From assembly GCA_003151275.1 (NCBI GenBank), contig PLXC01000074.1, forward strand, positions 56,134 through 120,133: DNA of 64,000 nt. Reading direction: 5' to 3'. The notes under the pieces were generated by a model. It ran no database searches and was not told where the DNA came from. It saw only the letters and a program-made list of their open reading frames with translations. This DNA is from Candidatus Melainabacteria bacterium. GTDB taxonomy: Bacteria > Cyanobacteriota > Vampirovibrionia > Obscuribacterales > Obscuribacteraceae. Shown here piece after piece: positions 1-64,000 of this stretch. The first letter of the stretch is position 1. Each line of letters starts with the position of its first letter. The translations under genes were made by a program, and so were the position numbers.

Positions 1-2
1 TC

Positions 3-935
3 ACGACACTTCTTAATCGTTTGTACGGTCCCGCTTCTGCGCTCGCTGGAGTGCAAGTACAAATCGTAAGTGCGCTTGCTGTTTTTGAACGCATTTTTGA
101 ATACTTGGATATGCCGGAAGAAAGCGCAAAAAACTCTGGTTCTACAGATCTCGAGCAGGTTCAAGGTAAAGTCGAGTTTCGGCATGTTCGCTTTGCTTAC
201 TCTGAAAATAGAACCGCATTGAATGACATCTCCTTCACGATAGAACCTGGTGAGATGGTGGCATTTGTCGGTCCATCTGGTGCGGGTAAGACGACTATAA
301 CTCAGTTGGTGCCTCGATTTTACGACACTGAAGAAGGCTCGGTCTTGGTTGATGGTCATGATGTTAAAGAGTTGCAATTGCAATCACTGCGCTCGCACAT
401 TGGTATAGTGACCCAAGAGACGTACTTGTTTCACGACACAATCGAAAGCAACCTGCGATACGCTCGCGCTGATGCCACTGATGAAGAGCTGGTCAAAGCA
501 GCTCAGGCTGCCAGTATTCACGATTTTATTGTGTCGCTGCCGGAAGGTTACAAAACAATCGTTGGTGAGCGCGGTCATAAATTAAGCGGTGGAGAGCGTC
601 AAAGGTTGGCGATCGCAAGAGTGCTGTTGAAAAACCCTAAGATTTTGATTTTGGATGAGGCTACCAGTTCGCTAGACTCAGTCAACGAAGCATTGATTCA
701 GCAAGCTTTCATTCCGCTGATGCAAGGGCGCACAAGTTTGGTGATCGCGCACAGGCTCTCGACGATTTTAGCAGCTGACAAAATTTTTGTTATTGATAAA
801 GGAGAGCTTGTAGAAGGCGGCACCCATGCCGACTTGCTCAGTCTCAATGGTGTTTATGCAAGGTTGTATCGTCAACAATTCCGCGATCCGGATTCAACAT
901 TAGTTGAGTCCGGTAGCTCACCCCAGTACACTTAA
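3..935 (+). CDS. ABC exporter, 3' part (ATPase domain), cut by window edge
   Basis: Partial gene: the reading frame is open to the left edge, so the start and membrane domain lie outside. About 310 residues remain. The first ~40 residues fit the end of a type IV ABC exporter membrane domain, and the rest is a full nucleotide-binding domain. Visible motifs are Walker [11 protein letters not shown]-loop (IVTQET), signature LSGGE, Walker [13 protein letters not shown] and the switch His in VIAHRLS. By family it would be an MsbA/lipid-A-type or multidrug half-transporter that dimerises in the inner membrane; the substrate cannot be told from this part. A TTG at 21 is in frame but is not the likely start, because coding sequence continues upstream of it. 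Confidence 0.93.
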
Positions 936-1233
936 CTTTTTACGACTAAGACGTCGAAACAATCATTTTCGGTGAGCCAATAAGTTGTTAGAAAAACAAG
1001 TTTTTTTCTGACAACTTCTGATTGGTAGTGCCATACAAGGCATGTGAGAAAGTTCGAGCCACCCCTTGTTAGAAATACTGTCGTTTTTCCAACAAGGGCG
1101 ACATTCGATCTTAGCGAACCTGAGGTTTTTACGGAGATGGATGCCTAAGTGCGCGCACACAAGTCTGTCGCGGAGATGGATTCTAACAACCATCCAGCGC
1201 ACAGTATTACAATTTCTCCGAGAACCTGGATTT
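936..1233. other. convergent gap with several related hairpins, no gene
   Basis: No credible gene; the short ORFs here have no signal or family features. Besides the 982-1017 stem, a second inverted repeat (CCCTTGTT at about 1063 with AACAAGGG at about 1090) and short hairpins such as GATGG/CCATC near 1175-1194 are seen. The string TTGTTAGAAA or its complement TTCTAACA recurs four times, which suggests copies of one small hairpin sequence. Confidence 0.4.
982..1017 (+). terminator. stem-loop after the ABC gene, terminator-like
   Basis: A 15-bp inverted repeat (982-996 with 1003-1017, one G-U-type mismatch) encloses a 6-nt loop 47 bp after the ABC stop. The stem is AT-rich with an A tract on the left arm and a T tract on the right arm, so it could end transcription in either direction. 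Inferred from sequence only. Confidence 0.45.
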
Positions 1234-2004
1234 CTAACAGCTCATCTCCGTATAAGAAATTCTCTTACGACGTGATGGAGTCGGGGCAGCTTCGGATCTA
1301 TTCGTGTTCACTTGTTTTAAATTTGCAGGTGGCGCGCCTTTTATAAAGTCATTTCGCTCCAAAACTGTGCCTCTAAACTGCCGCACAATGTAGACAGGAG
1401 TGTTGGGTTTGACCATGCCGTATAGTCGCGATATGTCCGCGTTCGAATGACGAATGCAACCGTGACTCGCACTTTTTCTAATTGCTTTCGGATCGTTTGT
1501 GCCATGCAAAGCCAACTCATCCTTATTTAAATAGATAGCAGCTACGCCTAGAGGATTCTTATGTGTTTCGTTGTAGGGCGGCACTGGTTTCTGTTCTGGG
1601 TCGATAGTCTTGGGCGGCACCCAGACTGGAAATTTCTTCTTCATCGCGACAAGATATCTGCCTGAAGGCGTGGGTTTGTCGATCGTCCCGATTGCGTTCG
1701 AAATGGTCAGGACGCGAACGATCTCATCCCTGCGACCAAGATGTTGCAGTTGCAACACGTGTGTAGCGTGACTGCCTTTGTCCACGATTAATACAGTAGG
1801 AGCGTCAGAGCGGAATCCGTTCGTCTTCATCACGCGCGTTAGGGCATAGTGCCCATTGATAAACGGATACTGCATGTTAGTATTTTTTTGATTGTGCGTC
1901 GAATGGTGCGTCGAACTCTTTGTCGACACGTGAGTGGCGCCAAACGATGCACTGGTTCCTATTAAACAGCTGACCAGTGTCATTAGGAAAGAATATTTTT
2001 TCAT
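1234..2004 (-). CDS. secreted L,D-transpeptidase (YkuD fold)
   Basis: Periplasmic enzyme expected to form 3-3 cross-links in peptidoglycan or to attach proteins to it. It has 256 residues. A Sec signal peptide (MKKYSFLM... to SFGA, about 1-23) is followed by a His-rich low-complexity stretch and a YkuD domain at about 65-215. The catalytic region reads HGTNDPKAIRKSASHGCIRH: the HGT His and the SHGCIRH Cys/His are all present. The start is an ATG with the signal peptide directly after it. The next gene upstream on the same strand side is another cell-wall enzyme (M23 peptidase, ending at 2081 after a 76-bp gap), so the two may be co-expressed. No LysM or other wall-binding domain is visible. 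Confidence 0.93.
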   Translation of the reverse strand: MKKYSFLMTLVSCLIGTSASFGATHVSTKSSTHHSTHNQKNTNMQYPFINGHYALTRVMKTNGFRSDAPTVLIVDKGSHATHVLQLQHLGRRDEIVRVLTISNAIGTIDKPTPSGRYLVAMKKKFPVWVPPKTIDPEQKPVPPYNETHKNPLGVAAIYLNKDELALHGTNDPKAIRKSASHGCIRHSNADISRLYGMVKPNTPVYIVRQFRGTVLERNDFIKGAPPANLKQVNTNRSEAAPTPSRRKRISYTEMSC

Positions 2005-2080
2005 ACGTCCGCTCCAAGCCCTATTTCTTGCTAGGCGCCGCCGGCAGCACTTAAGTTCCTAAAGCCGAGAAATTGTTTTG

Positions 2081-2692
2081 CTATTTGAAAACTTCATATG
2101 GGTCGACAGACGAGGTAACCCACCATTTTTTCAGCGCGTTTCCGAGCCCAATCGAGAAGTGCAAATGTGGTGTGTTGGCTGGTGCGTTTCCAGAGGTGCC
2201 GACAAACCCGATGATTTGTCCCTTTTTAACCGCGTCTCCATCGTGAATGCTCTCCGAATATTTTTCGAGATGCGCATAATAATAGACGTATTTCCCGGTC
2301 GGGTCGGCTTCGTAGATGGTCAATCCACCTCGTTTACTAGTGAATAATTTGGCAATGGTGCCATCCTCAACCGCTAATACAGGTGTGTTTCTTGGTGACA
2401 GCATGTCAGCGGCACCGTGTTGCACTCCACCATGCGTCTCGTAGAAGGAGCCTTTAATGCTGGCGACATTGAAGCCAGCGATTGGCAAGCCGAGTTTCTT
2501 GCTGCGTAGCTCTTTTATAGCTACTTGCCTTTGCTCAACAGTCAATTGACTTTCGTTGGACGGATTATAGTGTGGCTGCCTTGCACTTCCATTTGGATCT
2601 TGAGATCCGCTAGCGGCTTGGCTTACCGTGCCAGTCGCAAGAGCAATAGCGCAAAAAATGGATGGTAAAGCTGAAACGAAATTGCTCTTCAT
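2081..2692 (-). CDS. secreted M23 (LytM-type) metallopeptidase
   Basis: A zinc peptidase or LytM-like protein that would cut peptidoglycan cross-bridges or activate amidases in the periplasm. I start it at the ATG at 2692 (203 residues), because AGGGAGA lies just upstream and the protein then opens with a signal peptide (MKSNFVSALPSIFCAIALAT). An in-frame ATG 57 bp earlier belongs to TPR remnant sequence. M23 signatures are the H-x3-D segment in QHGAADMLSPRNTPVLA and the HLHFS motif near residue 180. The domain fills most of the protein and no coiled coil is seen. Both classical zinc ligands and HxH are kept, so it is probably active. Confidence 0.9.
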   Translation of the reverse strand: MKSNFVSALPSIFCAIALATGTVSQAASGSQDPNGSARQPHYNPSNESQLTVEQRQVAIKELRSKKLGLPIAGFNVASIKGSFYETHGGVQHGAADMLSPRNTPVLAVEDGTIAKLFTSKRGGLTIYEADPTGKYVYYYAHLEKYSESIHDGDAVKKGQIIGFVGTSGNAPANTPHLHFSIGLGNALKKWWVTSSVDPYEVFK

Positions 2693-3175
2693 TGATTCTC
2701 CCTTCTCCAAGACGACCTTTCTTCTGCTGATGTTCCAATCGAGCCCCATCGCTAGCGCCTTTCGATAATCGGCAGCGGCGCGATCATAATCTCGAAGATT
2801 TTTAGCTGCGTTGCCAAAGACATACCAATCTTGTGCGCTGAATTGAATGGTCCCCGCGCTCTGACTGGTGATGAGAAGTTTAAGCTGCCTTCTGGATTCA
2901 AATTTTTGAAGCTTATCGGTCCAGTTGTACTTGCTGGGGTGCCCATTTTCTGCGGTCCGTCTTAGTGCGGCTCTTGGAACCGCTCACCTTATTTGATTGA
3001 GTCGTCGCTGGTGGGGTGTAGAGCAAGCTGTCCGAGTCTTCTTCGCCAGTGTAAGGTTTGTGGACGCGACCCAGATTAACTGGATCACCGGGTTACGATC
3101 GCCAGACTGTGCGAAGACGCCGGCGGAGCCGCTGATCGTCCACTGAAGCAGAATTATGAGAGTTAATCCAAAAGG
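2693..3175 (-). pseudogene. frame-broken secreted TPR-type protein gene
   Basis: Reading the minus strand by eye gives pieces of one protein in three different frames. The first is a signal-peptide-like run (LTLIILLQWTISGSAGVFAQ) near 3150-3090. Next comes a second-frame stretch starting DPVNLGRVHKPYTGEEDSD (about 3085-2950). A third-frame stretch contains a TPR unit (DWYVFGNAAKNLRDYDRAA) from about 2965 to 2700. The last frame runs without a stop into the M23 start codon. No single frame has a start codon and full length. It is either a decayed gene or one with two sequence errors. The kinase gene on the other strand overlaps its 5' end. Confidence 0.55.
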
Positions 3176-5509
3176 ATGAGAACCGATGAATTTATATCCT
3201 GGAGGGAAAAACTGATTCAGCGGTCCAAGTGCGGAAGTTTGATTTTGCGAAAGACCTGTTCCAAATGTGGTGGTGAATACCCTGAAGAGACGACCCTCTG
3301 CCCGGCAGATGGCTTTCCTTTGATTATGGGCACCCCTTTATCTGCCAAAGAGTTACGAATTGGCTCACGCTACGTCGTTGAAAGTGAAATAGCGCGTGGT
3401 GGCATGGGCGCCATTTATAAAGCTAGGCATATCGCTATGGACCGAACAGTGGCGATCAAGCTGCTGCTGGCTGATCTTTCTACTGATTCCGACGCCATGA
3501 TGAGGTTTCAGGTTGAGGCTCGTGCCGCCAGTATTCTCAGTCATCCGAATATCATCAAAATATTTGAATTCGATTTTACTGACCATGGCATGCCTTACCT
3601 GGTTATGGAATATTTGGAGGGTATGTCGCTACAGTCTTTGCTTCAAATGCATCAACGCATCGTCTATCAGAATGCCCTGCCGATGTTCATTTCGATGTGC
3701 TCAGCACTGGTTCACGCACACAAACGAAATGTCATTCATAGGGATTTGAAGCCGAGCAACATCATGCTAGTCGATGACGACGCAGCCAAGCCATATCCTG
3801 TGCTGGTCGATTTTGGCATCGCCAAGCTCTTCACCGCGCAAGGAAAAACGGCGATGCGCTTAACTCAAACTGGCGAAGTCTTCGGCTCGCCGCTCTATAT
3901 GAGCCCTGAGCAATGCATGGGCCGAGTTATCGATTCCAGATCTGACATGTACTCATTTGGATGTGTGATGTACGAATCGCTTACCGGCATCCCCCCAATT
4001 CAAGGAAAAAACTTTCTTGGGCTTGTCCACGCACATTTGCACGATTTGCCATTCCCCTTTTCCGAAGTAGCGCCTAACGTAAGCATCCCTGCTGCTCTAG
4101 AAAAGATTGTTCTGAAGACATTGCAGAAGTCGCCGGATGATCGCTATGAAAGTATGAACGAGTTGCAAGCTGACCTCGTCGCATTGCTCGGTGAGCTTGG
4201 CCAAGCAAACCGTCACGGAAACATGCAAGGAAACAAGAGCACGAGCGCTGGAGTCAATGCTCCGGTGTCACCAGCAGTGGTGCCTTCAGCTCAAGAAGAA
4301 GCTGGCACTAAACAAGAGAATGCCCATCTGGACGAGTTACATGACCGGGCTGAAGCTGGCGATCCCGCCGCCCAGCATGACCTCGGTTGGTTTTACTACG
4401 AAGGGCAAATGTACGAGCAGGACTATAAACAAGCGTTTCACTGGTTCAGCAAAGCTGCCGCTCAGCAATACACCGAATCTATTTTATGGCTCGGAACTCT
4501 CTATCGCAACGGTGAGGGAGTTGAAAAAGACTACGCCAAGGCAATGAAGTGCTTCCGGAAAGGCGCAGACTTAGGTCATGCTGCAAGTCAATCTTACCTC
4601 GGTGACATGTACGAGTTTGGCGTAGGCGTGGATATTGATTACGACCAAGCATTCCTCTGGCATAAGAAAGCTGCTGGACGAGGCCATGTCATTTCGATGG
4701 GTGCACTCGGTGGATTATATGAGAATGGACTCGGTACCGAAAAAGATCTAAAACAGGCTGCCCGCTGGTATTTAATGGCTGCTGAAAAAGGTCATGCGGA
4801 TTCGCAAAACAAAATTGGCAGGTTCTACGCCAATGGAACCGGTGTTACGCAAAATAAAGAAGAAGCGGCGACCTGGTATATGTGTGCCGCGCAGCAAGGC
4901 AATGATGAAGCGAAAGTCAATCTAGGACATTGCTATGCTGACGGTGAAGGAGTTCCTGTCGATGAAGAAGAGGCGTACAGGTGGATGAAATATGCCGGCG
5001 AAGCAGGCGACACTGAAGCTCAAAATTTCATCGCATACTGGCACGAGCTTGGCATGATGGGCTTGTCTCAAGATTATCCGACCGCTTTCAGATGGTACAC
5101 CAAATCTGCTTTGAAGAAGAATTCGTGGGCTCAATACAAATTGGGTTTTCTCTCGGAATTTGGCTACGGTGTCTATAAAAATGAAAAGCAAGCTCATTGG
5201 TGGTATCAGTTGGCAGCGGGCCAGGGGCTGAAAGAAGCTCAGTATAGCCTGGCCTTGTGTTATCGGGACGGGTTAGGCACCACCAAGGATCGCGAGCAAT
5301 ATTTGGAATGGATTCTCAAGGCAGCTGAGCAAGACTATACCCTAGCAATGATTGAGTTAGCAGAGCACTATGAGCGAGTCGATAGTAACCCTCAAACCGC
5401 CGCCAGATGGTATCAAAAGGCAGCTGATTTAGGCGCTCAAGACGCCAAAGCAAAATTGATTGAATTGGGCTTGGCTTCAACCATGGGCACCACTACCGGT
5501 GGCAACTAA
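3176..5509 (+). CDS. Ser/Thr protein kinase with Cys motif and ten Sel1 repeats
   Basis: Hanks-type kinase, 777 residues, probably cytoplasmic because no membrane segment is visible. Residues 25-48 hold a zinc-ribbon-like motif (C28, C31, C42). The kinase domain covers about 66-335, with glycine loop ARGGMGAIYKA, K95 in VAIK, catalytic HRDLKPSN (D190, N195), DFG at 212-214 and MSPEQ. After a Gln/Ala linker, residues 390-770 form about ten Sel1-like repeats (for example LGTLYRNGEGVEKDYAKAM), which normally mediate protein contacts. The start is uncertain: ATG 3176 has AAAAGG close upstream, while TTG codons near 3240 are alternatives just before the Cys motif. The second kinase at 13382-15709 has the same Cys motif but TPRs, so the two are paralogues with exchanged tails. 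Confidence 0.9.
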   Translation: MRTDEFISWREKLIQRSKCGSLILRKTCSKCGGEYPEETTLCPADGFPLIMGTPLSAKELRIGSRYVVESEIARGGMGAIYKARHIAMDRTVAIKLLLADLSTDSDAMMRFQVEARAASILSHPNIIKIFEFDFTDHGMPYLVMEYLEGMSLQSLLQMHQRIVYQNALPMFISMCSALVHAHKRNVIHRDLKPSNIMLVDDDAAKPYPVLVDFGIAKLFTAQGKTAMRLTQTGEVFGSPLYMSPEQCMGRVIDSRSDMYSFGCVMYESLTGIPPIQGKNFLGLVHAHLHDLPFPFSEVAPNVSIPAALEKIVLKTLQKSPDDRYESMNELQADLVALLGELGQANRHGNMQGNKSTSAGVNAPVSPAVVPSAQEEAGTKQENAHLDELHDRAEAGDPAAQHDLGWFYYEGQMYEQDYKQAFHWFSKAAAQQYTESILWLGTLYRNGEGVEKDYAKAMKCFRKGADLGHAASQSYLGDMYEFGVGVDIDYDQAFLWHKKAAGRGHVISMGALGGLYENGLGTEKDLKQAARWYLMAAEKGHADSQNKIGRFYANGTGVTQNKEEAATWYMCAAQQGNDEAKVNLGHCYADGEGVPVDEEEAYRWMKYAGEAGDTEAQNFIAYWHELGMMGLSQDYPTAFRWYTKSALKKNSWAQYKLGFLSEFGYGVYKNEKQAHWWYQLAAGQGLKEAQYSLALCYRDGLGTTKDREQYLEWILKAAEQDYTLAMIELAEHYERVDSNPQTAARWYQKAADLGAQDAKAKLIELGLASTMGTTTGGN

Positions 5510-5740
5510 TATCCGCCTTGGCTGCTACGTAGTCGAGTAGGAATCTAGAACTTTCGTGCAATTTCCTGCCTCAACGTTTCCAAGGTATTACTGCTCGCCA
5601 AGCTTCTAATGTTTCTCAGATTACAAATAGTGGAATTTGGGTTTCGCTGTCGAGCTAGGGTGGAACTTATCAGGTATCGACTGTGAATGCTCATATTGGT
5701 TCACATAGTAGGTCCAGCCTTCGACTTCGGAGAAATAAAA

Positions 5741-7735
5741 ATGCCACGAGATCTTCCAGTTGGAAATGGAAAAGTTCTGATCAATTTCGATAAGGACTAC
5801 AGAATTCGGGACATTTATTACCCGCATGTCGGGCAAGAAAACCAAACGATCGGTCATGTCTCTCAGTTTGGTGTCTGGGTCGACGGCAAATTTGCCTGGG
5901 TCGGCCACGGATGGGACATTAAGCGCCACTATGTGAAGGAAAGCCTCGTCACAGACGTCGCCTTGCATCATCCTGATCTGAAAATAGACATCCGCATGCA
6001 CGATACGGTCGATTATTTATTTGACGTTTTCATGCGCGAAATCCACGTTACTGACACAAGCGGAAAAGATCGCGAAGTCAGATTGTTCTTCCATCACGAT
6101 TTCCATATTTCTGAAAACGAAGTTGGCGACACAGCCTTCTACGATCCAAAGTCAGAATCGGTGATTCACTACAAAAAGAATCGCTGGTTTTTGATTAACA
6201 CTGCAAATCCGCATTTGGTCGGAGTCGAACAGTGGTCAATTGGCAACAAGGAAGTAAACGGATGCGAGGGAACATGGAAAGACGCTGAAGATGGCGTTCT
6301 CGCTGGCAATCCGATCGCTCAAGGTTCAGTCGACTCTACGGTTAGAATCGCTTTTAACGTCCCAGGCAAAGGCACTGAAGTCGCTCATTTATGGTTATGT
6401 TTTGGAAAAACTTATGAGGAAGTATGCGCCCTCGATGCAACCGTGAGGCGCAAAGGTCCCGATTACTTCGTGCCGAGAAACCAAAACTACTGGCGTCTCT
6501 GGGTTAATCCAGAACACATCGACTATATGAATTTACCTACTAAGGTTGTCGATTTGTTTAAGCGCAGTCTGCTCGTCATTCGCACTCAGGTTGATGAAGG
6601 TGGCGCGATTATTGCCGCCAACGATCACGACATCGCTCAATTTGCCAGAGACACCTACTCTTATATGTGGCCTCGTGACGGTGCTCTTGTGGCGCACGCT
6701 ATGTCAAAGGCGGGATACCGAGAAGTTGCTCACAACTTCTTCCAATTCTGCGCTGACGTGATCAAAGACGAAGGCTATTTGATGCACAAATACAATCCGG
6801 ATAAGTCTCTCGCTTCGAGCTGGCATCCCTGGATTCGCGACGGCAAACCGGAATTGCCGATTCAAGAAGACGAGACGGCTCTGGTGATCTGGTCTTTATG
6901 GCAGCATTTCCGCAAGTTCCGCAACGTCGAAATCATGAAGCCGTTCTACAACAAACTTGTTGTGCATGGTGCTGACTTCATGGTGAAGTACAGAGACGAA
7001 GAAACACATTTGCCTTTGCCTTCATACGATTTGTGGGAAGAACGTTACGGCGTTCACCTCTTTACTGTGGCAAGTGTGATCGGGGGTTTGTCTGCGGCAG
7101 CGCATTTCGCGCATGCTTTGGGCGAACTTGAGCAACATAGACGCTGGCAGGAAGCAGCCGACGAAGTTCAAGCTGCAATGGTCAAGCATCTGTGGAGCGA
7201 AAAAGAAAATAGATTCTGTCGAATGGCCACGCGCACCGCAGATGGTTACAAATTGGATATGACAGTCGATGCTGCGATGTATGGAATCTTTGCATATGCC
7301 GGTCTGTCGCCGCATGATCCTAAAGTGAAAGCGACTATGGACGCCATTCGCGAGAAACTTTGGATCAAGACTGATGTTGGTGGCTGTGCTCGGTATGAGA
7401 ACGACTACTATCACCAGGTTTCGCAGGACATTGCAAATGTGCCTGGCAACCCATGGTTTATTTGCACGATGTGGCTTGCCCAGTACGATATCGCTGCGGC
7501 GAGATCGCAGGATGGTTTGCGAGACGCAGTCAAAATGCTGGAGTGGGTAGCAGATCACGCTTTGCCATCCGGAGTGCTTGCTGAGCAAGTTCATCCGTAT
7601 ACAAACGATCCGCTGTCGGTTTCTCCTTTGACCTGGAGTCACGCTACATTTGTCACGTGCATCCTTGAATACATCGAGAAACGCCGTGTTCTCATGACCG
7701 AGAACATATTCGCCCATACGATCGCGCCAATGTAG
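5741..7735 (+). CDS. glycoside hydrolase family 15, glucoamylase-like
   Basis: Expected to release glucose from alpha-glucans or to act on trehalose-like sugars. It has 664 residues and no signal peptide, so it is probably cytoplasmic and could work on storage glycogen. I start at ATG 5741, preceded by CGGAGA seven bases upstream; the longer in-frame start at 5687 has no such site. An N-terminal beta-sandwich domain (about 1-270) leads into an (alpha/alpha)6 barrel. Typical GH15 stretches are RDTYSYMWPRDGALVAHAM, the catalytic-acid region QEDETALVIWSLW, LPSYDLWEERYGVHLFT and the C-terminal YTNDPLSVSPLTWSHATFV. All are intact. No other glycogen gene is next to it. Confidence 0.92.
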   Translation: MPRDLPVGNGKVLINFDKDYRIRDIYYPHVGQENQTIGHVSQFGVWVDGKFAWVGHGWDIKRHYVKESLVTDVALHHPDLKIDIRMHDTVDYLFDVFMREIHVTDTSGKDREVRLFFHHDFHISENEVGDTAFYDPKSESVIHYKKNRWFLINTANPHLVGVEQWSIGNKEVNGCEGTWKDAEDGVLAGNPIAQGSVDSTVRIAFNVPGKGTEVAHLWLCFGKTYEEVCALDATVRRKGPDYFVPRNQNYWRLWVNPEHIDYMNLPTKVVDLFKRSLLVIRTQVDEGGAIIAANDHDIAQFARDTYSYMWPRDGALVAHAMSKAGYREVAHNFFQFCADVIKDEGYLMHKYNPDKSLASSWHPWIRDGKPELPIQEDETALVIWSLWQHFRKFRNVEIMKPFYNKLVVHGADFMVKYRDEETHLPLPSYDLWEERYGVHLFTVASVIGGLSAAAHFAHALGELEQHRRWQEAADEVQAAMVKHLWSEKENRFCRMATRTADGYKLDMTVDAAMYGIFAYAGLSPHDPKVKATMDAIREKLWIKTDVGGCARYENDYYHQVSQDIANVPGNPWFICTMWLAQYDIAAARSQDGLRDAVKMLEWVADHALPSGVLAEQVHPYTNDPLSVSPLTWSHATFVTCILEYIEKRRVLMTENIFAHTIAPM

Positions 7736-7753
7736 GTGCAGCATCCGCCGGTA

Positions 7754-7850
7754 GGACGGATTCTTAATCCGCCAGACTGGCTCGATACCTAAATCCCAGA
7801 CCAATTCGGATACCAGTCCGCCAGACTGGCTCGGATACCTAAATCCGCCA
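7754..7850. repeat. hairpin plus two copies of a ~29-bp direct repeat
   Basis: Just after the glucoamylase gene a hairpin CGGATT-CTT-AATCCG (about 7757-7771) is followed by two near-identical copies of a 29-30 bp sequence (7768-7796 and 7817-7846) sharing GCCAGACTGGCTCG-(G)-ATACC. A third partial CGCCAGA copy follows at 7845. The hairpin resembles the one at 28828-28844. It looks like a REP-type extragenic element rather than a terminator, as no T tract follows. Confidence 0.5.
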
Positions 7851-7912
7851 GAGCAAATCTATCCACCAGACCGACTGGTGCCTTTGGTTATCAAAGCTAA
7901 GAGTTGATCAGA

Positions 7913-9556
7913 TCAAGTCGTGCCAAGTTGCAATAAGTTGTGCACGCACGTCACCGCCAACGATCCGTCACCGACCGCAAAACCCACTCGCTTTGTAGTT
8001 CCTGACCGGATGTCTCCGGCTGCGAGCACCCGTGGCATGCTTGTTTCGAGTGCACACGGAGTTCTGTCTTTCAATGGCCATAAAGCCGAATTCGATGCGT
8101 CGACTCCCGTTAGCAAAAAGCCTTTATCATCCCTTGCAATTTCGCTGGGAATCCAGCTGTGAGATGGCTCAGCACCGATGAAGACAAACACAGCTGCGGC
8201 TGGCAATTTGAACGTGCCTTTCTCCTTAGATTGAATCGTCAGCGATCGGATTTGCATGTCGCCATGAACCTCTGTAATCTCGGAACCATCATGAACTGTG
8301 ATGTTTTTGCATTCCAAAATTCGAGTGTAAAGATATTCCGACATACTGGGTCCTAAGGTATTTCGCACAACTAAATGCACCTGTCGCTGTGGACAACATC
8401 CAGCTAAAAACATAGCCGCTTGCCCGGCAGAGTTACCAGCCCCAACCACGGCAACGTCTTGACTGTCGTGCAGCATCGCTTCGATGCTTGTGCAAGCGTA
8501 ATAGACGCCAGCCCGCTCGTATTTATAAGCATTTGTCGCCATCAGCTTTTTCCAGTGCACACCTGCCGCAATCAGGACAACCTTGGCAGTTACAACGGCG
8601 CCACAGTCCATCGTCACATCGATACCGGAGGCGTCCCCTTTTGATGATAGCTGTGCCACCGCTACTGGTGCTACAAGTTGCGCTCCAAACTTGAGCATCT
8701 GTAATATGCCACGGGTCGCTAACTCGGTGCCTGATAGTCCTGAGGGGAAACCGATGAAGTTCTCAATTTTTGATGAACCGCCAGCCTGACCACCGGGCCC
8801 CAGTTTGTCGACGACGAAAGTAGACAGCCCTTCTGAGGCTGCGTAAACCGCGGCTGTGATACCTGCGGGTCCGGCGCCGACAATAAGAAGATCGACAGTA
8901 CCGCTTGGGCAGTGCCGCCAAATTCCGGCACCACGGGCGATGTCTTGCAGAGTTGGTCGGATCAAGAGAGTGCCATCGCGACACTCTACGGCTGGAAACG
9001 TATCCGGCGAGCCCAGCTGCGTCTGTACTCGCTTTCCGTCTTCCGTTAGAACGTCGTAGAATGTGAATGGAACAAAGTTTTTGTGAAGAAACTCGCGCAC
9101 TTCCGTGGTGTCTCTGCATTGAGCATGTCCCAACACTTTCAACCCGATCTTGCCTGCTTTTTCCAGCATCAGCCTGCGTAGCTGAAATGCGCTTAGCAGG
9201 ATCTCCGACAATCGAGGCACTCGGTGCAAGACTTCACGCAATTGTGCATTGCTGACTCTCATCACATGAGTGGCACCTTTTGCTCTTCCACTTATGATCA
9301 CTGGTCGACGCGTTAGGAGATCAATGTCTCCAGAAAATTGACCTGATTCATGCACCACCAGCACTTGATCGCCGTCATGTGGGTTAAGAATTTCAAGTTT
9401 TCCGGACCTGACGACAAACATGTCCACGTCTGCCTGTCCGGCCTTAAAAATCATTTCTCCCGAGTCGAAGTGTTCACAACTTGCATACGGCACCAGCAAG
9501 TCCATTTCTTCTTCGGTCAGTTTCGGAAAGGCGTTCTGCATCAATTCAACGGACAT
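7913..9556 (-). CDS. cNMP-binding domain fused to thioredoxin-reductase-like flavoprotein
   Basis: 547 residues, started at the ATG at 9556 because GGAGAG lies a few bases upstream. Residues about 10-125 are a cyclic-nucleotide-binding beta-roll (FDSGEMIFKAGQ...). Residues 135-205 resemble a glutaredoxin-like insert. From about 215 on lies a two-Rossmann flavoprotein: the FAD motif is VGAGPAGITAAVYAASEG, the NAD(P)H motif VVGAGNSAGQAAMFLAG and the final FAD motif LAAGDIRS. In true thioredoxin reductases a CxxC sits before the second Rossmann fold. Here the region reads YYACTSIEAM with only one Cys, so ordinary disulfide reductase chemistry looks absent. Known relatives are annotated as cNMP-domain thioredoxin reductases; the electron acceptor is unknown. 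It is convergent with the glucoamylase gene. Confidence 0.85.
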   Translation of the reverse strand: MSVELMQNAFPKLTEEEMDLLVPYASCEHFDSGEMIFKAGQADVDMFVVRSGKLEILNPHDGDQVLVVHESGQFSGDIDLLTRRPVIISGRAKGATHVMRVSNAQLREVLHRVPRLSEILLSAFQLRRLMLEKAGKIGLKVLGHAQCRDTTEVREFLHKNFVPFTFYDVLTEDGKRVQTQLGSPDTFPAVECRDGTLLIRPTLQDIARGAGIWRHCPSGTVDLLIVGAGPAGITAAVYAASEGLSTFVVDKLGPGGQAGGSSKIENFIGFPSGLSGTELATRGILQMLKFGAQLVAPVAVAQLSSKGDASGIDVTMDCGAVVTAKVVLIAAGVHWKKLMATNAYKYERAGVYYACTSIEAMLHDSQDVAVVGAGNSAGQAAMFLAGCCPQRQVHLVVRNTLGPSMSEYLYTRILECKNITVHDGSEITEVHGDMQIRSLTIQSKEKGTFKLPAAAVFVFIGAEPSHSWIPSEIARDDKGFLLTGVDASNSALWPLKDRTPCALETSMPRVLAAGDIRSGTTKRVGFAVGDGSLAVTCVHNLLQLGTT

Positions 9557-9882
9557 ACATCTCTCCAATGTTCTAAATCGACCGCCGTGCAATCTCTTTC
9601 TGTCACAGCCAACGGGTGTGTTGACGACAATGTTGAGTATATCCCCTTTAACTGATTAATTGGTCGGTATCGAGTTGGATATCGACTGGAAGCCGCACCT
9701 TCACTTACCGAAGTGTCCTTTATGTCCCTAGCCGATTCCGCTGTTTTTGGCTAACCCTTTGTCGAGCTAGAATAGAATCACTTGCTATATGCCAGCCAAT
9801 GTTTGAATTTAGAAGAGGAGTGAATTTAGACTTGGTCATCCGTTTGTTTCAATGCACTCGTTGTCTTTCTGGAGGAATCGTC

Positions 9883-10431
9883 GTGGTTTTACCAAAGCAC
9901 CTTGTTCCGGTCGTTGATCACATCCGAGCTTTACCCGCGGCTGCGCTACCTGAACCCTGGAAGAGATCAGGTGTTTTCTCGGTGGGAGGGTTGACGGATG
10001 TTGGATTCGCGCCGAGCAGCGACATGCTGCTCGTGATTTCGAGTCAAGGGCGAGGGCTATTCGATTGCTTGTCCGGAGAAAAGATGGATCGAGATTACGA
10101 TGATGGATTCTACTTTGACACAATGGCGCTGGAGGCTGAAGGCATTGGTGCAATAGCCGGACGGTCAGTTCGCACAGCCGGGCTTCATGGAGGCGGTCTA
10201 GCACGGCAAACGAATGATGGTTGGGCCGCTGAGGAACTTCATATAGATTGGCCTGAGTCCACACTTTTGCTCGTAGAACCAGGCTCTTGGATTTACGGAA
10301 AAGCGTTCGATAAGCCCACAAAGTACACCAAGGTTCATGTTGATTCAGAAGTGCGGACATGGGGCTTTTCTCCGACAGGTAGATCATTGGTGCTAGCGAC
10401 GAGCACCGATCTCACCCTCTTCTATCGTTAG
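9883..10431 (+). CDS. orphan protein, possible beta-propeller-like fragment
   Basis: I do not recognise the family. With the GTG at 9883 as start (GGAGGA six bases upstream) the protein has 182 residues; an upstream in-frame ATG at 9799 lacks a ribosome site. No signal peptide is apparent. Two short segments look like WD40/propeller blades (VGFAPSSDMLLVISSQGRG near 45 and WGFSPTGRSLVLATSTDLT near the C-terminus), with Gly-rich stretches between. No cysteines or catalytic motifs stand out. It stands alone, between a divergently transcribed flavoprotein gene and a convergent Gly-rich gene. Confidence 0.6.
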   Translation: MVLPKHLVPVVDHIRALPAAALPEPWKRSGVFSVGGLTDVGFAPSSDMLLVISSQGRGLFDCLSGEKMDRDYDDGFYFDTMALEAEGIGAIAGRSVRTAGLHGGGLARQTNDGWAAEELHIDWPESTLLLVEPGSWIYGKAFDKPTKYTKVHVDSEVRTWGFSPTGRSLVLATSTDLTLFYR

Positions 10432-10592
10432 GAACCGGTCTCTTCCTCTTGACACCACATAAGGTATCAATGTGTTGCTGAAATCAAGTTCTGATGGATT
10501 TTCCGGCAGTGATATGTCACGCGGGCGTCGGCGTCGGGTATAGACATCACCCTCAGTGAAGTTTTTCATATGGTATCAAAGCCGGTCGCGGG

Positions 10593-10976
10593 TCAACGAG
10601 AAGTAGAGTCTGCCCACTGGTAGTTTTTGGTGGTTTGAGCGCCGTCGAGGTTGGCTCGTTTTCGATCGCTTGCCAGAGTCGCAGCATCATCTTTGTTTTG
10701 TAGATTTTGATTTGGATTTGTTTGGTTGTTTGAACCAAGATTGCCGTAGCCATACCCTCCTCCACGACCGCCGCGGCCAAATCCGCCGCGCCTTCGGCTT
10801 TGCGGTGTCTTGCCTGCGCTTCCCTGACCTGTTCCTGTGTGACCTGTGCTGGCAGGAGCAGCACTTCTGCCACCGGACGCATGTCCGCCACCGCCGCCTC
10901 TAGCAGACGCGGGTATTTGACTAGCAACGACGGAAGTCAAAAGCATAATTAGGACTAAAGGAAGTTGAATTTTCAT
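10593..10976 (-). CDS. small Gly/Asn-rich secreted protein
   Basis: 127 residues from the ATG at 10976. I prefer this start to the one nine codons earlier because a signal peptide (MKIQLPLVLIMLLTSVVASQ, cleavage likely near SARG) follows directly. The mature part is low-complexity: GGGGGHASGG, then Ser/Thr/Gly, then RRRGGFGRGGRGGGYGYG and an Asn/Gln-rich stretch. No domain is recognised. Such proteins are usually envelope or surface components, but function is not shown. It lies downstream of the PBP1A gene on the same strand, 102 bp away. Confidence 0.7.
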   Translation of the reverse strand: MKIQLPLVLIMLLTSVVASQIPASARGGGGGHASGGRSAAPASTGHTGTGQGSAGKTPQSRRRGGFGRGGRGGGYGYGNLGSNNQTNPNQNLQNKDDAATLASDRKRANLDGAQTTKNYQWADSTSR

Positions 10977-11078
10977 TTCGCTATTATAGTCCACCCTTGA
11001 CAATTTGTGGTAGCGTGATTCCGTAAGTTAGTCCGCTGTGCGGAGTCCTGACTTTATTTTGCACTTTGATTTCAACGC

Positions 11079-13385
11079 CTATTCATTTCCAGTTGGACCA
11101 GGCGATGGAGCGCTCCTTGTCGGCGCTGGTGCGCCTTCAGGGTGTTGGATGGAAGGAGCAGGCTCTGACGCAGGTTGATGGATCTCGGGAGCACGTGGTG
11201 GCATATCTTGTTGAACGTCAGGCGCGTGAGTTGCTGGTTCATCTCGATGCGTCTCAGGTTCGTGCAGCGGCTCAGTGTGAATTGGCTCGGTTTCAGGATG
11301 GTCGGTGTGAGTCGCTGATTCAGAAGTTCCTGGAGTTTCCGGTGGCTTCTGCAATGTATTTTGCTCAATAGGTGGCCCGCCTTCGTTTTCGTCCATTGGT
11401 TCACCTTCTGTCGGAGGTTGCACACCAGGCGCTGGAAGTTGCGATTGATCAGCTTTTACGCCAGCTTCGAAGTCCTCAATATCCTTAAGAACTTTTGCGT
11501 TAATGGGAGCTGCCTGTTTTGCCATCGGTGTTGCCGGTGCGTCGAATGCCACCGTAGGTGGTGTATGCGTTTTATAGAAATCCGTCATGTAGTCGTGCCA
11601 GATCTTGGCCATGACCGTGCCGCCCGTAACATTGCCGCGCACCGCACTGTAGTCGTCATTGCCGCCCCAGACGGCCGTCACCGTGTCCGGAGTGAAGCCA
11701 ACAAACCATATATCTCGCGCCTTGTCTGCAGTGCCTGTTTTTCCGGCAACGGCGATTTTTGGCAGACGAGCTTGAGTTCCTGTGCCCTTGCTCACCACAT
11801 CTTGCAGCACATCAACGAGTTCAAGAACCGGTTCGGCGGGAAAGACAGCCGTTTTCTGTTGGGCTGGTGTTTGCAGTTTGTGACCTTGACTGTCATCAAT
11901 TTGGCGGATTATTTGTGAGGGCATGAAGACGCCCTTGCGGGCTAAAGTGGCATAACCATTGGCAAGTTCGAGCGGCGATATTGCGCATGCTCCCAAGGCG
12001 AGCGGTAGGTTGCTGTCCAATGGAGCCGTGATACCGGCTGCTCTTGCGGTTTCTATAATTTTGTTAGGACCGACTGCCTGGGCGATTCTGATCGAGCACA
12101 AGTTGCGAGAGAGAGTCAGGGCGGTTCTCACAGTTATTCTTCCTAGATAACGACCATCAAAGTTTTTGGGAGAATATTTTTGACCGAATCCCACATCAAT
12201 AGTTATTGGGGAGTCGTCCAGCATAGTATTTTGCTGAAGTGCACCACTCATAATACCAGTCAAATAAACGAAAGGCTTGAAGGCAGAGCCCGCTGTATGC
12301 GGGTTTGTCGCTCTGTTGAACTGATGCGATCGATAATCACCAACACCACCAACCATGGCAATCACACCACCGTCTTTCACCGAAATAGATACCAGCGCGC
12401 CTTGACTTATGCCCGTTGGTGCCGTTTCAATTCCCTTGTTCAGTTCTTTCTCTGCGGCTGCTTGTGCTTCGGGATCCAGGTTTGTATAAACTCTCAATCC
12501 GCTGCCCCAAAGCTGCGTTTCAGAAAATTGATTCTTCAACAACTGGACTACGTAATTGACATAATAAGGAAAAGGCTGAGTTGGAACAGCGCCTTTTCTG
12601 AATGCAATTTTTTTGTTTTTTGTCTGATCTGCGACGGCTTGAGTAATGAACTCTTGCTCCGCCATAGCATCGAGCACCTGATGCTGCCTATCAATGGCGT
12701 CCGGCAAGTACTTCGGATCACTCATCCTGGACGGGGCTCGGATCAACCCGGCCAGGAATGCTGACTCACCGACGGTGAGTGCACTTGCGTGCTTGTTGAA
12801 ATATGTGCCGGCGGCGCGCTCAATTCCATAGACACCCCTTCCAAAATAAATATCGTTCAAGTAAGTTTCCAGAATTCGATTTTTGGAATTGTTGATCTCT
12901 ACGTCTAAGGAAAGCAGCGCTTCCATCACTTTCCGTTTCATGCTCCGATCTTTTGGATCCAAATACAGGTTGCGCACTAGTTGTTGAGTGATTGTGGAGC
13001 CGCCTTGTCTCAGGCGCCCTGCTTTTACATTGGTCAGAATCGCTCGGCTGATACCGAGCGGATCGACTCCGTGGTGCTCGTAAAAGTGGTGATCTTCTGC
13101 CGCTATGGCAGCATGTCGCATGTGCACAGACATCTTTGAAAATGGCACTGGTATGCTGTCTCGATCGGCATAGACCGTACTGATGTGGTGATTAAAGCGA
13201 TCGAATACAGCAACACCATTGCCGACTTCATATACGGTTGGCAGCGCTGTGAAGGCTGGTATACCCAGCCAGATTTTAGTCATGGTCCAACCCAGCAATG
13301 AAAACGCTGCCAAAAGAGCGAGCCACATTATCGCGTTGATTAATGGATGACGTTTCGGCTGGGGAGTGTTCATGGGCCTGATCAT
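11079..13385 (-). CDS. class A penicillin-binding protein (PBP1A type)
   Basis: Bifunctional peptidoglycan glycosyltransferase/transpeptidase, 768 residues, anchored by one membrane helix at about 18-40. The GT51 domain (about 75-245) has the catalytic Glu in AAIAAEDHHFYEHHG and the motifs GGSTITQQLVRN and YLNDIYFGRG. The transpeptidase domain (about 320-610) has SxxK in GSAFKPFVY, SxN in LSRNLCS and KTGT. A disordered tail of about 130 residues rich in Pro, Glu, His and Thr follows. Its ATG overlaps the stop of the upstream kinase gene (ATGA at 13382-13385), so translation is likely coupled. A role of that kinase in controlling wall synthesis is an inference from this overlap. Confidence 0.95.
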   Translation of the reverse strand: MIRPMNTPQPKRHPLINAIMWLALLAAFSLLGWTMTKIWLGIPAFTALPTVYEVGNGVAVFDRFNHHISTVYADRDSIPVPFSKMSVHMRHAAIAAEDHHFYEHHGVDPLGISRAILTNVKAGRLRQGGSTITQQLVRNLYLDPKDRSMKRKVMEALLSLDVEINNSKNRILETYLNDIYFGRGVYGIERAAGTYFNKHASALTVGESAFLAGLIRAPSRMSDPKYLPDAIDRQHQVLDAMAEQEFITQAVADQTKNKKIAFRKGAVPTQPFPYYVNYVVQLLKNQFSETQLWGSGLRVYTNLDPEAQAAAEKELNKGIETAPTGISQGALVSISVKDGGVIAMVGGVGDYRSHQFNRATNPHTAGSAFKPFVYLTGIMSGALQQNTMLDDSPITIDVGFGQKYSPKNFDGRYLGRITVRTALTLSRNLCSIRIAQAVGPNKIIETARAAGITAPLDSNLPLALGACAISPLELANGYATLARKGVFMPSQIIRQIDDSQGHKLQTPAQQKTAVFPAEPVLELVDVLQDVVSKGTGTQARLPKIAVAGKTGTADKARDIWFVGFTPDTVTAVWGGNDDYSAVRGNVTGGTVMAKIWHDYMTDFYKTHTPPTVAFDAPATPMAKQAAPINAKVLKDIEDFEAGVKADQSQLPAPGVQPPTEGEPMDENEGGPPIEQNTLQKPPETPGTSESATHTDHPETEPIHTEPLHEPETHRDEPATHAPDVQQDMPPRAPEIHQPASEPAPSIQHPEGAPAPTRSAPSPGPTGNE

Positions 13386-15709
13386 TGCCCTGAAAGAACC
13401 TTCTGTGCTTCGTCCGTTTTATGGAGCTTGGTTAGGACGTTTGCGTAGTATTTCTTAGTGCGCAAGGTTTTTGCATTCGTAGCACCTAGCACCGACTTTT
13501 GAATTTCGTAAGCCTTCTTGTAGTAAGGCTCAGCCTGGGCGTATTTCTTTCCCTGGTCGTAAAGAACTGCGAGGCAGAATTCGTTTTCAGCAACGGTCTC
13601 ATTGTTTGTGCCAAATTTCTTTTCGTACGTAGCCAGCGACTGTAAAAGTTGTGATTCCGCGGCGCCGTATTTATGCATCGCATAGTTGAGTGTGCCCAGG
13701 CAAAGAAGCGTGTCTGCAGTTTCGATATTACCTGGCGTCAACTTGGTTGTTCTAATTTGCAAAGCCTTGAGGTATAAACTTTCTGCTTCTTTGTATTTGC
13801 CTTCGTACTGATAGACCTGAGCAAGAGCGTTGCAAACGGAGGCAGTTTCTGGATCATTTGGCCCTTTTGCATTCTCGATAATTTGTTTTGCCGCAATTAA
13901 ATGTTTGCGCGCTTCAGCAATTCTGCCTTGTTTTAAAGCCAAGTTGCCCAGCTCAAATGAAGTTCGGGCGTATTCAATATGATCATCTCCACTAAAATCC
14001 TTGTCGATTTCAAGGGCCCGTTGGAGAGATTTTTGCGCTTTGGCGAAGTCAGATTTCTTCGTATAAATGTGCCCTAAACCGTTTAGTGCATGGGCTTCGA
14101 AACTTTCTCTAGGCTTTTTCGTTTTCGCCTCAATCGCAAGTACTTCGTCATAATTAGCAATTGCGCCATCGAGTTGAAACGCTTCTCTCTCGACATCACC
14201 AAGCATGTTAAGCGCCTCGGCGCGGCGATCGTCAGTTACGTCTGTGCGTTTTAGTGTTTCAAGTAATTGTTTTTCGGCATCGGCGTAGTCAGCTTTGTTA
14301 TAGAAGGCTTCTGCAATGTCCATCGAGCCATCAAAAGAAGTGGTGTGTTGTGGCTGTGGCTGTGGCGAGTGTTGGTTGGCGATAAAAAAGGAGATCGCAA
14401 TGCCGATGATCACAACTAGAATGGCACCACCGATAGGGGCCCATCTTAGTAAGCTGGCGTGTGTTGAATTAGATTTAGGTATGGATGATTCAAGGGAAGT
14501 GGTCGGCGGAGTGGTCGGCATAGTGGTCGGTAAAACGGTTGGCGGAATGGTCTCAGCGCTAGCTGGACTTGGTTCACTGCTCGCAGCAGCTTTGTTCAGA
14601 TTCCGCGGAGCGGTTATTTCCGCCGTCGTTTCAAGTGTTTCGTGAGGAGGCAATGGTTTCGTAACCTGCGCCAAAGTGGTGCCGCTTTGCAGTGACCCTG
14701 CCAGCTCAGGATCTAGCACCACCCCTGGTGTGCTGCGGGCAAAAATGATCAGCGCATCTTTTAGCTCACTCATATTCTGAAATCTGTCGGCAGGCTCTTT
14801 CGCCAGACATTTAAAGACGATCGCCTCAAGCTCTTCGGGTACTTTCGAATCTGGATTTTTGTCGAAAAAGGCGCCTGGCACTTCGTTCACTTGCTTATAC
14901 ATGCATTCCATTGGATCTTGCCCAAAGAATGGTGAACTGCCGGACAGGGTTCGATACATGACGCAACCCAGCGAGTAGATGTCGGAGCGAATATCGAGCA
15001 CTCTGCCGCGACACTGTTCTGGACTCATGTAAAGTGGGCTGCCAAAAACTTCACCGGTTTGGGTGAGGTGATTTGATTCGCCCTCCATTGGCAACACTTT
15101 AGCGATTCCGAAGTCGACGATTTTGACGAAATCTTTCCTGTGATCAAACTCTACCAACATGATGTTGCCCGGTTTTAGATCTCGGTGAATTACTCCTTTG
15201 GAATGAGCATGCGCTAATCCAGCGCAGGCTTGGGCAAAAATGTTCGTTGCCCTGTCTGACGGAAGAAGCCCGAATTGGTCCAAAATTTCCGCTAGATTGG
15301 TCCCCTCCAGAAAGTCCATTACCAGGAACGGGGCACCAGCAGGCGTCAGACCGAAATCAAAGACAGTTAAGATATTGGGATGGGAGAGAGAACTTGCTGC
15401 CTGCGCTTCTTGCTGGAATCTCTTCAAATTTGATGAACTGGAGACGTACTGTGGATGCATCATCTTGATGGCGACAATGCGCTTCATCAATATGTGCTTG
15501 GCTTTGTAAATCATTCCCATGCCGCCGCCGCCAATGACTTCAAGTACTTCGTACTTGTCGCCGACAATTTTGCCGACCATGTCTTCTTGTATTAGGGGCG
15601 TTAAAGTTGTGCCGTCATGCGGACACACTGCCGTGTCCCCCGAGAATTCCTGCCCGCAAGAGATGCAGGCTTTTCGGGTAATGCTTCTCGAGGTGTTTTC
15701 CAGGTTCAC
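13382..15709 (-). CDS. membrane Ser/Thr protein kinase with C-terminal TPRs
   Basis: 775 residues. An N-terminal Cys motif (C15, C18, C29, then HDG) is followed by a Hanks-type kinase domain at about 53-330: glycine loop GGGGMGMIYKA, K82 in VAIK, HRDLKPGN, DFGIAK and MSPEQCRGR. A Pro/Thr-rich linker leads to one membrane helix near 418-440 (GGAILVVIIGIAISFF), then about seven TPR_12-like repeats to the end, placed outside the cytoplasm by topology. It is translationally coupled to the PBP1A gene, so the TPR part could sense or bind wall components while the kinase acts inside. The kinase is paralogous to that at 3176-5509, including the same GEVFGSPLYMSPEQC string. Confidence 0.93.
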   Translation of the reverse strand: MNLENTSRSITRKACISCGQEFSGDTAVCPHDGTTLTPLIQEDMVGKIVGDKYEVLEVIGGGGMGMIYKAKHILMKRIVAIKMMHPQYVSSSSNLKRFQQEAQAASSLSHPNILTVFDFGLTPAGAPFLVMDFLEGTNLAEILDQFGLLPSDRATNIFAQACAGLAHAHSKGVIHRDLKPGNIMLVEFDHRKDFVKIVDFGIAKVLPMEGESNHLTQTGEVFGSPLYMSPEQCRGRVLDIRSDIYSLGCVMYRTLSGSSPFFGQDPMECMYKQVNEVPGAFFDKNPDSKVPEELEAIVFKCLAKEPADRFQNMSELKDALIIFARSTPGVVLDPELAGSLQSGTTLAQVTKPLPPHETLETTAEITAPRNLNKAAASSEPSPASAETIPPTVLPTTMPTTPPTTSLESSIPKSNSTHASLLRWAPIGGAILVVIIGIAISFFIANQHSPQPQPQHTTSFDGSMDIAEAFYNKADYADAEKQLLETLKRTDVTDDRRAEALNMLGDVEREAFQLDGAIANYDEVLAIEAKTKKPRESFEAHALNGLGHIYTKKSDFAKAQKSLQRALEIDKDFSGDDHIEYARTSFELGNLALKQGRIAEARKHLIAAKQIIENAKGPNDPETASVCNALAQVYQYEGKYKEAESLYLKALQIRTTKLTPGNIETADTLLCLGTLNYAMHKYGAAESQLLQSLATYEKKFGTNNETVAENEFCLAVLYDQGKKYAQAEPYYKKAYEIQKSVLGATNAKTLRTKKYYANVLTKLHKTDEAQKVLSGQ

Positions 15710-16063
15710 TGAGAACTATTGACTTCCGTTCAGATCTTGTTGCGGCCTCTCTATAGCTTACTAGACAGGCGGCTGACATGCTAATCCCCTTGAAACATTG
15801 CTAAATGCCAGCATTAGAGGGCGCTTAGTCAAGCTTGTTAGGCACCGAATTTGGTGGCTTAAACTGGTGTTTTTTGTTTTGTCGGATCTAAGTGGCATTG
15901 CCTTGTAACTTTATGGCCGCTGGCATTGACTTGTTAAAAATGGATATATGGAAAGTCGCATGTACTGTGTGTTTTGGCAATCCCAATAATAAAGAGCGGG
16001 AACTAATTTGATACTTATTTCGCCTGTATTATTGTGAAACGATGATAGGCACAGAAGTTAGAC
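15710..16063. other. divergent intergenic region, promoters expected
   Basis: 354 bp without a gene, between the kinase/PBP operon (leftward) and the 16064 gene (rightward). It must hold both promoters. For the right side a fair match is TTGATA at 16008-16013 and TATTGT at 16030-16035 with 16 bp between. I see no clear leftward match, repeat or hairpin. Confidence 0.5.
16008..16035 (+). promoter_or_regulatory. candidate sigma-70-type promoter
   Basis: TTGATA and TATTGT separated by 16 bp, about 30 bp before the ATG at 16064. Five of six and four of six bases match the consensus. Prediction by eye only. Confidence 0.3.
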
Positions 16064-16333
16064 ATGGCACTTGATCGAAAACTTGATAATCGCCGCGCCA
16101 CTCTGCCTCTAAAGCTTGTCGAGAGCAATTTTAATTTAGATCAACTGCTCAGGCTGGCCGCTCAATATCATCTTGGCGGCCTTAAGTTGACTGATGACGA
16201 ACTTTCCGGTTTGATTAAACAAATAAAGAAAAACGGCATGGTTGAACTGGACTTGGGCGACGGACGCAAAATTGAGAGTGTTCGCGTAGAACGAAAGCTC
16301 GACGGTTCCGTATGCATATTCTTTGGCATTTGA
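16064..16333 (+). CDS. small orphan protein, 89 residues
   Basis: Family not recognised. The protein is soluble in composition, with a helical middle (LDQLLRLAAQYHLGGLKLTDDELSGLIKQ) and a C-terminal beta-like part (ELDLGDGRKIESVRVERKLDG). It is 92 bp upstream of the histidine kinase gene on the same strand. It may be its partner or a regulator, but nothing in the sequence proves this. The ATG has AGAAGT upstream, a weak ribosome site. Confidence 0.6.
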   Translation: MALDRKLDNRRATLPLKLVESNFNLDQLLRLAAQYHLGGLKLTDDELSGLIKQIKKNGMVELDLGDGRKIESVRVERKLDGSVCIFFGI

Positions 16334-16425
16334 AGCAACTGATTCACCACAGGTTATACTGGCAGTAATTGGGCGGTGTTGGCGCATCTGAGCGACCAGC
16401 AACTGTGTTACTTCTGGGAGCAGCG

Positions 16426-18018
16426 ATGACCACGAGCGACCAAGTCAACATTTTGCTTGTTGATGATCGTCCTGAAAACCTTCTGGTACTTAAAGCAACC
16501 TTGGGCTCGCTGGGTGTAAACCTGGTTGAGGCGCAATCCGGCAAGGAGGCGCTTAAATTTCTCCTTGATAAGGAGTTTGCTGTCATCCTTCTTGACGTTA
16601 TGATGCCCGAGATGGACGGTTTTGAAGTCGCTCGCATAGTGAGAGAGCGCGAAAAGTCAAAACTTACACCAATCATTTTCGTCACCGCGATGTTTCTCGA
16701 TGACCAGGATGCATTTCGCGGCTACTCAGTTGGCGCGGTCGATTACATCATGAAGCCGTTTGCTCCTGAAATTCTGCGCTCCAAAGTGACGGTATTTGTC
16801 GATCTCTTTAGAAAGACTGAGGAGATAAAACGCCAATCCGACCATATTCGAGCGATGGAACAGCGCGAATACACTGCGAAATTGCAGGCAACAGAAGAGC
16901 GCTTGCGTCAGGAAACAGAACGCGAACGTAACGAGACAAGAGCCATCCGCTCGGTGTTAGAGCACGCTCCAGTTGGGTTTGCGAGACTGGATAAAAATCA
17001 CAATGTGATCGAAACTAATAAGATGTTTGTTGAACAGTTTTCAGTTCAATGTGACATTAAGAACGAGTCTATCTTTTCCGCTCTGCCAGGGCTTCCACAG
17101 CCTGTCAGAGAAGCAATCGATCATAGCCGTCCGTTCCTCCTGCACGACTTGCAAGTGTATGAAGGCACTGGCAGTGAAACAAGTCGTTATTGTGATCTGG
17201 CTGTATGGCCAACGTCCAACAGCGAGCAGTTTACAGGCACGATTTTAGTCGGTACCGACGTTACCGAAAGAGTGCTGCTTGATTTGCAACGCAAAGACTT
17301 CGTGGCCACGCTGGCGCACGATCTGCAGACGCCCGTTATCGCCTCTGACCGGGCCTTGTCGTTATTGATTAGAAAAATCGACGGCACTGTTTCACCTGAT
17401 TTGATCAACTTTGTCACCATGTTGAAGAAAAACAACGAAAATCTTCTGCACATGATCGAGACCTTGCTTGATGTTTATCACTATGAGGAAGGCGCTAATG
17501 CTCTGTATTTCGACGAAGTGGATCTCAAGTTGTTAGCGGCAACGTGTATTGATGAACTATCCGCACTTGCCAACGAGCAAGGGCTGACAATTAATTCGGA
17601 CTTTCCAGCTGATTTGCATCCAGTTTTTGCCGACAGAACGGCGATTCGCCGAGTGATTACTAATTTGCTTGACAATTCCCTCAAGTTTACGCCGCGTGGA
17701 GGAACCGTCACTGCTCGAGCTCGAAACGATGACAACATGGTTACTTTCGAAGTAACTGATACCGGCATGGGCATCAAGCCCGACGACAAAGTGCACTTAT
17801 TTGAACGTTATTGGCACGGCACAGGCCATAAGTCATACAAGGGAAGCAGCGGTTTAGGGCTTTATTTGTGTCGCCAAATTGTTGAGTCTCACCATGGACA
17901 AATAGAATGTGACAGCAGTGTTGGTAAAATGACCACATTCAGATTCACCTTGCCGACCAAGACGGATGAATCTGTATTAACCAGTGAATCCCAACGCCTC
18001 AAACAGAGTGCCATATAA
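16426..18018 (+). CDS. receiver domain-histidine kinase hybrid
   Basis: 530 residues, started at ATG 16426 because GGGAG precedes it and the receiver domain begins at once. Receiver at about 5-125 (VNILLVDDRPEN, phospho-acceptor Asp in VILLDVMMPEMDG, Lys in YIMKPF). A coiled coil (about 130-175) joins a PAS-like domain (about 180-285). HisKA has the H-box FVATLAHDLQTP (His near 310). The ATPase has N-box VITNLLDNSLKF, G1 DTGMGIKPDD and G2 GSSGLGLYLC. No membrane helix, so the kinase is cytoplasmic. A response regulator gene starts 3 bp after its stop, which marks it as the likely partner. Confidence 0.93.
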   Translation: MTTSDQVNILLVDDRPENLLVLKATLGSLGVNLVEAQSGKEALKFLLDKEFAVILLDVMMPEMDGFEVARIVREREKSKLTPIIFVTAMFLDDQDAFRGYSVGAVDYIMKPFAPEILRSKVTVFVDLFRKTEEIKRQSDHIRAMEQREYTAKLQATEERLRQETERERNETRAIRSVLEHAPVGFARLDKNHNVIETNKMFVEQFSVQCDIKNESIFSALPGLPQPVREAIDHSRPFLLHDLQVYEGTGSETSRYCDLAVWPTSNSEQFTGTILVGTDVTERVLLDLQRKDFVATLAHDLQTPVIASDRALSLLIRKIDGTVSPDLINFVTMLKKNNENLLHMIETLLDVYHYEEGANALYFDEVDLKLLAATCIDELSALANEQGLTINSDFPADLHPVFADRTAIRRVITNLLDNSLKFTPRGGTVTARARNDDNMVTFEVTDTGMGIKPDDKVHLFERYWHGTGHKSYKGSSGLGLYLCRQIVESHHGQIECDSSVGKMTTFRFTLPTKTDESVLTSESQRLKQSAI

Positions 18019-18021
18019 AAC

Positions 18022-18717
18022 ATGTCAGAAGGAACTTCGGAAGACAAGCGCGATATCAGCATTCTCATTGTTGAGGATCATGAGTTTACAAGACTGGGTT
18101 TGAAGCTAAGTTTGGAGCAAATCGCCGGCTTAAAGATGGTGGGCGAAGCGGCAGACGGCGCCGAAGGTTTGAAGAAGGTTTTGGAACTGAAGCCTGAAGT
18201 CGTGCTTATGGACATCGAAATGCCAAACATGGATGGCATTGAAGCGACCAAACAAATTAAAGAACACGCACCGGAAGTGCGAGTGATTATGTTGACTTCC
18301 CACAAAAGCGATCAAACGATTTTCGCTGCCTTAAGTGCAGGTGCTAACGGCTATTGTTTAAAAAATATTGCCGCTCAGCAGTTATCTACCGTAATCAAGA
18401 TGGTGGCAGACGGTGCGATTTGGCTCGATCCGGGCATTGCCAACCGTGTGCTCAGCGCCTATTCGTTGCCGGATATTCAGCCTACAGTTGTGACAAAAGC
18501 TCCTCCGAAGGCGCCCAAAAGCAATATCAGTTTGTCGCCCAGAGAGACCGAGGTATTACGGCTGGTGGCAGATGGTCTAAGTAATCAGAAGATAGCGGAG
18601 CGACTTGGGCTCGGTTTGGAAACAGTAAAAACTCACATGCGCCATATTATGGAAAAACTGGCTGTTTCGGATCGCACAGAAGCCGCTGTAAAAGCTATGA
18701 AGCAAGGCATCGTTTAA
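18022..18717 (+). CDS. NarL/LuxR-type response regulator
   Basis: 231 residues. Receiver domain at about 10-130 with acidic pair VEDHEF, acceptor Asp in VVLMDIEMPNMDG and Thr/Lys in MLTSHK and YCLKNI. A short linker (Pro/Lys) leads to a LuxR helix-turn-helix at about 165-228 (LSPRETEVLRLVADGLSNQK). It would bind DNA after phosphorylation by the upstream histidine kinase, with which it forms a two-gene operon (3-bp gap). Confidence 0.94.
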   Translation: MSEGTSEDKRDISILIVEDHEFTRLGLKLSLEQIAGLKMVGEAADGAEGLKKVLELKPEVVLMDIEMPNMDGIEATKQIKEHAPEVRVIMLTSHKSDQTIFAALSAGANGYCLKNIAAQQLSTVIKMVADGAIWLDPGIANRVLSAYSLPDIQPTVVTKAPPKAPKSNISLSPRETEVLRLVADGLSNQKIAERLGLGLETVKTHMRHIMEKLAVSDRTEAAVKAMKQGIV

Positions 18718-18725
18718 TCAATAGA

Positions 18726-18809
18726 CAATTAGTATTTGTACAATGGAGCGCGCGCACCTTGCGTGCTTTGACTTCTTGCGCACAATTAGATATTTGGACA
18801 ATGGAGCGC
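18726..18809. repeat. two copies of a 26-27 bp repeat ending in TGGAGCGC
   Basis: Copies at 18726-18751 and 18783-18809 share CAATTAGnATTTGnACAATGGAGCGC. The first copy continues into GCGCACCTTGCGTGCTTTGA, the same sequence type found at 47784-47813 and 56686-56716. It is a REP-like dispersed element just after the two-component operon. Confidence 0.55.
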
Positions 18810-18856
18810 ACGGCTGTACGGTAGAGCCTTCCAAGGACTGCGTTTCTGGTCTTGGG

Positions 18857-18888
18857 AAAAAATTTCTGAAGATTTCTCAGATTTTCTG
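18857..18888 (+). terminator. AT-rich stem-loop after the two-component operon
   Basis: AAATTTCTGA and TCAGATTTT can pair around a short loop (about 18859-18884), followed by T-rich sequence. It is a plausible end for the 16426-18717 transcript. The 18718-19042 gap otherwise holds only the repeat above. Confidence 0.35.
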
Positions 18889-19042
18889 TCCGAAAATTTC
18901 CAGGCGTGTATACATGCGTTCACAGGATACTTCCACTTCCCCACTTTTTTATTTGCGACCAACCGCGTCCGCTTACCACTAGCACTTGAGCACGCTCAAT
19001 CAGAGTGCGATCCCCATACCTGAATCCTTGGAGGGTTATCAC

Positions 19043-19633
19043 ATGGCCGATATCGATTACAAGCCAGAAGGTTCTGCAGGACATTCATTATCCAGCCTGG
19101 CTAGCGGACTCTGGAACGAAATTTCGTCGGTTCCTTCAAACGTTTGGAATCATTATAAGGAAAATACCGGCACCGCTCTCCTCGAAACCCTCTGCCCACC
19201 TTTACTAATTGTCGATGCCGAAGTCAGAGCTCACGAAAATAACAGCAATGACACGCCGTTGACACCAGCAGCAAACTCAATGAAGAATATGATTGAAGAT
19301 TCGATCTTGCACGCCAACACCAGCCAGTTGAAGGACCTCATGGTTCTCCACAGCGGTGACCCAAGTGCCTTAACTAGAATTATGCATGATGCACAAAAGG
19401 ATCTCGATCAGTATGGTGTCAAACTCGACTACAAAGTCGATGATTCAGGCAAAGGTCAACTGCACCTCGCTACTGCCACACATTTTATGAACACGAGCAG
19501 CGATGGAACGCAAACCTCTGGTGACGTCAGAAACGGCAAAGAAATAGCCGCTCCAAACAACTCCACCGCCGACTTGCGTTCAATCGCACAAGATGCGCAA
19601 AACTATACGCAACAACGTTTCCGCAATCCATAG
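19043..19633 (+). CDS. orphan hydrophilic protein, 196 residues
   Basis: Not recognised. I start at ATG 19043, with GGAGGG seven bases upstream; the in-frame TTG at 18986 has no such site. There is no signal peptide or membrane helix. The N-terminal third contains aromatic residues (LWNEISSVPSNVWNHYKEN), the middle a helical segment (MKNMIEDSILHANTSQLKDL), and the end is Asn/Thr/Gln-rich. No domain seen. It stands alone, convergent with the first ECF-type sigma gene. Confidence 0.65.
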   Translation: MADIDYKPEGSAGHSLSSLASGLWNEISSVPSNVWNHYKENTGTALLETLCPPLLIVDAEVRAHENNSNDTPLTPAANSMKNMIEDSILHANTSQLKDLMVLHSGDPSALTRIMHDAQKDLDQYGVKLDYKVDDSGKGQLHLATATHFMNTSSDGTQTSGDVRNGKEIAAPNNSTADLRSIAQDAQNYTQQRFRNP

Positions 19634-19749
19634 ACAACCTCAGCGATTCCTACAATTTAAATACTCTCGGACCTCAGACATGCATGAACAACTGTCCATA
19701 GCACATAGCAGCGGCATCCGAGAAAGACGAACAGCAAGGTATAAATAAA

Positions 19750-19777
19750 CGAGTGAACATCTGGAGATGTTCACTCG
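19750..19777. terminator. perfect 13-bp inverted repeat between convergent genes
   Basis: CGAGTGAACATCT and its exact complement are separated by GG, so the real loop is about 4 nt. It sits midway between the 19633 stop and the 19818 stop of convergent genes, so it could end both transcripts. Flanking T tracts are weak. Confidence 0.5.
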
Positions 19778-19817
19778 ATGAATTTTCAAACTTTCGATTC
19801 GAACTTTCGGACAAATC

Positions 19818-20474
19818 TTATGCTGATTTTTCGGTGCGGAATTGAGGGCGCAAGATGTTTTGTACTTTGGTGCGAGCTCTTGAAATTCTAGATTTAACGG
19901 TACCTATATCGGTGTGCGTGATCTTTGCGATTTCATCGTATGGAAGATCTTCTACTTCGCGCAAGATGATTGCAGTTCTGAACTGACGTGGCAGTGTGGA
20001 GATAGCTTCGTCGACAGATTTGCGCAAGTCCTTGCGATCGTAAAGCTCATCAGGGCCAGCAGCTGGGTCAGCGATGTCGCGGCTTGGGCTGTCGTCTTCG
20101 TCGCCGTTCATCGGTGCGTCGAGTGACATGATGATGGTTTGACGTGGGCGTTTTCTCAATTCGTCATAGAAGAGGTTGGTGACAATTTGTCCCATCCAAG
20201 ACTTGAATGCTTTTGGATTTTGCAATTTGCTGATGCCTTTCCAAATTCTGATGCAAGCTTCTTGAGCGAGGTCAGCAGTATCGTTCCAGTCTGGAGCGAG
20301 TTTGTAGAGCATTGCATACAAATTACGTTGGTGGCGCTTGATCAGCACATCGAAGGCTGCTTGATCTTGTTGTTGGCACAACAGAACTAACTGAGCATCG
20401 TCCATCTGACTGTATCCGGTGCGTACAAGGCTCAAGGTTGGTTGTTGTTTAGCTTCTGTCTTCGCGGTGTTCAT
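19818..20474 (-). CDS. ECF-type RNA polymerase sigma factor, copy 1
   Basis: 218 residues. Region 2 at about 30-105 (LCQQQDQAAFDVLIKRHQRN, DLAQEACIRIWKG, WMGQIVTNLFYDELRK) binds core polymerase and the -10 element. A linker with acidic residues follows. Region 4 at about 155-210 (LPRQFRTAIILREVEDLPYD, then TDIGTVKSRISRARTKV) is the -35-binding helix-turn-helix. The ATG has GGAGG five bases upstream. It is close to a duplicate of 21288-21947: region 2 and region 4 agree nearly residue by residue. No anti-sigma gene adjoins either copy, which is unusual for ECF factors. Confidence 0.92.
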   Translation of the reverse strand: MNTAKTEAKQQPTLSLVRTGYSQMDDAQLVLLCQQQDQAAFDVLIKRHQRNLYAMLYKLAPDWNDTADLAQEACIRIWKGISKLQNPKAFKSWMGQIVTNLFYDELRKRPRQTIIMSLDAPMNGDEDDSPSRDIADPAAGPDELYDRKDLRKSVDEAISTLPRQFRTAIILREVEDLPYDEIAKITHTDIGTVKSRISRARTKVQNILRPQFRTEKSA

Positions 20475-20656
20475 ATCGCCTCCAGGCGGTTGAAGTTGTT
20501 GTCCACTTCTTCATAGTACTGTGGGTGAAGTTCGCCTGTAATCCAGCCTTTCAGGTATCCATCAATCGGGGTATAGTGCCATACCTCGTGCCTTGAAAGA
20601 TGCAATCTGTCGGAGCTTTGAACAGCACAAACGCCTTTTGCATATCTAAGCGGCAT
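20471..20656 (-). CDS. possible leader ORF overlapping the sigma gene
   Basis: A 61-residue frame ends in GCGATATGA, its stop overlapping the ATG of sigma copy 1 by 4 bases. Its last 35 codons start DGYLKGWITGELHPQYY. The same DNA is kept upstream of sigma copy 2, where the frame differs. It may be a coupled leader peptide or simply a conserved untranslated leader. The ATG at 20656 has only a weak G-run beside it. Low certainty that it is translated. Confidence 0.3.
   Translation of the reverse strand: MPLRYAKGVCAVQSSDRLHLSRHEVWHYTPIDGYLKGWITGELHPQYYEEVDNNFNRLEAI
20537..20563 (-). promoter_or_regulatory. leader element shared by the two sigma genes (copy 1)
   Basis: 27 bp here match 22010-22036 in 25 positions (minus-strand core GGATACCTG-nn-GGCTGGATTACA), at about the same distance before each sigma start (63 bp). 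Further downstream matches reach the start codons. This is either a shared control site or leftover similarity from duplication. Confidence 0.5.
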
Positions 20657-20777
20657 CCCCCGACCGCAATAATCTACATTAATTAAGGGAACTATTTTTA
20701 CTCGTCAATAAACTCGACTATAAGTGACGGCTGAAGATCGTTTCCGGACACGGTTAGGCGCTGCAATGAGTCATCCA

Positions 20778-20910
20778 GGGATGGATCCAGCGATGGAGTA
20801 ATCCAGGTTGGATCCAGCGATGGAGTAATCCATGATGGATTCAGCGATGGAGTAACCAGGATGGATTCAGCGATGGAGTAACCAGGATGGATTCAGCGAT
20901 GGAGTAATCC
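20778..20910. repeat. five tandem copies of a 26-27 bp unit
   Basis: The unit reads GATGGATTCAGCGATGGAGTAACCAG (26 bp). The left two copies are 27 bp, with GGATCC and AATCCAG variants, and the two central right copies are identical. Copies are contiguous with no spacers. They lie 5' of sigma copy 1 and 3' of the hexapeptide-repeat gene. The gap 20657-20950 holds nothing else I can name. Confidence 0.85.
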
Positions 20911-20950
20911 CCACGGTAGGTCCATACGCACTGACGGAGTTCTGCGTCGC

Positions 20951-21241
20951 CTAGGCGGCGGTTGGTCTCTTTGGCTTCCAATTGATAGAGCAAACTCCGT
21001 TCATGCATGCAGGAGCTGTCTGTGAATGGTCCGCGCAGGCAAGTTCTATTACATTGATGAGTTCATCATCGCAACTTAGCTCTACAGTTGAATTGAGTTC
21101 GATAATGTTGCCTAGCGCCACTATGTTAGTAAGCCCGACAACGTTGTTCAATTCAACAGCCGTACGTTTGCGCAATTGAAACACATTGTGTCCAGGCGCG
21201 GCATTCTCGGCTCTCTCTGTGTCAAACAGTCCAGTACTCAT
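20951..21241 (-). CDS. small hexapeptide-repeat protein with Cys-rich tail
   Basis: 96 residues, ATG at 21241 with GGGGAA close upstream. From about residue 31 to 72 there are seven consecutive six-residue units, each opening with Leu: LNNVVG, LTNIVA, LGNIIE, LNSTVE, LSCDDE, LINVIE, LACADH. This periodicity fits a short left-handed beta-helix or a related solenoid. The tail has Cys residues (TAPACMNGVCSIN) and ends basic. No family is recognised and no signal peptide is seen. It lies between the two sigma genes and might be co-transcribed with copy 2 upstream of it; a regulatory role is only a guess. Confidence 0.5.
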   Translation of the reverse strand: MSTGLFDTERAENAAPGHNVFQLRKRTAVELNNVVGLTNIVALGNIIELNSTVELSCDDELINVIELACADHSQTAPACMNGVCSINWKPKRPTAA

Positions 21242-21255
21242 TTCCCCATATCCTT

Positions 21256-21277
21256 TAGTTGTTGTTGTTGTTGTTGT
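21256..21277. repeat. short GTT microsatellite
   Basis: Six GTT triplets in a row between the stop of sigma copy 2 (21288) and the start of the hexapeptide gene (21241). The repeat could vary in length, but it lies in an untranslated spacer. Confidence 0.6.
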
Positions 21278-21287
21278 TATTTTGGAA

Positions 21288-21947
21288 TTACGCAGATTTT
21301 TCGGAGCGAAACTGAGGGCGAAGAATGTTTTGCACTTTTGTCCGTGCTCTCGAGATGCGCGACTTGACTGTGCCGATATCTGTTTGTGTGATCTGCGCGA
21401 TCTCTTCGTATGGAAGATCGTTGACTTCGCGCAAGATAATCGCAGTTCTGAATTGGCGGGGCAGTGTTGCGATAGCTGCTTCTACAGTCTTTTTCGTATC
21501 TTGGCGGTCATAAAGCTCGTCTGGTCCAGCGGCTGGATCAGCGAGGTCTCGTGTTGGTGACTCTCCCTCATCATCTCCGGTCATTGGCGCATCGAGCGAC
21601 ATGATTACAGTTTGACGAGGTCGCTTTCTCAATTCGTCATAGAAGAGGTTGGTGACGATTTGGCCCATCCATGACTTGAATGCCTTTGGATTTTGCAATT
21701 TGTCGATGCCTTTCCAGATTCTGATGAAAGCTTCTTGAGCAAGGTCAGCGGTGTCGTTCCAATCTGGTGCCATTTTATAGAGCATTGCATACACGTTGCG
21801 TTGATGACGATTCATCAATGCGTCGAAAGCAGCTTTGTCTTTCTTCTGGCACAACAATACGAGTTCAGAGTCTTCCAGTTGTTGGTATCGATTACCGTGT
21901 ACTACGGTGAGGTTTGGTTTTTCTGACTTCGATTTGAGGCTTGTCAT
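21288..21947 (-). CDS. ECF-type RNA polymerase sigma factor, copy 2
   Basis: 219 residues from the ATG at 21947 (GGGAG seven bases upstream). An in-frame TTG 54 bp earlier would include the leader that is conserved at copy 1 but not translated there in the same frame, so I do not use it. Regions 2 and 4 are as in copy 1: DLAQEAFIRIWKGIDKLQ, WMGQIVTNLFYDELRKRPRQ and TDIGTVKSRISRARTKV. The main differences from copy 1 lie at the N-terminus and in the acidic linker. Paralogue pair by tandem duplication. Confidence 0.92.
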   Translation of the reverse strand: MTSLKSKSEKPNLTVVHGNRYQQLEDSELVLLCQKKDKAAFDALMNRHQRNVYAMLYKMAPDWNDTADLAQEAFIRIWKGIDKLQNPKAFKSWMGQIVTNLFYDELRKRPRQTVIMSLDAPMTGDDEGESPTRDLADPAAGPDELYDRQDTKKTVEAAIATLPRQFRTAIILREVNDLPYEEIAQITQTDIGTVKSRISRARTKVQNILRPQFRSEKSA

Positions 21948-22009
21948 GGCGGTCTCCCGGTGGGTTAAGTTGCTGTCCATGTCTCCATAATAAACAGGCA
22001 AAACGCCTG

Positions 22010-22036
22010 TGTAATCCAGCCGTACAGGTATCCATC
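22010..22036 (-). promoter_or_regulatory. leader element shared by the two sigma genes (copy 2)
   Basis: 25 of 27 bases equal 20537-20563. Upstream of sigma copy 2. Confidence 0.5.
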
Positions 22037-22100
22037 GGTTGCGGTATGTGCGCGACCGAATGCCTCTACCCCTACGATCAAACTCTCTGCCGGTGGGAAA

Positions 22101-22835
22101 TTAGGCTACCAAGAGTTTGACTGAAGCTATACCTAGCACTAATGCCAAAACTCTTTTCAATGTAATTTGAGAAAAAATATTTGCGCCGAGATGCGAGCCA
22201 ATCAATCCACCTGCAGCAGCTGCCACCAGGAAAGTCCAGTCTGAGCCCACGCTAAACGAATTTGTAATGACGCGACCGATCAAGCCGGCAATTGAATTGA
22301 TCACAATAAACAACGCTGCTGTGCCTGACGCGTGCTTCGCCGTGTCCCAACCTGCGATCACTATTAGGGGACTGAGGAAAATGCCACCGCCAATGCCGAC
22401 TATGCCTGATACCAGACCAATCAAACCACCACATATTGCGGCGACTAATATTCTAGGTGCGTGAAGCTCGCGATTTTCTGATTCTTTTAATGGAATGGCC
22501 AGTCTTACCGCGGCCACAAGTAAGCTTATGGACAATAACCACTCATAAATATTGTTAGGAACGCGAATCATACCCCCTAAAAATGCTGCCGGAATAGAAG
22601 CAATCAGGTACGGAAAAGTAGATCTGACAATTAAATTCTTAGAACGATAATAGGATACTGCTGCAATGCCTGCCACTAAGACATTGAGCATCAGCGCCGT
22701 TGATGAGGCTGTTTGTCTAGGCACTGCCAGAAGAGCCAAAATGGCCAGGTAACCTGATGCTCCACCATGGCCAACCGATGAATAAAGTAGTGCCACCACA
22801 AAAATTGCGATTATGGATAGTGCGTTCGGTTCCAT
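22101..22835 (-). CDS. TauE/SafE-family (TSUP) membrane transporter
   Basis: 244 residues, nearly all hydrophobic, with about eight membrane segments in two halves. Each half has the family's short glycine motif: SVGHGGASGYLAI near residue 20 and SGIVGIGGGIFLSPL near 145. The family exports sulfite, sulfoacetate or other organosulfur anions, or in some cases imports; the substrate here is not known. An OmpR-type regulator gene lies just upstream on the same strand (50 bp), which may be its regulator. Confidence 0.88.
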   Translation of the reverse strand: MEPNALSIIAIFVVALLYSSVGHGGASGYLAILALLAVPRQTASSTALMLNVLVAGIAAVSYYRSKNLIVRSTFPYLIASIPAAFLGGMIRVPNNIYEWLLSISLLVAAVRLAIPLKESENRELHAPRILVAAICGGLIGLVSGIVGIGGGIFLSPLIVIAGWDTAKHASGTAALFIVINSIAGLIGRVITNSFSVGSDWTFLVAAAAGGLIGSHLGANIFSQITLKRVLALVLGIASVKLLVA

Positions 22836-22885
22836 CAGCCGTGGCTCGTTGTATTAAAGTTTCAGTTCAGCACTAACATGGCTGA

Positions 22886-23563
22886 TCAGGAGCTGATCCG
22901 TAACTTGTAACCAACTCTGGGAATTGTTTGAATCACGGAATCTTCTTCACTGGCATCGATTTTCTGCCTCAACCGTTTGATGCATGTGCGGATTGCTTCG
23001 GATGTGGCGTCGCTCTCCGAGTGCCAAACCCGCTGCAATAGTGCTTCTCCGCTAAACACTTCATCAGGATGACGCATGAAAAATTCGAGCAATGCAAATT
23101 CTCGCGGCAAGAGTTGAATCTGTTTTCCACTCTTTGTGAGCTTATATTTGCCGGGATCGATAGACAAGTCGCCAACTGTCAAAATATTTGTTTGCGAACC
23201 AGATGCTCGTCTGAGCATGGCTCGAAGTCTCGCCGATAATTCTTTCATGTTGAAAGGTTTGGTTAGATAATCATCCGCGCCTGAATCCAAGCCACTCTCT
23301 TTGTCGGCAATTCCGCCTTTGCCTGTAAGCATTATGATTGGCGCATTCCCCTTCTCTGCACGATAGTGACGCAAGATCTCAAGCCCGCTCATTTCCGGTA
23401 AGGACCAGTCTAAAATGATGGTGTCATATTTGCATAATCGCAAACGTTCCATGCCTTCACGACCGTTGTGCACCACTTCAACCGAATGGTGCTCGAATGA
23501 TAACCATTCGACGATCATGACAGCTAGGTCAACATCATCTTCGACGAGCAGAATCTTGGCCAT
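22886..23563 (-). CDS. OmpR-type response regulator
   Basis: 225 residues. Receiver domain at 1-120 (LLVEDDVDLAV, acceptor Asp in IILDWSLPEMSG, Thr in MLTGKG, Lys in YLTKPF) and a winged helix at about 130-222 (LLPREFALLEFFMRHPDEVF and TIPRVGYKL). It would act as a phosphorylation-dependent transcription factor. No histidine kinase gene is next to it, so it is an orphan here. It lies 72 bp after the frameshifted methyltransferase gene and 50 bp before the TSUP gene, all on the minus strand. Confidence 0.93.
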   Translation of the reverse strand: MAKILLVEDDVDLAVMIVEWLSFEHHSVEVVHNGREGMERLRLCKYDTIILDWSLPEMSGLEILRHYRAEKGNAPIIMLTGKGGIADKESGLDSGADDYLTKPFNMKELSARLRAMLRRASGSQTNILTVGDLSIDPGKYKLTKSGKQIQLLPREFALLEFFMRHPDEVFSGEALLQRVWHSESDATSEAIRTCIKRLRQKIDASEEDSVIQTIPRVGYKLRISS

Positions 23564-23635
23564 AAATTGCGGATCTCACGATAATAACCATCATAATATA
23601 CACGGTTTCTGGCTAACAGCTGCCCGGCGAGGTTC

Positions 23636-24662
23636 TTAATAGTCATCCAGATCTTCTAGAAAAACCTCTTCACCGTCGACGGCAGCCATTTGAAGCGAGC
23701 TTTCGTACAGGGGCTCTTGCCTGGAGGGTTTCCACAACGCTTTTTGCCCGACCTGGCGTGAGACCTCTGCTAAGGCGATACTGGCAAGATGGCGATAACA
23801 GTATTTGTAGGTTTGTCCGGGCAGTTCAATTTGAGCAAAGATGACTTTTGCGGCGACCCGTTGCCAGTCTTCTGCTTCGACGTCAATTTGACTTTCATCG
23901 GCAATGATTATTGCCTGTTGAGGACCTCTGCAAAGATCCACCCTTGGCAAAGACGTCCCAAGGCTTTTGGTAGTCACTACGACTGCCTCGCGCAGTAAAT
24001 ATCTGTCTTCGCGCTTGCTTGGTATCAAACGGATCGGGTTGCGTCCACGACGTGCCGCTGCACGACCTTCTGATTTTGTTATTCTCGCAGCCAAACCAAA
24101 CATTGAACTGATCCTCAATAAATATTCGGTTCCAGCCGAAAGCCGCTGAAGAGCGGATCGCGCTGCCAAGTTCCGCGTGTTCGGTGCCACCAACTAATAG
24201 TATTTCTGGACGCTTCTTTTGCGGTTCGCTGCGAACTTGCATGCGACCTCTAAGACCGTAGGTCAAATAGAAAAGCGCAACAGCGCTTGCCGCTGCCACG
24301 TTGATGCAATTCAGTCGCTTCGAGATCATGGGAATGATAATTGCTTGTGTCGCTATGGTGGCAACTTCACGTGATATACCTTCGCGTTCATTGCCGGCGA
24401 TAACTGCACAGCGCGCCAGATCCGGAAGCTCATAGCCGTAAAGCACTTGCGCGTTCTTCCAATTTTCGAGCCCAAGGACGGGCAAATAATTTTGTTGGAT
24501 TTGTTGGACCGAAATTTCCGACGTGCCAGAAACATCTATTTGACTGCTGTTGCGGATCAGGCAGGCACTGTCAAACATCGCAGCGGCATGGATCATCGCT
24601 TCTAAATTGAAGGGATTTGAAATGCCATCACCAATTAAATCGACCTTGTGCCGAGCTTTCAT
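23636..24662 (-). pseudogene. TrmH/SpoU-type RNA 2'-O-methyltransferase, frameshifted
   Basis: The coding sequence continues in two frames. The start is the ATG at 24662, whose ATGA overlaps the stop of the upstream gene. Frame 1 has the SpoU motifs: motif 1 ISNPFNLEAMIHAAAMFD, motif 2 VIAGNEREGIS and motif 3 PMISKRLNCINVAAASAVAL. It then enters a second region that again resembles motif 1 (GSAIRSSAAFGWNRIFIED). At about 24091-24102 (CCAAACCAAAC) the frame changes by one base, and the other frame continues as LAARITKSEGRAAARRGRNP to a natural end at 23636. An extra base in a G/T run is the simplest cause. It could be a sequence error or a real loss; frame 1 alone still holds the full SpoU domain. 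Confidence 0.65.
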
Positions 24663-25381
24663 ACTGCGGTGTTGAAATAGCTGTGACGACAACGCCTTGC
24701 AAACGCCATGGCCAGAAGTTCGTGCTCCTTCGTTCTAAGTACTTTGGCTGTGCGCTTCCCTTTAAATTGTTGAATAATATGGTGTCCAACTTCGTGCATC
24801 AGAACCTCAAATAGCATGAAGTTAGTTAGCGTCTCTAATGGCCATTCGATTTTGCAGCGCATACCATCTGATGAGAGTTCGATCAACGCACCTGCGCTTT
24901 CAAGCAACAACCTCTCTTCCGATCCCAAACTACCTGACAAAAACCATGGTGCCTCAGGCTGTTCATACAACTGTATCTTGCCTGGAATTGACAGCGAACC
25001 GAAGTTCAATTTACTAATGTTATGGTTTGGACTTTGCAGTAATACTATTTCCTGCACACCGTACCAGGATAGTTCGCCAAAGTGCAATAGAAGCTGGTTG
25101 ATTTGTGATTTGGTGGCTGGGTGAAAAAAACCCTTCCGAGCACGCTTTACTGTGATTTTCGGAGTGTTTGAAACTTCATTGCCAGGACTAAATTTTGAGT
25201 AGTTGTGTATGACTGCGCCGTCTGATTCGACGGCATCTGGTTCGCTGATGCCAAGTTCTTTCAACATTTGCCGGATTCGATGCTCGCGGCTTGCATCGTC
25301 GAGGCCCCGCGTTTCGCGCGGAGAGCGGACGCGGTCTGCAGCTATCAGTTGAGGTGGACGGGTGTGTTTACTTCGAGACAT
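24659..25381 (-). CDS. HExxH-containing metallopeptidase-like protein
   Basis: 240 residues, no signal peptide. The only catalytic-type motif is MHEVGHHIIQQFKGKR (about residue 205), a zincin HExxH. The domain before it (about 85-200) is not recognised by me; it holds mixed beta segments such as GVQEIVLLQSPNHN and FLSGSLGSEERLLLESAGAL. The N-terminus is basic (SRSKHTRPPQL). It is coupled to the downstream methyltransferase gene by a 4-base overlap (ATGA at 24659-24662). Whether it is an active protease is inferred from one motif only. Confidence 0.6.
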   Translation of the reverse strand: MSRSKHTRPPQLIAADRVRSPRETRGLDDASREHRIRQMLKELGISEPDAVESDGAVIHNYSKFSPGNEVSNTPKITVKRARKGFFHPATKSQINQLLLHFGELSWYGVQEIVLLQSPNHNISKLNFGSLSIPGKIQLYEQPEAPWFLSGSLGSEERLLLESAGALIELSSDGMRCKIEWPLETLTNFMLFEVLMHEVGHHIIQQFKGKRTAKVLRTKEHELLAMAFARRCRHSYFNTAV

Positions 25382-25520
25382 TGTCTATTCTTGAAGGCAG
25401 CAACAATGTCAATGGTAACCGAACAAGTCTAATCTACCTAGCTGGAGGTCCACCCATAGGAGGTGTCTCAGCCGACTCAAATAACGCATGTGCATCCGCG
25501 TGAAGGGATGTTCAGTCGAT

Positions 25521-26654
25521 CTAAATCGCGTAGGTGTATCGGCGCGGCAGTGCGACGGTTGCAGGCAAATCAAGTTCTTGTGCGGCTCTCAAGGGCCAAT
25601 ACGGATCTCGCATCATTTCTCGTGCGAGCAAGACAATGTCTGCTTGTTCCTTTTGAATGATCTCGTTGGCTTGCAGCGGCTTAGTAATAAGACCAACAGC
25701 AGCGGTCATAATTTGAGCTTCTCTTTTTACTTTTTCGGCTAGAGGAACTTGGAAGCCAGGCGCGAATGGATATTTATCACCACCGCGAACATTTCCGCTG
25801 CTGCAATCAATTAAGTCCACACCTTCTGTTTTCAAGACTTTAGCTAACTTCACTGAATCGTCCACGGTCCAGCCTCCATCGACCCAATCTGTCGCAGAAA
25901 TTCTTACGGAGAATGGATATCCAGTAGGCCATTCAGCTCGCAATATTTTTGCAGTCTCAACAACAAATCGAATTCGATTTTCAAATGAGCCACCATACTC
26001 GTCAGTGCGGAAGTTTGCGAGCGGTGAATAAAAACTGTTTAGCAAATAGCCGTGGGCGGCATGCAGCTCAAGCCACTTAAATCCGGCGCGCAGTGCTCTT
26101 TGGGCAGCAATTAGGAACTTCTGCTGGATTTCTTTGATCTCCGCAATTGACAGCTCATGAGGTGTTCTAGATGTCGGTGAGAATGGTACAGCGCTCGGAC
26201 CGACACTTTCCCAACCTCCTTGCTCATCGCTCAGATCGACTTTGGTGTGTCTTGATTCTGCTTTCCAGGGGCTTAATGTTGATGCCTTTCGGCCTGCATG
26301 TGCAAGCTGTATCCCTGGCACGGCACCATATTCTTCGATAAAGCTCGTGATCCGTTTCCACATCTCGATGTGTTCTTCTTTATATATGCCGAGGTCGTCC
26401 GGCGTTATGCGACCACGCGGTTCAACAGCTGTTGCTTCGCAGATCACCAGTCCAGCACCGCCAACTGCTCTGGAGCCTAGATGGACTAGGTGCCAGTCTG
26501 TCGCAAACCCATCCACTGAACTGTATTGGCACATCGGTGAAACACCAATTCGATTTTTCAATTTGACATCGCGCACGGTTAGTGGCGAAAATAAGTTAAG
26601 TTTTTCAGTCACCGTATGTGATGCTTCCGCCAATCTGGTCTGTTCCGATGTCAT
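25521..26654 (-). CDS. NADH:flavin oxidoreductase, Old Yellow Enzyme (YqjM-like)
   Basis: 377 residues, an FMN TIM barrel that reduces activated C=C bonds such as those of maleimides and enals. Typical stretches are LKNRIGVSPMCQYSS with the YqjM-class Cys, the substrate-binding His pair region LAHAGRKAS and LHAAHGYLLNSFYSP. NAD(P)H/FMN loops follow (DCSSGNVRGGDKYPF and LLAREMMRDPYWPLRAA). Cytoplasmic. A TetR-family regulator of NemR/AcuR type lies 0.7 kb upstream. The promoter side holds only a partial match (about 26681-26695) to its operator, so control by it is possible, not shown. Confidence 0.92.
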   Translation of the reverse strand: MTSEQTRLAEASHTVTEKLNLFSPLTVRDVKLKNRIGVSPMCQYSSVDGFATDWHLVHLGSRAVGGAGLVICEATAVEPRGRITPDDLGIYKEEHIEMWKRITSFIEEYGAVPGIQLAHAGRKASTLSPWKAESRHTKVDLSDEQGGWESVGPSAVPFSPTSRTPHELSIAEIKEIQQKFLIAAQRALRAGFKWLELHAAHGYLLNSFYSPLANFRTDEYGGSFENRIRFVVETAKILRAEWPTGYPFSVRISATDWVDGGWTVDDSVKLAKVLKTEGVDLIDCSSGNVRGGDKYPFAPGFQVPLAEKVKREAQIMTAAVGLITKPLQANEIIQKEQADIVLLAREMMRDPYWPLRAAQELDLPATVALPRRYTYAI

Positions 26655-26816
26655 TTGAGGCTCCTGGTTTTATCCGAATAGTAGTCTACCTTATCAGTGC
26701 TTGCCTGAGGAGTGGAGCGCCTTTGCTGCATACTGTTCAGTTGCAACGAGGCGCTTTCCCCTCAATTCATTAGTTCGTATCCGCTGACTGCGATTTACCG
26801 ACTGAGCGGGACATAG

Positions 26817-27254
26817 TTAAGCGGCGAGTTTTTGCGACGAGGCAATGACTTTTTCAACAGTGTGCTCTGCGTGTACCGAAACATATGGGTTCTCATCATT
26901 AACGAGAGTAACCAGGACTGTTAGAGCAACGCGTGGATTGTCAGCAAGCTCGTATCGAACTAGTGGATCTTCGTCTTTAGCTAACTTCCAAAGAATTTCC
27001 TCGGAAACTGCAGGATTTTCGGCGAGTGCAGACCGAACTTCAGGATTTGAGTCCGTAGCTAACATCCGCTGAATGAATGTTGGTGTCAGTTGATTCTCAG
27101 CAACCCGCATGCGGATGGTGTAATCCGCACTGTGAGCCAAATCAGCTAATACTTGTGCTGGTGTTTCCGGATGACCTGCGCTCAGATAACTAAGCCAGTA
27201 GTTTGATGGATGGTGCAAAGCACCAGCATTTAACGCAATTGAAGTTGTGCACAT
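26817..27254 (-). CDS. LRV (leucine-rich-repeat variant) protein
   Basis: 145 residues from the ATG at 27254 (GAGGAA upstream); the in-frame start 22 codons earlier lies within the operator-like site. About four units of 22-24 residues fit the LRV/HEAT pattern: HPETPAQVLADLAHSAD, DSNPEVRSALAENPAVSEEI and DEDPLVRYELADNPRVALTV, each with NP or DP turns. Such solenoids bind proteins; some LRV proteins also bind Fe-S, but here only one Cys near the N-terminus is seen. The operator-like site at 27308-27324 precedes it, so it is probably part of the TetR regulon. Confidence 0.75.
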   Translation of the reverse strand: MCTTSIALNAGALHHPSNYWLSYLSAGHPETPAQVLADLAHSADYTIRMRVAENQLTPTFIQRMLATDSNPEVRSALAENPAVSEEILWKLAKDEDPLVRYELADNPRVALTVLVTLVNDENPYVSVHAEHTVEKVIASSQKLAA

Positions 27255-27307
27255 TGTTGTTTCCTCACGGGTTTCAGATTGACACGGGGTTACGTGTAGT
27301 TGTTTTA

Positions 27308-27324
27308 TTAGACCGGTCAACTAA
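27308..27324. promoter_or_regulatory. operator-like palindrome, site 1
   Basis: TTAGACCGGTCAACTAA. It shares TTAGACCGGTCnnCTAw with the site at 28035-28051. The core resembles TAGACC-GGTCTA boxes bound by NemR/AcuR-type TetR regulators. It lies about 55 bp upstream of the LRV start and 54 bp after the regulator stop. Confidence 0.6.
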
Positions 27325-27377
27325 CTGGTTCCGCAGCGAAGTCGGCGGTGGTCGTCTGTTTCACTACAAACCACCAG

Positions 27378-27980
27378 CTATTGGACCTTCAAAAAATAAT
27401 CGAACATTAGGTGGGTGAACACTTTTAGGGGATCGGAATTTTTGAGAATTTTCGCTCGTCCCAGAGCGCCTTTCATCGCCATGCTAAAGAACTCGGCAAG
27501 TTCCCTGCTGTCATAGCACTTAGATATTTCGCCTAACTCTTGAGCTTCGCTGATGCAAGCGGCAAACACAGCCAGCGACTCGTCGCCGATCTCTTTCAAT
27601 CGATTGCGAAAAATTTCGCTTTGATCTGCCATTTCCTGGCTTAGATTTTCGATCAAACATCCTTTTCTACACTCATTCTGTTCCAACTGGCGGCGAAGTT
27701 CTTCGCAGTAATTTCGAAGGCGCTGAATTGGCGAAACAGACTTATCTTCAAGCGGTATGCGCTTTTTAACAACGTGGTTGTCGTTGAAATAGTTGATGAT
27801 CGCTAATCCGAATTCTTCTTTGCTGTCGAAGTAATAGTAGAAAGAGCCCTTCGGAACGCCGGTCTTTTGCAAGACCTCCATGATGCCGGTATTGTTGTAA
27901 CCCTTCTCGATCATGATATCTATGCCTGCTTCGAGCAGTTGCATTTTGGTGCTTTCTTTAGTGGAACTATTTCTAGTCAT
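27378..27980 (-). CDS. TetR-family regulator, NemR/AcuR type
   Basis: 200 residues from the ATG at 27980; a GTG at 28025 is also in frame but has no ribosome site. The N-terminal helix-turn-helix reads TGIMEVLQKTGVPKGSFYYY. The C-terminal ligand domain contains ECRKGCLIENLSQEMADQSE, which closely follows the NemR/AcuR signature with the redox- or electrophile-sensing Cys before the LxxNLxxE motif. By family it represses genes for removal of electrophiles or hypochlorite, typically an Old Yellow Enzyme. Two matching operator-like sites flank this gene and an Old Yellow Enzyme gene is 0.7 kb away. Confidence 0.85.
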   Translation of the reverse strand: MTRNSSTKESTKMQLLEAGIDIMIEKGYNNTGIMEVLQKTGVPKGSFYYYFDSKEEFGLAIINYFNDNHVVKKRIPLEDKSVSPIQRLRNYCEELRRQLEQNECRKGCLIENLSQEMADQSEIFRNRLKEIGDESLAVFAACISEAQELGEISKCYDSRELAEFFSMAMKGALGRAKILKNSDPLKVFTHLMFDYFLKVQ

Positions 27981-28034
27981 TTTTTTCCGACTGCCTTCTG
28001 TTTTTGATTTCCATTCCTCGGTCACATTTACATA

Positions 28035-28051
28035 TTAGACCGGTCGTCTAT
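28035..28051. promoter_or_regulatory. operator-like palindrome, site 2
   Basis: TTAGACCGGTCGTCTAT, with arms TAGAC/GTCTA around GACCGGTC. It lies 55 bp upstream of the TetR start, suggesting autoregulation. The rest of the 27981-28297 gap has a short direct repeat ACGCCCGAA near 28235-28275 and nothing else I can name. Confidence 0.6.
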
Positions 28052-28297
28052 AAACGTCAAGCCCCTCATTCGAAAAACGCAGAAAATGTCCGCCGCGCCC
28101 GTTGTGGGTGAACAATCCCAACTCTTTACGTCAGTACATGGCAATTTCGCACGTCACTGATGGGACTTGGAATGACGTTGCGTAGCCTTACTAATTCTTG
28201 GGTTAGATTGAACGACTGCGCGATTCGAAAATACCCCATAAACGCCCGAAGCGCCAGTTACCTGACGCCCGAACTGCCCTAAACTTTTAAAACTTGA

Positions 28298-28564
28298 TTA
28301 GTCGAGTGGAAACCAACGACCTTGCTTATCGCCTATCCAATATCCGCCGTCGGCAGATTGGACCATGCAATAGTTGGCGTTGCGTTTTACCTTGGTGCCG
28401 CTTGCATACACTGCTTGAAGCACATGTCCTTCGCTGTCGGTATCAATAGTGGTGCCATCACATAGGGTGCTAGTGTGAACGCCAGTCATGTTAGTGGTCA
28501 GCTGCCGTTGGTTGATTGCGGCGGCTTGGTAGGCTGCGGGATTGAATACTAGCGTTCCGGACAT
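28298..28564 (-). CDS. small orphan protein, 88 residues
   Basis: Started at the ATG at 28564 (GAGAGG upstream) rather than ten codons earlier. No signal peptide or membrane segment. The C-terminal half looks beta-rich (CDGTTIDTDSEGHVLQAVYA and GGYWIGDKQGRWFPLD) with repeated Gly turns, like a small barrel. Two cysteines. No family recognised, and no neighbour gives context. Confidence 0.6.
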   Translation of the reverse strand: MSGTLVFNPAAYQAAAINQRQLTTNMTGVHTSTLCDGTTIDTDSEGHVLQAVYASGTKVKRNANYCMVQSADGGYWIGDKQGRWFPLD

Positions 28565-28889
28565 GTGGTGTAACCTCTCGTTTCCTTGAATCACATACTA
28601 AAGTTGATTTGTGAGTTGTTGGTGAGAACTCAGTTATTCGCTTAGTCGGGGTTGCGAACTTCCATGCACCTATTAAGCTATAAAGTTGTTACCGAGATGT
28701 TACGTCTGAACTGTTTCAAAAATATTCCACTCTTTTTCTTCCGACGATGGATACATCATCGGTCACGACTTTGAGCAAAGTTTGAGCAGGGACGCAAACT
28801 CGCCACTTTCCTTTTAGGAAATGGAGCGCGGATTTTCAATCCGCCTCCACTAGCCCGAAATAGTTGGGCACTCGATTCGGCAGCTGTTT
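28565..28889. other. gap holding a REP-like hairpin and a terminator-like stem
   Basis: 325 bp with no gene. At 28821-28848 lies ATGGAGC-GCGGATT-TTC-AATCCGC-CTCC, a 7-bp perfect stem with a 3-nt loop plus pairing GGA/TCC outside. At 28853-28868 CCC/GGG pairs flank GAAATAGTT near the end of the next gene. The first belongs to the TGGAGCGC-type dispersed repeats; the second could help end the 28890 gene transcript. Confidence 0.55.
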
Positions 28890-29429
28890 CTATTTATTGA
28901 AAAATGGACTAATGCTGGCACCAAGAAAGACCAACATAGCACCGACTTGCGTGGCAAAGGCAGACATCATCGAGCTTGCTCCGCCCTCTTCAACGTCAGC
29001 AGGCTGACCAAGGGCTGTCAGATACATTAATGTAGTGTCGCGAGCTGGACTGAGCAAAAGACCCACTAAAAGCCCAGCAACAACCGCGGCTATTATCTTC
29101 GTGCCTAGTTTATAGGAGGCCACGCGATGAAGCATTTTTCCGACACCAATTCCGACTGCGAGCAGGATCAACCAGGAAAAAATGCTGTATCCCATCATCA
29201 GACTGCTCTGCACGCTTCCAAACAAAAATCCCGCAATCAGAGCTACTACAGACGTCCTAATTAAAATCGCCGGGCTAGTTTTGACCACATGACTGGTGAA
29301 CCGTGCGGCGCATTTTTTGCAGCGAGATCCGACTGCGCATTGGACCATGCACTTAGGGCAAATCGGTTCGCTGCAATCCTGGCAGCGTAATCGTGCGTCT
29401 GTATGGTCGTGTTTGGGAATTATTGACAC
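28890..29429 (-). CDS. zinc-ribbon membrane protein
   Basis: 179 residues. The N-terminus carries a B-box-like Cys cluster (CQDCSEPICPKCM, then CAVGSRCKKC), eight Cys in about 30 residues, sufficient for two zinc sites. About four membrane helices follow, starting ILIRTSVVALIAGFLFG near 55. The layout resembles B-box/rhomboid-like membrane proteins, but no rhomboid GxSx or His motif is seen. Function unknown. Confidence 0.75.
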   Translation of the reverse strand: MSIIPKHDHTDARLRCQDCSEPICPKCMVQCAVGSRCKKCAARFTSHVVKTSPAILIRTSVVALIAGFLFGSVQSSLMMGYSIFSWLILLAVGIGVGKMLHRVASYKLGTKIIAAVVAGLLVGLLLSPARDTTLMYLTALGQPADVEEGGASSMMSAFATQVGAMLVFLGASISPFFNK

Positions 29430-29477
29430 ATGCCACCGCTGAGTTTGTGTTCTTCATTTCTTATACCCTCGTTTTTG

Positions 29478-29635
29478 TATAAAATAGGAGGTGCCCAAAT
29501 CAGCTTTGAAATGCAAAGTGCCCGTACCAGCTTTGGTTACGGGCTTTACGAGTCTTTCGGAAGACGAGTCCTAAGGGAGGTTCAATGACGATCGTGGATA
29601 GGGCACCGGATGCGGCGCTCGTAAGGCAAAACATC
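29478..29635 (+). ncRNA. candidate structured RNA of unknown class
   Basis: The stretch folds by eye into a closing stem GGTGCCC (29490-29496)/GGGCACC (29601-29607). Inside are three hairpins: CTTTG/CAAAG (about 29503-29517), GCCCGTA/TACGGGC (29520-29544) and GTCTT-tcgg-AAGAC (29552-29565). A further GGATG/CATCC stem follows. A good -10 box TATAAAAT is at 29478-29485 on this strand. I could not match it to tRNA, tmRNA, SRP, RNase P, 6S or a riboswitch I know. It lies between two minus-strand genes. The strand and the boundaries are uncertain. Confidence 0.35.
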
Positions 29636-29655
29636 CAGACTAAGACACTTCCAGA

Positions 29656-29877
29656 CTAATACATGTTTTGTTTGGCGTGCGAAGCTACATAGCTCGTTCG
29701 GTCGGTCAAACTTTTGATGAAACCGTTTTGAATCCCATAAAACATACCGAATGCCACACAAAGAATGATCACTGAAAACGCTATGGCGCTTCCAAATTCT
29801 TGATTCCCTTGTCCAGATTCTTCGCAGATAAACTTGAGAATGAAATCGTTAATGCTTTTCAGGGTGTTTGTCCTCAA
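29656..29877 (-). CDS. Flp-pilin-like small membrane protein
   Basis: 73 residues with one hydrophobic helix at about 30-50 (FGSAIAFSVIILCVAFGMFY) preceded by a short charged stretch (CEESGQGNQEFG). The G/Q-E-F before the helix resembles the processing site of Flp/Fap-type pilins or TadE-like proteins. No tad genes are nearby, so assignment rests on this layout. The ATG at 29877 has a weak upstream site. Confidence 0.55.
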   Translation of the reverse strand: MRTNTLKSINDFILKFICEESGQGNQEFGSAIAFSVIILCVAFGMFYGIQNGFIKSLTDRTSYVASHAKQNMY

Positions 29878-29952
29878 AAAGGTCGAGCACTAAGATAACA
29901 CGGACTGCAAAGATGAGCAATGAATAAAAGCCTCACGCGATCAGTGCTTGGG

Positions 29953-30007
29953 CTTACTCAGTACTGGACGATTACTTGAACTTACTCAGTATTTGGACTT
30001 ACTCAGG
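29953..30007. repeat. three short CTTACTCAG repeats
   Basis: CTTACTCAGTA occurs at 29953 and 29981, and CTTACTCAG again at 29998, just after the ferrochelatase stop codon region. Role unknown. Confidence 0.6.
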
Positions 30008-31043
30008 GCCTACTTGCGGTACTTTGAACCGTCGGTCGCACTCCCGCTGGACAACAGGTAGCAGCGCATTCATCGCCTCTTGGACCTTGATCGCCTAAAG
30101 CCAGTCGGGGAGCAGACAAATCTATTCGCTCTTGGACAAGTTGCCGGATCATTTTTACGAAAGCTGGGTGCGTTCCTGCGGTTCCAGCACGCACCATCTG
30201 TACGCCCAATTGATCGCAAAGTTGTTTTGCTTCTGTGTCTAAGTCGAAGATCACTTCTATGTGATCGGATACGAACCCGATTGGTGCAATTACCAATTTG
30301 TCGCAACCCCGAGCGTGCAATGCGCGAATGTGATCGCAGATATCCGGTTCCAACCAAGGTTGAGTTGCTGGACCACTTCGACTTTGAAAACAAACTTGCC
30401 AATTCTTTGCGTTCGCGCTGTCTGAAACTAGTCGCGCTGTTTCTTGCAGCTGTGAGACGTAGTCACAGCTAGAAGCCATTGATATCGGGATGCTGTGTGC
30501 AGTGAACGCCACGTGAACATCGCCTCGTTTATCACCAAACTGTTCCAATGAATTTTCCAGTCGTTCTGCATTCGCCTCGATAAATCCCGGGTGATTGTAG
30601 AAAGCTCGCAATTTGTCTATCTGCAGGCTTTTGCCCTGATCTAATTGTTCTTGCGCAGCAGCAATATTTTCACGGTATTGCCGGCAACTTGAATAAGAAC
30701 TGTAGGCTGCCGTGACGAATGCTAGTGTCTTTTGGATACCGTCAACTTGCATCTGCTTAACGGTGTCAGTCAGCATGGGATGCCAGTTTCGATTGCCCCA
30801 GTAGATTGGTAAGTGAGGACCGTTTTCTGCAAATTCTGTTTTCAAAGCTGCAATCAAATTTCGGTTTTGTTCGTTTATTGGAGATATGCCCTCGAACAAC
30901 TCGTAGTGATGGGCGACAGCGTGCATCCGCTCTGGCGGCACGTTTCGCCCCCTCAAGACATTTCCCAAAAAAGGCATAACGTCATTCATTCCCTCTGGAC
31001 CACCAAACGAAACAAGCAGAATTGCGTCATATTTTTCGGTCAT
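30003..31043 (-). CDS. hemH: ferrochelatase (protoporphyrin or coproporphyrin type)
   Basis: 346 residues. Inserts iron into a porphyrin in haem synthesis, on the cytoplasmic side. Signature stretches are LLVSFGGPEGMNDVMPFL, the metal-site His in FTAHSIPISMASSCDYV and IAPIGFVSDHIEVIFDLDTE with the second catalytic Glu. The C-terminus carries CAATCCP and single Cys residues upstream (C235-type in QVCFQS), which fits a [2Fe-2S] cluster as in some actinobacterial and proteobacterial enzymes. Whether it uses coproporphyrin III or protoporphyrin IX cannot be told. No other haem gene adjoins. Start ATG at 31043. Confidence 0.93.
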   Translation of the reverse strand: MTEKYDAILLVSFGGPEGMNDVMPFLGNVLRGRNVPPERMHAVAHHYELFEGISPINEQNRNLIAALKTEFAENGPHLPIYWGNRNWHPMLTDTVKQMQVDGIQKTLAFVTAAYSSYSSCRQYRENIAAAQEQLDQGKSLQIDKLRAFYNHPGFIEANAERLENSLEQFGDKRGDVHVAFTAHSIPISMASSCDYVSQLQETARLVSDSANAKNWQVCFQSRSGPATQPWLEPDICDHIRALHARGCDKLVIAPIGFVSDHIEVIFDLDTEAKQLCDQLGVQMVRAGTAGTHPAFVKMIRQLVQERIDLSAPRLALGDQGPRGDECAATCCPAGVRPTVQSTASRP

Positions 31044-31494
31044 TTCGGGTTCCAGAGTGGGGTTTCAGACGTACTAAGTTTGACAGAAAGAGCAGCAATA
31101 AAAGTGTTGCGTAAAGCAAAGATTCGTTATGGATTTTACTAGTGTTTAGCACATATCGAACATATAATTGTAATAAGAACGAAACAACTGAGGGTTTGTT
31201 CGAAATCGGAGTCCCAAGTCAAATGTCAAAACCAGCTATCAAAAAAAATAACTGCCAGGGTTAGTGACAGGGTGCATTCCTGAGCTAGGCCAGAAGCCGA
31301 TTGAGCTGTTTGTCGAACGGCAGAGAACGCAGAAAAATATCGTAATTATCGTCGAATAGGCGAAGTAGTAATTCGGAAAAAACTGTTACGGCTCGTGTGC
31401 TTGTCACAACCACGAGTTAGATAACGCTATCGTTCTTGCAGCCCGCTGCACGTCACACTTTTGTGCGACGGATTAGATCCCCTAAGGTAATTTT
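31044..31494. other. divergent gap with a structured leader before the sigma gene
   Basis: 451 bp without a gene between hemH (leftward) and the sigma gene (rightward). A rightward -10-type box TATAAT lies at 31163-31168. Close to the sigma start three hairpins stand in a row: CTCGTG...CACGAG (31392-31416, with inner TTGT/ACAA), GATA-acgc-TATC (31420-31431) and CGTCACAC-tttt-GTGCGACG (31451-31470). AAGG is at the ribosome site before ATG 31495. The row could form a regulated 5' leader. Confidence 0.45.
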
Positions 31495-32598
31495 ATGAGT
31501 AACCAGACATACGAATCGGAACTGGATTTGGTATCACTGCTTAACGTCAAAGCCTCGATCACTGGGTTCGATACAGTTGCTGAATTCGGTGCGAAGCCGG
31601 TGCTTAAAACGCGCGGTCGAAAGAAAATCAAGGCTGATGAAGAATCTATTGACGAATCTGACGAGTTTTCTTTCAAGGAAAAAGTTGATCCACCAACAAC
31701 GCCAGAAACGGACTCTTCAACAGTTGATCCACCAACAACGCCAGAGGCGGACACTTCAACTGATGTCTGGCGCGGTGTAATTTGGTGGTATCTGCATGAA
31801 GTGGCAAAACATCGTTTGCTAAGCGGACAAGAAGAGATTGAACTGGGACGCGCCAATCAATTTGGTGATCGAGCGTCTCGAGATCAACTGGTTGCTGGAA
31901 ACTTGCGACTGGTGATAAGTATCGCCAAACGCTACACGCATCAGGGTCTAGAGCTTGAGGATCTAATTCAAGAAGGCAATTTGGGTCTAATGCAAGCAGT
32001 TCGAAAATTTGATCCGACAATGGGCAACAAGTTTTCGACATATGCCACCTGGTGGATACGACAAGGTATAACGCGAGCTTTGTCGAACAAGGGACGAATA
32101 ATTCGATTGCCGGTTCATGTACACGAAATTCTCTTCAAGCTAAGACGTGCAGCAAAGCCTTTCTATCAAAAACTTGGACGTTACCCTACTGTTGAGGAAC
32201 TTGCTTCTGAAACTGGAATTAGCGAAGCCGAAATCGAGCATGTTCTCAAGAGTAGTATGTCGATGTTGTCGATGGATGATTTCATCGGTTCTGAAGAAGA
32301 CGAGACGATCGGCAAGTTCGTCGAGGATAAGAACTCATCACCGCCTGAGGCATACGCCGAACACACGATAATGCAGACTAAGATTGATAAGATGTTCTCC
32401 TCATTGACGGAGCAAGAACAGGTTATTTTGACAGCACTTTTTGGACTTCATGGCTGCAAGCAATTGACGGCAAGACAAGTTGCCTTGGGGCTCTCGTTGG
32501 AAGTGCAAAACGTACGTCGCATCGAAAATAAGGCATTAAGAAAATTAAGACGGGTAAATCATAATCGCACCTTGTCCGATTATATTGCTGATGCTTGA
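31495..32598 (+). CDS. group 2 sigma-70 factor (SigA/RpoD paralogue)
   Basis: 367 residues. The N-terminus is a non-conserved acidic tail (about 1-85) that holds two copies of a 14-residue unit, [13 protein letters not shown], encoded by near-identical 42-bp DNA. Region 1.2/2 follows: [51 protein letters not shown] and [15 protein letters not shown]. Region 3 is [16 protein letters not shown] and region 4 has [20 protein letters not shown]. The long N-terminal extension, lacking region 1.1, and the lack of essential-gene context point to a non-housekeeping, group 2 factor. Confidence 0.9.
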
Positions 32599-32621
32599 TA
32601 CGTTCGATTCGAATTTGAGGA

Positions 32622-32750
32622 TCAGTGACCGCATTTCATGCTATTTCGGGCTTTCTCGAGTTCTTCCTGGTCGGTGGCAAATCCTGGTGTCGCGCCACAG
32701 ACCACAGCAAGAGTGCCCGCCAGAACAGCGGTCAGTGCTTTTCGGATCAC
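32622..32750 (-). CDS. very small secreted protein, 42 residues
   Basis: A GTG at 32750 has GAGAGGA six bases upstream. The product opens with a clear signal peptide (MIRKALTAVLAGTLAVVCGA, cut likely after GFA), leaving about 17 residues: TDQEELEKARNSMKCGH. The mature peptide is charged and has a single Cys. No family recognised. The overlapping plus-strand frames lack a ribosome site and coding character. Confidence 0.55.
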   Translation of the reverse strand: MIRKALTAVLAGTLAVVCGATPGFATDQEELEKARNSMKCGH

Positions 32751-32810
32751 AAATCAATCCTCTCAACAGGGCGGAAAGGATTTAATTTTGACACAAATTA
32801 AAATAGGTCG

Positions 32811-32831
32811 CGAGCCCACATAACGGGCTCG
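32811..32831 (-). terminator. hairpin with T-rich tail
   Basis: CGAGCCC and GGGCTCG pair around a 7-nt loop. On the minus strand the stem is followed by a stretch containing ATTTTAATTT. It would end the transcript of the 32902-33051 gene. Confidence 0.55.
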
Positions 32832-32901
32832 TTCGACTGATTAGAAAGAGAGATCGAGAGTCTATCCGGAGATGCTCTCGCGGAGCGGAAAACAGCTGTT
32901 T

Positions 32902-33051
32902 TTAGCTGCTTTCCCCACCGGCGGCCTGGTTGGTCGCTGCTGCAGCTGCCTTTTTGTCTTTCAAGCGCTTCCACATCTTCGCAAGTCCGATGATGATGAC
33001 GGGCATAAGCAAAACATAGGCTACAACGGTCGGATCATTGAAAGGTTCCAT
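32902..33051 (-). CDS. very small membrane protein, 49 residues
   Basis: ATG at 33051 with an ideal ribosome site AAGGAGGA upstream. One membrane helix at about 9-24 (VVAYVLLMPVIIIGLAKM) is followed by a basic stretch (WKRLKDKK) and an Ala/Gly/Ser tail. Topology N-out or N-in cannot be fixed; the positive charges after the helix favour a cytoplasmic C-terminus. No family recognised, but the start and site make expression likely. Confidence 0.7.
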   Translation of the reverse strand: MEPFNDPTVVAYVLLMPVIIIGLAKMWKRLKDKKAAAAATNQAAGGESS

Positions 33052-33137
33052 AAATGGTCCTCCTTAAGTTCAACTAACAAAATAGCACAGCAGGGTTTCC
33101 GAGGCAACCGTGCAATAAGCAATCAGCTGCTCGACAA

Positions 33138-33171
33138 CACCGTATACGGTGCCGGTGATCACCATCACCGG
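33138..33171. promoter_or_regulatory. two adjoining perfect palindromes
   Basis: CACCGTATACGGTG (33138-33151, 14 bp, perfect) is followed at once by CCGGTGAT-CACC-ATCACCGG (33152-33171, 8-bp arms). They lie 87-120 bp before the small membrane protein start and about 120 bp after the RND operon. An operator for the small gene or a terminator for the RND operon are both possible. Confidence 0.4.
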
Positions 33172-33290
33172 ACAATTCGCAATTAGTAATGGCACGAGTA
33201 GCGCCCATATTGATTGTGAATTCCGGTGGCATGTGGAAGTGCTAAGCAGCGCTATAAAACCCCATAGGATTTGCGCTTAATTAGGCGTAA

Positions 33291-36200
33291 TCAATCGACC
33301 TTAAGGCGCTTGTGACCGACCACAGACTCCACCGCTACGTAGATTACAGGCACGATATAGAGGCTGACGATTGACGACAGCAGCATGCCTCCGCAGACTG
33401 CGGTGCCAAGTGAGTGGCGGCTGGCCGCTCCTGCCCCTTCTGCGAAAACGAGGGGCAAGATGCCCATAATGAAAGCGAATGTAGTCATGAGGATTGGGCG
33501 CAGGCGAATGCTGGCTGCTCGGGTGACTGCCTCAATCGGGCTAGCGCCCTGATGGCGTAGTTGATTGGCAAATTCGACAATCAGAATCGCGTTTTTGCTT
33601 ACCAATCCGACCAGCATCACCAATCCGATTTGACAGAAAATATCGTTCTGCAATCCGCGCAACCATTGAGCCAGCAGTGCGCCGAGCATGGCGCTGGGGA
33701 CAGCCAGAAGAATAATGATTGGGTCAGAAAAACTTTCATATTGAGCGCAGAGCACCAGAAAGACAAAGACAATCCCCAGGGCAAAGATTATGAATGCCTT
33801 CGATCCGGCTTCTACTTCTTCCAACGAAATACCGGACCATTCGTATTTCATGCCTTCCGGCAACACTTTTTTGGCGATATCTTCCATCGCATCCATGCCC
33901 TGCCCAGAGCTGTACCCAGGCGCAGGTGACCCGTTCAGCTCGGTAGAGCGGAACAAGTTGTAGTGATTGATAGTTTGAGGAGCAGTGGTGCGCGAAATTG
34001 TGACGATGCTGCTGAGCGGAATCATTTGGTTCTTTCCAGAGCGCACATAAAACTGATTGATGTTGTTCGGATTGGAGCGGAACAGTTGGTCGGCTTGCAC
34101 ATAAACTCGGTAAATGCGTGTGCCAATGTCGATGTCGTTGACATAAGCTGAGCCCAGAAATATTTGCAGGGTTGTAAAAACATCGTTTAGCATAATGCCG
34201 AGCGCCTTCGTTTTGTCTCGCAAGATGCCGATCACTAATTGAGGGCTATTTGCGGAGAAGGTAGAGAACACGCCTTTTAGCGCTGGTGATTGGTTCGCCG
34301 CTCGACTGAGTTTATTGGTGACCGTGGAAAGTAGGTTGATGTCGGAGCCGTCGACATCTTGAAGTTCAAATACAAATCCACCAAAGTTACCCAAACCTTG
34401 AATCGCTGGAGGATTGAATGGAATCACGGTAGCGTCTGAGATTTGACTGAGTGGAGCTCGCAAGCGATCGATGATCGAGTCTAGATCTTGTCCCTTACCT
34501 TTGCGTTCAGTCCACGGTTTTAGATTGGAAAAAATCAAAGCGTTATTCGGTTTGTTTCCATTGAAACCAAAACCAGCAACACCGAAAGATGACTGAATCT
34601 GCGGATCTTTGTCTTCAATCTTTTCGATTTGTTTGAGCACATCGATTGTGTAATTGAGTGACACCCCTTCTGGGGCTTGGACGATCGTGATGAAGTAGCC
34701 GGAATCTTCGTTGGGAATAAATCCGGTTGGCACCTTCTGGAAGAGCCAGTACGTGGCGAACAACGATCCGATAAACAAGATAATTACTACAGGACTGAAG
34801 CGCAACACCATGGCCAGGCTAGCGGCATAACCCTTGCGAAGTAGATCGATAGCGGCGTTGATCAAATTGAAGAAGAAGTTGTGCTTCTCTTCTTTTTCGC
34901 TCAGCCAGATCGCGCAAAGCGCTGGTGTCAGAGTCAGTGCGTTGAAAGTGGAAATTGCCACGGCGCAAGCGATCGTTAAGGCAAACTGCTTATACAGTTG
35001 CCCTGTTGTGCCGGGAAAATAAGCGACTGGAATGAACACCGCGATCAGCACCAAAGAAATCGCGATCACCGCGCCGGTGACCTCGGCCATGCCGGCAGAG
35101 GCAGCTTCGGAAGGTTTCATTTGTTTTTCGTGGATGAATCTGCTTATGTTTTCAATAACAACGATGGCGTCGTCGACAACAAGTCCGGTTGCCAAAGTGA
35201 TACCAAATAAGGTGAGTGTATTTACCGAAAACCCCAGCAACTTCATGCATGCCAGTGTGCCGATCAAGGAGACGGGGATAGTAACGGCAGGAATAATCGT
35301 AGTCCGCCAATTTTGCAAGAATACGAAGATAACGATGACTACGAGAACGATGGCGATCGCCAGCGTTTTCATTACTTCTTTGATTGATTCAGTGACGGCA
35401 AGAGTGGTGTCAAAGGCATAGTCATAGGCAATACCTGGAGGAAAGCGCTTAGACAGCCGCGTTATTTCCTCGCGCACACCTTTGACCACTTCCATGGCAT
35501 TCGATCCGGGGCGCTGAAATATCCCGATGCCGAGAGCGTCTCTGCCGCGATAACGCACCACTGTCTGATAGTCTTCAGCGCCTAGTTCCGCTCGCCCAAC
35601 GTCTTTGAGGCGGATCAAAGAGCCATCCTCGCCCGTTTTAATGATCAGATTTTCGAATTCAACAGCGGTTCGCAAACGACCTTGCGTCTTTACGCTCATC
35701 TGATACATCTGATTGGCAGGAGCCGGTTGTTGACCGATCTGACCTGCCGCTACCTGCACATTTTGTTCGGCGACTGCTTTTGTCACATCAGCGGGAGTCA
35801 GGTCTTGCTGAGCCAAACGATTGGGGTCCAGCCATAAGCGCATTGAGTATTTGCGTTCACCAAAAATGATTACGTCGCCGACACCCTTAACACGCTTCAA
35901 CGCATCTTTTAAATAGACATCAGCATAGTTGCTGAGAAACTGCGTAGTGTATCTGCCATCTGGAGAGCCGATTCCGATCGCGAGCAAGAAGGAGTTAGAA
36001 ACTTTGTTGACGCTCACACCGGTTCGTTTGACTTCGTCTGGCAACCTTCCCTGCACTGCATTGACGCGACTTTGCACGTCAACAGCTGCCAGGTCTACAT
36101 CACGTTCGAGATCGAAGGTAACGTTGATGCTGCTGCTACCATCGTTGCCACTCGTAGAAGTGATGTATTTGACACCTGTTGCACCGTTGATCTGTTGTTC

Positions 36201-36398
36201 AAGTAAAGTTGTTACCGCTGATTCAACGACTTGTGCGCTCGCCCCGATGTAGTTCGAAGCGACGCTGACTCGTGGTGGAGAGATATCTGGATATTGCGCA
36301 AGTGGAAGTGAGGGAAGGCTAACTAGCCCAGCCAAAACAATGATCAGCGCGCATACCGTGGCGAAGATCGGACGCTTGATAAAGAAGTCTACAAACAT
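33291..36398 (-). CDS. RND multidrug efflux inner-membrane transporter (HAE1/AcrB-like)
   Basis: 1035 residues with the two-fold RND layout: membrane segment 1 at the N-terminus (KRPIFATVCALIIVLAGLVS), large periplasmic loops at about 40-330 and 560-870, and eleven further membrane helices. The helix-4 acid pair is present in TGLVVDDAIVVIENISR, and typical ends include AILIVEFANQLR and MTTFAFIMGILPLVFAEGAG. It would pump hydrophobic compounds from the periplasm, driven by protons. It lies 9 bp after the adaptor gene, so both form one operon. No outer-membrane TolC-type gene is in the window. Confidence 0.96.
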   Translation of the reverse strand: MFVDFFIKRPIFATVCALIIVLAGLVSLPSLPLAQYPDISPPRVSVASNYIGASAQVVESAVTTLLEQQINGATGVKYITSTSGNDGSSSINVTFDLERDVDLAAVDVQSRVNAVQGRLPDEVKRTGVSVNKVSNSFLLAIGIGSPDGRYTTQFLSNYADVYLKDALKRVKGVGDVIIFGERKYSMRLWLDPNRLAQQDLTPADVTKAVAEQNVQVAAGQIGQQPAPANQMYQMSVKTQGRLRTAVEFENLIIKTGEDGSLIRLKDVGRAELGAEDYQTVVRYRGRDALGIGIFQRPGSNAMEVVKGVREEITRLSKRFPPGIAYDYAFDTTLAVTESIKEVMKTLAIAIVLVVIVIFVFLQNWRTTIIPAVTIPVSLIGTLACMKLLGFSVNTLTLFGITLATGLVVDDAIVVIENISRFIHEKQMKPSEAASAGMAEVTGAVIAISLVLIAVFIPVAYFPGTTGQLYKQFALTIACAVAISTFNALTLTPALCAIWLSEKEEKHNFFFNLINAAIDLLRKGYAASLAMVLRFSPVVIILFIGSLFATYWLFQKVPTGFIPNEDSGYFITIVQAPEGVSLNYTIDVLKQIEKIEDKDPQIQSSFGVAGFGFNGNKPNNALIFSNLKPWTERKGKGQDLDSIIDRLRAPLSQISDATVIPFNPPAIQGLGNFGGFVFELQDVDGSDINLLSTVTNKLSRAANQSPALKGVFSTFSANSPQLVIGILRDKTKALGIMLNDVFTTLQIFLGSAYVNDIDIGTRIYRVYVQADQLFRSNPNNINQFYVRSGKNQMIPLSSIVTISRTTAPQTINHYNLFRSTELNGSPAPGYSSGQGMDAMEDIAKKVLPEGMKYEWSGISLEEVEAGSKAFIIFALGIVFVFLVLCAQYESFSDPIIILLAVPSAMLGALLAQWLRGLQNDIFCQIGLVMLVGLVSKNAILIVEFANQLRHQGASPIEAVTRAASIRLRPILMTTFAFIMGILPLVFAEGAGAASRHSLGTAVCGGMLLSSIVSLYIVPVIYVAVESVVGHKRLKVD

Positions 36399-36407
36399 GT
36401 GTTCCTA

Positions 36408-37628
36408 TCAAGATTGTGGACTGATCGCCGCGCCATCTGTTAAATTCTGCACGCCTGAAGTAACAATGGTATCGCCTGCGGAGACACCAGAAATTACTTT
36501 GAAAGTGCTGCCGATGATATCACCGAGCATTACCGGCTTTTGTTTAGCGACAAGCTTATTTCCCGGTCCTTTCTCGGCCACGAAAATGAAGTCTTGTCCA
36601 CTCACTCTTGAAACCGCGTTTGTAGGAACAGTGAGCCCAGATTGCTTGCTCCAAATTACCCGCGCTGTAACGTATTGCCCTGAGCGGAATGCTTTATTCT
36701 CGTTTTCAATTTTTGTTTTTACCAACACAGACTGGTTGTCATTACTAACTTCGGGCGAGATGAAAAATATTTTTCCCAATCCGATTCGTTTACCTTCACC
36801 GTTGAGGATTTGTACTGGAGTGCCAATTTTCAGCTTCGGTGCTTGGACGGTCGGAACTGACAAATAGAGCTCAAGGGGGCGGCTTTGATCGATAGTCATT
36901 AAGGCTGTAGCTGTGGTAACGTATTGCCCCTCTTTAACTGGAATGTCCCCGATCACTCCAGAAAATGGCGCAGATACAGTGAAGTATTTGAGTTGCGCTT
37001 GTTGCTCTTTCATGCTGGCGCTTGCCTGATTTACCAGCTTTTCAGATTTGCCGACAACGGCCCTCTGCGCTTGCACCTGCGCTTCCACAGCTTGCAAGTC
37101 ACCCTCGCCTACTTTTAGTTGGTTTTCCCATTGGTCTACTTGTTCCTGCGACACCGCACCCTGAGTGCACAAGGTTTGATATCGATCATGCTGCTGTTGC
37201 GCGTACTTAACGTTTGCCAGTTTGGAGAGGCGCGTCGCTTGTAATGACTTTAATGTTTCCAGAGCGTTCTTTTGTTCGGCCCGAGTGGAATCAATCGCCG
37301 CCGAGAAACTGCTGACACTGGCTTGTTGCTTCGATCGATCCAGCTCCATCAAGGGTGCGCGGGCAGCGACCGAGTCGCCATTGCGCACATAAATCTTGGT
37401 TACTTGTCCCGCAACTTGCGGCTGAAGGGCAACAGACTGCCGAGACTTCAAGACACCAACAAAAGTAGAGGCATCCTCAACTGTCTGCGCCTGCAACTGC
37501 ATCACTTTCACAGGCATGGGCGGAGGAGCCTGCACACTCGATGGGCGTGCAGAATTGCAAGCTTGAAGAAAAGCACTAATGACTAAAACTAGCGCCAACC
37601 CAAATAGGTTAACTAGGATTCCACGCAC
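36408..37628 (-). CDS. RND efflux periplasmic adaptor, lipoprotein
   Basis: 406 residues from GTG 37628. A lipobox LQAC (Cys near 24) predicts a lipid anchor. The adaptor layout follows: lipoyl-like half (VALQPQVAGQVTKIYVRNGD), a long coiled-coil hairpin at about 110-215 rich in Gln/Ala/Lys, the second lipoyl half (VSAPFSGVIGDIPVKEGQYV), then beta-barrel and membrane-proximal domains. It links the RND pump to an outer-membrane channel. First gene of the two-gene operon. Confidence 0.94.
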   Translation of the reverse strand: MRGILVNLFGLALVLVISAFLQACNSARPSSVQAPPPMPVKVMQLQAQTVEDASTFVGVLKSRQSVALQPQVAGQVTKIYVRNGDSVAARAPLMELDRSKQQASVSSFSAAIDSTRAEQKNALETLKSLQATRLSKLANVKYAQQQHDRYQTLCTQGAVSQEQVDQWENQLKVGEGDLQAVEAQVQAQRAVVGKSEKLVNQASASMKEQQAQLKYFTVSAPFSGVIGDIPVKEGQYVTTATALMTIDQSRPLELYLSVPTVQAPKLKIGTPVQILNGEGKRIGLGKIFFISPEVSNDNQSVLVKTKIENENKAFRSGQYVTARVIWSKQSGLTVPTNAVSRVSGQDFIFVAEKGPGNKLVAKQKPVMLGDIIGSTFKVISGVSAGDTIVTSGVQNLTDGAAISPQS

Positions 37629-37816
37629 AAGGCACCCTGTTGCATCCGCCGACTGTAAGTATAAGTCATTGTCGCCTTCTTCAGGCTGTCGACAGGGCGC
37701 ACGTTAAGCAGTGGCTAGATATATTGCTGCCAAGCAGTTTACCAGAAGCGCTTTATTGCAGCGTTTTACGCAAGGTTCCTTGTTGGGAACTTTCTGCTCA
37801 GCGGTAGAATATAAAT

Positions 37817-38674
37817 ATGGAAAAAAGCAGTGGTCAACCAGCCATCGGCGCTCACGTTAGCGGTGGCATGAAAAACGCCGTCAAAAAGGCAGTTGATATT
37901 GGTGCGGAATCAATTCAGATATTTTTAGGATCCCCACAGATGTGGAGGGAGCCTAATCCCTCGGCGGCAGATCTGGAATTGTTTACCTCAGCTGTAGAAA
38001 CAAATTCGCTCGGACCGGTATTTGTGCATGGAAACTACCTTGTGAATTTGGCTTCGGAGTCGCCCGAAAATTTCTCGAAATCCATTAGCAACTTGGGATT
38101 GGCATTGCGCTTGTCCGACAGATTAGGGGCGCAAGGACTTATATTTCATCCCGGATCGGCTGGGAAAGCGTCTTATGAGGAAGCTCTGCTCAGAGTTTTG
38201 AAGGCACTAGATATGGTGCTAGATGACTATGATGGAAAGTGTAGGTTGCTGCTTGAGGTGTGCGCTGGGCAGGGGCAGACAATTGGCGATCGTTTTGTCG
38301 AATTCGCAGACATACTAAAGGCGATGAAATTCGACAAGCATCTCGGTGTCTGTTGGGACACCTGCCATATGTTCAACGCTGGATACGATATCTCCAGCAA
38401 AAAGGGACTGGCCGCAACTGTTGATGAGTTCGGCGAATTAATCGGTTTTGATTGGCTTTTCGCCGTGCATGCCAACGATTCCAAGACTCCTCTTGGCGCT
38501 CGCAGAGACAGGCATGAAAATATTGGCAAAGGATACATTGGCGAAGCTGCGTTCCGCCGTATGCTTCACCATCCGCTGCTGCGTCCCTTGCCTTGGATTC
38601 TTGAAGTGCCTGGCGTTGACAAAAAAGGTCCGGACAAATTGAACATAGAACTTATGCGAAGTCTTGCAAATTAG
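37817..38674 (+). CDS. nfo: endonuclease IV (AP endonuclease)
   Basis: 285 residues, TIM-barrel metalloenzyme that cuts DNA 5' of abasic sites in base-excision repair. Metal-ligand stretches: IGAHVSGGMKNAV, LIFHPGSAGK, LLLEVCAGQG, CWDTCHMFNAGYDI and HANDSKTPLGARRDRHENIG. All three-zinc ligands seem present. Cytoplasmic. ATG at 37817 without a clear ribosome site. The Nudix gene begins at the 3' end (an in-frame TTG at 38664 would overlap), so both may share a transcript. Confidence 0.95.
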   Translation: MEKSSGQPAIGAHVSGGMKNAVKKAVDIGAESIQIFLGSPQMWREPNPSAADLELFTSAVETNSLGPVFVHGNYLVNLASESPENFSKSISNLGLALRLSDRLGAQGLIFHPGSAGKASYEEALLRVLKALDMVLDDYDGKCRLLLEVCAGQGQTIGDRFVEFADILKAMKFDKHLGVCWDTCHMFNAGYDISSKKGLAATVDEFGELIGFDWLFAVHANDSKTPLGARRDRHENIGKGYIGEAAFRRMLHHPLLRPLPWILEVPGVDKKGPDKLNIELMRSLAN

Positions 38675-38729
38675 TGTAATCGAGCTTGGTTCTAATATAC
38701 TTGTGAATCACATGCAAGGTAGCCAAAAA

Positions 38730-39284
38730 ATGACTCAAACAAGTCCGTGGAAGACACAAGGAACGCGTCTAGTCTATGAAAATCCATGGATCATAGTTCG
38801 CGAAGACGAAGTGGTGCGTCCGGATGGCAAGCCAGGAATATATGGCGTTGTTCATTTTAAGAACAGAGCGATCGGCATTTTAGCAATCGATGACAAAGAC
38901 AGAATCCATTTAGTCGGGCAATATCGCTACGCTGCGGAAGTTTTTTCATGGGAAATACCAGAAGGCGGTTGCCCCGAGTTTGAAGATCCTTTAGACGCGG
39001 CGAAGCGGGAGCTTGGTGAGGAGACAGGGCTTGTGGCATCCGAGTGGACAAGACTTGGGCGATCGCATCTCTCCAATTCCGTCAGCGATGAAGAGGCTAT
39101 ATTCTATTTGGCAAAAGGCTTGAAACATGGTTCCCCTTCACCCGAGGGAACTGAGCAATTGACCTACAAGCTCGTTCATTTTAGCGAGGCACTAGATATG
39201 GTGATGCGCGGAGAAATTACCGACGCATTGAGCGTGTTGGCTATTTCTCACTATGCAATTTTGCGTGCCACCAAATCGATTTGA
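38730..39284 (+). CDS. Nudix hydrolase, ADP-ribose pyrophosphatase-like
   Basis: 184 residues from the ATG at 38730, with AAGG upstream. The Nudix box is present: GGCPEFEDPLDAAKRELGEE then TG (about residues 77-98). The N-terminal strand WIIVREDEVVRPDGKPGIYG and a dimer-type C-terminus fit NudF-type ADP-sugar hydrolases, which remove reactive ADP-ribose. Cytoplasmic. It lies 55 bp after nfo on the same strand. The exact substrate is inferred. Confidence 0.88.
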   Translation: MTQTSPWKTQGTRLVYENPWIIVREDEVVRPDGKPGIYGVVHFKNRAIGILAIDDKDRIHLVGQYRYAAEVFSWEIPEGGCPEFEDPLDAAKRELGEETGLVASEWTRLGRSHLSNSVSDEEAIFYLAKGLKHGSPSPEGTEQLTYKLVHFSEALDMVMRGEITDALSVLAISHYAILRATKSI

Positions 39285-39585
39285 AGTTGGACGGGCCCTG
39301 CTTGTCAAGCACTTCTTCTCCTCCATTTTCTTTTAAAAATTGCATTAAATATGAACTCCTGACAAGTTCGTCCGGCCTTGCATTAATCCGGAAAGCCCAT
39401 CCTGAGTGGACTTCATGCAAGGTAAAGGGAGAAACATCAATCTTGCTTTAAGCATCTCTCTTGCGTCGGATTAATTTGATTTCTGGGTAAAACCTGAACA
39501 AGAAGATCAGTCGAGCAGCTTTTTGCATCGGATATCTTCGGATAAATCACCAAACATATTTCGTTGCCATTTGGAGTAGTTCAAG
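39285..39585. other. gap with a long pairing element
   Basis: 301 bp without a gene. CCTTGCAT (39376-39383) pairs exactly with ATGCAAGG (39415-39422), closing a 47-nt element whose inner part also has short pairs (GTCC/GGAC-like). It lies about 165 bp before ATG 39586, where a 5' leader of that gene would be. No riboswitch class matched by eye. Confidence 0.4.
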
Positions 39586-40509
39586 ATGCATCCAAAGCTT
39601 GCTTTAGCTTGCCTATGCGTATTTTCGTGTCTTAACACGATGACGTCTGCGCTTGCTCAAACAGCCACTACGACTAGTGTCAACAAAATTGCGGGTTTGG
39701 AAGTGAGAATTTTTGCTCATCCATACAGTTCGGAAAAGCTACCACAGAGAGTGGCACGTCTCGAGCGCTTTGTTTACGGCCAGGAAGACTCAAGTTCGCT
39801 TGATGAGCGGATCAATCGATTAACAAGCCACCTTAGCTCGTCGGCCAATTCTGTTTGCAGCGCTGAAATGCCGATGGTGCAAAAACCTGTTCCACAACCA
39901 AATGCTGCGCACACAGTAACAAAGTATCCGCGTGTAACTGAACTGGAGCGGCAAATTCTTGAGCGTAGTTTCGAAAGCGATCAGATCACCACACGTTTGT
40001 CGCGGCTTGAATCTAAGGTCTTTGGCGGCGTCTGCTCCCAAGTTGACCTGGCTGCCCGTGTTGACCGGCTTGCCGACTATGCGTACGTCACCCCACAAGT
40101 AGAAGAGCTTGAGCGAGCGGAGTTGTGCCGAGTTAGTAATCTGCGCAATACCAACTATCCGATCAATGTTAACAATGTAAGCAATGTTAGCTATCCGCAC
40201 ATTTTTCGCAATCCGAGCAGTGTCGGAAATCTGCGGAACGTTACCAGTCCGCAGAACATCAGCAATCTGCAATATGTCTCAGCGCGACCAAAGCAAGTCT
40301 TTATTAGCATCGTCGACGAAATCGAGTCGCTCGAAACTATGGCGTTTGGAAAAATTTCAGCCAGCAAGCCGCTAGCGCAAAGAGTGTACGCTTTAGAAGT
40401 TTCCTTTTGTGGAGCACCACAAAGCGATAACGAGAAGAATTTGACAGCTAGAGTAGCTCTACTCCTATCCAAAGTAAACAGCGCGTCGCCAGGTCGTTTG
40501 GGTGTTTGA
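39586..40509 (+). CDS. secreted protein with repeated LE-x-R-x-FG motifs
   Basis: 307 residues. Signal peptide at 1-25 (MHPKLALACLCVFSCLNTMT, cut near ALAQ). The mature part has about four units of a motif with a Leu-Glu pair, a Tyr/Phe-Gly and RLxRLE: LEVRIFAHPYSSEKLPQRV, LERQILERSFESDQITTRLS, LSRLESKVFGGVCSQVDLAA and LETMAFGKISASKPLAQRVY. A low-complexity Asn/Ser/Val stretch (NVNNVSNVSYPHIF) interrupts them near 195-235. This motif type is found in proteins of Cyanobacteria-related lineages; no function is known to me. Alone in its region. Confidence 0.75.
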   Translation: MHPKLALACLCVFSCLNTMTSALAQTATTTSVNKIAGLEVRIFAHPYSSEKLPQRVARLERFVYGQEDSSSLDERINRLTSHLSSSANSVCSAEMPMVQKPVPQPNAAHTVTKYPRVTELERQILERSFESDQITTRLSRLESKVFGGVCSQVDLAARVDRLADYAYVTPQVEELERAELCRVSNLRNTNYPINVNNVSNVSYPHIFRNPSSVGNLRNVTSPQNISNLQYVSARPKQVFISIVDEIESLETMAFGKISASKPLAQRVYALEVSFCGAPQSDNEKNLTARVALLLSKVNSASPGRLGV

Positions 40510-40689
40510 TATCGTCCTTGGGTTGCCTTATATCCACAGTGTCTAAAGGATACCGGGGGATACCTCAACTGCTGGATTCTATTTGAACAGCCATATATGT
40601 AATATGGATTTAGAGAGTTTCTCTTTTTCTCTAGGGCGCGGACAACCCTGTCCATTTAATCGCTTTTTGGACGCAACTTGGACGGCGAC

Positions 40690-41103
40690 ATGAGTTTGAA
40701 TATATTATCGGTATTTGATTCTGACGAGGCCATCGATTGGCTCTCTACTGCTCTTGCAGGGCATCAGCTGACAAAAGTGAAAACGATAATGGCAGCTATG
40801 CAAGTGCTTCAAAAAGACAAGATTGATGTGACTCTGATTCAGTTGCATTTGCATAACGAATCTCTCTTCGACTTACTGCGGTCGATTCGTCGAAACGACT
40901 ATTATCGGGAAATGAGCTTCATTTGCTGCGCCACCTCTCATAGCGCTCACCAATCGCAAATCGAATCAGAACAATTTTTGGAAAAGTCATGTATCCTTCT
41001 GGGCGCAACTAAGTTTCTGCCAATGGCTGATTTTTACTCGGATAATTTAGAGCAAGAAATACTGAAGACGCTAACAAGCTCGGGCTCTCGAAGTGGAACC
41101 TGA
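40690..41103 (+). CDS. degenerate receiver-like protein
   Basis: 137 residues from ATG 40690 (GGACGG upstream). Length and secondary structure pattern resemble a response-regulator receiver domain (LNILSVFDSDEAIDWLSTAL, then IDVTLIQLHLHNESLFDLLR, then YREMSFICCAT). The usual phospho-acceptor Asp position reads Gln (LIQLHL), and the acidic N-terminal pair is partial, so it is probably not phosphorylated. It stops at a TGA that is followed in the same frame by another TGA and then by a real receiver end (see next). Confidence 0.6.
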   Translation: MSLNILSVFDSDEAIDWLSTALAGHQLTKVKTIMAAMQVLQKDKIDVTLIQLHLHNESLFDLLRSIRRNDYYREMSFICCATSHSAHQSQIESEQFLEKSCILLGATKFLPMADFYSDNLEQEILKTLTSSGSRSGT

Positions 41104-41244
41104 TGAGCATCGACTGAGGATAGGGCGCTCTGTCTCGCTGCGGGAATGGATGATTATATAAGTAAGCCCTATGAGTTGGAAGCGTTTAAGAAACTGATCA
41201 ATGAACATCTTGAACAGTCTCATGGATTTAGGGATCAAAATTAA
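41104..41244 (+). pseudogene. remnant of a receiver-domain C-terminus
   Basis: Directly in frame after TGA TGA lies a stretch encoding EDRALCLAAGMDDYISKP-Y and then ELEAFKKLINEHLEQ, which is the end of a receiver domain as seen in hybrid kinases, including the Lys in SKP. It has no start and no N-terminal half. It is a gene fragment rather than a gene, perhaps left after loss of a hybrid regulator. Confidence 0.6.
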
Positions 41245-41314
41245 AATGATTCTGTTCAATCTGAGCGCTCTCAACATCCATAACTTTGGAGCGCACTCGG
41301 AAGAATTCAATCCA

Positions 41315-41923
41315 ATGATGAAACGAAAAACAAAAGCTGCATTGTTTGCATCGATACTTCTTCTCTCCCTCACTCCCGTCCTTGCTCAGACCGTTAACCT
41401 GATTCGTGTGCCACTGATTCGGCAGTCCACTGACTATACGTGTGGCGTCGCAGCGCTTCAGGCACTCCTCGCTTACTACGGGCAGGATGTGCGTGAGGAC
41501 CTGCTGTCCAAAGCATTACATGCACAACATAAATCAGGAACGCGCTACAAGAACATCGCAAATTATGCTCAACAACATGGTCTATCAGTAAAAATATGGA
41601 AAGAGATGAGCGTCGATGAATTGAGGCAATCTCTAAAAGCTGGACATCCGGTTCTTTGTCTAATCCAGGCATGGCCAGACAAGAAGACAGATTTCGCCTT
41701 GGATTGGGATGATGGACATTATGTGGTTGCAGTCGGCTTTGATGATCAAAAATTTGTTTTCATGGATCCATCGACAGCCGGACACTACACATACATTCCG
41801 GTTGAAGAATTCTTTCAACGTTGGCATGATCTCGATGGAAAGGAAAAGTTAAATCACTTTGGCATGTCTATCTGGAAAGAAGGCGGTAGCTATGATCCCG
41901 ATAAATTGGAGCGGCTCAATTGA
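41315..41923 (+). CDS. secreted C39-like cysteine peptidase
   Basis: 202 residues from the ATG at 41315. An earlier in-frame start at 41201 would add 38 residues overlapping the receiver remnant and is less likely. Signal peptide at about 1-25 (MKRKTKAALFASILLLSLTP). The papain-like C39 domain has catalytic Cys in STDYTCGVAALQALLAYYG, His in DDGHYVVAVGFDD and Asp in FMDPSTAGHY. It has no ABC transporter part, so unlike the bacteriocin-exporter peptidase it acts alone in the periplasm. No RiPP gene is next to it, but one lies 13 kb downstream. Confidence 0.85.
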   Translation: MMKRKTKAALFASILLLSLTPVLAQTVNLIRVPLIRQSTDYTCGVAALQALLAYYGQDVREDLLSKALHAQHKSGTRYKNIANYAQQHGLSVKIWKEMSVDELRQSLKAGHPVLCLIQAWPDKKTDFALDWDDGHYVVAVGFDDQKFVFMDPSTAGHYTYIPVEEFFQRWHDLDGKEKLNHFGMSIWKEGGSYDPDKLERLN

Positions 41924-42006
41924 GGCTCCATGATTCATAACTTGGAACAATAATTTTTGTGGAGCGGTCTTGTCTCCTGTTACGCTCAAGGACGTGGATA
42001 AACACA

Positions 42007-42213
42007 ATGTATAGCCAAGGTGTTACAGAGTTAGGACGATGGGTTGTGAGAGGCAGTGCTGGTGAAGTTGTTAAACGCTTCAATACTCAAACACAGGCGA
42101 TTGATTTCGCAAATCGCGCTCAGAAAGCCGAAAAGATTATTGTGCTGATCGACGTGCATCGCACCGAAATCCAGCTTATCCAACATGCAGTCAGAGAAGA
42201 GATAGCTTCTTAG
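42007..42213 (+). CDS. DUF2188-like small protein, 68 residues
   Basis: Started at the ATG at 42007. The pattern WVVRGSAGEVVKRFNTQTQA, then FANRAQKAEKIIVLIDVH, resembles the small alpha/beta DUF2188 fold (W.V...G......F..K..A). No signal peptide. Its stop overlaps the stop region of the convergent gene by 4 bp. Confidence 0.6.
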   Translation: MYSQGVTELGRWVVRGSAGEVVKRFNTQTQAIDFANRAQKAEKIIVLIDVHRTEIQLIQHAVREEIAS

Positions 42214-42551
42214 TTATGTTCGTTGACCTTGCGGAAAATATCGTTGGGAAAAAGTGCATCCATAACTTCCAAACATGCTTGTTGGCGTGAAGTCAAAGAT
42301 TCTTCCGTTCCAGCCACAGCAATTCTCAGTTGCACTTCTTCATCCAGCTCGTTCCATTCGGCGAGTAAGTCATACGTTTTTTCCTCCCCAGTTGCCGGCT
42401 TGCTAGCTTGCAACTTTGAGAGCTGATATTGCATTTTCAAATTTTTCCAATCGCACCGATTAATAGTGGAGAGCAACTCATCCACCAAATCGTCAGTGTC
42501 TACGAGAAAATTGCGTGTTACGGCTGCAACTGAGTTAGTGTTTTCTGACAT
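42210..42551 (-). CDS. orphan helical protein, 113 residues
   Basis: Start chosen at the ATG at 42551 (MSENTNSVAA...), as the longer form adds 30 basic residues without a site. The protein is predicted helical and acidic (TYDLLAEWNELDEEVQLRIA) with a Leu-rich middle. No Cys, signal peptide or known motif. Convergent with the previous gene. Confidence 0.6.
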   Translation of the reverse strand: MSENTNSVAAVTRNFLVDTDDLVDELLSTINRCDWKNLKMQYQLSKLQASKPATGEEKTYDLLAEWNELDEEVQLRIAVAGTEESLTSRQQACLEVMDALFPNDIFRKVNEHN

Positions 42552-42690
42552 TTCGCTGTGCCTGATCGGATTCCTACAATATGCTACCAGATGAGAACCT
42601 CGCACTCTTGATGCTTGCAAAGCGGTGCTCCTTGGCGCCAAGCGCGTATACTTGAGCTGTCAGCATGAAGACAGGCAAAGAGGAACTCTA

Positions 42691-43515
42691 ATGAGATCTA
42701 AGTCCATAATCGGTTTAATGGCCGTGTGCAGCTTGGTATCAGCTTGTACGGTGATCGAACCGGGGCAAAGAGCCGTTAAGGTTAGCCTCGGCAAAATGGA
42801 TCCGAACCTTCTTACCCCGGGCATGCAAACTTATTTTCCGCTCACGGATTCGATTGTTCCTTACTCTGTCAAGCAAGAAAATGCGACCGGGCAATGTGAA
42901 CCACTGACTGCTGATCAACAACCAATTAGCATCAACTTTAACGTTCTCTATCGCATTCCTGAAGGTCAAGTCCTAACACTTTATGAAAAGTACGCCGGTA
43001 ATCCATACGAACGATTGGTGGCGCCTCAAATTCAAGAAGCTTTCCGCCAGGTGGTTTCCGGCTACAAAGCTGATAGTGCCACCAAAAACGTCAACGTCAT
43101 CAAAAACCTGGTGTTGGTGATGGTGCGCGACAATGTAAAGGGACTTGTGGAAGTTGTAGATATTCCCATCACCCATGTCGGCTTGCCTGAAGTGTTGCAA
43201 CAAGCGATTGCTCAGAAGCAAGTTATGGAACAACAAGCCCAGCAAAAGACTTATGAGTTAGACAAAGCGCGGAAGGAAGCTGAAATCACAATTGCAAACG
43301 CTGAAGCGCAGGCCAAATCAATTCAATTGCAAAGCCTTGCCTTGCAAAAATCCCCGGCATTGATTGAATATGAGCGCGTCAAGAAATGGGACGGTCAATT
43401 GCCTACAACCATGATTCTTGGTGGAAACTCGGGTGGCGGATCTGGCTGGGGCTCTCTAATCCAGATGAGAGATTTACCGCGCGAGCAACCAGCGAAGGGC
43501 GCGAAGGGTCAATAA
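42691..43515 (+). CDS. SPFH/prohibitin-type lipoprotein
   Basis: 274 residues from the ATG at 42691 (AGAGGAA upstream). Residues 1-18 form a lipoprotein signal with lipobox VSAC. The SPFH/band 7 domain follows (VIEPGQRAVKVSLGKM, then LLTPGMQTYFPLTDSIVPY) to about 175, then a helical heptad stretch rich in Gln/Ala/Glu (QVMEQQAQQKTYELDKARKE). It ends with a Gly-rich tail. Family members build large ring-like membrane scaffolds that affect proteases such as FtsH. The lipid anchor instead of a transmembrane helix is less common. Confidence 0.88.
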   Translation: MRSKSIIGLMAVCSLVSACTVIEPGQRAVKVSLGKMDPNLLTPGMQTYFPLTDSIVPYSVKQENATGQCEPLTADQQPISINFNVLYRIPEGQVLTLYEKYAGNPYERLVAPQIQEAFRQVVSGYKADSATKNVNVIKNLVLVMVRDNVKGLVEVVDIPITHVGLPEVLQQAIAQKQVMEQQAQQKTYELDKARKEAEITIANAEAQAKSIQLQSLALQKSPALIEYERVKKWDGQLPTTMILGGNSGGGSGWGSLIQMRDLPREQPAKGAKGQ

Positions 43516-43570
43516 AGCGTCATCCTCGTATAATAGTCTTCAGATATTACTTTGACACGACGGTATTGAC

Positions 43571-44542
43571 ATGCGTTCACCTTTCATTTTGACGTTCCTA
43601 ACTGCTTTTGCGCTTGCGCAACCACTCTGTCGAGCAGACGTGCAGACTCTTGGGCAGGGCAATTACACAGCCAAGAACATGCAAGTCCAACAGTTCTCCG
43701 GCAGGATTGTCCTCGATCAAGTCGATAATTCAATGCCTCTGACGTTGAATTTCACCAACGGAAGATTTCAATGGGTGCGGGTCTTTCTCACTGACGCCGC
43801 TAACTCTAATCCAGACCCCAAGGCTCAGCCACGCGGCATGATGATTGTGAACGAGAACAGTTTCAAGCGCGCCAATCAGGTTGCTATCGATGTTACTGGC
43901 CGGATACGACGCGGGACCACAGTGCTCCTGATTCGTGGAGCCGGCATGCCAGGTTCAACATTCGGTTGGAATTTGACTACAGTTACGGGCACCAAAATTA
44001 CGCATGTTGAGCCAAGCAATGTACAAATTGGTGGCACAATTACACTGAGTGGTGGAGGCTACAATCCTGATATTAGTCAAAATATCGTTATGTTCAATGG
44101 CAGAGTAACTGAGAAAGCAAAGGTCATCGATGCCACCCCTGATAGTATCAAGGCGGAAGTGCCCGCTGCCTTGTCAGCCGGAAGCTACACAATCACCGTT
44201 ACATCTTCGGGTTCGAAGAGTAATCCAGTAAATATAAAAGTCAAAGGCGCTCCTGAGATAACAGGTTCTAGTTTGCAATGCGTCAAGTCTACTCAGCAGT
44301 TTCAAATTTATGGAAAGAATTTTTCCGAAATAGCGAGCGAAAATGAAGTTAAAATTGGCAGCGAAACTGCGCAGGTTAACTCCGCTACCCCAGAGAGTTT
44401 GACCGTAACAGTACCGATGTTTCCAGACGCTGGCGGCGGTTTATGGTTTAATCCTCCGCAGCAAAAAGACATGTCCGTCAAAGTTGGCAATGTTATGGCC
44501 AAAGGTAAGACTTCGATCTACATTGGACCATATCAATGGTAA
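43571..44542 (+). CDS. secreted protein with two IPT/TIG domains
   Basis: 323 residues. Signal peptide at 1-22 (MRSPFILTFLTAFALAQPLC). After an N-terminal beta-domain (about 25-135) two IPT/TIG immunoglobulin-like domains follow: KITHVEPSNVQIGGTITLSG to about 225, and PEITGSSLQCVKSTQQFQIY to the end. Such domains serve as stalks or for binding at the cell surface. The stop overlaps the start of the GDPD gene (44536), so both may be co-translated. Confidence 0.8.
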   Translation: MRSPFILTFLTAFALAQPLCRADVQTLGQGNYTAKNMQVQQFSGRIVLDQVDNSMPLTLNFTNGRFQWVRVFLTDAANSNPDPKAQPRGMMIVNENSFKRANQVAIDVTGRIRRGTTVLLIRGAGMPGSTFGWNLTTVTGTKITHVEPSNVQIGGTITLSGGGYNPDISQNIVMFNGRVTEKAKVIDATPDSIKAEVPAALSAGSYTITVTSSGSKSNPVNIKVKGAPEITGSSLQCVKSTQQFQIYGKNFSEIASENEVKIGSETAQVNSATPESLTVTVPMFPDAGGGLWFNPPQQKDMSVKVGNVMAKGKTSIYIGPYQW

Positions 44543-45456
44543 GTGCTCATTGGTGCACATACGAAAATGTGCCACGGATTTTCAATCGTCTCCGTCTTCA
44601 CAGAGCCGTTCTTCTGGCGTTCGTGTCGTTGATCGGCATGACGCCATCGTGGGTTGCAGCAGTCGATCTCAAAGCGAGGCCCTTGGTAATTGCTCACCGA
44701 GGCGGCAGGCAATGGGCTCCTGAAAACACGCTGGCCGCGTTCCGAAAAAGTGTGGCACTTGGTGCCGATGGCATCGAACTAGATATTCACCGATGTAAGA
44801 CTGGTGAACTGATTGTGATTCATGACGAAGAAGTTGACCGCACCACAGATGGTTCGGGGCTTGTTAAGGATCTGACGCTAGCTCAACTTCGTCATTTGAG
44901 TGCTGGCGCCAAATGGGCACCTGCCTCTCAGTTGAGAAAGTTGAGCGCTGGAATTCCCTACTCATCTGAGTTTAAGAATGAGAAATTACCTCTTTTAACT
45001 GAGGTGTTTGACTTGGTGCGCGGCAAACTTCTGATCAATATCGAGATTAAGAACGCACCGATCGACTATCCAGGCATTGAAGACGATTTGATTGCCTTGC
45101 TGAAGAATTACCCTCATCCAGATAAAATCGTGGTCAGTTCTTTCGACCACGATGTGGTGCATCGCTTCCATGAAAAGGCACCACAATATAAATGCGCGAT
45201 TTTGACTGACTGTATTTTGTCCGAAGTAGGACCTTATGCCAAGCGTGTCGGTGCTGAAAACTGGAATCCAGGCTTCGGTGACTTTCGAGGCGACGCGGCT
45301 AAACGTGCTCATGAGGCTGGTTTGAAGGTCAATGTTTGGACTGTGAATTCGCCAGCTGAATGGAAGAGTGCTATCAACATGCCGGTGGATGGCATCATAA
45401 CCGATGATCCGGAAGGACTCATGTCTTTTCTCAAATCGGAGTCAACACGAAATTGA
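44536..45456 (+). CDS. glycerophosphodiester phosphodiesterase (GDPD)
   Basis: 306 residues. Hydrolyses glycerophosphodiesters to alcohol and glycerol-3-phosphate, using a metal-dependent TIM barrel. Motifs: IAHRGGRQWAPENTLAAFRK (catalytic HRG and EN), GADGIELDIHR, IVIHDEEVDRTTDGSG and NVWTVNSP-x-EWK near the C-terminus. A hydrophobic segment at about 22-36 (VLLAFVSLIGMTPSWVAA) suggests export. Before it lie about 20 unusual residues whose DNA contains CGGATTTTCAAT, as in the hairpin at 28828. Start at 44536 overlaps the previous stop; the downstream TPR-protease gene overlaps its stop. Confidence 0.93.
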   Translation: MVSAHWCTYENVPRIFNRLRLHRAVLLAFVSLIGMTPSWVAAVDLKARPLVIAHRGGRQWAPENTLAAFRKSVALGADGIELDIHRCKTGELIVIHDEEVDRTTDGSGLVKDLTLAQLRHLSAGAKWAPASQLRKLSAGIPYSSEFKNEKLPLLTEVFDLVRGKLLINIEIKNAPIDYPGIEDDLIALLKNYPHPDKIVVSSFDHDVVHRFHEKAPQYKCAILTDCILSEVGPYAKRVGAENWNPGFGDFRGDAAKRAHEAGLKVNVWTVNSPAEWKSAINMPVDGIITDDPEGLMSFLKSESTRN

Positions 45457-46988
45457 TCGCTCACGCCGGCAGTAAATTGATCGGCTCGTTTTTGATCGCC
45501 GTCACTTTATCCTCAATTGGCGCACCATACATAAGTGCGGCCGACGGTAACCCAAAAGTTCAATACTTGGAGGCAAAAAAGTTAGTCGACGACGGTTTCA
45601 ATGAAGACGCTGTCCGCAAGCTTGATCCAATCTTGGAGACAGATCCGCAAGACGCAGAAGCTCGTTTCACACGCGCCGTAGCTCTGTACAACCTGGGCCG
45701 AAACTATTCAGCGCAAGATGATTTGAAGTATTTGTTCGATCACAAATCTGCTAATGCCCAGACTTGGCTAGCTGCTGGACGCGTCTATCAAAAATTGAAT
45801 AAGTTAGATTTAGCTGTCAATGCTTATAGAGAATTTGCCAAGCTTGACCCGAAGAGTGAGGAGGCGCCTAAATACGAGACGCTTATAGGCATTCTCGAGC
45901 AACAGCTGAAGAACAAAGCAAGTACGTCTGTCAATCCAAGTGCAGCGGTCAAACTCTATTTGAATGATGCCACTGCAGATGGGATCATGAAATGGACTCA
46001 GGCGCGGTTACCGATCATTGTCTACATCACGCCAAGCCAGGAAGTGCCTGGCTATAAGCCTGTTTACGAGGATCTTATGCGCCAGGCTCTGGATGAATGG
46101 ACAAGCGCCACCAACGGCAAGATCTCATTCGTTCTGACAAAAGATCCTACGGCGGCAACTCTAAAAGTTTTGTGGGTTACCGATCTGCAAGCTCAAGCCC
46201 TTGTACCTGAGGCGGGTAAAACCTTTGTTCACGAAGATGGGGAAGGTGTAGACAGCGCAGAAGTGAAGCTTCTCACTCATTCTCCATTTCCAGACGAACC
46301 GATGACCAATGATCTGATGCATAACATTTCCTTGCACGAGTTAGGACACGCACTTGGTCTTGTAGGTCATAGCCCCAATCCCGACGACATTATGTTTCCT
46401 AAGCTTTCTGTCCAAAATGGAATATCACCCAGCGACTCGGCAACACTGATGACTCTATATGGTTGGGGTAGTGCTGGAGCAAATGTCGTCGTGCCAAGTG
46501 TTTCCATAAAAGACCTTGCCCCTGCAGTCCAATGTCAGCATTTAACTCGAGAAGGATCGAAGGCCGCTATGAGTGGCAACTTCGAATTGGCAATGCAGAA
46601 GTTGACTGAAGCCTTAGCCATTGATCCTACAATCAAAGTCGCAAGAGACAATTTGTCTGTAGCTGCGAACAATCTGGCAATTAACCAAACGGATTTGCAA
46701 GAGAGCATTCGAATGCTCCACATCGCATTGTACTGGAATCCATCCAGCGACTTGAGCCGCAAAAATTTAAATGCTTTTCTAAGTAATTCAGGCGAAGACC
46801 CAGCTAGTTTTCCTCTGCGCGTAAAACGCGGCGATAGCTGCGTCGCAAAACATGATTCAATCGGGGCGATAGTTGAATATACGGAAGCACTGTCGATCAA
46901 AAATGATCCTGCTTTGAGTGCCAAAATAGCGGCTTTGAAGAAATCAATGACACCGTCAGCGAAGTCCGCACTAAAGTCCGCAAAATAA
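45453..46988 (+). CDS. secreted TPR and matrixin-like metalloprotease
   Basis: 511 residues from TTG 45453, overlapping the GDPD stop as TTGA, a sign of coupled translation. A signal peptide (about 1-28) leads to a TPR-rich region (about 35-150), then a zincin domain with HELGHALGLVGHS (HExxHxxGxxH) and a Met-turn-like stretch DDIMFP, as in matrixins. A second TPR-like part (about 375-500) and a Lys/Ala-rich end follow. It would be a periplasmic or secreted protease held between TPR adaptors. This combination of two TPR regions around a matrixin domain is uncommon; I infer the function from motifs only. Confidence 0.85.
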   Translation: MIAHAGSKLIGSFLIAVTLSSIGAPYISAADGNPKVQYLEAKKLVDDGFNEDAVRKLDPILETDPQDAEARFTRAVALYNLGRNYSAQDDLKYLFDHKSANAQTWLAAGRVYQKLNKLDLAVNAYREFAKLDPKSEEAPKYETLIGILEQQLKNKASTSVNPSAAVKLYLNDATADGIMKWTQARLPIIVYITPSQEVPGYKPVYEDLMRQALDEWTSATNGKISFVLTKDPTAATLKVLWVTDLQAQALVPEAGKTFVHEDGEGVDSAEVKLLTHSPFPDEPMTNDLMHNISLHELGHALGLVGHSPNPDDIMFPKLSVQNGISPSDSATLMTLYGWGSAGANVVVPSVSIKDLAPAVQCQHLTREGSKAAMSGNFELAMQKLTEALAIDPTIKVARDNLSVAANNLAINQTDLQESIRMLHIALYWNPSSDLSRKNLNAFLSNSGEDPASFPLRVKRGDSCVAKHDSIGAIVEYTEALSIKNDPALSAKIAALKKSMTPSAKSALKSAK

Positions 46989-46997
46989 CTGGCTCTA

Positions 46998-47080
46998 GTT
47001 CCTAGGTCCCAGATCCTAGATCTTGGAACTGACGCTACAGACAGTTGCCTCAAAATACTGGATCGAAATACTGGATCGAA
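46998..47080. repeat. palindrome and a short direct repeat after the protease gene
   Basis: AGTTCC...GGAACT flank GTCCCAGATCCTAGATCTT (about 46998-47030), including the palindrome AGATC-CTA-GATCT, terminator-like. Two copies of AATACTGGATCGAA follow at about 47054-47079. The remaining 46989-47214 gap shows no gene. Confidence 0.4.
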
Positions 47081-47214
47081 TGCCGCTAAGCAGCGCCCGC
47101 TGTTTCTCAGAAAATTGCATCAAGTCTTAACCATCGCCGTTTGGGTGCCCTTTGCTGTCTCATGCGTATTGAAGTAACAGGTTATAATCGAAATACAATC
47201 TTCAAGGACTAGTG

Positions 47215-47694
47215 ATGAATTTCAGAACTTTATTACTGAGTACCTATCTTGCAATGGTTTCTTTCAATTCGATGGAAAGCAATGCAGCGCCTGAGATTCC
47301 TCGTGCTTCGGCGCAGACGTTATTCAACAAAAGATTATTAATCGCCGAAAAAGCTTCAGTGAAGAATGACTCGTCTGCTCACAGTTTTTCCGGAAACGCA
47401 TCTTGGTATGGTCTTCCGTTTCACGGACGCAAGACTGCTTCCGGCGAAATTTTTGACATGAATAAATTGAGCGCGGCGCACAAGACGTTGCCGTTTACAA
47501 CTAAGATACTTGTTGAGAATCCTAGAAATGGTCAATCAGCGGTGATGAGAGTAACGGATAGAGGTCCACATGTGCGCGGTAGAGTTTTAGACCTTTCCCG
47601 AGAAGCTGCAAGGCGAGTGGGCATCTTTCCAGGGGTAGGTTACATTGAAGCGACAGTTATATCCGCTAAAGTCATACCGCAAGATAAGAAGTAG
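47215..47694 (+). CDS. RlpA-like septal/peptidoglycan lytic protein (DPBB)
   Basis: 159 residues from ATG 47215, with AAGGA upstream; GTG three bases earlier is possible. Signal-like N-terminus (MNFRTLLLSTYLAMVSFNSM). The double-psi beta-barrel of RlpA begins at about 60: ASWYGLPFHGRKTASGEIFD, with the catalytic-type Asp in VMRVTDRGPHVRGRVLDLSR. RlpA cuts naked glycan strands or supports separation of daughter cells. No SPOR domain is present, and the N-terminus lacks a lipobox Cys. The sequence CTTCAAGGACTA before its start also precedes the next gene's start. Confidence 0.85.
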   Translation: MNFRTLLLSTYLAMVSFNSMESNAAPEIPRASAQTLFNKRLLIAEKASVKNDSSAHSFSGNASWYGLPFHGRKTASGEIFDMNKLSAAHKTLPFTTKILVENPRNGQSAVMRVTDRGPHVRGRVLDLSREAARRVGIFPGVGYIEATVISAKVIPQDKK

Positions 47695-47783
47695 TCGAGA
47701 TCCGAGCCGAAATAGTCAAGAAAGTGACCCTCAGAATTCCAACTTCGCCTGAATGAATCTTTAGGCTATTATCAACACACGAA

Positions 47784-47813
47784 ATGGAACGCCCACATCC
47801 TGCGTGCCTTGAG
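47784..47813. repeat. REP-like element
   Basis: ATGGAACGCCCACATCCTGCGTGCCTTGAG, related to 18743-18772 (ATGGAGCGC-n-TTGCGTGCTTTGA). It lies between the RlpA gene and the TPR gene. Confidence 0.5.
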
Positions 47814-47919
47814 CCAGACGAAGTGTGCGATTGTGATCATCACTGTTTTCATGAGGGTTCCACCGAGTGGCGCCATATTATAATTGGCGGAACAAGGCAA
47901 GATCACCTTCAAGGACTAT

Positions 47920-49785
47920 ATGAATCACCTCAAAAATAATTACGCAGCTCGCTTAATCCTCACATCTGCCTTGACCGCGTTGACCATTGGGTTATCCCAA
48001 GATAACGACGCTCAAGCTGGCAGTAAGCGTCTTTACAGAGGTGGTGTCAGTCAGAGCGTAGCGAACGCTGATCGAATGATGATGAAAGGGAAATATGCCG
48101 AAGCGACCGCATTTTATCAATCGGCATTGAAGCGCAATCCCCATGACGTCAATGCCAACATCGGCTACGGAATGGCGCTGACCAAGCAGTTTAAGCTTGA
48201 TGGTGCCGACGATCAGTTCAACAAAGCTTTAGCGCACGATCCGAACAATCCCGGTGCCCACGCAGGCAAAGCGTTGAACATGCTCAATCGTCTGCAATCT
48301 TCGTCCAATACGATTCGTAAAAACAAAGACTCAATTTTGAGCGATGCCCAAAATGAGGCGCAAAAGGCTCTTGATGCCGATATTCACATTCCAGAGGCTC
48401 ATTATGCGATGGGCATGGTTTACAAAGAGCAAGGCAAGTTGAACGATGCTGCTGGGGAATTTAAGAAAGCTATACAGCTCGATCCGCAGTATTCAGACGG
48501 TTACACAGGGCTCGGCTTGGTTCAATTGCAACAGAACAACCCGAGTGGTGCCAGTACCAATTTTAAACAAGCGATTAAAGTAAACACCGGCGATTGGACC
48601 GCTCACTACGGTCTGGGCCAAGCTTTGTTGAACCAGGGAAAAACAGATGCAGCGCTCAAAGAATTGAATACGGCACAATATCAATTCCCCAACAGCTGGC
48701 CTGTTCGTTTAGCTTTAGGCAAAGCTTACGAAACGCAAGGCAACACTGTTGCTGCATTGTCTAATTATTCGGCATCTATTCAAATCAAGCCAGAGAACGC
48801 AGCAGCGTATTTGGGCATAGCTAATATTCGGGAAACTCGCGGCGATATCGAACATTCGATCGCTGAGCTTCGGTCCGGACTTGAGCTGATGCCGGACAAT
48901 ACGGACTTACAATTAAGAATTGGCGATCAAAGTTTGCGTGTTGAAAAAATCGACGATGCGATCAAGTCATATCAAACCGTGCTCAATGCCAGTCCCGGTA
49001 ATGCAAGAGCTGCCGATGGTTTGACCACGGCGTATTACATGAAGGCGAATAAGGAAACCACCGGTGGTTACTTCGGTGATAACGACTTTGATAATGCTTT
49101 GCAAATGCTTGATCGCGCTGTGCAAATGAATCCGAACGATATTAAGCTTCGTCTTGCCCAAGCTAAGCTGCGCTCCCTGTCCGGCGATGAGGTCGATTTA
49201 TCTAAAATACCGCCTCCGACAAATGATGGCGAGCGCATCAGCTACGCGCAAGCATTGATGGCTCAAAACAGATTCACTGAAGCGAATAATGAATTTCAAG
49301 GCGTGCTAGCTCGCACTCCGAATGCGAAACAAACATTCGCGCTCGCTGATCTGGAATTGATGATTCACGACTTAGACAATGCCCAAGCAGCCTACACCAA
49401 AGCAGCAGCGATGCCTGGTGGTGCGGACCGTGCTCGACGCGGACTTTCACAAGTAACCAAAGCACGCGAATCAGCTCGCAAGAATATGACGCTGGCATCA
49501 GACTTCGCCCGCAAAGGTATGTCAGGAAGCGCAGTGGATGCTTTTCACGACACAGTTTTCCAAAATCCAAAATCTGCCGATGCTCGACTTGGGTTAGCCA
49601 AAGCGCTCGAAGACGTATCGAAAGCAACTCCTGTGCAACTGCGTGAGTCCGCCTTCCAATTCCGCGCCTACGTCGCACTGTCACCGACAATGCCACCAAA
49701 GGAACAACAGCATTTCCTCTCGAAAGCTGAAAAGCTTGATCACAAAGCCGGTAAACGCGAACAAAAAATGACTAAGAACGACTAA
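47920..49785 (+). CDS. secreted TPR-repeat protein, 621 residues
   Basis: Started at ATG 47920 (AAGGA four bases upstream). A signal-like N-terminus (about 1-33, LILTSALTALTIGL) is followed by about 14 TPR units of 34 residues up to near 400 (for example SVANADRMMMKGKYAEATAF and AHYGLGQALLNQGKTDAALK). A Gly/Pro-poor linker and more helical pairs with a Lys-rich end follow. TPR solenoids hold protein partners. No enzyme domain is seen. It is one of five long TPR proteins in this window. Confidence 0.85.
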   Translation: MNHLKNNYAARLILTSALTALTIGLSQDNDAQAGSKRLYRGGVSQSVANADRMMMKGKYAEATAFYQSALKRNPHDVNANIGYGMALTKQFKLDGADDQFNKALAHDPNNPGAHAGKALNMLNRLQSSSNTIRKNKDSILSDAQNEAQKALDADIHIPEAHYAMGMVYKEQGKLNDAAGEFKKAIQLDPQYSDGYTGLGLVQLQQNNPSGASTNFKQAIKVNTGDWTAHYGLGQALLNQGKTDAALKELNTAQYQFPNSWPVRLALGKAYETQGNTVAALSNYSASIQIKPENAAAYLGIANIRETRGDIEHSIAELRSGLELMPDNTDLQLRIGDQSLRVEKIDDAIKSYQTVLNASPGNARAADGLTTAYYMKANKETTGGYFGDNDFDNALQMLDRAVQMNPNDIKLRLAQAKLRSLSGDEVDLSKIPPPTNDGERISYAQALMAQNRFTEANNEFQGVLARTPNAKQTFALADLELMIHDLDNAQAAYTKAAAMPGGADRARRGLSQVTKARESARKNMTLASDFARKGMSGSAVDAFHDTVFQNPKSADARLGLAKALEDVSKATPVQLRESAFQFRAYVALSPTMPPKEQQHFLSKAEKLDHKAGKREQKMTKND

Positions 49786-49816
49786 CTACATCCTTACCTG
49801 GATGGAATGGTGTTAT

Positions 49817-50674
49817 TTACTCAATGTCTTCGAAACTCAGATTTTTCGGATTTTGCTTTTTAGAGTAACGACCGGATATGCACTGGCAGTCGGTAGCTAG
49901 AACGTCCGTCGTTACTTCTTCAAAGCTGATGTCATCCATCCACAACTTTCCTCTCCCGGAAAGAAGTATGCCGAATGCTATGTTGCAGCTGTCCTTTGGG
50001 ACATCGAGAACAAGAGCAAACTCTTGCCAGTCGGTGTTGCCGGAGATGGGTCTTTCGCAACAATTGTCAAATCCCAGCATCTTGCCTTTGTCGGTTCCGT
50101 CTATCCGCATCCAAGGCTGAACTTTGCCTTCCACTTCTTCAGTCTTGATCCACATCTTCAATTGCAAACGTTTCTGCAAGTAATCGTCCGGTGAGAATTG
50201 CTGCATTAGCGTACCGAATCCGCGCGGATACTCGACTGCATGCTTCACTGATGCGGATCTCGTTCCGCCGTGAAAGACTTTTTTATCGATCAGAACCGAA
50301 TAGTCTTTCGGATGACTGCCAGCCAAAATCCAGCCTCTAGGAAGCTCTTGTCTCTCATCTTCCTCGATGATGCTCTCTGCTTCCTGATTTTCAATTGTGC
50401 AACGCAGTGGAAAGCTGTGTGCACGCGCCATTGTAGAGACTGCGACAAGTTTCGCTTTGGCGGTGCCGAGCAAATAAGAACCAGCCACACTTAGTCCTTC
50501 ATGGTGAATCTGCATCGTAATTTTGTTCGCGTCCGCTTCTGATTTATCAAAGATCGATTTGAGAATGAGGATGACAAATTCCATGGATGTGATGTCGTCA
50601 TTGTGGAGGATGACCTTGTGGAGCTTCTCCGTCGGTTCGGGTTTGTCTAGACGTTCGCTTTTCTTAGTTTTCAA
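49817..50674 (-). CDS. ClpS-type adaptor domain fused to a jelly-roll domain
   Basis: 285 residues, no signal peptide. Residues 15-95 match the ClpS fold: LHKVILHNDDITSMEFVILI (the HNDD-TxxEFV signature) followed by IHHEGLSVAGSYLLGTAKAK (compared with HxxGxAxxG in ClpS). ClpS delivers N-degron proteins to ClpAP. Residues about 115-265 form a beta-sandwich of the kind seen in carbohydrate-binding modules: LPRGWILAGSHPKDYSVLID, LKMWIKTEEVEGKVQPWMRI, SGRGKLWMDDISFEEV. I do not know this fusion from characterised proteins. The substrate-binding loop of ClpS (ND plus D-E) seems kept. The gene is alone, 83 bp after a TPR gene on the same strand. Confidence 0.75.
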   Translation of the reverse strand: MKTKKSERLDKPEPTEKLHKVILHNDDITSMEFVILILKSIFDKSEADANKITMQIHHEGLSVAGSYLLGTAKAKLVAVSTMARAHSFPLRCTIENQEAESIIEEDERQELPRGWILAGSHPKDYSVLIDKKVFHGGTRSASVKHAVEYPRGFGTLMQQFSPDDYLQKRLQLKMWIKTEEVEGKVQPWMRIDGTDKGKMLGFDNCCERPISGNTDWQEFALVLDVPKDSCNIAFGILLSGRGKLWMDDISFEEVTTDVLATDCQCISGRYSKKQNPKNLSFEDIE

Positions 50675-50757
50675 TTGACACCAATAGCACTATGCACAAA
50701 ATGGCTGGGGAGCTAGAAATTATACTCTACGAGTTTGGAACCTGTTTGTTCCTGAAC

Positions 50758-52896
50758 TCATTTGAAAACGACATCGCTCAGGCTTGTGTCGAATGAGTAG
50801 CGGTTGTTTCCTTCACCAACGATGCGGTTTGCTACGATCGCGCCTTGAAATGTCGCATTGAAAGGTATTTCCACGGTGGCGTTCGGGGCATAAACAACAG
50901 CGCTTGCTGCATTGAGCCTGATTTTTCGTGTACCGTTGTACCAAATCTGATAATCGATTGGACGATTTTGACTTGCTCCATTATAAGGCGATTCGATAAC
51001 AGTCGGTGCCTTAGGTTCATCGATAAGAAAAATTCTGATTGTCTTAGAGTCATTCGTACCCATCATCATTCGGCCCTGTAGTTGTGAGCAAATGTAGTCG
51101 CCTGATTGCAGAAACGGCGAAGTGCTATGAGCCGAGAGTTCGGATGCATTGTTAGGCGGCTTCAGTGCTGGAGGGAGCGGATAGGTATCATTTGGAATAG
51201 GTATATATTCTTCTGGATTGTTGCTAAAGGAATTTCTCCGTAACATCGGGGGGCTAGATGTTATCGGCGATACCGTATTCGGTGGCGTGCTCTTTCCACT
51301 CTTTCCAAATATAGTTCCTCTGAATGAGAAATTGCCTTCGGTCTTTATCGGTCCGTTGCAACAAATACTGCTTTTATCAGTTATTCCTGTTGCTCTGTGA
51401 AAACCTCGACGCTGCATTGGATCAGACGAGTTGTAGGAATCTATCGAGGTATTGTGTCCGAATCTTATTTCCTGCTGGGCAAGCAATAAATGCGTAAGTT
51501 TGATTGGGACGTTTTTGCGAGGTGGGGGCAACACTGACCTAATTTTCGTGGACTGATCTTTCTTGCCTAGGCGTTCTAACAACGATGCTCGTTTTTCAAG
51601 AATTTGCTCTACGGAGCCTCCTTGAAGAGCTGTGATGCTTTTCACTTGGTCGAATAATTTGTTCGACTCCGGCTCCCGGCCCAAAGCTAGATAAACGTCG
51701 GACAATTTGAGTCGCCAATCGTTTGCTGCAGCGTCTTCGACACAAGTTCCAGATGCGTTAACTCTCTTCACCAGGAGCGCTTCTGCTTTTGGTAAGGCGC
51801 CTGATCCTATGTAGCCACTGACTAAATCTTCTACCTGTGGATCCAGCTGCTCAACGATACTGTCGCCACCGTGAGCAAGCAAAACCGTGATCATTTTTTC
51901 GACATCGGCGACCCGCGATAGTTTTTTGTAGTTATCTACTAATTGTGCAAAAATTCCAGCGACACTTTTCGACATCCCTCCTCGAGTCGCCTTCTCTGCT
52001 TTGTTCCAACTTTTGTCAGCTTTTTCAAACATGCTTTGCCGCAAGTAAAACTGGGCCAAAAGTATGTCCGAGATAGCTACTGCGTCCGCAGAGTTATCCG
52101 CTGTTAAGGCATTTGCCTTTAAGTACGATTTTTCCGCCTCGATTATATCTTTACTCGCTTCGCAAGCTGAAGCGTACTGGCGCAAAAGCGGGTCAAGGCT
52201 TTTATCGTTTTCTCCGCGCACTGACGATCTAATGTCGAGGGCAGTTTTCCAAAGCTTTTTTTGATCTGCTTGATTGCCTTGAGAGCCTGACCGATTGTAC
52301 CGGCGGTCATTAATAGCTGTGGAAATTTCTCTGTCCAATTCATTCGACGGATTTGGCGACTTAGTTTCCGATGTTCTTAATAATTTAGTGAACTTGGTCT
52401 CGAACTCATTCTCTGGAAGGAAGTCGAGGTATCGCCATAGATTTTGACCACAGCTGTCGTCGATGAGCGATTTATTGCCAGGTGAGGTGTAGAGCGCAAA
52501 GGCTTCATTGAATAGCTCATTAGCTTTATTGAGTTCTTGGTTGTTGCGATAGGCGAAAGCTACCTCCATCATGGCATTAATGAAACCAGGAAGATTCTTG
52601 TCTTTTGTTTGCCTGGCTTGCTCGAATTTATCTTTTGCTTTTTGAAGATACTCTTCATTTCGGGCTGCACTTTCGCGACGTGCTCTTTCGACTTGTTCTG
52701 CACCTTGGCGACGTGCTTTTTCGATTCGTTCTACGGTTTCTCGACGCAGTCGATCATCTCTTTGTTGACTGGTTTCCTGCTCTTTGGTTCGTGAGGCTTG
52801 CAAGCCAAAGATTGCGTAGACAATCCAAAATGCGACGAGACCGACAGTTAATACCAATAGGAGTATACTTTTTCGCTTCTGAGAACTCGGTTGCAT
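50758..52896 (-). CDS. membrane TPR protein with DUF7305-like C-terminal domain
   Basis: 712 residues. One membrane helix at about 10-30 (SILLLVLTVGLVAFWIVYAI), a charged coiled coil at about 35-95 (ERIEKARRQGAEQVERARRE), then TPR-like helical repeats to about 440. A Pro/Ser-rich stretch leads to a C-terminal beta-rich part (about 575-712) with NATVEIPFNATFQGAIVANR. That resembles the DUF7305-type extracellular domain seen in secreted or pilus-related proteins. The N-terminus would be inside and the long part outside. Partner and role unknown. Confidence 0.7.
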   Translation of the reverse strand: MQPSSQKRKSILLLVLTVGLVAFWIVYAIFGLQASRTKEQETSQQRDDRLRRETVERIEKARRQGAEQVERARRESAARNEEYLQKAKDKFEQARQTKDKNLPGFINAMMEVAFAYRNNQELNKANELFNEAFALYTSPGNKSLIDDSCGQNLWRYLDFLPENEFETKFTKLLRTSETKSPNPSNELDREISTAINDRRYNRSGSQGNQADQKKLWKTALDIRSSVRGENDKSLDPLLRQYASACEASKDIIEAEKSYLKANALTADNSADAVAISDILLAQFYLRQSMFEKADKSWNKAEKATRGGMSKSVAGIFAQLVDNYKKLSRVADVEKMITVLLAHGGDSIVEQLDPQVEDLVSGYIGSGALPKAEALLVKRVNASGTCVEDAAANDWRLKLSDVYLALGREPESNKLFDQVKSITALQGGSVEQILEKRASLLERLGKKDQSTKIRSVLPPPRKNVPIKLTHLLLAQQEIRFGHNTSIDSYNSSDPMQRRGFHRATGITDKSSICCNGPIKTEGNFSFRGTIFGKSGKSTPPNTVSPITSSPPMLRRNSFSNNPEEYIPIPNDTYPLPPALKPPNNASELSAHSTSPFLQSGDYICSQLQGRMMMGTNDSKTIRIFLIDEPKAPTVIESPYNGASQNRPIDYQIWYNGTRKIRLNAASAVVYAPNATVEIPFNATFQGAIVANRIVGEGNNRYSFDTSLSDVVFK

Positions 52897-53100
52897 TTAA
52901 GTACCGACGCCGCTGCCTAAATTGACACATATCAACTTACCAGAAAGTTGAAATTTTGGCTTGCTCGAGACGAAGACTCGACTGAGCATGTTGGTTCATT
53001 GTGGTATCGCATTTGGTTTCAACATCATCGCAATAATCCAGCATTGGAAATGTGGACTTTCGACGTTGAATCAGACTGTCTCAGTGCTAAATTGGGGCTT

Positions 53101-54015
53101 TTAGGCCAATCCCATTTGTTGAACCATGCGCTCGGCTTCTGCCATGTTCGAATTTACTTTGCGGGCGTAGTCGGCGCGATTTGCTGGTCGCTGGGCTGCT
53201 GCTGCCATTTCACCTGGATTGTTGCTATGACCCCGTCTAAAATATGATAGGGCGACTTGAGCGTTAGTTGCTGGATCGGATGCTTGTTCTGGCGTCAGAT
53301 GGGCGGCGGCTAATTCGCCACGGCTGTTGAGTTGAAAAAGTCCAAAGCTGTGTCCGTGATCTCCCACGGCGTGGGGGTTGCCGCCACTTTCTACTAACAT
53401 CGCAGCGACCGCGACAACGGGGTCGACACCCATTCTTCGGGCTACCTCAGCAACGACTCTTGCACTCTCAAGCGCCTGCTGGGGATTTGCTCTCGTCGCG
53501 CCATCATATGTATAGATGCTGCGATGGTCGGATTGATTCCCGTTACTTTGATCGCCATTGCCGTCCCGTTGCTGGTGGTGACCGTGATGGCCATGGTGCG
53601 GATGGTGTGGATGATGAGGGTGATGCGGATGATGTGGGTATTCTTGTCCCTGTCCCTGTCGCTGTCCCTGATTCGGATAAGGATTGCTGAACTCTAGCTG
53701 TTGATTCTGGTTCCCGTAGTAATTCGTCTCATTCGACCCGTAATTAGGACGGGCGTAGTAATTCGAGTCATTCCCTTGTCCCGGTCGGTAGTAGTTTCCT
53801 TGCGGGTTTTCGTATCCCTGTGGGATTTCCATGTATGGCAGCGACTGCTGGTGTCCGTAAATTCTGCCCATGTTTTGATGGTGATAGTCGGCTGACTGCT
53901 GGTAACTGATGCCGCCTAATTCTATGTGCAGACCAAAGGAGTTGTGATGATTGCCATAATCATGGTTATCACCGTCCTGCCTTTCCTGCCTTTCCTGGTT
54001 GAATTGATGCCGCAT
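53101..54015 (-). CDS. lytic-transglycosylase-like protein with His-rich region
   Basis: 304 residues from the ATG at 54015 (GAGG five bases upstream). The first ~150 residues are low complexity (Gln/Asn/Tyr/Gly) and end in a His run (HHPHHPHHPHHPHHGHHGHH), which could bind Cu, Zn or Ni. Then a goose-type/SLT-like lysozyme domain at about 185-275: MGVDPVVAVAAMLVESGGNP with catalytic Glu, HSFGLFQLNSRGELAAA. No signal peptide is visible, although a wall-active domain is expected outside. It is divergent from the RiPP-like locus. Confidence 0.75.
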   Translation of the reverse strand: MRHQFNQERQERQDGDNHDYGNHHNSFGLHIELGGISYQQSADYHHQNMGRIYGHQQSLPYMEIPQGYENPQGNYYRPGQGNDSNYYARPNYGSNETNYYGNQNQQLEFSNPYPNQGQRQGQGQEYPHHPHHPHHPHHPHHGHHGHHQQRDGNGDQSNGNQSDHRSIYTYDGATRANPQQALESARVVAEVARRMGVDPVVAVAAMLVESGGNPHAVGDHGHSFGLFQLNSRGELAAAHLTPEQASDPATNAQVALSYFRRGHSNNPGEMAAAAQRPANRADYARKVNSNMAEAERMVQQMGLA

Positions 54016-54021
54016 GGCCAC

Positions 54022-54523
54022 CTCAGAGTTCCTGTTCAGGTCCAGCTGAGAAACTCAGCTTTCTTTGGACATTGGTGTTGACCGGGAAGCCAACCTATAA
54101 ATATTGCGCTTCAATGATGACAATGGTGTGACAAATCCCAAATTTATTTTAAATGGTCTGGTGTGACAGAGGTGTGGCACGGTTGATCAATCCTTGAATT
54201 TGGACCGACCGACTTGTCGATTTGAAACTTCTGAGTCTCACCTGCGGACTGGGTAATAGTCAATCGGTCACCAGGAGCAAAGTCATTCGGGTGCCCTTCA
54301 GTATCACAGGCTCATGGATTCCTGATTTCAGGATGATGGCTAAGGTGCCATAACTTGGTCACACAAGACCATTTAAAGTGATGGCTAAGGTGAACAGCAC
54401 TCTCCAAAAATTTGCGCGAATCCCTGTCAAGAAATTCGCTTCTCCGTATATAAGCGACAGCAATCAGCAAACATAATGCATTTCTGTGCGAAAAAATCGT
54501 CTAGTCGATAGGGAGGAACTTGA
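54022..54523. other. divergent promoter region of the RiPP-like locus, 230-bp element inside
   Basis: 502 bp with no gene. Two arms of a 33-bp imperfect inverted repeat lie at 54148-54180 and 54345-54377: TTTAAATGGTCT-G/T-GTGTGAC, then 7 nt, then TGGCAC. A third half-copy GGTGTGACA is at 54126. A direct repeat TGATGGCTAAGGTG occurs at 54334 and 54379. The outer TTTAAA on both ends would fit a target duplication, so this could be a small transposable (MITE-like) element or two operators. Confidence 0.6.
54148..54377. mobile_element. candidate MITE-like element with 33-bp ends
   Basis: The two arms face inward, 230 bp end to end, with 19 of the outer 20 bases equal and weaker match inside. No ORF inside. 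Terminal TTTAAA can be a target-site duplication since it is a palindrome. An operator pair is an equally good reading. Confidence 0.35.
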
Positions 54524-55543
54524 ATGTCTTGGGAAAATCAAGCTAGGCCCACTGAACGCGAGAAGTCAGTGGACCTTGATACTCATCTCGTCGGACAGGC
54601 TCTGAATCTGATGGGAGAAAGGCATAAAACCTGCCCTGGTTCGAATAACGGCGCATGGTTGCCTCCTGAGTTGGACAATAAGTGCATCGCAAATTTACCA
54701 GACCATGAAAAAACAGCACCTTCTCACATGCCGCGCTCGTTCGAACCCTTACCAAAAAACGTTGAAGACTCCTTATGCGTGGCTCGATTGCCCCAATCAG
54801 GTGAACCGCCATCGAGGAGTATTGAAGACAATCGATGTGTCGCACGGTGGCCTCAGTCTGGGGATCCGCCACCAAGGAGCAGCGAGGACAATCGATGTGT
54901 AGCGCGATTTCCTCAGCAGGATGATACTGCACCGAGGAGCAGTGAGGACAATCTATGCGTGGCACGTTTTCCAAATCCAAGTGACGCGCCAAGCATCGTT
55001 AATGCATGTGTGGACGTGTTTCCTAATTTGCGACCGAAGCCTTTTGATCAGTGTGCAGCGATGTTGCCAAATGACGTACCACCGTCATTTTATGCATGTG
55101 TGGATAAAATTCCGTTTCCAAACGAAGTCCGTCCAAAATCTTTTGACCAGTGTGTGTCGATACTACCAGAGGTGCCACATTCAGTGACTGGCTGTGTGGA
55201 CAAAATTCCACATCCACATGAGATACGTCCAAAGGAATATGACCTGTGCGTCGCAAAAATGCCGCAACCTGGAGATCCTCCAGTAGTAGTGGATTTGTGC
55301 GTGGCGAAGATGCCGCAACCTGGAGATCCTCCGGTAATAGTGGATTTGTGTGTGGCGAAGATGCCGCAATCTGGAGATCCGCCGGTAATAGTGGATTTGT
55401 GTGTAGCGAAGATGCCGCAACCTGGAGATCCGCCGGTAATAGTGGATTTGTGTGTAGCGAAGATGCCGCAACCTGGAGATCCACCACCTAAATTCGATCT
55501 GTGTGTTGCGACTTTGCCGGAGACTTGGCGGAACCGTTCTTAA
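54524..55543 (+). CDS. candidate multi-core RiPP precursor with Cys repeats
   Basis: 339 residues, ATG at 54524 with GGGAGGAA upstream. No signal peptide. Residues 1-50 could be a leader; C37 stands alone. From C54 to C331 there are 16 units with one Cys each, in the pattern D-x-C-[VIA]-x-x-hydrophobic-P. Older-looking units come first (CIANLP, CVARLP, CVARWP, CVARFP twice), then pairs alternating CVDKIP and CAAMLP/CVSILP. Five near-identical 17-residue units DLCVAKMPQPGDPPVIV close the array, and the last is DLCVATLPETW. Pro, Asp and Lys dominate, so it is probably unstructured. The MNIO-fusion gene starts 48 bp later on the same strand, which fits a precursor with many modifiable cysteines. 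Confidence 0.75.
   Translation: MSWENQARPTEREKSVDLDTHLVGQALNLMGERHKTCPGSNNGAWLPPELDNKCIANLPDHEKTAPSHMPRSFEPLPKNVEDSLCVARLPQSGEPPSRSIEDNRCVARWPQSGDPPPRSSEDNRCVARFPQQDDTAPRSSEDNLCVARFPNPSDAPSIVNACVDVFPNLRPKPFDQCAAMLPNDVPPSFYACVDKIPFPNEVRPKSFDQCVSILPEVPHSVTGCVDKIPHPHEIRPKEYDLCVAKMPQPGDPPVVVDLCVAKMPQPGDPPVIVDLCVAKMPQSGDPPVIVDLCVAKMPQPGDPPVIVDLCVAKMPQPGDPPPKFDLCVATLPETWRNRS
55241..55495 (+). repeat. five tandem 51-bp repeats inside the precursor gene
   Basis: Units start at 55241, 55292, 55343, 55394 and 55445. They differ mainly at third codon positions and at one Pro/Ser exchange. The high DNA identity shows recent expansion or gene conversion. Confidence 0.9.
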
Positions 55544-55591
55544 TATTGGTGCATAATTAAGCACTAAACAGGTAACTGCAGTCGACAAACA

Positions 55592-58174
55592 ATGCCGAGC
55601 GAATTTCTTAGACTAAAATCTGCTATGCCCATTTTGGGAATCGGCTTAGGACTGCGCGGTGAGATTTGCGATCAGATTGTTGCCCATCGTAAGGCGATTG
55701 ATTTTCTCGAGTTTACTCCAGAGAATTACAGAGGTAACAATGCCACCATTAATTGGTTAGACCGATTTGCGGAGCGCTTTACCCTTGTCTCTCACAGTGT
55801 AAGTCTGTCTATAGGCAGTATCGATCCACTGGATCGATCATTGCTGACTACGACTCGATCTTTTGTCAAACAATTCGGACTGCAGTGGTGGAGCGATCAT
55901 CTGTGCTTTACAGGTGTAGATGGTGAAACCGGAAATGATCTTTTCCCGTTGCCTTGGACCGAGGAAACGATAAAACACGTTGCGAGTCGAATTAAAGAAG
56001 CGCAGGAAATCGTCGAACTTCCACTTATCCTGGAAAATATTCCCTTCTATACTCGCATGCCGAAAGGAGATTTCGGCGAAGCAGAATTTATCGCACGCAC
56101 GCTTGAGGAAGCTGATTGCGGTATGTTGCTTGACTTGAACAATCTCCATGTCAATTCGATCAATCATGGATTTGATCCAAAGGAATTTCTAGATCGAATT
56201 CCACTCGAACGAGTTGTTCAAATACACCTCGCCGGACCTGGCACTTACGGCAAGCGCACCATTGATACGCATGGAACGCCGGTGCCCGCGGCGGTTTTTG
56301 ACCTGCTGGACTACGTGTTATCGAAGCAAACACAAGTTAAAGCGGTGATGATTGAGCGAGATCAATACTTCCCTTGCTTTGATGAGTTGTTGAAAGAACT
56401 CAATCATGTCAGGGAAATTTGGGATAAACATTCTCAGTTGAATATGACTCACGCTTCGACAGGTGTTGCAGAACTAGGATCCGATGATTCGGCTTCTAGA
56501 GCCTCGACAGAAGACGGATTGCCAACGTCAGCAGTGGCAGAATTGGCTTTTCTCCCGCTCTCTCGACCTGCGAGCATCCGATCCAATAGCAAGACAACTT
56601 ATGTCAAGGCAGCAGGCATCGGAGACATTGATGATGCCTTAAATGGTGATGGTGCCATAAGTCGCGACACTCATCTCGGCCCGACGTGGAGCGCACGCGT
56701 CACGCGTGCTTCGAATAATAATTCTGCAGTGGACGAATCGATTCGACTAGTCAATTTAGCTCAATATCAACGCCGCTGGTTCGAACTCTGGACAGAAATT
56801 AAAGGTAACGATCCCTGGTCTGTTGATGACGCCGACTATAAGCCACGGTTCGCCCGCAAACCATCTAGTATTGATGGATTTGACCTCAGAGCTCTCAGTC
56901 TGTATGCATGGATGCGAGACAGCAACAGGGACTCTCTGATGCGCAATGTCTTTCCAGCTTGCTCCAAGATTATGGAAAAAGATTGGGGAACCATTCTTTC
57001 GGATTATTTTTACGAATTTCGTCCTCATTATCAGAACAACAGACACATCGGCGATCGCTTTCCTGAATTCTTGCGTAGCCACTGCCCAGAGTACCAAAAG
57101 GATTATCCTTTTCTGTACGAGTTAGCAGATTTTGAGCTTTCGAAACAGGCTGCTGTGCGGTCACATCAATTGACAGAGTTCTGTGGCGATATCTATCTCG
57201 GCAGCGTTGAGCAAATCAAAGAGTGTCGTCCTCTCGTCAATCCTAAACTCCAAATTAGGAGTTTCAACTATCCGGTGGTTGAGATTTCCTTTGCTGTGCT
57301 TGAGGGGAAATCCTATTCAGCCAGGATTCTCGATGCACCTCTGGTGTTTGGGATTCTTCCTCAAAGTTGGAAATCGAAAGTGGTGCGATTGAGTGAACTG
57401 AGTGCGATACTTGTAAGCAGAGCCAGATCCAGCAGCACATCATACTCCCAGTTGATAGCTGCTTGCCTGACCGAACAACAGAGAAATTCTGCCGAAAACA
57501 TTGCTGGTTTCATACAACTTTTTCAGACGTTGCACGACGAGAAGATATTTATCGGTTGTTTGCCGATTCAGCAGGCGCCACCAACTTGGACCAACTATTA
57601 TGAAGCAGTAGCAGACGCGGCACCACATCAAACTTTGTTACACGCTCTTCGGCTTTTAAAGGATGATGAGCAGATACCTGGACTGGCAATTGACCTGGGT
57701 TGCGGAGCCGGACGCGACGCACGCCAACTGCTCAAGACTGGTTGGCACGTGTTTGCCGTGGACAGCAGTGAGGATGCGCTCAACCTACTGAGCAGTTCAT
57801 CAAACGGAAACGGTTGGCAGCCTGAGCAGCTCAGCACCTATCTTGGCAAAATGGAAGATGCACTTCTTCCTGAAGCAGATTTGATTAACGCGGGAGTTTC
57901 GTTGCCCTTTTGTGCTCCGCAAAAGTTTCCTCTTCTTTGGCAAAATATTTGTCACGCACTTAAACCGGGGGGCAGATTTAGTGGACATTTCTTCGGAATG
58001 GATGACGATTGGGCCGTAAACGAAGCGATGACTTTTCAGACTGCATCACAAGTCGAGCAACTCTTTCAAGGTTTTGCAATCGAATGGTTCAATGAATTCC
58101 TAGGTCCCGTCCCAATCGTACCTTCTGGTACCAGACACGGACAGATCTTTGAAGTGGTGGCGCGTAAACTGTGA
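55592..58174 (+). CDS. three-domain MNIO (DUF692)-DUF2063-methyltransferase fusion
   Basis: 860 residues. Residues 14-285 are a DUF692 TIM barrel, the MNIO family (MbnB, TglH, ChrH, bufferin enzymes). Metal-type residues present: H68 (SHSVSLSIG), H103 (SDHLCF), E148-N149 (LENIPF), D181/N183/H186 (DLNNLH), H212, D225/H227 (DTHGTP) and E255. A low-complexity linker (about 290-370) contains a REP-like sequence. Residues about 375-660 fit the DUF2063 partner domain (QRRWFELWTE, then FPACSKIMEKDW, then YPFLYELADFELSK), usually a separate protein. From about 685 a class I SAM methyltransferase follows (AIDLGCGAGRDARQLLKTG, LNAGVSLPF-like motif, LKPGGRF). Inferred: oxidises cysteines of the upstream repeat protein and may also methylate. 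Confidence 0.85.
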   Translation: MPSEFLRLKSAMPILGIGLGLRGEICDQIVAHRKAIDFLEFTPENYRGNNATINWLDRFAERFTLVSHSVSLSIGSIDPLDRSLLTTTRSFVKQFGLQWWSDHLCFTGVDGETGNDLFPLPWTEETIKHVASRIKEAQEIVELPLILENIPFYTRMPKGDFGEAEFIARTLEEADCGMLLDLNNLHVNSINHGFDPKEFLDRIPLERVVQIHLAGPGTYGKRTIDTHGTPVPAAVFDLLDYVLSKQTQVKAVMIERDQYFPCFDELLKELNHVREIWDKHSQLNMTHASTGVAELGSDDSASRASTEDGLPTSAVAELAFLPLSRPASIRSNSKTTYVKAAGIGDIDDALNGDGAISRDTHLGPTWSARVTRASNNNSAVDESIRLVNLAQYQRRWFELWTEIKGNDPWSVDDADYKPRFARKPSSIDGFDLRALSLYAWMRDSNRDSLMRNVFPACSKIMEKDWGTILSDYFYEFRPHYQNNRHIGDRFPEFLRSHCPEYQKDYPFLYELADFELSKQAAVRSHQLTEFCGDIYLGSVEQIKECRPLVNPKLQIRSFNYPVVEISFAVLEGKSYSARILDAPLVFGILPQSWKSKVVRLSELSAILVSRARSSSTSYSQLIAACLTEQQRNSAENIAGFIQLFQTLHDEKIFIGCLPIQQAPPTWTNYYEAVADAAPHQTLLHALRLLKDDEQIPGLAIDLGCGAGRDARQLLKTGWHVFAVDSSEDALNLLSSSSNGNGWQPEQLSTYLGKMEDALLPEADLINAGVSLPFCAPQKFPLLWQNICHALKPGGRFSGHFFGMDDDWAVNEAMTFQTASQVEQLFQGFAIEWFNEFLGPVPIVPSGTRHGQIFEVVARKL
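56686..56716. repeat. REP-like hairpin inside the fusion gene
   Basis: GTGGAGCGCACGCGTCACGCGTGCTTCGAAT: GCACGCG-TCA-CGCGTGC is a perfect 7-bp stem. Related to 18743-18772 and 47784-47813. In frame, it encodes part of the linker (WSARVTRASN). Confidence 0.6.
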
Positions 58175-58186
58175 GGTTCGATACGA

Positions 58187-59758
58187 TTACTTTTCAGACT
58201 TAGCTTCAATTGTTTCCGCGCGCGCATCCATGGAATCTGCGTCAGTTGTCTTACCCATTTTTCGCAATAGAAGAGCATAATTTCTCAGGCTGGCTGCTAC
58301 TCTTGGATCCGAGGCGCCATAGGTCTGTTCGCGCAAAGCAAGTGAGCGCTTATATAATGCCTCCGACTCAGGAAGTTTTCCTTCATCCCTGTAGAGTTTT
58401 GCCAGGTTGTTTAAGCTGTTAGCCAATTCGCCCGGTCGCTGCGTCGCGTATTTTTCTTCTATTTTGATCGCTTCTAGAAATGCTGGTTCCGCCTCAGTCA
58501 GCTTTCCTTGCTCCTTGTACAAAAGTGCCAGGTCACTCTCATTGGTGGCAACTTCGGGATGCTCTGGTCCGAGAGCTTTGGTGCGAATGGCCAGTGTTTT
58601 TTTGAGCAGCACTTCTGCATCAGCGAACTTACCTTGCTGCCGGTAAAGCTCTTCTAAATTGTTCAAAGCAATAGCTAGATTTGGATCTTCTGGTCCCAAG
58701 TTTTTCTCTGTGATTTCCACCACACGCTTCATGACTGGCTCTGCTTCAGCATCTTTCCCTTGTATGTTGTACACCAGAGCCAGATTAGTTAAGGTCGGAG
58801 CCAGGTCATAGTTGTCTGGGCCTTTTAATTTCTCTTCCAAAACAAGAGCACTCTTATAGGACAGTTCGGCGTCTGCGTATTTGCTTTCTTCTTTGTACAC
58901 AGTTGCCAGATTGTTGAGTGCTGTCACTACCGCTGGTGACTCAGGATCAAGCTTCTGGACGATGGCTAGAGCTCGTTTCAGCAAAGGTTCAGCTTCTTCA
59001 AAATGACCTTGCTCTCGATATACACGTGCAAGATTGCTTAAGCTGGCTGCAACTTCCTGGCTCTCGGCGCCGTAGGCTTTCTCGCGAATTTTCAAAGCTC
59101 TTTCATATAAACCTTGAGCGTCCGCTATTTTATTTTGCTCTCGATACACAACCGCCAAATTGTTTAGCGCCACTGCCACCGACGGATTGTCTGGACCGCT
59201 CATTTTCTCAACAATGGCTAGAACTCTTACTAACAGCGGTTCCGCTTGGGCATACTTTGCAGTATCCCGATAAATCGCGGCCAGCGAGTTTAAATTTTTT
59301 GCGATGTCACCATTTCCAGATTTCGCCGCTTCTCTGATTGCAAGCGCTCGTTTGTAAGTCGTCAGTGCCGCATCGATATCTCCGGTGGCGCGATAGAAAT
59401 GTGCCAGGTTGTCCAGGATCGGCAGTATCGCCGGATCATCGTGTCCAACAGCGGCTTCCTTTGCATCAAGCGCTTTCTTGTAGCTTTCTAGCGCTTCCGT
59501 TTTTTTTCCTTGCGCTTCATAGGTCAACGCCAATCCATTCAAAGTAGAGCCAATGCGCGTGTCGTTCGGCCCGGCCGCTTTAGCTTTCGCCAACGCTTGC
59601 GAAAATAATTCTTCAGCATGCTTCAAATCTTTTGTTTTATAAGCGGTTTCAGCGGCTTCGATCGTCTGATTTAAATCAGTTGGTTGTGATTCTGCGGCGA
59701 GCGCGTGGATGGTTACCAGCAAGCAAATGGCCACAGGGATAGTAAACTTGAATTTCAT
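58187..59758 (-). CDS. secreted kinesin-light-chain-like TPR protein
   Basis: 523 residues. Signal peptide at 1-22 (MKFKFTIPVAICLLVTIHAL). About eleven 42-residue TPR_12 units fill the rest (for example NNLAVVYREQNKIADAQGLY). The units are highly regular, each with an N(N/S)LA motif and a YKRAL-type second helix. Protein-binding scaffold of unknown partner, periplasmic. Convergent with the fusion gene (12-bp gap), so not part of its operon. Confidence 0.88.
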   Translation of the reverse strand: MKFKFTIPVAICLLVTIHALAAESQPTDLNQTIEAAETAYKTKDLKHAEELFSQALAKAKAAGPNDTRIGSTLNGLALTYEAQGKKTEALESYKKALDAKEAAVGHDDPAILPILDNLAHFYRATGDIDAALTTYKRALAIREAAKSGNGDIAKNLNSLAAIYRDTAKYAQAEPLLVRVLAIVEKMSGPDNPSVAVALNNLAVVYREQNKIADAQGLYERALKIREKAYGAESQEVAASLSNLARVYREQGHFEEAEPLLKRALAIVQKLDPESPAVVTALNNLATVYKEESKYADAELSYKSALVLEEKLKGPDNYDLAPTLTNLALVYNIQGKDAEAEPVMKRVVEITEKNLGPEDPNLAIALNNLEELYRQQGKFADAEVLLKKTLAIRTKALGPEHPEVATNESDLALLYKEQGKLTEAEPAFLEAIKIEEKYATQRPGELANSLNNLAKLYRDEGKLPESEALYKRSLALREQTYGASDPRVAASLRNYALLLRKMGKTTDADSMDARAETIEAKSEK

Positions 59759-60060
59759 AGCAAGACCTTAAATGAGCTCAACACAGTTTATCAAGCGCCT
59801 GAACATAGGCACAACCTGGATCATTTAACAGGTTGCTAATGAAGCAAAGTGGCATGGCGTGAGGGCAATTAGTTGGATATTAACAGCACCTGCTCACCTC
59901 TCATTGTTACGCTTTCTGCACTCAATTCGGATGTCTGATTGTAAAGAGTCGTTGTCGAGGGGCTCTATCGCAAGCACAGCTGTGTGCGCTTGTTCGGTCT
60001 GAGGTTCGGAAATGGATTATTATTGGTAGTTGGCACGTTTTAACAGGCATCAAATCGTCT
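59759..60060. other. divergent gap
   Basis: 302 bp without a gene between leftward and rightward genes; it should hold both promoters. A 10-bp palindrome CACAGCTGTG lies at 59975-59984, with CAAG/CTTG flanks. No clear -35/-10 pair by eye. Confidence 0.5.
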
Positions 60061-61110
60061 ATGCGCAACTTACACGTTTTCACGTTTACTGTCGCCTTGT
60101 GGCTTGCACTAATCCCTGGCGCGAATTGTCAGAATTCAAAATTACAGTTAGAAGTTCGGCGCGACGACGCCGCGCGTTTGACGAAGCGAGCTCATAAGCT
60201 ATCTCGTCAAGCCGACGCTTTGGCTAAGACAACTAAAGCGGGTCTTTTAGCTGAGTCTACTGGAAACAATGACAGTGCCAAGAATGAAAAGAATGATAAA
60301 CGGTTCGACCTTGAAGTGCGAAGCTCTATCGATCACTCAAACACCGATCACCCCAGGCGAGTGGTCGCACCAGAATCGAAGACCGTTTTAAGGAATTACG
60401 CTGAAACAATGGCCCGTTATCGTGCCGCACTCGGCGCTTACCTTCAACACCGCAAGGAAGTGCAACAACACGCTGCGGCTTTTCACAAAGCGGCACAAAA
60501 TTCAAATTCAACAAACTCCCCGCCTCCAAGCATAACTGTACCTGCGTTTAAACCACTGGCTGTGCAGACTCAGGATGCGTGTGATGCCTTGCAGCAGGCA
60601 GAAGCCGAATTGCACAACAGTGAGATGTATCTATTTCAGGTCGTGCAAATGATGATGAACAATCGTAAGAATATGAGTGCCACTCAGTACGCTTCGTTGT
60701 GGGGAGCATCGCAAGAAAAAGCCATTTCGTTTAAGCAGAACGCTGGTCAGTTCGATCAGGGTGTAGTTGCAAAACAAGAAAATACTCAGAGTCTAATGCA
60801 TGGCAAGATGGAGGAAGCTATGCGTGATGGCGACTACGTCGAAAGTCAAAAAGTTTACGGTGAGCAGCAAAGAAGTTCCATGCTTCTACATCAAGAAGTG
60901 AAGCGTGCCACCACTCACTCAGCCTTAGCCATGCAATTTCTCAACCAATTGCAAACGCTTAGCCCTTATGTTTCTGCGCCTAGCCAATCAGCAAACAGCG
61001 ATGAGAATCCCGCTCAATTTGCCCTCGACGATCAGCGTCTGGCGCAAGAGTTCGAGCAAGTGCAGCTGCTGTACAAACAAGTAGAAGAAGCATCTCCGAA
61101 ATTTCACTGA
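60061..61110 (+). CDS. secreted helical protein, 349 residues, unknown
   Basis: Signal peptide at about 1-23 (MRNLHVFTFTVALWLALIPG). The mature protein is helical and Gln/Ala/Lys-rich, with coiled-coil-like stretches (LTKRAHKLSRQADALAKTT and VQMMMNNRKNMSATQYASL). An Asn/Ser/Pro-rich break is near 150. No Cys in the mature part except C175. No family recognised. It stands alone on the plus strand. Confidence 0.65.
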   Translation: MRNLHVFTFTVALWLALIPGANCQNSKLQLEVRRDDAARLTKRAHKLSRQADALAKTTKAGLLAESTGNNDSAKNEKNDKRFDLEVRSSIDHSNTDHPRRVVAPESKTVLRNYAETMARYRAALGAYLQHRKEVQQHAAAFHKAAQNSNSTNSPPPSITVPAFKPLAVQTQDACDALQQAEAELHNSEMYLFQVVQMMMNNRKNMSATQYASLWGASQEKAISFKQNAGQFDQGVVAKQENTQSLMHGKMEEAMRDGDYVESQKVYGEQQRSSMLLHQEVKRATTHSALAMQFLNQLQTLSPYVSAPSQSANSDENPAQFALDDQRLAQEFEQVQLLYKQVEEASPKFH

Positions 61111-61190
61111 GCAGTGCCAATTGATTGAAATTGCCCTGAATCTGAAATGTATGACGGTTATTATCTTGATTAATTTTCGGAGTGACTACT

Positions 61191-62417
61191 CTACTTCGAC
61201 TTCTTTAAATCTGCCATCACTCTTGGTGTCTGCTTGCCGTCAATCTTCTGATAAACCTTTGCTCGTTCGGCATAACCACCCGTATATTTTGGGTTCAGTG
61301 AAACAACTTTGTTGTAATCACTGAGTGACTTGTCCGGTTGATTGGCTTTCAGGTAAGCGTGGCCTCTGAGTTCAAAATAGTCGTAGCTATTCGGATATTT
61401 GTCGCAAAGGACTGTGTAATCTGCGATCGCCTTTTTGAAGTCTTTAAGCGCTTCGTAGGCGATGCCTCGCTGAACATACGGCCATGACAGATCTGGTTCA
61501 ACCTCGATTACCTTTGTATAGTCAGCGACTGCTTGTTTATGTTGGCCTTGTTCGTCTTCCAGTTTGGCTTTGGAGCCCATGGCATTAGTGTCTTTGGGAT
61601 TGAGCGCAAATGCTTTTGCAAAATCCGCCAGCGCTTTGGGGTACTGCTTCACGCTTACGTAATAGTGACCTCTATCTTCATATGCATCTGCATAGTCAGG
61701 TTTAAGCCGAATCGCAGTATTCAAATCTTGCAAGCCTTTGGCAAAGTTATCCACCCACAGTTCAGTTTTACTGCGCAAAAAGTGAGCAACAGGGTCGTTC
61801 GGATTAAGTGCAATTGAGCGGTTAAGATACACAACTGCCCTGTCCTGCAATTCGGAATCTATGAGTTTGCCACCCATGTCGCAGCACTTTTTCGCTTCTT
61901 CTATTTTTTGACTTGCAGTCATGTCCTTTGTAAGAGGCGGTAACTTGACTGGCGCGTTAGCGGCTGCGGTGATAGTTTTGATGCGCGCTCTCAATTTTTT
62001 CGCTTCATCTTTCCTGCCCACTTTGTCCAAAAATTTTGCCTGTTCCTCTAGCGGATAACAGAGCATCATCTCGTTCAGCCCTGCGTTTTCTTCCACGCTA
62101 GCGAGCTGATCTTTGAATTGCTGCTCGGCGAGATCATTTTTGCCCCAATTGGCATAGAACCAGCCGAGTGTATTTTGTTGCCCCGACAAATCCAGACCAA
62201 GTTCTTTTCTTTCAGCGAGAATTTTTTTGTATATAGCTTCCGGTTCTTCGAACTTATGCTTTTTGCTAAGTTGCTCGGCTTGTTGCGTCTGTTCCATCCA
62301 CTTGCCGCTCTTGATTTTGATTTCCTCCAGTTGTGCGGGTGTCTGGGTATCGGAAGCGTAGCCAGCTGAGAGAGAAAGGCAGAGAGAAACTATGAGTGCA
62401 GCAGAAATGACTTTCAC
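61191..62417 (-). CDS. secreted TPR-repeat protein, 408 residues
   Basis: I start at the GTG at 62417, which has AAGGAAG seven bases upstream and a signal peptide (MKVISAALIVSLCLSLSAGY) directly after; the longest frame adds 53 unlikely residues. Two helical repeats at the N-terminus (QQAEQLSKKHKFEEPEAIYK) are followed by a hinge (about 150-180) and about six TPR units (DFAKAFALNPKDTNAMGSKA). A Lys-rich end. Scaffold-type protein in the periplasm, divergent from the glycosyltransferase gene. Confidence 0.8.
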   Translation of the reverse strand: MKVISAALIVSLCLSLSAGYASDTQTPAQLEEIKIKSGKWMEQTQQAEQLSKKHKFEEPEAIYKKILAERKELGLDLSGQQNTLGWFYANWGKNDLAEQQFKDQLASVEENAGLNEMMLCYPLEEQAKFLDKVGRKDEAKKLRARIKTITAAANAPVKLPPLTKDMTASQKIEEAKKCCDMGGKLIDSELQDRAVVYLNRSIALNPNDPVAHFLRSKTELWVDNFAKGLQDLNTAIRLKPDYADAYEDRGHYYVSVKQYPKALADFAKAFALNPKDTNAMGSKAKLEDEQGQHKQAVADYTKVIEVEPDLSWPYVQRGIAYEALKDFKKAIADYTVLCDKYPNSYDYFELRGHAYLKANQPDKSLSDYNKVVSLNPKYTGGYAERAKVYQKIDGKQTPRVMADLKKSK

Positions 62418-62612
62418 GATGGTTCTTCCTTGTATGGTGACCATAGGACCTACAGCCAACCTGATGAAATTTAGCGGTGCAGGGTACATTTTAGGTGAAT
62501 AGCAAGCATTACTGCGGTCCCTAAACAGACTATTAACTGTTGCTTTTAGGCACATGGCAACTTCGCAATCAGACAAGCTAGTTTCAGGTCAGTATTGAAA
62601 TTGGAGCGAGAA

Positions 62613-63875
62613 ATGTTTAACCGTGTTTTGATTTTATCGGCTACGTCAGGCGCAGGACACATCCGCGCCGCTCAGGCGGTTGAGAAAGCATTCATAGAAT
62701 CGGGTGCGGCTCGCGAAGTGCGGCACGTCGATTCTCTTGAGTACACAAGCTACGTCGTACGTAATCTCTATTCCAAGACTTACATTGACATGGTCAACAA
62801 AGCGCCGGACTTGCTCGGCTGGCTGTACGATGCGTCAGACAAGCCCTGGAAGAACGAACGTCGACGACTCGCTTTCGATAAACTCAACACTCGCCCCCTG
62901 GTGAGAATGATCAATGATTACAAACCTGAGATTGTGATTTGCACACATTTTCTGCCCGCGGAGATTATTTCATGGCTGCTCTGCCGGAAAAAAATTCATA
63001 CCAAACACGTTATCGTGGTCACTGATTTTGATGTCCACGCAACTTGGCTGACCCGACACTATGACCAGTATTTCACAGCTCTTGATGAGACAAAAGAGCA
63101 TCTCGTCAGCATGGGCGTTGTCAGAGACAAAGTGAGCGTATCTGGAATTCCGATAGATCCAGTTTTCGCTGAGCCTAAGAACAAAATTGCTATGCGGAAA
63201 AAATACGGATTGGATTTGGAGCGCCCCACCATTCTTGTATCGGCTGGCGGATTTGGTGTTGGTCCAATGGAAGATTTGCTTGACTCACTGCGTCAACTCA
63301 AACACCCTGCCCAGGTTATAGCAATGTGTGGACGGAACAAAAATCTGAAAGAAAAGTTGGAAGAACAAGCAAAAACAGAAAAGGGAAATCTGTTGATCAA
63401 GGCTGTTGGTTATACAACTGATATGGACGAATATATGGCGGCATCAGATATGGTGCTGGGTAAACCAGGCGGATTAACAACTGCCGAAGCGCTATCCAAG
63501 GGGCTTGTGTTCGTGATCGTCAATCCTATCCCAGGGCAAGAAGAACGTAATTCTGATCACTTGCTTGAAGAAGGCGTGGCGATCAGATGCAACAATCTGC
63601 CCGCGCTTTCATTCAAAATAGATAAGTTGCTGGACGACCCAGAACGCATGCAAAAAATGCATGAAGCCGCACTGCACCTGGCTCGACCAAGGGCGGCAGA
63701 AGCCTTGGTGTACCGGTTGCTCGCCTTGCAGGCAGCATCAAACTTTCCTGCGTTCGATAAAAATGACCCAAATCACTTGTGTAAGTCGCCACAGCTTTCC
63801 AAAATTTGGCAGACCGGGGGCGCCCTTGTGCTAGACGGAAGGCTAAAGTTCGCGCGACGATTGCTGCGGAGTTAA
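62613..63875 (+). CDS. MGDG-synthase/UgtP-like glycosyltransferase
   Basis: 420 residues from the ATG at 62613 (GGAGCGAG upstream). GT28 fold: an N-terminal MGDG-synthase domain with the membrane-binding stretch LSATSGAGHIRAAQAVEKAF (about 8-27) and VTDFDVHATWL, then a C-terminal GT-B half with ILVSAGGFGVGPMEDLL and KPGGLTTAEALSKGL, the UDP-sugar-binding loop. Family members attach galactose or glucose to diacylglycerol. It acts at the inner membrane surface. Such enzymes occur in Cyanobacteria-related lineages, Firmicutes and plants. The donor sugar is not decided by sequence. Confidence 0.9.
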   Translation: MFNRVLILSATSGAGHIRAAQAVEKAFIESGAAREVRHVDSLEYTSYVVRNLYSKTYIDMVNKAPDLLGWLYDASDKPWKNERRRLAFDKLNTRPLVRMINDYKPEIVICTHFLPAEIISWLLCRKKIHTKHVIVVTDFDVHATWLTRHYDQYFTALDETKEHLVSMGVVRDKVSVSGIPIDPVFAEPKNKIAMRKKYGLDLERPTILVSAGGFGVGPMEDLLDSLRQLKHPAQVIAMCGRNKNLKEKLEEQAKTEKGNLLIKAVGYTTDMDEYMAASDMVLGKPGGLTTAEALSKGLVFVIVNPIPGQEERNSDHLLEEGVAIRCNNLPALSFKIDKLLDDPERMQKMHEAALHLARPRAAEALVYRLLALQAASNFPAFDKNDPNHLCKSPQLSKIWQTGGALVLDGRLKFARRLLRS

Positions 63876-63889
63876 GCTGCTGTACCGAA

Positions 63890-63918
63890 ATGGAGCGCTC
63901 ACGAATGGAGCCCCCAGT
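63890..63918. repeat. partial REP-like element
   Basis: ATGGAGCGCTCACGAATGGAGCCCCCAG contains the TGGAGCGC block and a second ATGGAGC. No full hairpin. Downstream of the glycosyltransferase gene. Confidence 0.4.
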
Positions 63919-64000
63919 AGCGTCTGTTGCTACTCTGCTCTTGATACTGCCGGCGGTTGCCAATACTGATAAATGATTCCACTCATCGACGTGAGGTCGA

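Follow-up and report, generated by a model that had tools for sequence, protein, structure and literature searches.

The 64,000-nucleotide stretch analyzed here (the window), probably derived from a nonphotosynthetic organism related to cyanobacteria, encodes a Cys-repeat protein and, beside it, an enzyme that carries an MNIO domain, a DUF2063/RRE-like part, and a methyltransferase domain in one chain. We propose, with a probability of about 0.5, that the Cys-repeat protein is the precursor of a cytoplasmic RiPP, in which 16 Cys are oxidized by the MNIO domain and then S-methylated by the fused methyltransferase.

Results and Discussion

An earlier note on this DNA had described a 339-residue Cys-repeat ORF lying 48 bp upstream of an 860-residue ORF, and recomputed ORF coordinates bear out this layout, with both ORFs on the + strand. 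The features of the locus are as follows.

54512..54516, + strand: GGAGG ribosome-binding-like site, 7 bases 5′ of the precursor ATG (read from the sequence)
54524..55543, + strand: precursor gene, 339 aa, 17 Cys, ATG start (ORF list; relatives P0056–P0058, L002, L003, L004, L008)
54566..54628, + strand: predicted leader/recognition sequence SVDLDTHLVGQALNLMGERHK, precursor residues 15–35 (pattern matches)
54785..54966, + strand: 60-bp tandem repeat, 3.0 copies, SEDNRCVARxP-type units (tandem-repeat analysis)
55245..55482, + strand: 51-bp tandem repeat, 4.7 copies, 94% match, VDLCVAKMPQPGDPPVI-type units (tandem-repeat analysis)
55592..58174, + strand: MNIO/DUF2063-RRE/methyltransferase fusion, 860 aa, ATG start (Pfam matches, structure model)
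55637..56419, + strand: MNIO domain PF05114, residues 16–276 (Pfam, alignment, fold)
56441..56746, + strand: linker, residues 284–385, pLDDT <50, predicted disordered (structure model)
56747..57574, + strand: DUF2063-like and RRE-like part, residues 386–661 (sub-threshold Pfam/NCBIfam scores, fold)
57587..58171, + strand: class I SAM methyltransferase domain, TehB-like fold, residues 666–860 (Pfam, fold)
57692..57718, + strand: SAM motif DLGCGAGRD, within the methyltransferase domain

Neither Pfam nor NCBIfam has a family that matches the precursor at E 1 or better. A fresh count returned the 16 one-Cys units originally reported, as 16 of the 17 Cys sit in C-[VAI]-x-x-x-P-type motifs. Composition-keeping shuffles (n = 2000) contained 1.3 such motifs on average and 6 at most, and a chance origin of the repeat was rejected. 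The core first put forward, CVAKMP, is present exactly in 5 of the 16 units, but the true core is broader, C-[VIAT]-x-x-x-P. Pairwise comparison of the five CVAKMP units gave 44 synonymous versus 19 non-synonymous codon differences. EGKCG was not found in the precursor, and CPxCGxG is absent from all 15 precursor sequences tested. The longest hydrophobic run in residues 1–40 is 3, and by this measure that region holds no signal-peptide-like stretch, such as the Sec signal peptide expected of the precursor of a PME-type 1 partner. Promoter-like sites were no more frequent than in shuffled sequence (3, against a mean of 4.9). Terminator-like sites numbered 8 against a shuffle mean of 4.4 and were left unused.

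A conserved leader, which the earlier note does not mention, lies within the N-terminal 40 residues. Its pattern was matched in seven precursors, namely those of the window, L002, and L008, together with two each at L003 and L004. A precursor profile finds these seven at E 7.4e-8 or better, with the seven or their kin serving as its seeds. At L003 and L004, all four precursors retain the leader and contain no strict core motif; they carry 5–8 Cys, and their core is much diluted. The locus pairs a leader-bearing precursor with an adjoining RRE-containing modifying enzyme, as in RiPP systems, and leader binding is predicted from sequence and model.

The DUF692 assignment of the enzyme is secure, with PF05114 scoring 288.1 bits against a cut-off of 25. 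The metal ligands, whose absence from a structure model had been named as an argument against the proposed system, are present in full: all nine TglH tri-iron ligands occur (H68, H103, E148, D181, N184, H212, D225, H227, and E255) and are invariant across the 23 rows of alignment A1. The domain adopts a TIM-barrel like that of TglH and MbnB. Its best NCBIfam scores are for BufB (249 bits, cut-off 310) and HvfB (248 bits; 247.9 of 360), both of which fall short, and the ApyH (127 of 400 bits) and ChrH (70.5 of 600 bits) models lie far below cut-off. The catalytic Asn73 of TglH, which follows the first His ligand by two residues, is replaced by an invariant Val70, and TglH-type carbon excision was rejected as the main reading on this ground. 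A plain bufferin/oxazolin maturase was likewise rejected, given the missed NCBIfam cut-offs.

The DUF2063 claim held in part: the fold agrees, but PF09836 reaches 23.9 bits, under its cut-off of 27.2. Because the HvfC model of NCBIfam is also sub-threshold (59.4 bits, cut-off 142), the assignment rests on the fold together with the L006 ortholog, which clears the PF09836 cut-off (29.1 versus 27.2 bits). A profile of the middle domain searched against PDB sequences yielded PqqD alone, at E 0.59, and the assignment therefore again falls to the fold. As the Foldseek list for the whole model (pTM 0.59 for the full 860-residue chain) was dominated by MNIO and methyltransferase folds, residues 386–661 were folded alone and gave a DUF2063 plus RRE fold.

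The SAM motif noted earlier lies in a methyltransferase domain that PF13649 recognizes at 40.3 bits (cut-off 27). Its nearest folds are TehB proteins, with class I methyltransferases of many specificities scoring almost as high, and it misses the cut-off of the NCBIfam TehB model. TehB proteins are chalcogen methyltransferases, and the modeled TehB-like fold suggests sulfur as the methyl acceptor. The occurrence of all three domains in one chain is real, recurring in 22 further proteins from a protein search. One branch (L005, P0023, and P0025) retains MNIO and RRE without the methyltransferase, which is therefore dispensable there.

Distribution of the System

The neighborhood check proposed earlier did uncover more Cys-repeat precursors. 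The fusion is preceded by such an ORF in L002, L003, L004, and L008, and also in L001, where the contig start cuts it. No precursor was found adjoining L005 or L006; in G006, the genome of L006, a repeat protein sits at the end of a contig that does not carry the fusion. The precursor profile matches four genomes, of which G002 and G007 supplied seeds and G001 contributes a piece with a 163-residue stretch identical to that of seed P0056, leaving G006 as the only independent match. The precursor is present in none of 47 genomes without the fusion. Among 5.8 billion proteins, searched with the window protein as the only query, three relatives (P0056–P0058) emerged from 7996 candidates scored. 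At a limit of 1e-130, a phylum-wide search of 386 genomes for the triple fusion recovered a single one, the genome of the seed; this limit is too strict for divergent fusions and would miss that of G007, which scores as two pieces (3e-126 and 4e-117). A separate, additional MNIO with a higher Pfam score occurs in five of six triple-fusion genomes, G003 being the exception. No transporter or protease is common to the gene neighborhoods compared. Two sets of candidates were discarded: L007 and L009–L022 as MNIO-DUF2063 double fusions, as their MNIO ORFs stand alone (288–353 aa), and G052:C27, where the genes are separate and accompanied by an SCK-repeat precursor.

A second lineage, Sericytochromatia, carries a methyltransferase-MNIO fusion in the opposite order, adjoining Cys repeats. 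This second, independent fusion makes the methyltransferase-MNIO link hard to ascribe to chance. The repeats resemble the window core only modestly: the strict core motif occurs four times in L027 and in neither L028 nor L083, and C-[ST]-A-K is found at 4 of 6, 1 of 7, and 3 of 7 Cys, respectively. In a fourth Sericytochromatia genome, G071, the 6.9-kb fusion contig has no repeat ORF. A different G071 contig has an ORF that encodes Cys and includes a masked stretch.

Proposed Pathway and Alternatives

We infer both the modification of the precursor Cys and its kind. The RRE-like part, judging from its fold and the conservation of the leader, would bind the N-terminal leader. The MNIO domain would then carry out a four-electron oxidation of each Cys in turn with the preceding carbonyl, giving a 5-thiooxazole, a step modeled on the related BufB, HvfB, and FonB enzymes. 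Alkylation of the exocyclic thiolate by the TehB-like domain would afford 5-(methylthio)oxazole, for a predicted net change per Cys of about −4 +14 = +10 Da. Tethering in one chain, with a flexible linker of ~100 residues, may allow a docked precursor to be processed at many sites. The product probably stays inside the cell, since the precursor lacks a signal-peptide-like stretch and the neighborhoods compared share no transporter or protease. If its sulfurs are methylated, copper binding as in bufferins is probably weakened. Any function in handling soft metals or thiols is a guess.

The methyl group might instead go elsewhere within a RiPP system: to the Lys of CVAK, the backbone, a carboxyl, or a carbon acidified by the MNIO. 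We regard this as unlikely, though it has a precedent in aminopyruvatide biosynthesis, where ApyS C-methylates an MNIO product according to the available text of PMC10635010. Lys or Arg occupies position +3 after Cys in 50 of 84 units, and a class I fold is by itself silent on the acceptor; against this stand the 34 of 84 units with another residue at +3 and the TehB proteins as nearest folds. The best MNIO scores, for BufB and HvfB, would also suit a repackaged copper chelator of the bufferin/oxazolin type, in which 5-thiooxazoles bind copper, with the methyltransferase serving as a switch or minor tailoring enzyme. Multi-site Cys precursors are typical of such systems in the portions of PMC12452194 and PMC13097082 available. 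This reading is improbable, however, as both scores miss their cut-offs, the precursor lacks EGKCG and a signal-peptide-like stretch, and five of six triple-fusion genomes hold the separate, higher-scoring MNIO.

Slightly more improbable still is that the Cys-repeat protein binds metal or thiols in unmodified form, with the fusion acting on another substrate and the adjacency being regulatory. In its favor, Cys-rich proteins can coordinate metal without being modified, the precursor in G006 is not linked to the fusion as assembled, and the L003/L004 partners have only 5–8 Cys. Against it stand a conserved leader together with an RRE-like fold, adjacency in the window and at five further loci, the absence of the precursor from the 47 fusion-free genomes, and the methyltransferase-MNIO fusion adjoining Cys repeats in a second lineage.

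Comparison with Known Systems

The proposed S-methylated RiPP system shares with bufferin, oxazolin, and fontiphorin pathways (BufB, HvfB, FonB) a BufB/HvfB-best MNIO, the DUF2063 plus RRE fold of a PME-type 1 partner, and many-Cys precursors. It differs in its single chain, added methyltransferase, conserved leader motif, C-[VIAT]-x-x-x-P core in place of EGKCG, lack of a signal-peptide-like stretch, and missed NCBIfam cut-offs. TglHI, of the 3-thiaglutamate pathway, has the same folds (TglH and TglI) and nine iron ligands, but Asn73 where Val70 stands here, and acts on one C-terminal Cys rather than many internal ones. The predicted chemistry would be analogous to that of ChrH, in which MNIO oxidation and Cys S-methylation give +10 Da net. 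In the available text of PMC10214503 and PMC12636315, no methyltransferase domain is mentioned for ChrH/ChrI or for MelH of Melainabacteria, and their precursors carry CPxCGxG, absent here. ApyHI and ApyS likewise bring an MNIO, an RRE partner, and a methyltransferase to one precursor in sequence, as predicted here, but as separate proteins that act on a C-terminal Asp with C-methylation, and the ApyH model scores poorly. PflD is another MNIO fused with a second modifying enzyme; its partner is a nitroreductase, its reaction Asp hydroxylation, and its Fe3 motif is reported missing in the parts of PMC12636437 and PMC13060819 available, whereas the Fe3 residues are present here. The putative adjamnio-I precursors in Table 2 of PMC12452194 (122–293 aa, 8–21 Cys, beside an MNIO and a PME-type 2 protein) are similar by description, and their enzymes are listed there as separate genes.

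The architecture had been put forward as probably undescribed. No MNIO-methyltransferase fusion appeared in the open-access text searched, but MNIO-DUF2063 fusions are not rare: 27 of the 29 proteins P0027–P0055 list both PF05114 and PF09836, those named being from Rickettsiales, Alphaproteobacteria, and Nannocystis. These resemble the window protein in joining both domains, with no methyltransferase domain listed (28–36% of the query covered, 26–48% identity). The novel part of the architecture is the methyltransferase, not the MNIO-DUF2063 fusion. Among the papers listed on S-methyl or thioether precedent, none was relevant.

Implications

A bolder extension is tentative, and we would sooner expect it to fail in some part. 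One chain may bind the leader, make about sixteen 5-thiooxazoles, and cap each as 5-(methylthio)oxazole. The product would then be the first protein with S-alkylated thiooxazoles, and the enzyme the first MNIO RiPP synthetase to unite all steps in one chain. On this view, methyltransferase-MNIO fusion would have arisen two times among deep-branching Cyanobacteriota, for similar cores of the C-x-A-K type.

The available text of PMC12710340 describes DUF2063-associated RREs without a specific recognition motif, and the conserved leader offers a handle on recognition by this group. MNIO enzymes yield unusual Cys chemistry, and here oxidase, leader reader, and methyltransferase are united in a single expressible gene whose predicted substrate offers 16 sites. 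A pair of genes in E. coli is therefore enough to test both the predicted modification and many-site processing.

Predicted Cys-Repeat Precursor and Fusion Gene in the Window

The earlier note placed a 339-residue Cys-repeat protein, the predicted RiPP substrate, 48 bp upstream of an 860-residue protein, and the ORFs bear this out, with a 48 bp gap between them:

54524-55543, + strand: precursor ORF, 339 aa
55592-58174, + strand: fusion ORF, 860 aa (MNIO, DUF2063/RRE-like part, and methyltransferase; a triple fusion)

Of 17 Cys in the precursor, 16 fall within C-[VAI]-x-x-x-P-type motifs, versus a mean of 1.3 and a maximum of 6 across 2000 shuffles. Two DNA tandem arrays underlie the Cys units. 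Most codon changes between the five CVAKMP units are silent (pairwise counts, 44 synonymous vs 19 non-synonymous), which fits selection acting on the encoded peptide. Three repeat proteins, TPR-like by eye, surround the region (47884-49785, 58187-59758, and 61191-62576), and 53101-54021 (- strand) encodes a protein with a long His/Pro-rich run (HHPHHPHH) followed by a part resembling a lytic transglycosylase by eye.

Distribution and History of the Triple Fusion

A search of 5.8 billion proteins, with 7992 candidates scored, gave 55 matches, among them the window fusion itself (P0001). The single-chain, three-domain architecture proposed in the earlier note recurs in 22 further proteins (P0002-P0022 and P0026), and by sequence the triple fusion is a family, not a single case. 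Three fusions lack the methyltransferase (P0023-P0025); as both PF05114 and PF09836 are listed for 27 of the 29 proteins P0027-P0055, MNIO-DUF2063 fusions without a methyltransferase are widespread.

At named loci, the triple fusion belongs to MAGs of Candidatus Melainabacteria, Obscuribacterales, or unclassified Cyanobacteria. The window and locus L001 are likely close relatives, given that they have downstream genes in common at 87-96% identity; their enzyme genes give dN/dS 0.109/0.542. Within the order to which G002 belongs, 6 of 53 genomes carry the triple fusion (G001-G004, G006, and G007), and G005 has a version without the methyltransferase. A phylum-wide draw of 386 genomes recovered G002 alone, at a limit too strict for divergent members such as G007. 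Additional MNIO matches in open frames of 610-768 aa (G006:C15, G007:C55, G018:C32, G042:C31, and G052:C12) are probably other fusions, their extra part having no match to the fusion's methyltransferase.

In an MNIO tree of 59 rows, 15 triple fusions and three methyltransferase-less fusions form one clade (support 100/99). Because the latter are nested within the triple fusions, the methyltransferase was probably lost there. This derived branch comprises L005:10001-11878, P0023, and P0025.

Putative Precursors and Their Predicted Leader

The suggested neighborhood search for further Cys-repeat precursors was productive, locating them beside the fusion at five loci:

L001: Cys-repeat protein, truncated by the contig start
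L002: 286 aa, 16 Cys
L003 and L004: a tandem pair of proteins at each locus, 5-8 Cys
L008: 374 aa, 19 Cys

Seven N-termini (window, L002, L003, L004, and L008) have in common the leader [DE]-x(0,2)-[LI]-[VI]-x-[QH]-A-L-x-[LIM]-[MLY], also visible in aligned P0056-P0058. Across 84 units from six precursor proteins, Val occupies position +1 in 60, Ala +2 in 48, Lys or Arg +3 in 50, Pro +5 in 72, and Pro −6 in 62. By sequence comparison the core is fast-changing. Codons 1-75, compared between the precursors of the window and G001, give dN/dS 0.203/0.731. A strict core motif, requiring three or more copies, was found in 7 of 15 precursor sequences vs 0 of 2457 control ORFs, and in none from L003 or L004. 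The first tandem precursor has 200 aa in L003 (8192-8794) and 276 aa in its near twin L004 (7996-8826); the shorter form may come from a disrupted reading frame or from misassembly. The L008 genome encodes a second Cys-repeat protein away from the fusion (L093:7178-7708, - strand, at the end of G007:C21), with PPPEITQCVARSTD units and then a Cys-free C-terminal tail.

A profile built from six precursors and run on the 53 genomes matched four, all with the triple fusion (Fisher p 5e-5), and none of the 47 genomes without it; the L005 genome gave no match. As G002 and G007 supplied seeds and the G001 piece shows no difference from seed P0056 across 163 residues, G006 is the only independent positive, and the informative part of the test is the empty 47. 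The precursor pieces in G001, G006, and G007 are found at the ends of contigs, a pattern that assembly breaks at repeats would produce.

Fifteen loci of the order carry a separate MNIO gene (L007 and L009-L022), 13 with a DUF2063/RRE-like match close by. A scan for SCK-repeat (oxazolin-like) precursors alone, with starts signal-peptide-like by eye, found them upstream of MNIO in 10 (L007, L009, L012, L013, L015, L017, L018, L020, L021, and L022); L019, one of the other five, begins at a contig edge. No homolog of the fusion's methyltransferase was detected in the DNA of these 15 loci (tblastn, 1e-3). The methyltransferase thus accompanies the leader-bearing precursor type, not the oxazolin-like type. 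The names of this host group, Obscuribacterales, are absent from the main text of the MNIO landscape paper (PMC12452194).

A Second Lineage in Sericytochromatia

Sericytochromatia loci L027 and L028 encode the order methyltransferase-MNIO in one protein (MNIO part, 241 and 250 bits; methyltransferase part, 48 and 50 bits). The ORF that comes next is similar in position and size to a DUF2063-type partner. The full fusion occurs in 4 of 18 class genomes (G009, G010, G070, and G071), and the protein set includes 27 such proteins (P0059-P0085). A Cys-repeat ORF adjoins the fusion in G009, G010, and G070. The Obscuribacterales unit profile matched these three ORFs at E 2e-4, 3e-4, and 3e-3; the first non-precursor ORFs among the matches listed had E 0.078 and 0.16. 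Since, of the three, only the L027 precursor has the strict motif and C-[ST]-A-K covers part of the Cys (4/6, 1/7, and 3/7), the core likeness between lineages is modest at the sequence level; it is the genomic location that is telling.

In the tree the fused MNIOs of the two lineages stand apart, and a single clade is rejected (p-AU 0.0006, in a test run after the tree was seen and with two long-branch rows). Methyltransferase and MNIO were therefore probably joined twice, in opposite orders, adjoining Cys repeats. The methyltransferase domains align at 25% identity in a profile alignment, as any two class I enzymes might. A second methyltransferase-MNIO-like fusion occurs in Sericytochromatia, all on the - strand (L085:4047-5147, L086:7274-8623, L087:7748-9118, and L088:6905-8263), with 450-457 aa in L086-L088 and an adjoining DUF2063-sized ORF. 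The SDH iron-ligand motif is absent from the MNIO part of all four (e.g., PWWVLPLALW in L086), possibly pseudo-MNIOs beside a working methyltransferase.

Proposed Chemistry and Relation to Known Systems

According to PMC13097082, MNIO/PME1 pairs, in which PME1 is a DUF2063 plus RRE partner, make 5-thiooxazoles (−4 Da per Lys-Cys) whose sulfur can be alkylated by iodoacetamide. The fusion would instead alkylate this sulfur with SAM, giving a 5-(methylthio)oxazole (net +10 Da). Precedents are ApyHI/ApyS, where the methyltransferase requires the MNIO product (PMC10635010), and ChrH, which couples Cys oxidation with S-methylation (PMC10214503). By analogy, we propose this route with moderate confidence; its weakest step is the acceptor atom of the methyl group.

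The open-access literature searched yielded no MNIO-methyltransferase fusion; it does report one MNIO-nitroreductase fusion, and methyltransferases as separate proteins with MNIOs. PMC12452194 has none of the strings methyltrans, cyanobact, and melainabacter in its main text; its putative Cys-rich adjamnio-I precursors could be kin to those of the fusion. Hence, the system is of a known kind, and its methyltransferase-fused form is a variant that is new within the open-access literature searched.
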